A stretch of DNA of 5,501 bases, taken from contig VBKY01000346.1 of the NCBI GenBank assembly GCA_005879255.1, forward strand, positions 1-5,501, read 5' to 3'. Below are positions 1 to 5,501 of this stretch, one piece after another. Numbering within the stretch: the stretch's first letter is position 1; the number at the start of each line of letters is the position of its first letter. The notes under the pieces are model-generated. The model was given only the letters and a program-made list of their open reading frames with translations. It was not told where the DNA came from and did not search any database. A program made the position numbers and the translations under genes. Source of the DNA: Deltaproteobacteria bacterium (GTDB lineage Bacteria; Desulfobacterota_B; Binatia; UBA9968).

Positions 1-53
1 TGTCGCTGCCCGTTTGCCCGTTCGACGACTTGAATCTTGGTTAGGTATCCCAT
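1..53 (-). CDS. N-terminal fragment of small AbrB/MazE-like protein, probably IS-associated (partial, runs off left edge)
   Basis: An open frame begins with ATG at 53-51 on the minus strand and continues to the window edge, giving 17 codons (MGYLTKIQVVERANGQR). A Shine-Dalgarno-like AAGGGAG sits at 69-63, nine bases before the ATG, which supports a real start. From memory, the pattern 'LTKIQ(V/R)(I/V).R..G.RQ' matches the N-terminus of small AbrB/MazE/SpoVT-fold proteins that precede or accompany transposases in some bacterial insertion sequences; in those the next residues are usually of the type '(W/F)YVNFPAALAQA'. That continuation is outside the window, so the family call is inference. 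If correct, the element extends leftwards and its end lies somewhere in bases 54-140. Alternatively it is a free-standing antitoxin-like regulator. Confidence 0.5.
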   Translation of the reverse strand, partial: MGYLTKIQVVERANGQR

Positions 54-60
54 CCAAAGC

Positions 61-87
61 GTCTCCCTTAATCAGAAATCGGGAGAC
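61..87 (-). promoter_or_regulatory. Leader hairpin sequestering the ribosome binding site of the left-edge gene
   Basis: GTCTCCC at 61-67 and GGGAGAC at 81-87 form a perfect 7-bp inverted repeat around a 13-base loop. In the minus-strand transcript the 3' arm of the stem contains most of the AAGGGAG ribosome binding site (69-63) of the gene starting at 53. A folded leader would therefore hide the site. Hairpins of this kind are known to block translation of transposase mRNAs made by read-through from outside (IS10, IS50). The pairing is directly visible; the regulatory role is inferred. Confidence 0.45.
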
Positions 88-116
88 AACTATATCATAG
101 TTATATAGCTATGCAT
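88..116. promoter_or_regulatory. AT-rich palindromic promoter/operator-like region upstream of the left-edge gene
   Basis: Several overlapping inverted repeats are packed here: AACTAT/ATAGTT (88-93 and 97-102), CTATAT/ATATAG (90-95 and 103-108), the self-complementary ATAGCTAT (105-112) and ATGCAT (111-116). On the minus strand, TATGAT (99-94) is five of six to the -10 consensus and points at the gene starting at 53; no good -35 hexamer is found 16-18 bases upstream. This looks like a promoter with an operator for a dimeric regulator, or the terminal region of a mobile element. I cannot separate these from sequence alone. Confidence 0.3.
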
Positions 117-143
117 AAACGTTTTTATACGATTTTTTCACAG

Positions 144-231
144 CTTCCCCTTTGCAAAAGGGGGAAGTTTCGCTCCAAGACTCTAACCCCTCTTTGGAAA
201 AATTTGGAAAAGAGGGGAAGGGGAGATTTTT
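144..231. repeat. Composite interspersed palindromic repeat (CCCC/GGGG hairpins)
   Basis: Two hairpin units lie side by side. The first pairs CTTCCCC...TTT (144-153) with AAA...GGGGAAG (157-167), with one extra A and one extra G in the right arm. The second pairs CCCCTCTTT (187-195) perfectly with AAAGAGGGG (209-217) and is followed by AAGGGGAGATTTTT. The loop of the second unit contains a tandem 10-base duplication, TTTGGAAAAA (193-202) then TTTGGAAAAG (203-212). Removing one copy restores a compact CCCCTCTTTGGAAAAGAGGGG stem. Conceptual translation gives strings such as 'NPSLEKFGKEGKGRF', which I recognise as a recurrent spurious peptide from a palindromic repeat family common in deltaproteobacteria and relatives. 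The T-run follows the second stem by nine bases, so it is a poor intrinsic terminator. Bases 232-340 show no gene or strong structure beyond a GGGATCCC palindrome. Confidence 0.6.
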
Positions 232-340
232 GGTGGAACGGTGCGGGAATTCTGTCGCGAATTTCTGGGACGGGACACTAGATCACGGGATCCCAATGAC
301 GCGGACTTGGCCCCTCGATGAGCCCAGTATGCGGCCCCAG

Positions 341-1999
341 TCATTCAGCTCGCCCAGAGTGCGTCTTGCCCCATTTAGCGCGCATCGATTTTAAGGTCTC
401 GCCTTCACCGACCTGAACGCGCGTCTGGCGCAAGATTTCCCAAACTTTTTCATGCTCGCTTCGTGCCGCGAGCTCGGCTTCGTGGTTCAGGTTTTCCGGC
501 CATAAGCCCATCAGGTAACCGTGCCAGGGTTCTTGCGGTTGGAGTTTCGGCAAGCCTAGCTCCTCCCAGATTTCTTTAGCGCGAACCATGAATTCTTCCT
601 TCGGTAAGGAAAGGGGAGGAAAGTCGGCTTTCCTCGTCGCATCGATAAGCAAGGATGATTCGGAGTTATCGTAGCGGCTCGATGGATGGGTTGCGACCAT
701 GCCGATCGGCGTAGCGCCGAACGGACGATCGCCGACGATCTTGACGTCTTTGTGCGGTTGCGAGCGGTGCGTGATCGCCCATGTTACCGCTATGGGATCT
801 TTGACGTTGATATCTTCGTCGACGGCGACAATCATTTTTCCTACACGGTCACCGTAGTCCAATACCGCTTGCATCACACCCCATGGATCTTCGTCGTTGC
901 GTTTTTTAAGACTCACGGCGACATAGGGACGCATATTTACTAGCGGCTCGATCATGTGCACTTCCCTGACGCAGTCGAAGCCTTTACTGATGATGAATCG
1001 TTTGACCAGCGTCGCCATGCCCATCGCTTTGATCTTGGAGCTTTCGCTGGGCGTAACTTGACTTATGATCGACACCCAGATCGGGTTCTTGCGATGAGTA
1101 ACGCATTTGAGCTCGAACATCGTGCTCAAGGTGCGCGGGTCGACGTAACCCATGGACTCGCCGTAGGGCCCTTCCTCTTCCATATAATTGGTTGGAATGA
1201 TCCCTTCGAGCACGATCTCCGAGGTCGCGGGCACTTCGAGATCGACGGTCTGGCACTTCACGAGTTTCACGGGCGCGCCCATCAAGCCGCCGGCGAGCGC
1301 GAGCTCGTCAATCTCCGGCGGCACTTTTTGGGTTGCGCAGTAGGACACAGCGGGAATCGTGCCGACGACAATCGCGACTTCCAATGGTTTGCCCAACTTG
1401 CGGCATTTTTCCCAATGAGTCGACAGATCCTGCGGCGTGCCCGACATGAGACCGGTCGTGGTCGGGCCTTTGATCAAGCCTCGATAATTACCGACGTTGC
1501 GTCTGCCGGTTTCCGGATCTTTGGTTATCCAGTGTCCGGCGGTAATGTACGGTCCATTGTCGAATCCGGGCGTCGACATCGGAACGGCGAACTCCATCAA
1601 GCCGCCGTGCGCGAGCAATTGATCGCCCTTATGGATTTCCTCCTGACACGAGCCGGAACCGACAATCACCGGATCGACTAAATGATCCATGGCGTAGATC
1701 CATCGATCGGCAACTTCGTCGGGTTGGCATTTAAGACCCAAGCAATAGATCGCCTCCGATCCCGAAAGACCGCCGACGAGAACTTGGCAATGGTATTTGC
1801 GCTTCTTGCCGTCGGTGACGTTGTCGAACAAAAATCCGCGCCGTCCCTCTTCGGGTATGCCGCCTCTGAACTGCCAACGGACCAGCGGTTGTAACTCGCT
1901 GTCTTTGTTGATTTCACGGTGAATGCGATACAATTTGCCGTGTTCATCCAATGCGGCGATAAACTCACGCAAATCCTCATAGGGCTTGGCGAAATTCAT
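341..1999 (-). CDS. UbiD-family prenylated-FMN-dependent (de)carboxylase
   Basis: Encodes a complete 552-residue cytoplasmic enzyme of the UbiD family, which reversibly (de)carboxylates aromatic or alpha,beta-unsaturated acids using prenylated FMN, a divalent metal (Mn) and K+. The catalytic set is visible: N168 and R173 in NVGNYR, and E276 and E281 in EEGPYGE, equivalent to N168, R173, E277 and E282 of Aspergillus niger FDC1. E232 in IDELALAGG matches the metal-ligand E233. VPATSEIVLEG (256-266) and WAITHRSQPHKD (407-418) are family hallmarks. At the third metal-ligand position, His191 of FDC1, this protein has D191 in PQDLSTHW. It is about 50 residues longer than FDC1 or E. coli UbiD because of a C-terminal tail (about 460-552, with PWHGYLMGLWPE) of a type I recall from a non-ubiquinone subclade. 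The start is bounded by an in-frame TAG five codons upstream; no clear ribosome binding site is seen. No ubiX or ubiquinone gene is adjacent, so the substrate is unknown and the symbol ubiD is not assigned. Confidence 0.93.
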   Translation of the reverse strand: MNFAKPYEDLREFIAALDEHGKLYRIHREINKDSELQPLVRWQFRGGIPEEGRRGFLFDNVTDGKKRKYHCQVLVGGLSGSEAIYCLGLKCQPDEVADRWIYAMDHLVDPVIVGSGSCQEEIHKGDQLLAHGGLMEFAVPMSTPGFDNGPYITAGHWITKDPETGRRNVGNYRGLIKGPTTTGLMSGTPQDLSTHWEKCRKLGKPLEVAIVVGTIPAVSYCATQKVPPEIDELALAGGLMGAPVKLVKCQTVDLEVPATSEIVLEGIIPTNYMEEEGPYGESMGYVDPRTLSTMFELKCVTHRKNPIWVSIISQVTPSESSKIKAMGMATLVKRFIISKGFDCVREVHMIEPLVNMRPYVAVSLKKRNDEDPWGVMQAVLDYGDRVGKMIVAVDEDINVKDPIAVTWAITHRSQPHKDVKIVGDRPFGATPIGMVATHPSSRYDNSESSLLIDATRKADFPPLSLPKEEFMVRAKEIWEELGLPKLQPQEPWHGYLMGLWPENLNHEAELAARSEHEKVWEILRQTRVQVGEGETLKSMRAKWGKTHSGRAE

Positions 2000-2007
2000 A
2001 GGACTTT

Positions 2008-2036
2008 TGTCTATGCTTTTTTTTCCGGGTTATCAA
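2008..2036 (-). promoter_or_regulatory. Candidate sigma-70 promoter of the UbiD-family gene
   Basis: On the minus strand TTGATA (2036-2031, five of six to the -35 consensus) is followed after 17 bases, including an A8 run, by TAGACA (2013-2008, only three of six to the -10 consensus). Transcription would begin near 2001, only a base or two before the ATG at 1999. The resulting mRNA would be almost leaderless, which fits the missing ribosome binding site. The -10 is weak, so the assignment is tentative. Confidence 0.3.
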
Positions 2037-2056
2037 GCCGGAGAGCGTAATTTCAC

Positions 2057-2084
2057 TTGCAAAAACGTGAATGTTCCGTAAGAT
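2057..2084 (+). promoter_or_regulatory. Candidate promoter of cysS
   Basis: TTGCAA (2057-2062, four of six) and TAAGAT (2079-2084, four of six) are separated by 16 bases upstream of the cysS ATG at 2100. The predicted transcription start would be near 2091, leaving a leader of about nine bases. No purine-rich ribosome binding site precedes the ATG. No T-box-like leader, which some bacteria use to control cysS, fits in this 100-base interval. Confidence 0.3.
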
Positions 2085-2099
2085 TGAGCCTTCATCGAC

Positions 2100-3503
2100 A
2101 TGTCGTTAAGAATCTTCAATACGTTAACTGGAACGAAAGAAATTTTTGTTCCGCTGACGCCGGGACAGGTGCGTCTGTACGTTTGCGGCGTGACGGTTTA
2201 CGATTCGGCACACATCGGACACGCGCGCTCTCTCGCGACTTTCGACGTGATCTATCGTTACCTCAAGTTTTCCGGCTACGACGTCAAATTCGTGCGCAAT
2301 TTTACCGATGTGGATGATAAGATTATCAACAAGGCCAACGAGGAAAAGGTCAGCTGCGAAGTCATCACCAATCGCTACATCGAAGAATATTATCGTGACA
2401 GCGAAACTTTGGGGTTGTTACGTCCGACCGAGGAGCCGAGAGCAACATCGCATATCCCGGAAATCATCGCGCTCATCGAACGGCTCGAAAATAAAGGTCT
2501 CGCCTATTCAATCGGCGGTGACGTATACTACGAAGTGAACCGCTTTAAAGACTACGGCAAATTATCTGGCAAGAAGATCGCCGAACTCGAGGCGGGCGCG
2601 AGAGTGGAGGTCGACGAGCGCAAGAAGTCTCCTTTGGATTTCGCGCTGTGGAAATCGAGCAAGCCGGGCGAACCCACTTGGGATAGCCCATGGGGTCCCG
2701 GTAGGCCGGGTTGGCACATCGAATGTTCGGCAATGAGCACCAAGTATCTCGGACAGCCGTTTGACATCCACGGCGGCGGCACTGATTTGATGTTTCCGCA
2801 CCACGAGAACGAAATTGCCCAATCGGAAGCAGCCTTCGATTGTCCGTTTGCGCGTTATTGGATCCATAACGGCCTGCTCACCGTAAATAGTGAGAAGATG
2901 TCCAAGTCGTTGGGCAACTACTTTACAGTCCGGGAGATTCTGGAAGGACAAGACGCCGCTGCATTGCGCCAGTGGTTCCTCGGCAGCCAGTATCGCAGTC
3001 CGATGGATTTCTCCAGGGAAGGATTGGAAGAAGCAGGAAAAGCAACCGATCGCATTTACGAAACCCTCGATCGGGTAAACCAATCGCTCAAAGGACAGGC
3101 ACAAGCCGTAGCAGATTCAGCGCTGATGGATTCTTTCCGCCACGAGATGGATGACGATTTCAACACGCCGCGCGCGCTGGCGTTGATTTTTGACGAAGTG
3201 CGCGCGCTCAATCGGTTGCTTGACGACAAAAAGTTGAAAGGGATTGAGTCAAGAGGCGCTGCGCTGCGCATGATGTGCGATACGCTCGGGCTGCTTCACG
3301 AAGGATATTTTGATCGGAAGAAAGAGCGTTGGCTCAGAAAAGCGCCGATCTCGCGGGAAGAGATCGAAAGCAGAATTGCCGAGCGCGATGATGCGAGAAA
3401 AGCAAAGGAATGGGAAAAGGCGGATCGCATCCGTGACCAACTCCAGAAGGAAGGGATAGTGATTGAAGATACGCCCGGAGGAACCCTATGGAAGGTGAAG
3501 TAA
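2100..3503 (+). CDS. cysS: Cysteinyl-tRNA synthetase
   Basis: Encodes a complete 467-residue class I cysteinyl-tRNA synthetase, which charges tRNA-Cys with cysteine in the cytoplasm; this is close to the 461 residues of the E. coli enzyme. The catalytic fold carries the HIGH motif at 38-41 (AHIGHARS) and the KMSKS motif at 266-270. All four zinc ligands that select cysteine are present: C29, C209 in WHIECSAM, H234 and E238 in HHENE. The helical DALR-type domain spans about 345-405, and the C-terminal anticodon-contacting segment ends in a GGTLWK-type motif. The start is at 2100; no Shine-Dalgarno sequence precedes it. The stop at 3501-3503 lies inside the next gene, which begins at 3488, so the two are probably co-transcribed and translationally coupled. 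It is divergent from the UbiD-family gene. Nothing suggests truncation or loss of activity. Confidence 0.98.
   Translation: MSLRIFNTLTGTKEIFVPLTPGQVRLYVCGVTVYDSAHIGHARSLATFDVIYRYLKFSGYDVKFVRNFTDVDDKIINKANEEKVSCEVITNRYIEEYYRDSETLGLLRPTEEPRATSHIPEIIALIERLENKGLAYSIGGDVYYEVNRFKDYGKLSGKKIAELEAGARVEVDERKKSPLDFALWKSSKPGEPTWDSPWGPGRPGWHIECSAMSTKYLGQPFDIHGGGTDLMFPHHENEIAQSEAAFDCPFARYWIHNGLLTVNSEKMSKSLGNYFTVREILEGQDAAALRQWFLGSQYRSPMDFSREGLEEAGKATDRIYETLDRVNQSLKGQAQAVADSALMDSFRHEMDDDFNTPRALALIFDEVRALNRLLDDKKLKGIESRGAALRMMCDTLGLLHEGYFDRKKERWLRKAPISREEIESRIAERDDARKAKEWEKADRIRDQLQKEGIVIEDTPGGTLWKVK
3477..3481 (+). promoter_or_regulatory. Ribosome binding site of the LysM protein gene, inside cysS
   Basis: GGAGG lies six bases before the ATG at 3488 and is the strongest Shine-Dalgarno sequence in the window. 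It is embedded in the codons for the last residues of cysS (the GGT of GGTLWK). It favours 3488 over the in-frame ATG at 3509, which has only AAGGA two bases upstream, too close to work well. Confidence 0.65.
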
Positions 3504-5335
3504 GGATCATGCGGCTTTACCATCACCTTTTATTTATCGGCGCCGGCCTCATCGTGTTCTGCGCGCCCGCACTCGGCCGTGCGCAGGCGGCGGCGCCCTC
3601 GGCTCCGGCCGGCGGTCAGGCGGAGCTGAACCTGCGTAGGTCGGTCAACACGCGTGAATTTCGCGGCCAAGAGGTTCAAGGTGAAGAGCGCCAAATAGGT
3701 CCCGGCGATTCTCTGTGGCGGATCTTGGTGGAGGAGAAGGGCCTATCGGGGAAAAAATTTCGCAGCTATCTCGTGGTGATTCGAGGATTGAATCCTCAGG
3801 TAAAAAACCTTGACGTACTGCGCGTCGGGGACAAAATCTTCATTCCGCTCCGCGCCGATCAATTGCTCGAAGGCGGTCCTTCGACCGAAGTTGCCGTCTC
3901 CGAGAAGACGCAACCTGGTGCCGGAGTGACCACCAGCTACCGCGTGAAAGCGGGCGAACATCTCTATCAAATTTTACGGGAACAGCTGAAAGTCACCGAT
4001 GACCGTAAAGTCGCGCAGTATTACGCGCTGGTAAAAGACCTCAATCCTGAGCGCAAAACCTGGGACACTCTTTTAGAAGGCGAGATCCTGCGATTACCCA
4101 CGGTGGGCCGCGGCCAAGAGATCACAGCGAGGGCAGCGCCGCCGGCTGTAGAAACCAAACCGGCGCCGGCACCGCGGGCCGGCGCCGAACCTAAGCCCCC
4201 GCCGGAAGCGACAGCGAGCGCGGCGCCGAAAGCAGCTCTCGGGCCACAGGACCGGCGTCAAACTCTTCGGGCGCCGGCGAAAGATAACATGGCGTTGTTC
4301 GCTACGGTTGTGGAAGCGATGGGCGGTCAAATGCAGCAAAGCGGTGAAGAAGTCGTCGTCGTAAAGGACGCTACCGTCCGTTTCGACAAGAGCACCTACC
4401 CAGTGATCTACAATCCCACGTTGGGACAAAAAGTGGTCATTGACCCGGATGACAAGATCCCGGCTTCGCTTAGAACGAAATTGAGCGACCCATCCGTTGG
4501 GACACAAGTTTTGCCGATGGCCAACGGAGTATCGATACAAGAGGCGGTAAGTCAGTTGCTCGCGCGACTGGGTTATCAATCGTTGCCTACGGACCGGCCG
4601 GTCATCGTACATGATGAAGGAGTTGCCTTCGAAGCCAAGGGCAACTGGATCGCTTTGGCTCCGGAGCAAAGTAATAGAACCCAGGAAATCGTTGTTATCA
4701 ACCTCACCGATGAGCCGAGCGAAATCCCGGAATATTTAAAATCTCAACTCGTTAAAAAAGGACTGCATTTGCGCGACGTGGCGCTATCGTCATCGGCCCG
4801 GGGACAAAAGCCGCCTGAAGCGGCGAAGCCGCCCAAAGATGTTGCAGCGCAGGTGAAAAATTGGCCACGGGACAAAGGGGAAATGGTCGACTCGTTGCTT
4901 TTGTCGTTTGGCATATCGTTCGGCGTGGCCGAGACTCTATCAGTTGAGCTGCGCGACGGGCTCAGAGTAGATACGCGCACCGACCGGGTATTTGAGCAGA
5001 ATGGTAAACGCACTGCGCTATTCTTTCAACGCACCGATCCGGAAATTAAACAGGCGTTGCAGGAGAAGCAAGGCGTGCGCACCGTAGAACTCGATATCAG
5101 TTCATTGTCGTCCCGCGAGCTTATCGACAAGGTGTTGACGATGCTGGGTCATCAAGCCTCCTACCGGGAGCATCGCTTTGCCGCGACCAACGGCTCAGCG
5201 CAGGACAGGCTCACCGTTACGGCTTGGGGTTTCCATTTACCCGCGCGCGCGATGTTCGTGACGGACCGTCAAATCCCCGCATCACTTTACCGGTTCTTTT
5301 TTGAAAAAGGCTTGGAGATTGTCTATTTTCAATAG
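3488..5335 (+). CDS. Secreted two-LysM protein with four-repeat C-terminal region of unknown function
   Basis: Encodes a 615-residue exported protein. Residues 14-34 form a hydrophobic signal segment (LLFIGAGLIVFCAPALG) ending in AQA, a likely signal peptidase I site near residue 34; no lipobox is present. Two LysM-like domains follow, at about 69-121 (GPGDSLWRIL...LRVGDKIFIPL) and 150-205 (YRVKAGEHLYQIL...LLEGEILRLP). They keep the xxGDSLWxI, (L/D)LNP and GxxxxLP signatures of peptidoglycan-binding LysM. A Pro/Ala-rich linker covers about 214-265. Residues 268-615 match no family I recognise, but appear to be four degenerate copies of one unit. No catalytic peptidase or amidase motif is seen. 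The periplasmic, wall-binding location is inferred from LysM plus the signal peptide. The start at 3488 is chosen for its strong GGAGG; starting at M8 (3509) would give a more typical, less acidic signal n-region, so it remains possible. The gene overlaps cysS by 16 bases and ends 17 bases before a tRNA. Confidence 0.92.
   Translation: MEGEVRIMRLYHHLLFIGAGLIVFCAPALGRAQAAAPSAPAGGQAELNLRRSVNTREFRGQEVQGEERQIGPGDSLWRILVEEKGLSGKKFRSYLVVIRGLNPQVKNLDVLRVGDKIFIPLRADQLLEGGPSTEVAVSEKTQPGAGVTTSYRVKAGEHLYQILREQLKVTDDRKVAQYYALVKDLNPERKTWDTLLEGEILRLPTVGRGQEITARAAPPAVETKPAPAPRAGAEPKPPPEATASAAPKAALGPQDRRQTLRAPAKDNMALFATVVEAMGGQMQQSGEEVVVVKDATVRFDKSTYPVIYNPTLGQKVVIDPDDKIPASLRTKLSDPSVGTQVLPMANGVSIQEAVSQLLARLGYQSLPTDRPVIVHDEGVAFEAKGNWIALAPEQSNRTQEIVVINLTDEPSEIPEYLKSQLVKKGLHLRDVALSSSARGQKPPEAAKPPKDVAAQVKNWPRDKGEMVDSLLLSFGISFGVAETLSVELRDGLRVDTRTDRVFEQNGKRTALFFQRTDPEIKQALQEKQGVRTVELDISSLSSRELIDKVLTMLGHQASYREHRFAATNGSAQDRLTVTAWGFHLPARAMFVTDRQIPASLYRFFFEKGLEIVYFQ
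4289..5332 (+). repeat. Four degenerate protein-level repeats in the LysM protein C-terminal region
   Basis: By eye, protein residues 268-343, 349-432, 463-536 and 541-614 share one layout. Each has an amphipathic helix ending in a leucine/glycine turn (VVEAMGGQ, LLARLGYQ, LLLSFGIS, VLTMLGHQ), then a strand like (G)(L/V)xF/V, then a hydrophobic strand, then D-x-x-IP-x-x-L and a second helix, ending in a G(L/V)-plus-strand (KGLHLRDV, QGVRTVEL, KGLEIVYF). IPASL occurs exactly at 324-328 and 596-600; the second copy has IPEYL at 413-417 and the third has DPEIKQAL at 517-524. Identity between copies is low, so this is an ancient duplication, not a recent DNA repeat. Confidence 0.5.
5301..5329 (+). 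promoter_or_regulatory. Candidate tRNA-Arg promoter within the 3' end of the LysM gene
   Basis: TTGAAA (5301-5306, five of six to the -35 consensus) and TATTTT (5324-5329, four of six to the -10 consensus) are spaced by exactly 17 bases. Transcription would start near 5336, about 17 bases before the mature tRNA 5' end. This is the best-spaced promoter in the window and would let the tRNA be made independently of the upstream operon. Confidence 0.5.
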
Positions 5336-5352
5336 CGAACGCGTTCTCGTAA

Positions 5353-5429
5353 GCGCCTGTAGCTCAACTGGACAGAGCATCAGACTTCGGATCTGAGGGT
5401 TGGGGGTTCGAATCCCTCCAGGCGCGCCA
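5353..5429 (+). tRNA. tRNA-Arg(UCG), reads CGA
   Basis: A full 77-base cloverleaf with encoded CCA. The acceptor stem is GCGCCTG (5353-5359) with CAGGCGC (5419-5425), discriminator G5426 and CCA 5427-5429. The D stem is GCTC/GAGC around AACTGGACA, with the A20 typical of arginine identity. The anticodon stem is TCAGA (5380-5384) with TCTGA (5392-5396) around the loop CTTCGGA, giving anticodon TCG at 5387-5389. The T stem GGGGG/CCCTC has one G-U pair around TTCGAAT. All stems otherwise pair perfectly. It lies 17 bases after the LysM stop codon. No intrinsic terminator is visible in the 72 bases that follow. Confidence 0.97.
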
Positions 5430-5474
5430 GCTTCCGTTCATCTTAAACTTCTCTTCTCACAAGCCGATCGATTA

Positions 5475-5501
5475 ATGAAAACCAGTTCTCTTAAGCGCAT
5501 C
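5475..5501 (+). CDS. Possible start of a downstream gene (partial, nine codons)
   Basis: ATG at 5475 opens a frame (MKTSSLKRI) that reaches the right edge without a stop. There is no convincing ribosome binding site; the preceding bases are pyrimidine-rich and then GATCGATTA. Nine codons are too few to identify a product. The positively charged start would suit a signal peptide or a DNA-binding protein, but that is a guess. Confidence 0.25.

Follow-up and report, generated by a model that had tools for sequence, protein, structure and literature searches.

A LysM protein of Binatia-type bacteria ends in four tandem units of a putative, probably inactive restriction-endonuclease-like fold

What is the long region that follows the LysM modules of a protein encoded beside cysS in a bacterium of the Binatia lineage, and what might it do at the cell wall? 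The whole stretch of DNA analysed, referred to here as the window (5501 bases), carries genes for UbiD and CysS, the LysM-repeat gene and a tRNA-Arg gene, in coordinate order (Table 1), and the tRNA was the sole match in an Rfam search of the window. Position 4289 corresponds to residue 268 of the 615-aa open reading frame of the LysM gene. A second ATG at 3509, directly after AAGGTGAAGTAAGGATC, may be the true start of this gene rather than the ATG at 3488; the first ATG (MEGEVRI...) lies within the overlap with the 3' end of cysS, and the MEG kept in close homologs may derive from cysS codons together with the ribosome-binding site.

Table 1. Features of the window and of the LysM protein that it encodes
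Feature	Coordinates	Strand	Residues and basis
UbiD (UbiD-type decarboxylase) gene	341..1999	-	
cysS (cysteinyl-tRNA synthetase)	2100..3503	+	upstream gene; 3' end overlaps start of LysM gene
Gene for LysM and four-unit protein	3488..5335	+	615 aa from ATG 3488; open reading frame list, full-length homologs
Signal peptide (predicted)	3509..3589	+	residues 8-34, ...ALGRAQA; read from sequence
LysM module 1	3683..3850	+	residues 66-121
LysM module 2	3935..4102	+	residues 150-205; structural match to solved LysM domains
Pro/Ala-rich linker	4103..4270	+	residues 206-261; mostly very low model confidence
Unit 1	4277..4522	+	residues 264-345; model, profile similarity, control windows
Unit 2	4535..4783	+	residues 350-432; model, profile similarity, control windows
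Unit 3	4853..5089	+	residues 456-534; model, profiles, controls; direct PD-(D/E)XK fold matches
Unit 4	5111..5332	+	residues 542-615, reaching the C terminus; model, profile similarity, control windows
tRNA-Arg	5353..5429	+	downstream of LysM gene; separate from the finding

The N-terminal sequence suggests export, and P0001, which is near-identical to the window protein, has a single hydrophobic segment by hydropathy, near residue 12. The presence of two LysM modules, proposed in the earlier note, is supported by their similarity to one another (hhalign E 4.8e-28, 60-sequence profiles) and by a broad alignment of the family, in which PF01476 (LysM) is listed for 31 of 32 proteins at a threshold of E 10, with 3e-12 as the best value. 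The window protein itself scores 15.8 bits with the Pfam LysM model, under the cut-off of 20.9, and the structural match to LysM spans residues 142-207. Modules of the LysM family would be expected to hold the protein to peptidoglycan, and on these predictions of export and anchoring the protein is very probably extracytoplasmic and wall-bound. The linker has pLDDT values below 50 at residues 207-255 in the full-length AlphaFold model, whose mean pLDDT is 67; a domain-only model (residues 252-615) was used instead. Between the signal peptide and the first LysM module lies a short segment of the form hxLxK(T/S) (window 3623-3643; residues 46-52, ELNLRRS), which by eye is kept in many relatives, distant ones included.

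Four alpha-(beta)n-alpha-beta units, rather than one non-repetitive fold, are predicted in the model of the C-terminal domain, at residues 264-343, 350-432, 463-534 and 542-614. The earlier note had proposed four divergent tandem copies of about 75 residues from residue 266; the number of units stands, with a start at about residue 264 and lengths of 72-83 residues, and a low-confidence stretch at about 437-445 separates units 2 and 3. The motifs quoted in support of a common origin are present (IPASL at 324-328 and 596-600, KGLHLRDV at 424-431, KGLEIVYF at 607-614). When 56 unit sequences, four from each of 14 proteins, were aligned, the pattern was essentially the one described before, in which a helix with L..hG is followed by strands, a strand ending in D/N/T, an (I/L)P..h helix, and G plus a strand. 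Profiles of the units from 44 close homologs were too shallow for a decision on the repeat, with best hhalign E-values of 0.007 (U2-U4) and 0.01 (U1-U2), and 0.027 to 0.34 over short stretches for the remaining pairs. Deeper profiles of 60 sequences, which included divergent homologs (Neff 5-7), gave E-values of 1.5e-9 for U3-U4, 1.5e-7 for U2-U4, 1e-6 for U2-U3, 9.1e-6 for U1-U3, 1.9e-4 for U1-U2 and 5.8e-3 for U1-U4. All six pairs aligned over 69-79 columns at this depth, and pairs of a LysM module with a unit over 23 columns at most. As controls, 116 windows were drawn from 20 neighbour-gene families, and their best scores against units 1-4 were 15.6, 19.8, 18.6 and 20.2, respectively. The weakest pair, U1-U4 (17.1), was reached by one of the 232 controls of the units concerned and the other five pairs (24.6-46.2) by none, and 0/464 control comparisons aligned over 60 columns or more. 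These controls rule out chance or generic alpha/beta similarity as the source of the repeat, which is almost certainly real.

Neither Pfam nor NCBIfam has a model for the repeat domain, in agreement with the earlier note's view that the region matched no known family. Assignment to a known single domain was rejected, since there was no above-cut-off Pfam or NCBIfam match, no convincing PDB sequence match and no confident match of the whole region; for residues 251-312 a PDB sequence search gave UDP-GlcNAc 1-carboxyvinyltransferase (E 0.074). STN (PF07660) matched 21 of the 44 close homologs weakly (best 8.4e-4), whereas the 20 families listed for the 32 proteins of the broad alignment do not include it; with weak matches confined to close homologs, an STN/secretin identity was not adopted. 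PD-(D/E)XK nucleases were absent from the 11 Pfam families listed for the 56 unit sequences (E up to 10); of two PDB profile searches, one gave PspGI at E 0.62 over 20 residues and the second listed no nuclease. In the titles and abstract openings listed by term searches of one open-access library, no account was found of the domain family or of a LysM protein with such a domain.

Unit 3, in a confident model, matches the restriction-endonuclease-like (PD-(D/E)XK) fold in VIA-align searches with two predicted models of the same protein, and the core alpha-beta-beta-beta-alpha-beta arrangement can be found in its predicted structure, with matches that extend into the first helix of unit 4. Units 1, 2 and 4 had no nuclease match of their own in the structure search of the domain model, and are linked to unit 3 through profile similarity and the order of secondary structure. 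The units are likely, from these models, to have a PD-(D/E)XK-type fold. A convergent alpha/beta arrangement merely resembling the PD-(D/E)XK core, which would void the nuclease link and leave the repeat standing, is consistent with Foldseek PDB E-values all above 0.001, with the lack of a convincing nuclease sequence link and with the missing catalytic set. Nevertheless, among the matches listed for the unit 3 stretch, one superfamily supplies nearly all leading rows with both models, named nucleases also appear in some rows from a second library (of viral structures), and in the top match 81 residues out of a chain of 97 are aligned at 2.5 A, so that convergence appears improbable. The module that the earlier note took to be possibly new has no family model, but its novelty as a fold is not supported. 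The comparison with the catalytic domain of I-Bth0305I (PDB 3r3p), a Vsr-like PD-(D/E)XK nuclease, is at 12% identity; I-Bth0305I is an active DNA homing endonuclease, whereas the window protein is exported (as predicted), carries LysM modules and has four tandem units lacking the catalytic set.

The named homologs and loci come from Candidatus Binatia, Deltaproteobacteria and, once, Syntrophobacter assemblies. An alignment scan of contigs found seven loci, one of which (L007, a Thalassobacillus) matched over residues 63-136 (LysM) only. A search with a 99-row alignment matched 58 genomes out of 297 in the phylum to which G002 (the source of L002) belongs, part of them over LysM only; the 29 loci taken from this search (L015-L043) encode a C-terminal domain of 319-362 residues preceded by LysM modules and a linker. 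A LysM-containing profile matched 254/297 genomes, many through LysM only, and this count was not used. The domain-only profile matched 84/297 genomes of the phylum, once per genome in 82 of the 84 and as two pieces within an open frame of one length in G260 and G301; it gave no match in 199 genomes from the phylum of L007. Relatives were compared at 65 loci, of which 61 represent genomes among the 84 (60 fetched loci plus L002) and four are further Binatia-type loci (L001, L003, L005 and L006). L004, on a short contig, and L007, with a match to LysM alone, were excluded. All four units occur in order in 59/65 relatives and one is missing in six; 59/65 have two LysM modules, six have one, and none is without LysM. 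The C-terminal end lies at most 11 residues past unit 4 in 59 of the 61 relatives with a unit-4 match, and the related homologs L129 and L132 have 45 and 42 residues beyond it.

Neighbouring genes vary by clade across the 65 loci, several of which are cut by contig ends. The arrangement with cysS directly upstream and UbiD beyond is found in six loci, of Binatia type. In 10/65 loci, which form one clade, the gene immediately upstream is PBP1A-like and shares the strand of the LysM gene, and the one tested of the ten matched Transgly (1.5e-57) and Transpeptidase (1.5e-29). A lytic-transglycosylase-like gene is present within five genes in 14/65 loci from three clades, with an SLT domain confirmed in all seven of those tested; this label requires at least seven changes on the tree, contig ends included, and the background of 132 SLT matches in 30 genomes (4.4 each) gives an estimated chance of about 1% per 10-kb window. 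By eye, the translations also point to SMC-like neighbours in nine loci, encoded on the opposite strand, to dxs-like and ispA-like ones in seven loci, and to ABC-transporter ATPases in six. In L026, L033, L037, L114 and their relatives, one clade, the LysM gene lies between a DUF1385 gene and a ThiI/NFACT-R_2-like gene.

T2SSE ATPases occur within five genes in 7/65 loci (all seven confirmed with Pfam), at three places in the tree. In the clade L087-L089 the ATPase gene immediately follows the LysM gene on the same strand; in L074, L079 and L080 it lies upstream at a distance of three to five genes, and in L102 it is encoded on the other strand, two genes away. These neighbours raise the alternative of a pilus or secretion assembly protein with a FimV/HubP-like or TsaP-like role, as does the homolog P0088, annotated 'type IV pilus assembly protein FimV'. 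FimV/HubP and TsaP share with the window protein a LysM module in an envelope protein, but their remaining domains differ, and in FimV/HubP the LysM module is followed by a transmembrane segment, with a further portion in the cytoplasm. FimV_core (TIGR03505) matches weakly in 3/44 and 7/32 members (best 9e-4) and was not listed for the window protein at E up to 1, and TsaP matches weakly (E 0.03) over LysM only. Against such a role, a hydrophobic segment after the first LysM was found by hydropathy in two of the 65 relatives and is lacking in the other 63, the four-unit domain matches nothing that is specific to FimV or TsaP, and T2SSE matches are frequent in general (312 over 30 genomes, an average of 10.4, or an estimated 3% chance or so per 10-kb window). 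The FimV membership implied by the name of P0088 was rejected on the weakness of FimV_core and the missing post-LysM transmembrane segment, and a pilus or secretion role in general is considered improbable, slightly more so than convergence. The PBP1A and SLT neighbours are a somewhat stronger lead than T2SSE, and both are leads rather than proof. In L087-L089, the LysM gene is preceded by a gene for a 400-535 aa protein that starts like a response regulator, of which the L088 copy has no Pfam match.

The catalytic residues of the fold were surveyed in 305 proteins, with positions equated through sequence alignments. The 65 relatives were joined by 240 Binatia-type proteins, which remained of 246 P proteins once six shorter than 520 aa had been left out. 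The full set of D/E, D/E and K was found in none of the 305, in any of the four units. Unit 3 has the first acid in 49/65 relatives (38 D, 11 E) and 240/240 Binatia-type proteins, and both acids in 24/65 and 0/240, respectively; unit 1 has the second acid only (62/65 and 239/240), in unit 2 the first place is D in 33/65 and 15/240 and the two acids never occur together, and unit 4 has no acidic pair. In units 1-4 of the window protein, the three positions read Y/D/D, N/N/T, D/F/Q and G/T/R, respectively. A looser motif search (within 2-3 residues) found 11, 1, 0 and 0 of 305 in units 1-4. Judged from these residues, the units are in all likelihood catalytically dead. Active sites drift within the PD-(D/E)XK superfamily, and an active secreted nuclease with rearranged residues could draw on the lone or paired acids of unit 3 and the few looser matches in units 1 and 2, but is highly improbable with the full set missing throughout and with the place of the second acid in unit 3 taken by Phe, Val, Ser or Ile in the 240 Binatia-type proteins.

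Members of the PD-(D/E)XK fold family usually bind nucleic acid, which favours the possibility that dead nuclease units hold DNA at the surface, for uptake or as biofilm DNA. In 30 sequences the median pI is 5.8 and the median net charge per unit is -1 (single units -8 to +6); because of these values a general nucleic-acid-binding surface is disfavoured, and a local patch is possible. No DNA-uptake gene was recognised among the recurrent neighbours listed for the 65 loci. In the RAP domain of FASTKD4 a cavity resembles those of Vsr and I-Bth0305I, and the authors suggest that nuclease activity is absent and report that mutation of the putative catalytic site left MT-ND3 stability unaltered (PMC11879112). 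FASTKD4 acts on RNA, apparently without nuclease activity, and so lends some support to nucleic-acid binding; however, it is mitochondrial and its cavity, as described there, is positive, in contrast to the four, presumably extracytoplasmic units with their slightly acidic median charge (PMC11879112). Surface DNA binding is regarded as unlikely. Export of a PD-(D/E)XK fold has a precedent in the T6SS VRR-Nuc effectors TseV, which are toxic nucleases, with consensus catalytic residues identifiable in TseV3 (PMC9635880). VRR-Nuc (PDB 4qbn) and TseV are nucleases, whereas the four-unit domain lacks the catalytic residues and occurs once per genome (82/84).

The overall explanation preferred, with somewhat better than even confidence, is an exported, wall-held protein whose four pseudonuclease units probably dock partners as an adaptor. 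The C-terminal domain would consist of four tandem restriction-endonuclease-like units stripped of nuclease residues; the disordered linker would let this four-unit arm extend from the wall, and the units would offer protein-binding faces on which partners dock. The peptidoglycan-bound adaptor might thereby position or regulate wall enzymes, for example PBP1A-type synthases and SLT lytic transglycosylases. A binding or scaffold function, as the earlier note had suggested, is favoured because the nuclease residues are gone, the unit charge is -1 and peptidoglycan-enzyme neighbours occur in some clades; it stands as the best functional guess, but not as a new fold. The units are somewhat more probably a protein scaffold than a nucleic-acid binder. 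That the docking partners are wall enzymes is less probable than not, with peptidoglycan-enzyme neighbours in a minority of loci and secretion or pilus ATPases in other clades, and more speculative still is a wall-anchored arm in which the exported, quadruplicated dead nuclease fold couples PBP1A-type synthases with lytic transglycosylases. LpoA is an extracytoplasmic adaptor for wall enzymes, and both NlpI and LpoA have folds other than the four-unit domain; any analogy would lie in the proposed job alone. NlpI brings MepS to the protease Prc, a precedent for envelope adaptors of wall enzymes, and acts through a protease, unlike the job proposed for the window protein (PMC10931528).

The fold and the LysM anchor are known, and the combination, the place and the copy number are new, in a family unnamed in the libraries searched. 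The domain is present once per genome in 84/297 genomes of one phylum, yet has no Pfam or NCBIfam model, and what is apparently a DNA-enzyme fold seems to serve there, beyond the cytoplasm, as an arm of four units. If this is correct, a nuclease fold has been turned into cell-envelope architecture, and the protein would be a testable handle on how wall synthesis and cleavage are organised in these bacteria. On the more speculative reading as a coupling arm, it would also be an unnamed wall-growth regulator widespread in one phylum and the first tandem extracytoplasmic pseudonuclease scaffold. As a minor observation, UbiD neighbours in L002 (171-5731) resemble molybdenum hydroxylase subunits in their translations, which suggests an aromatic or heterocycle degradation cluster.
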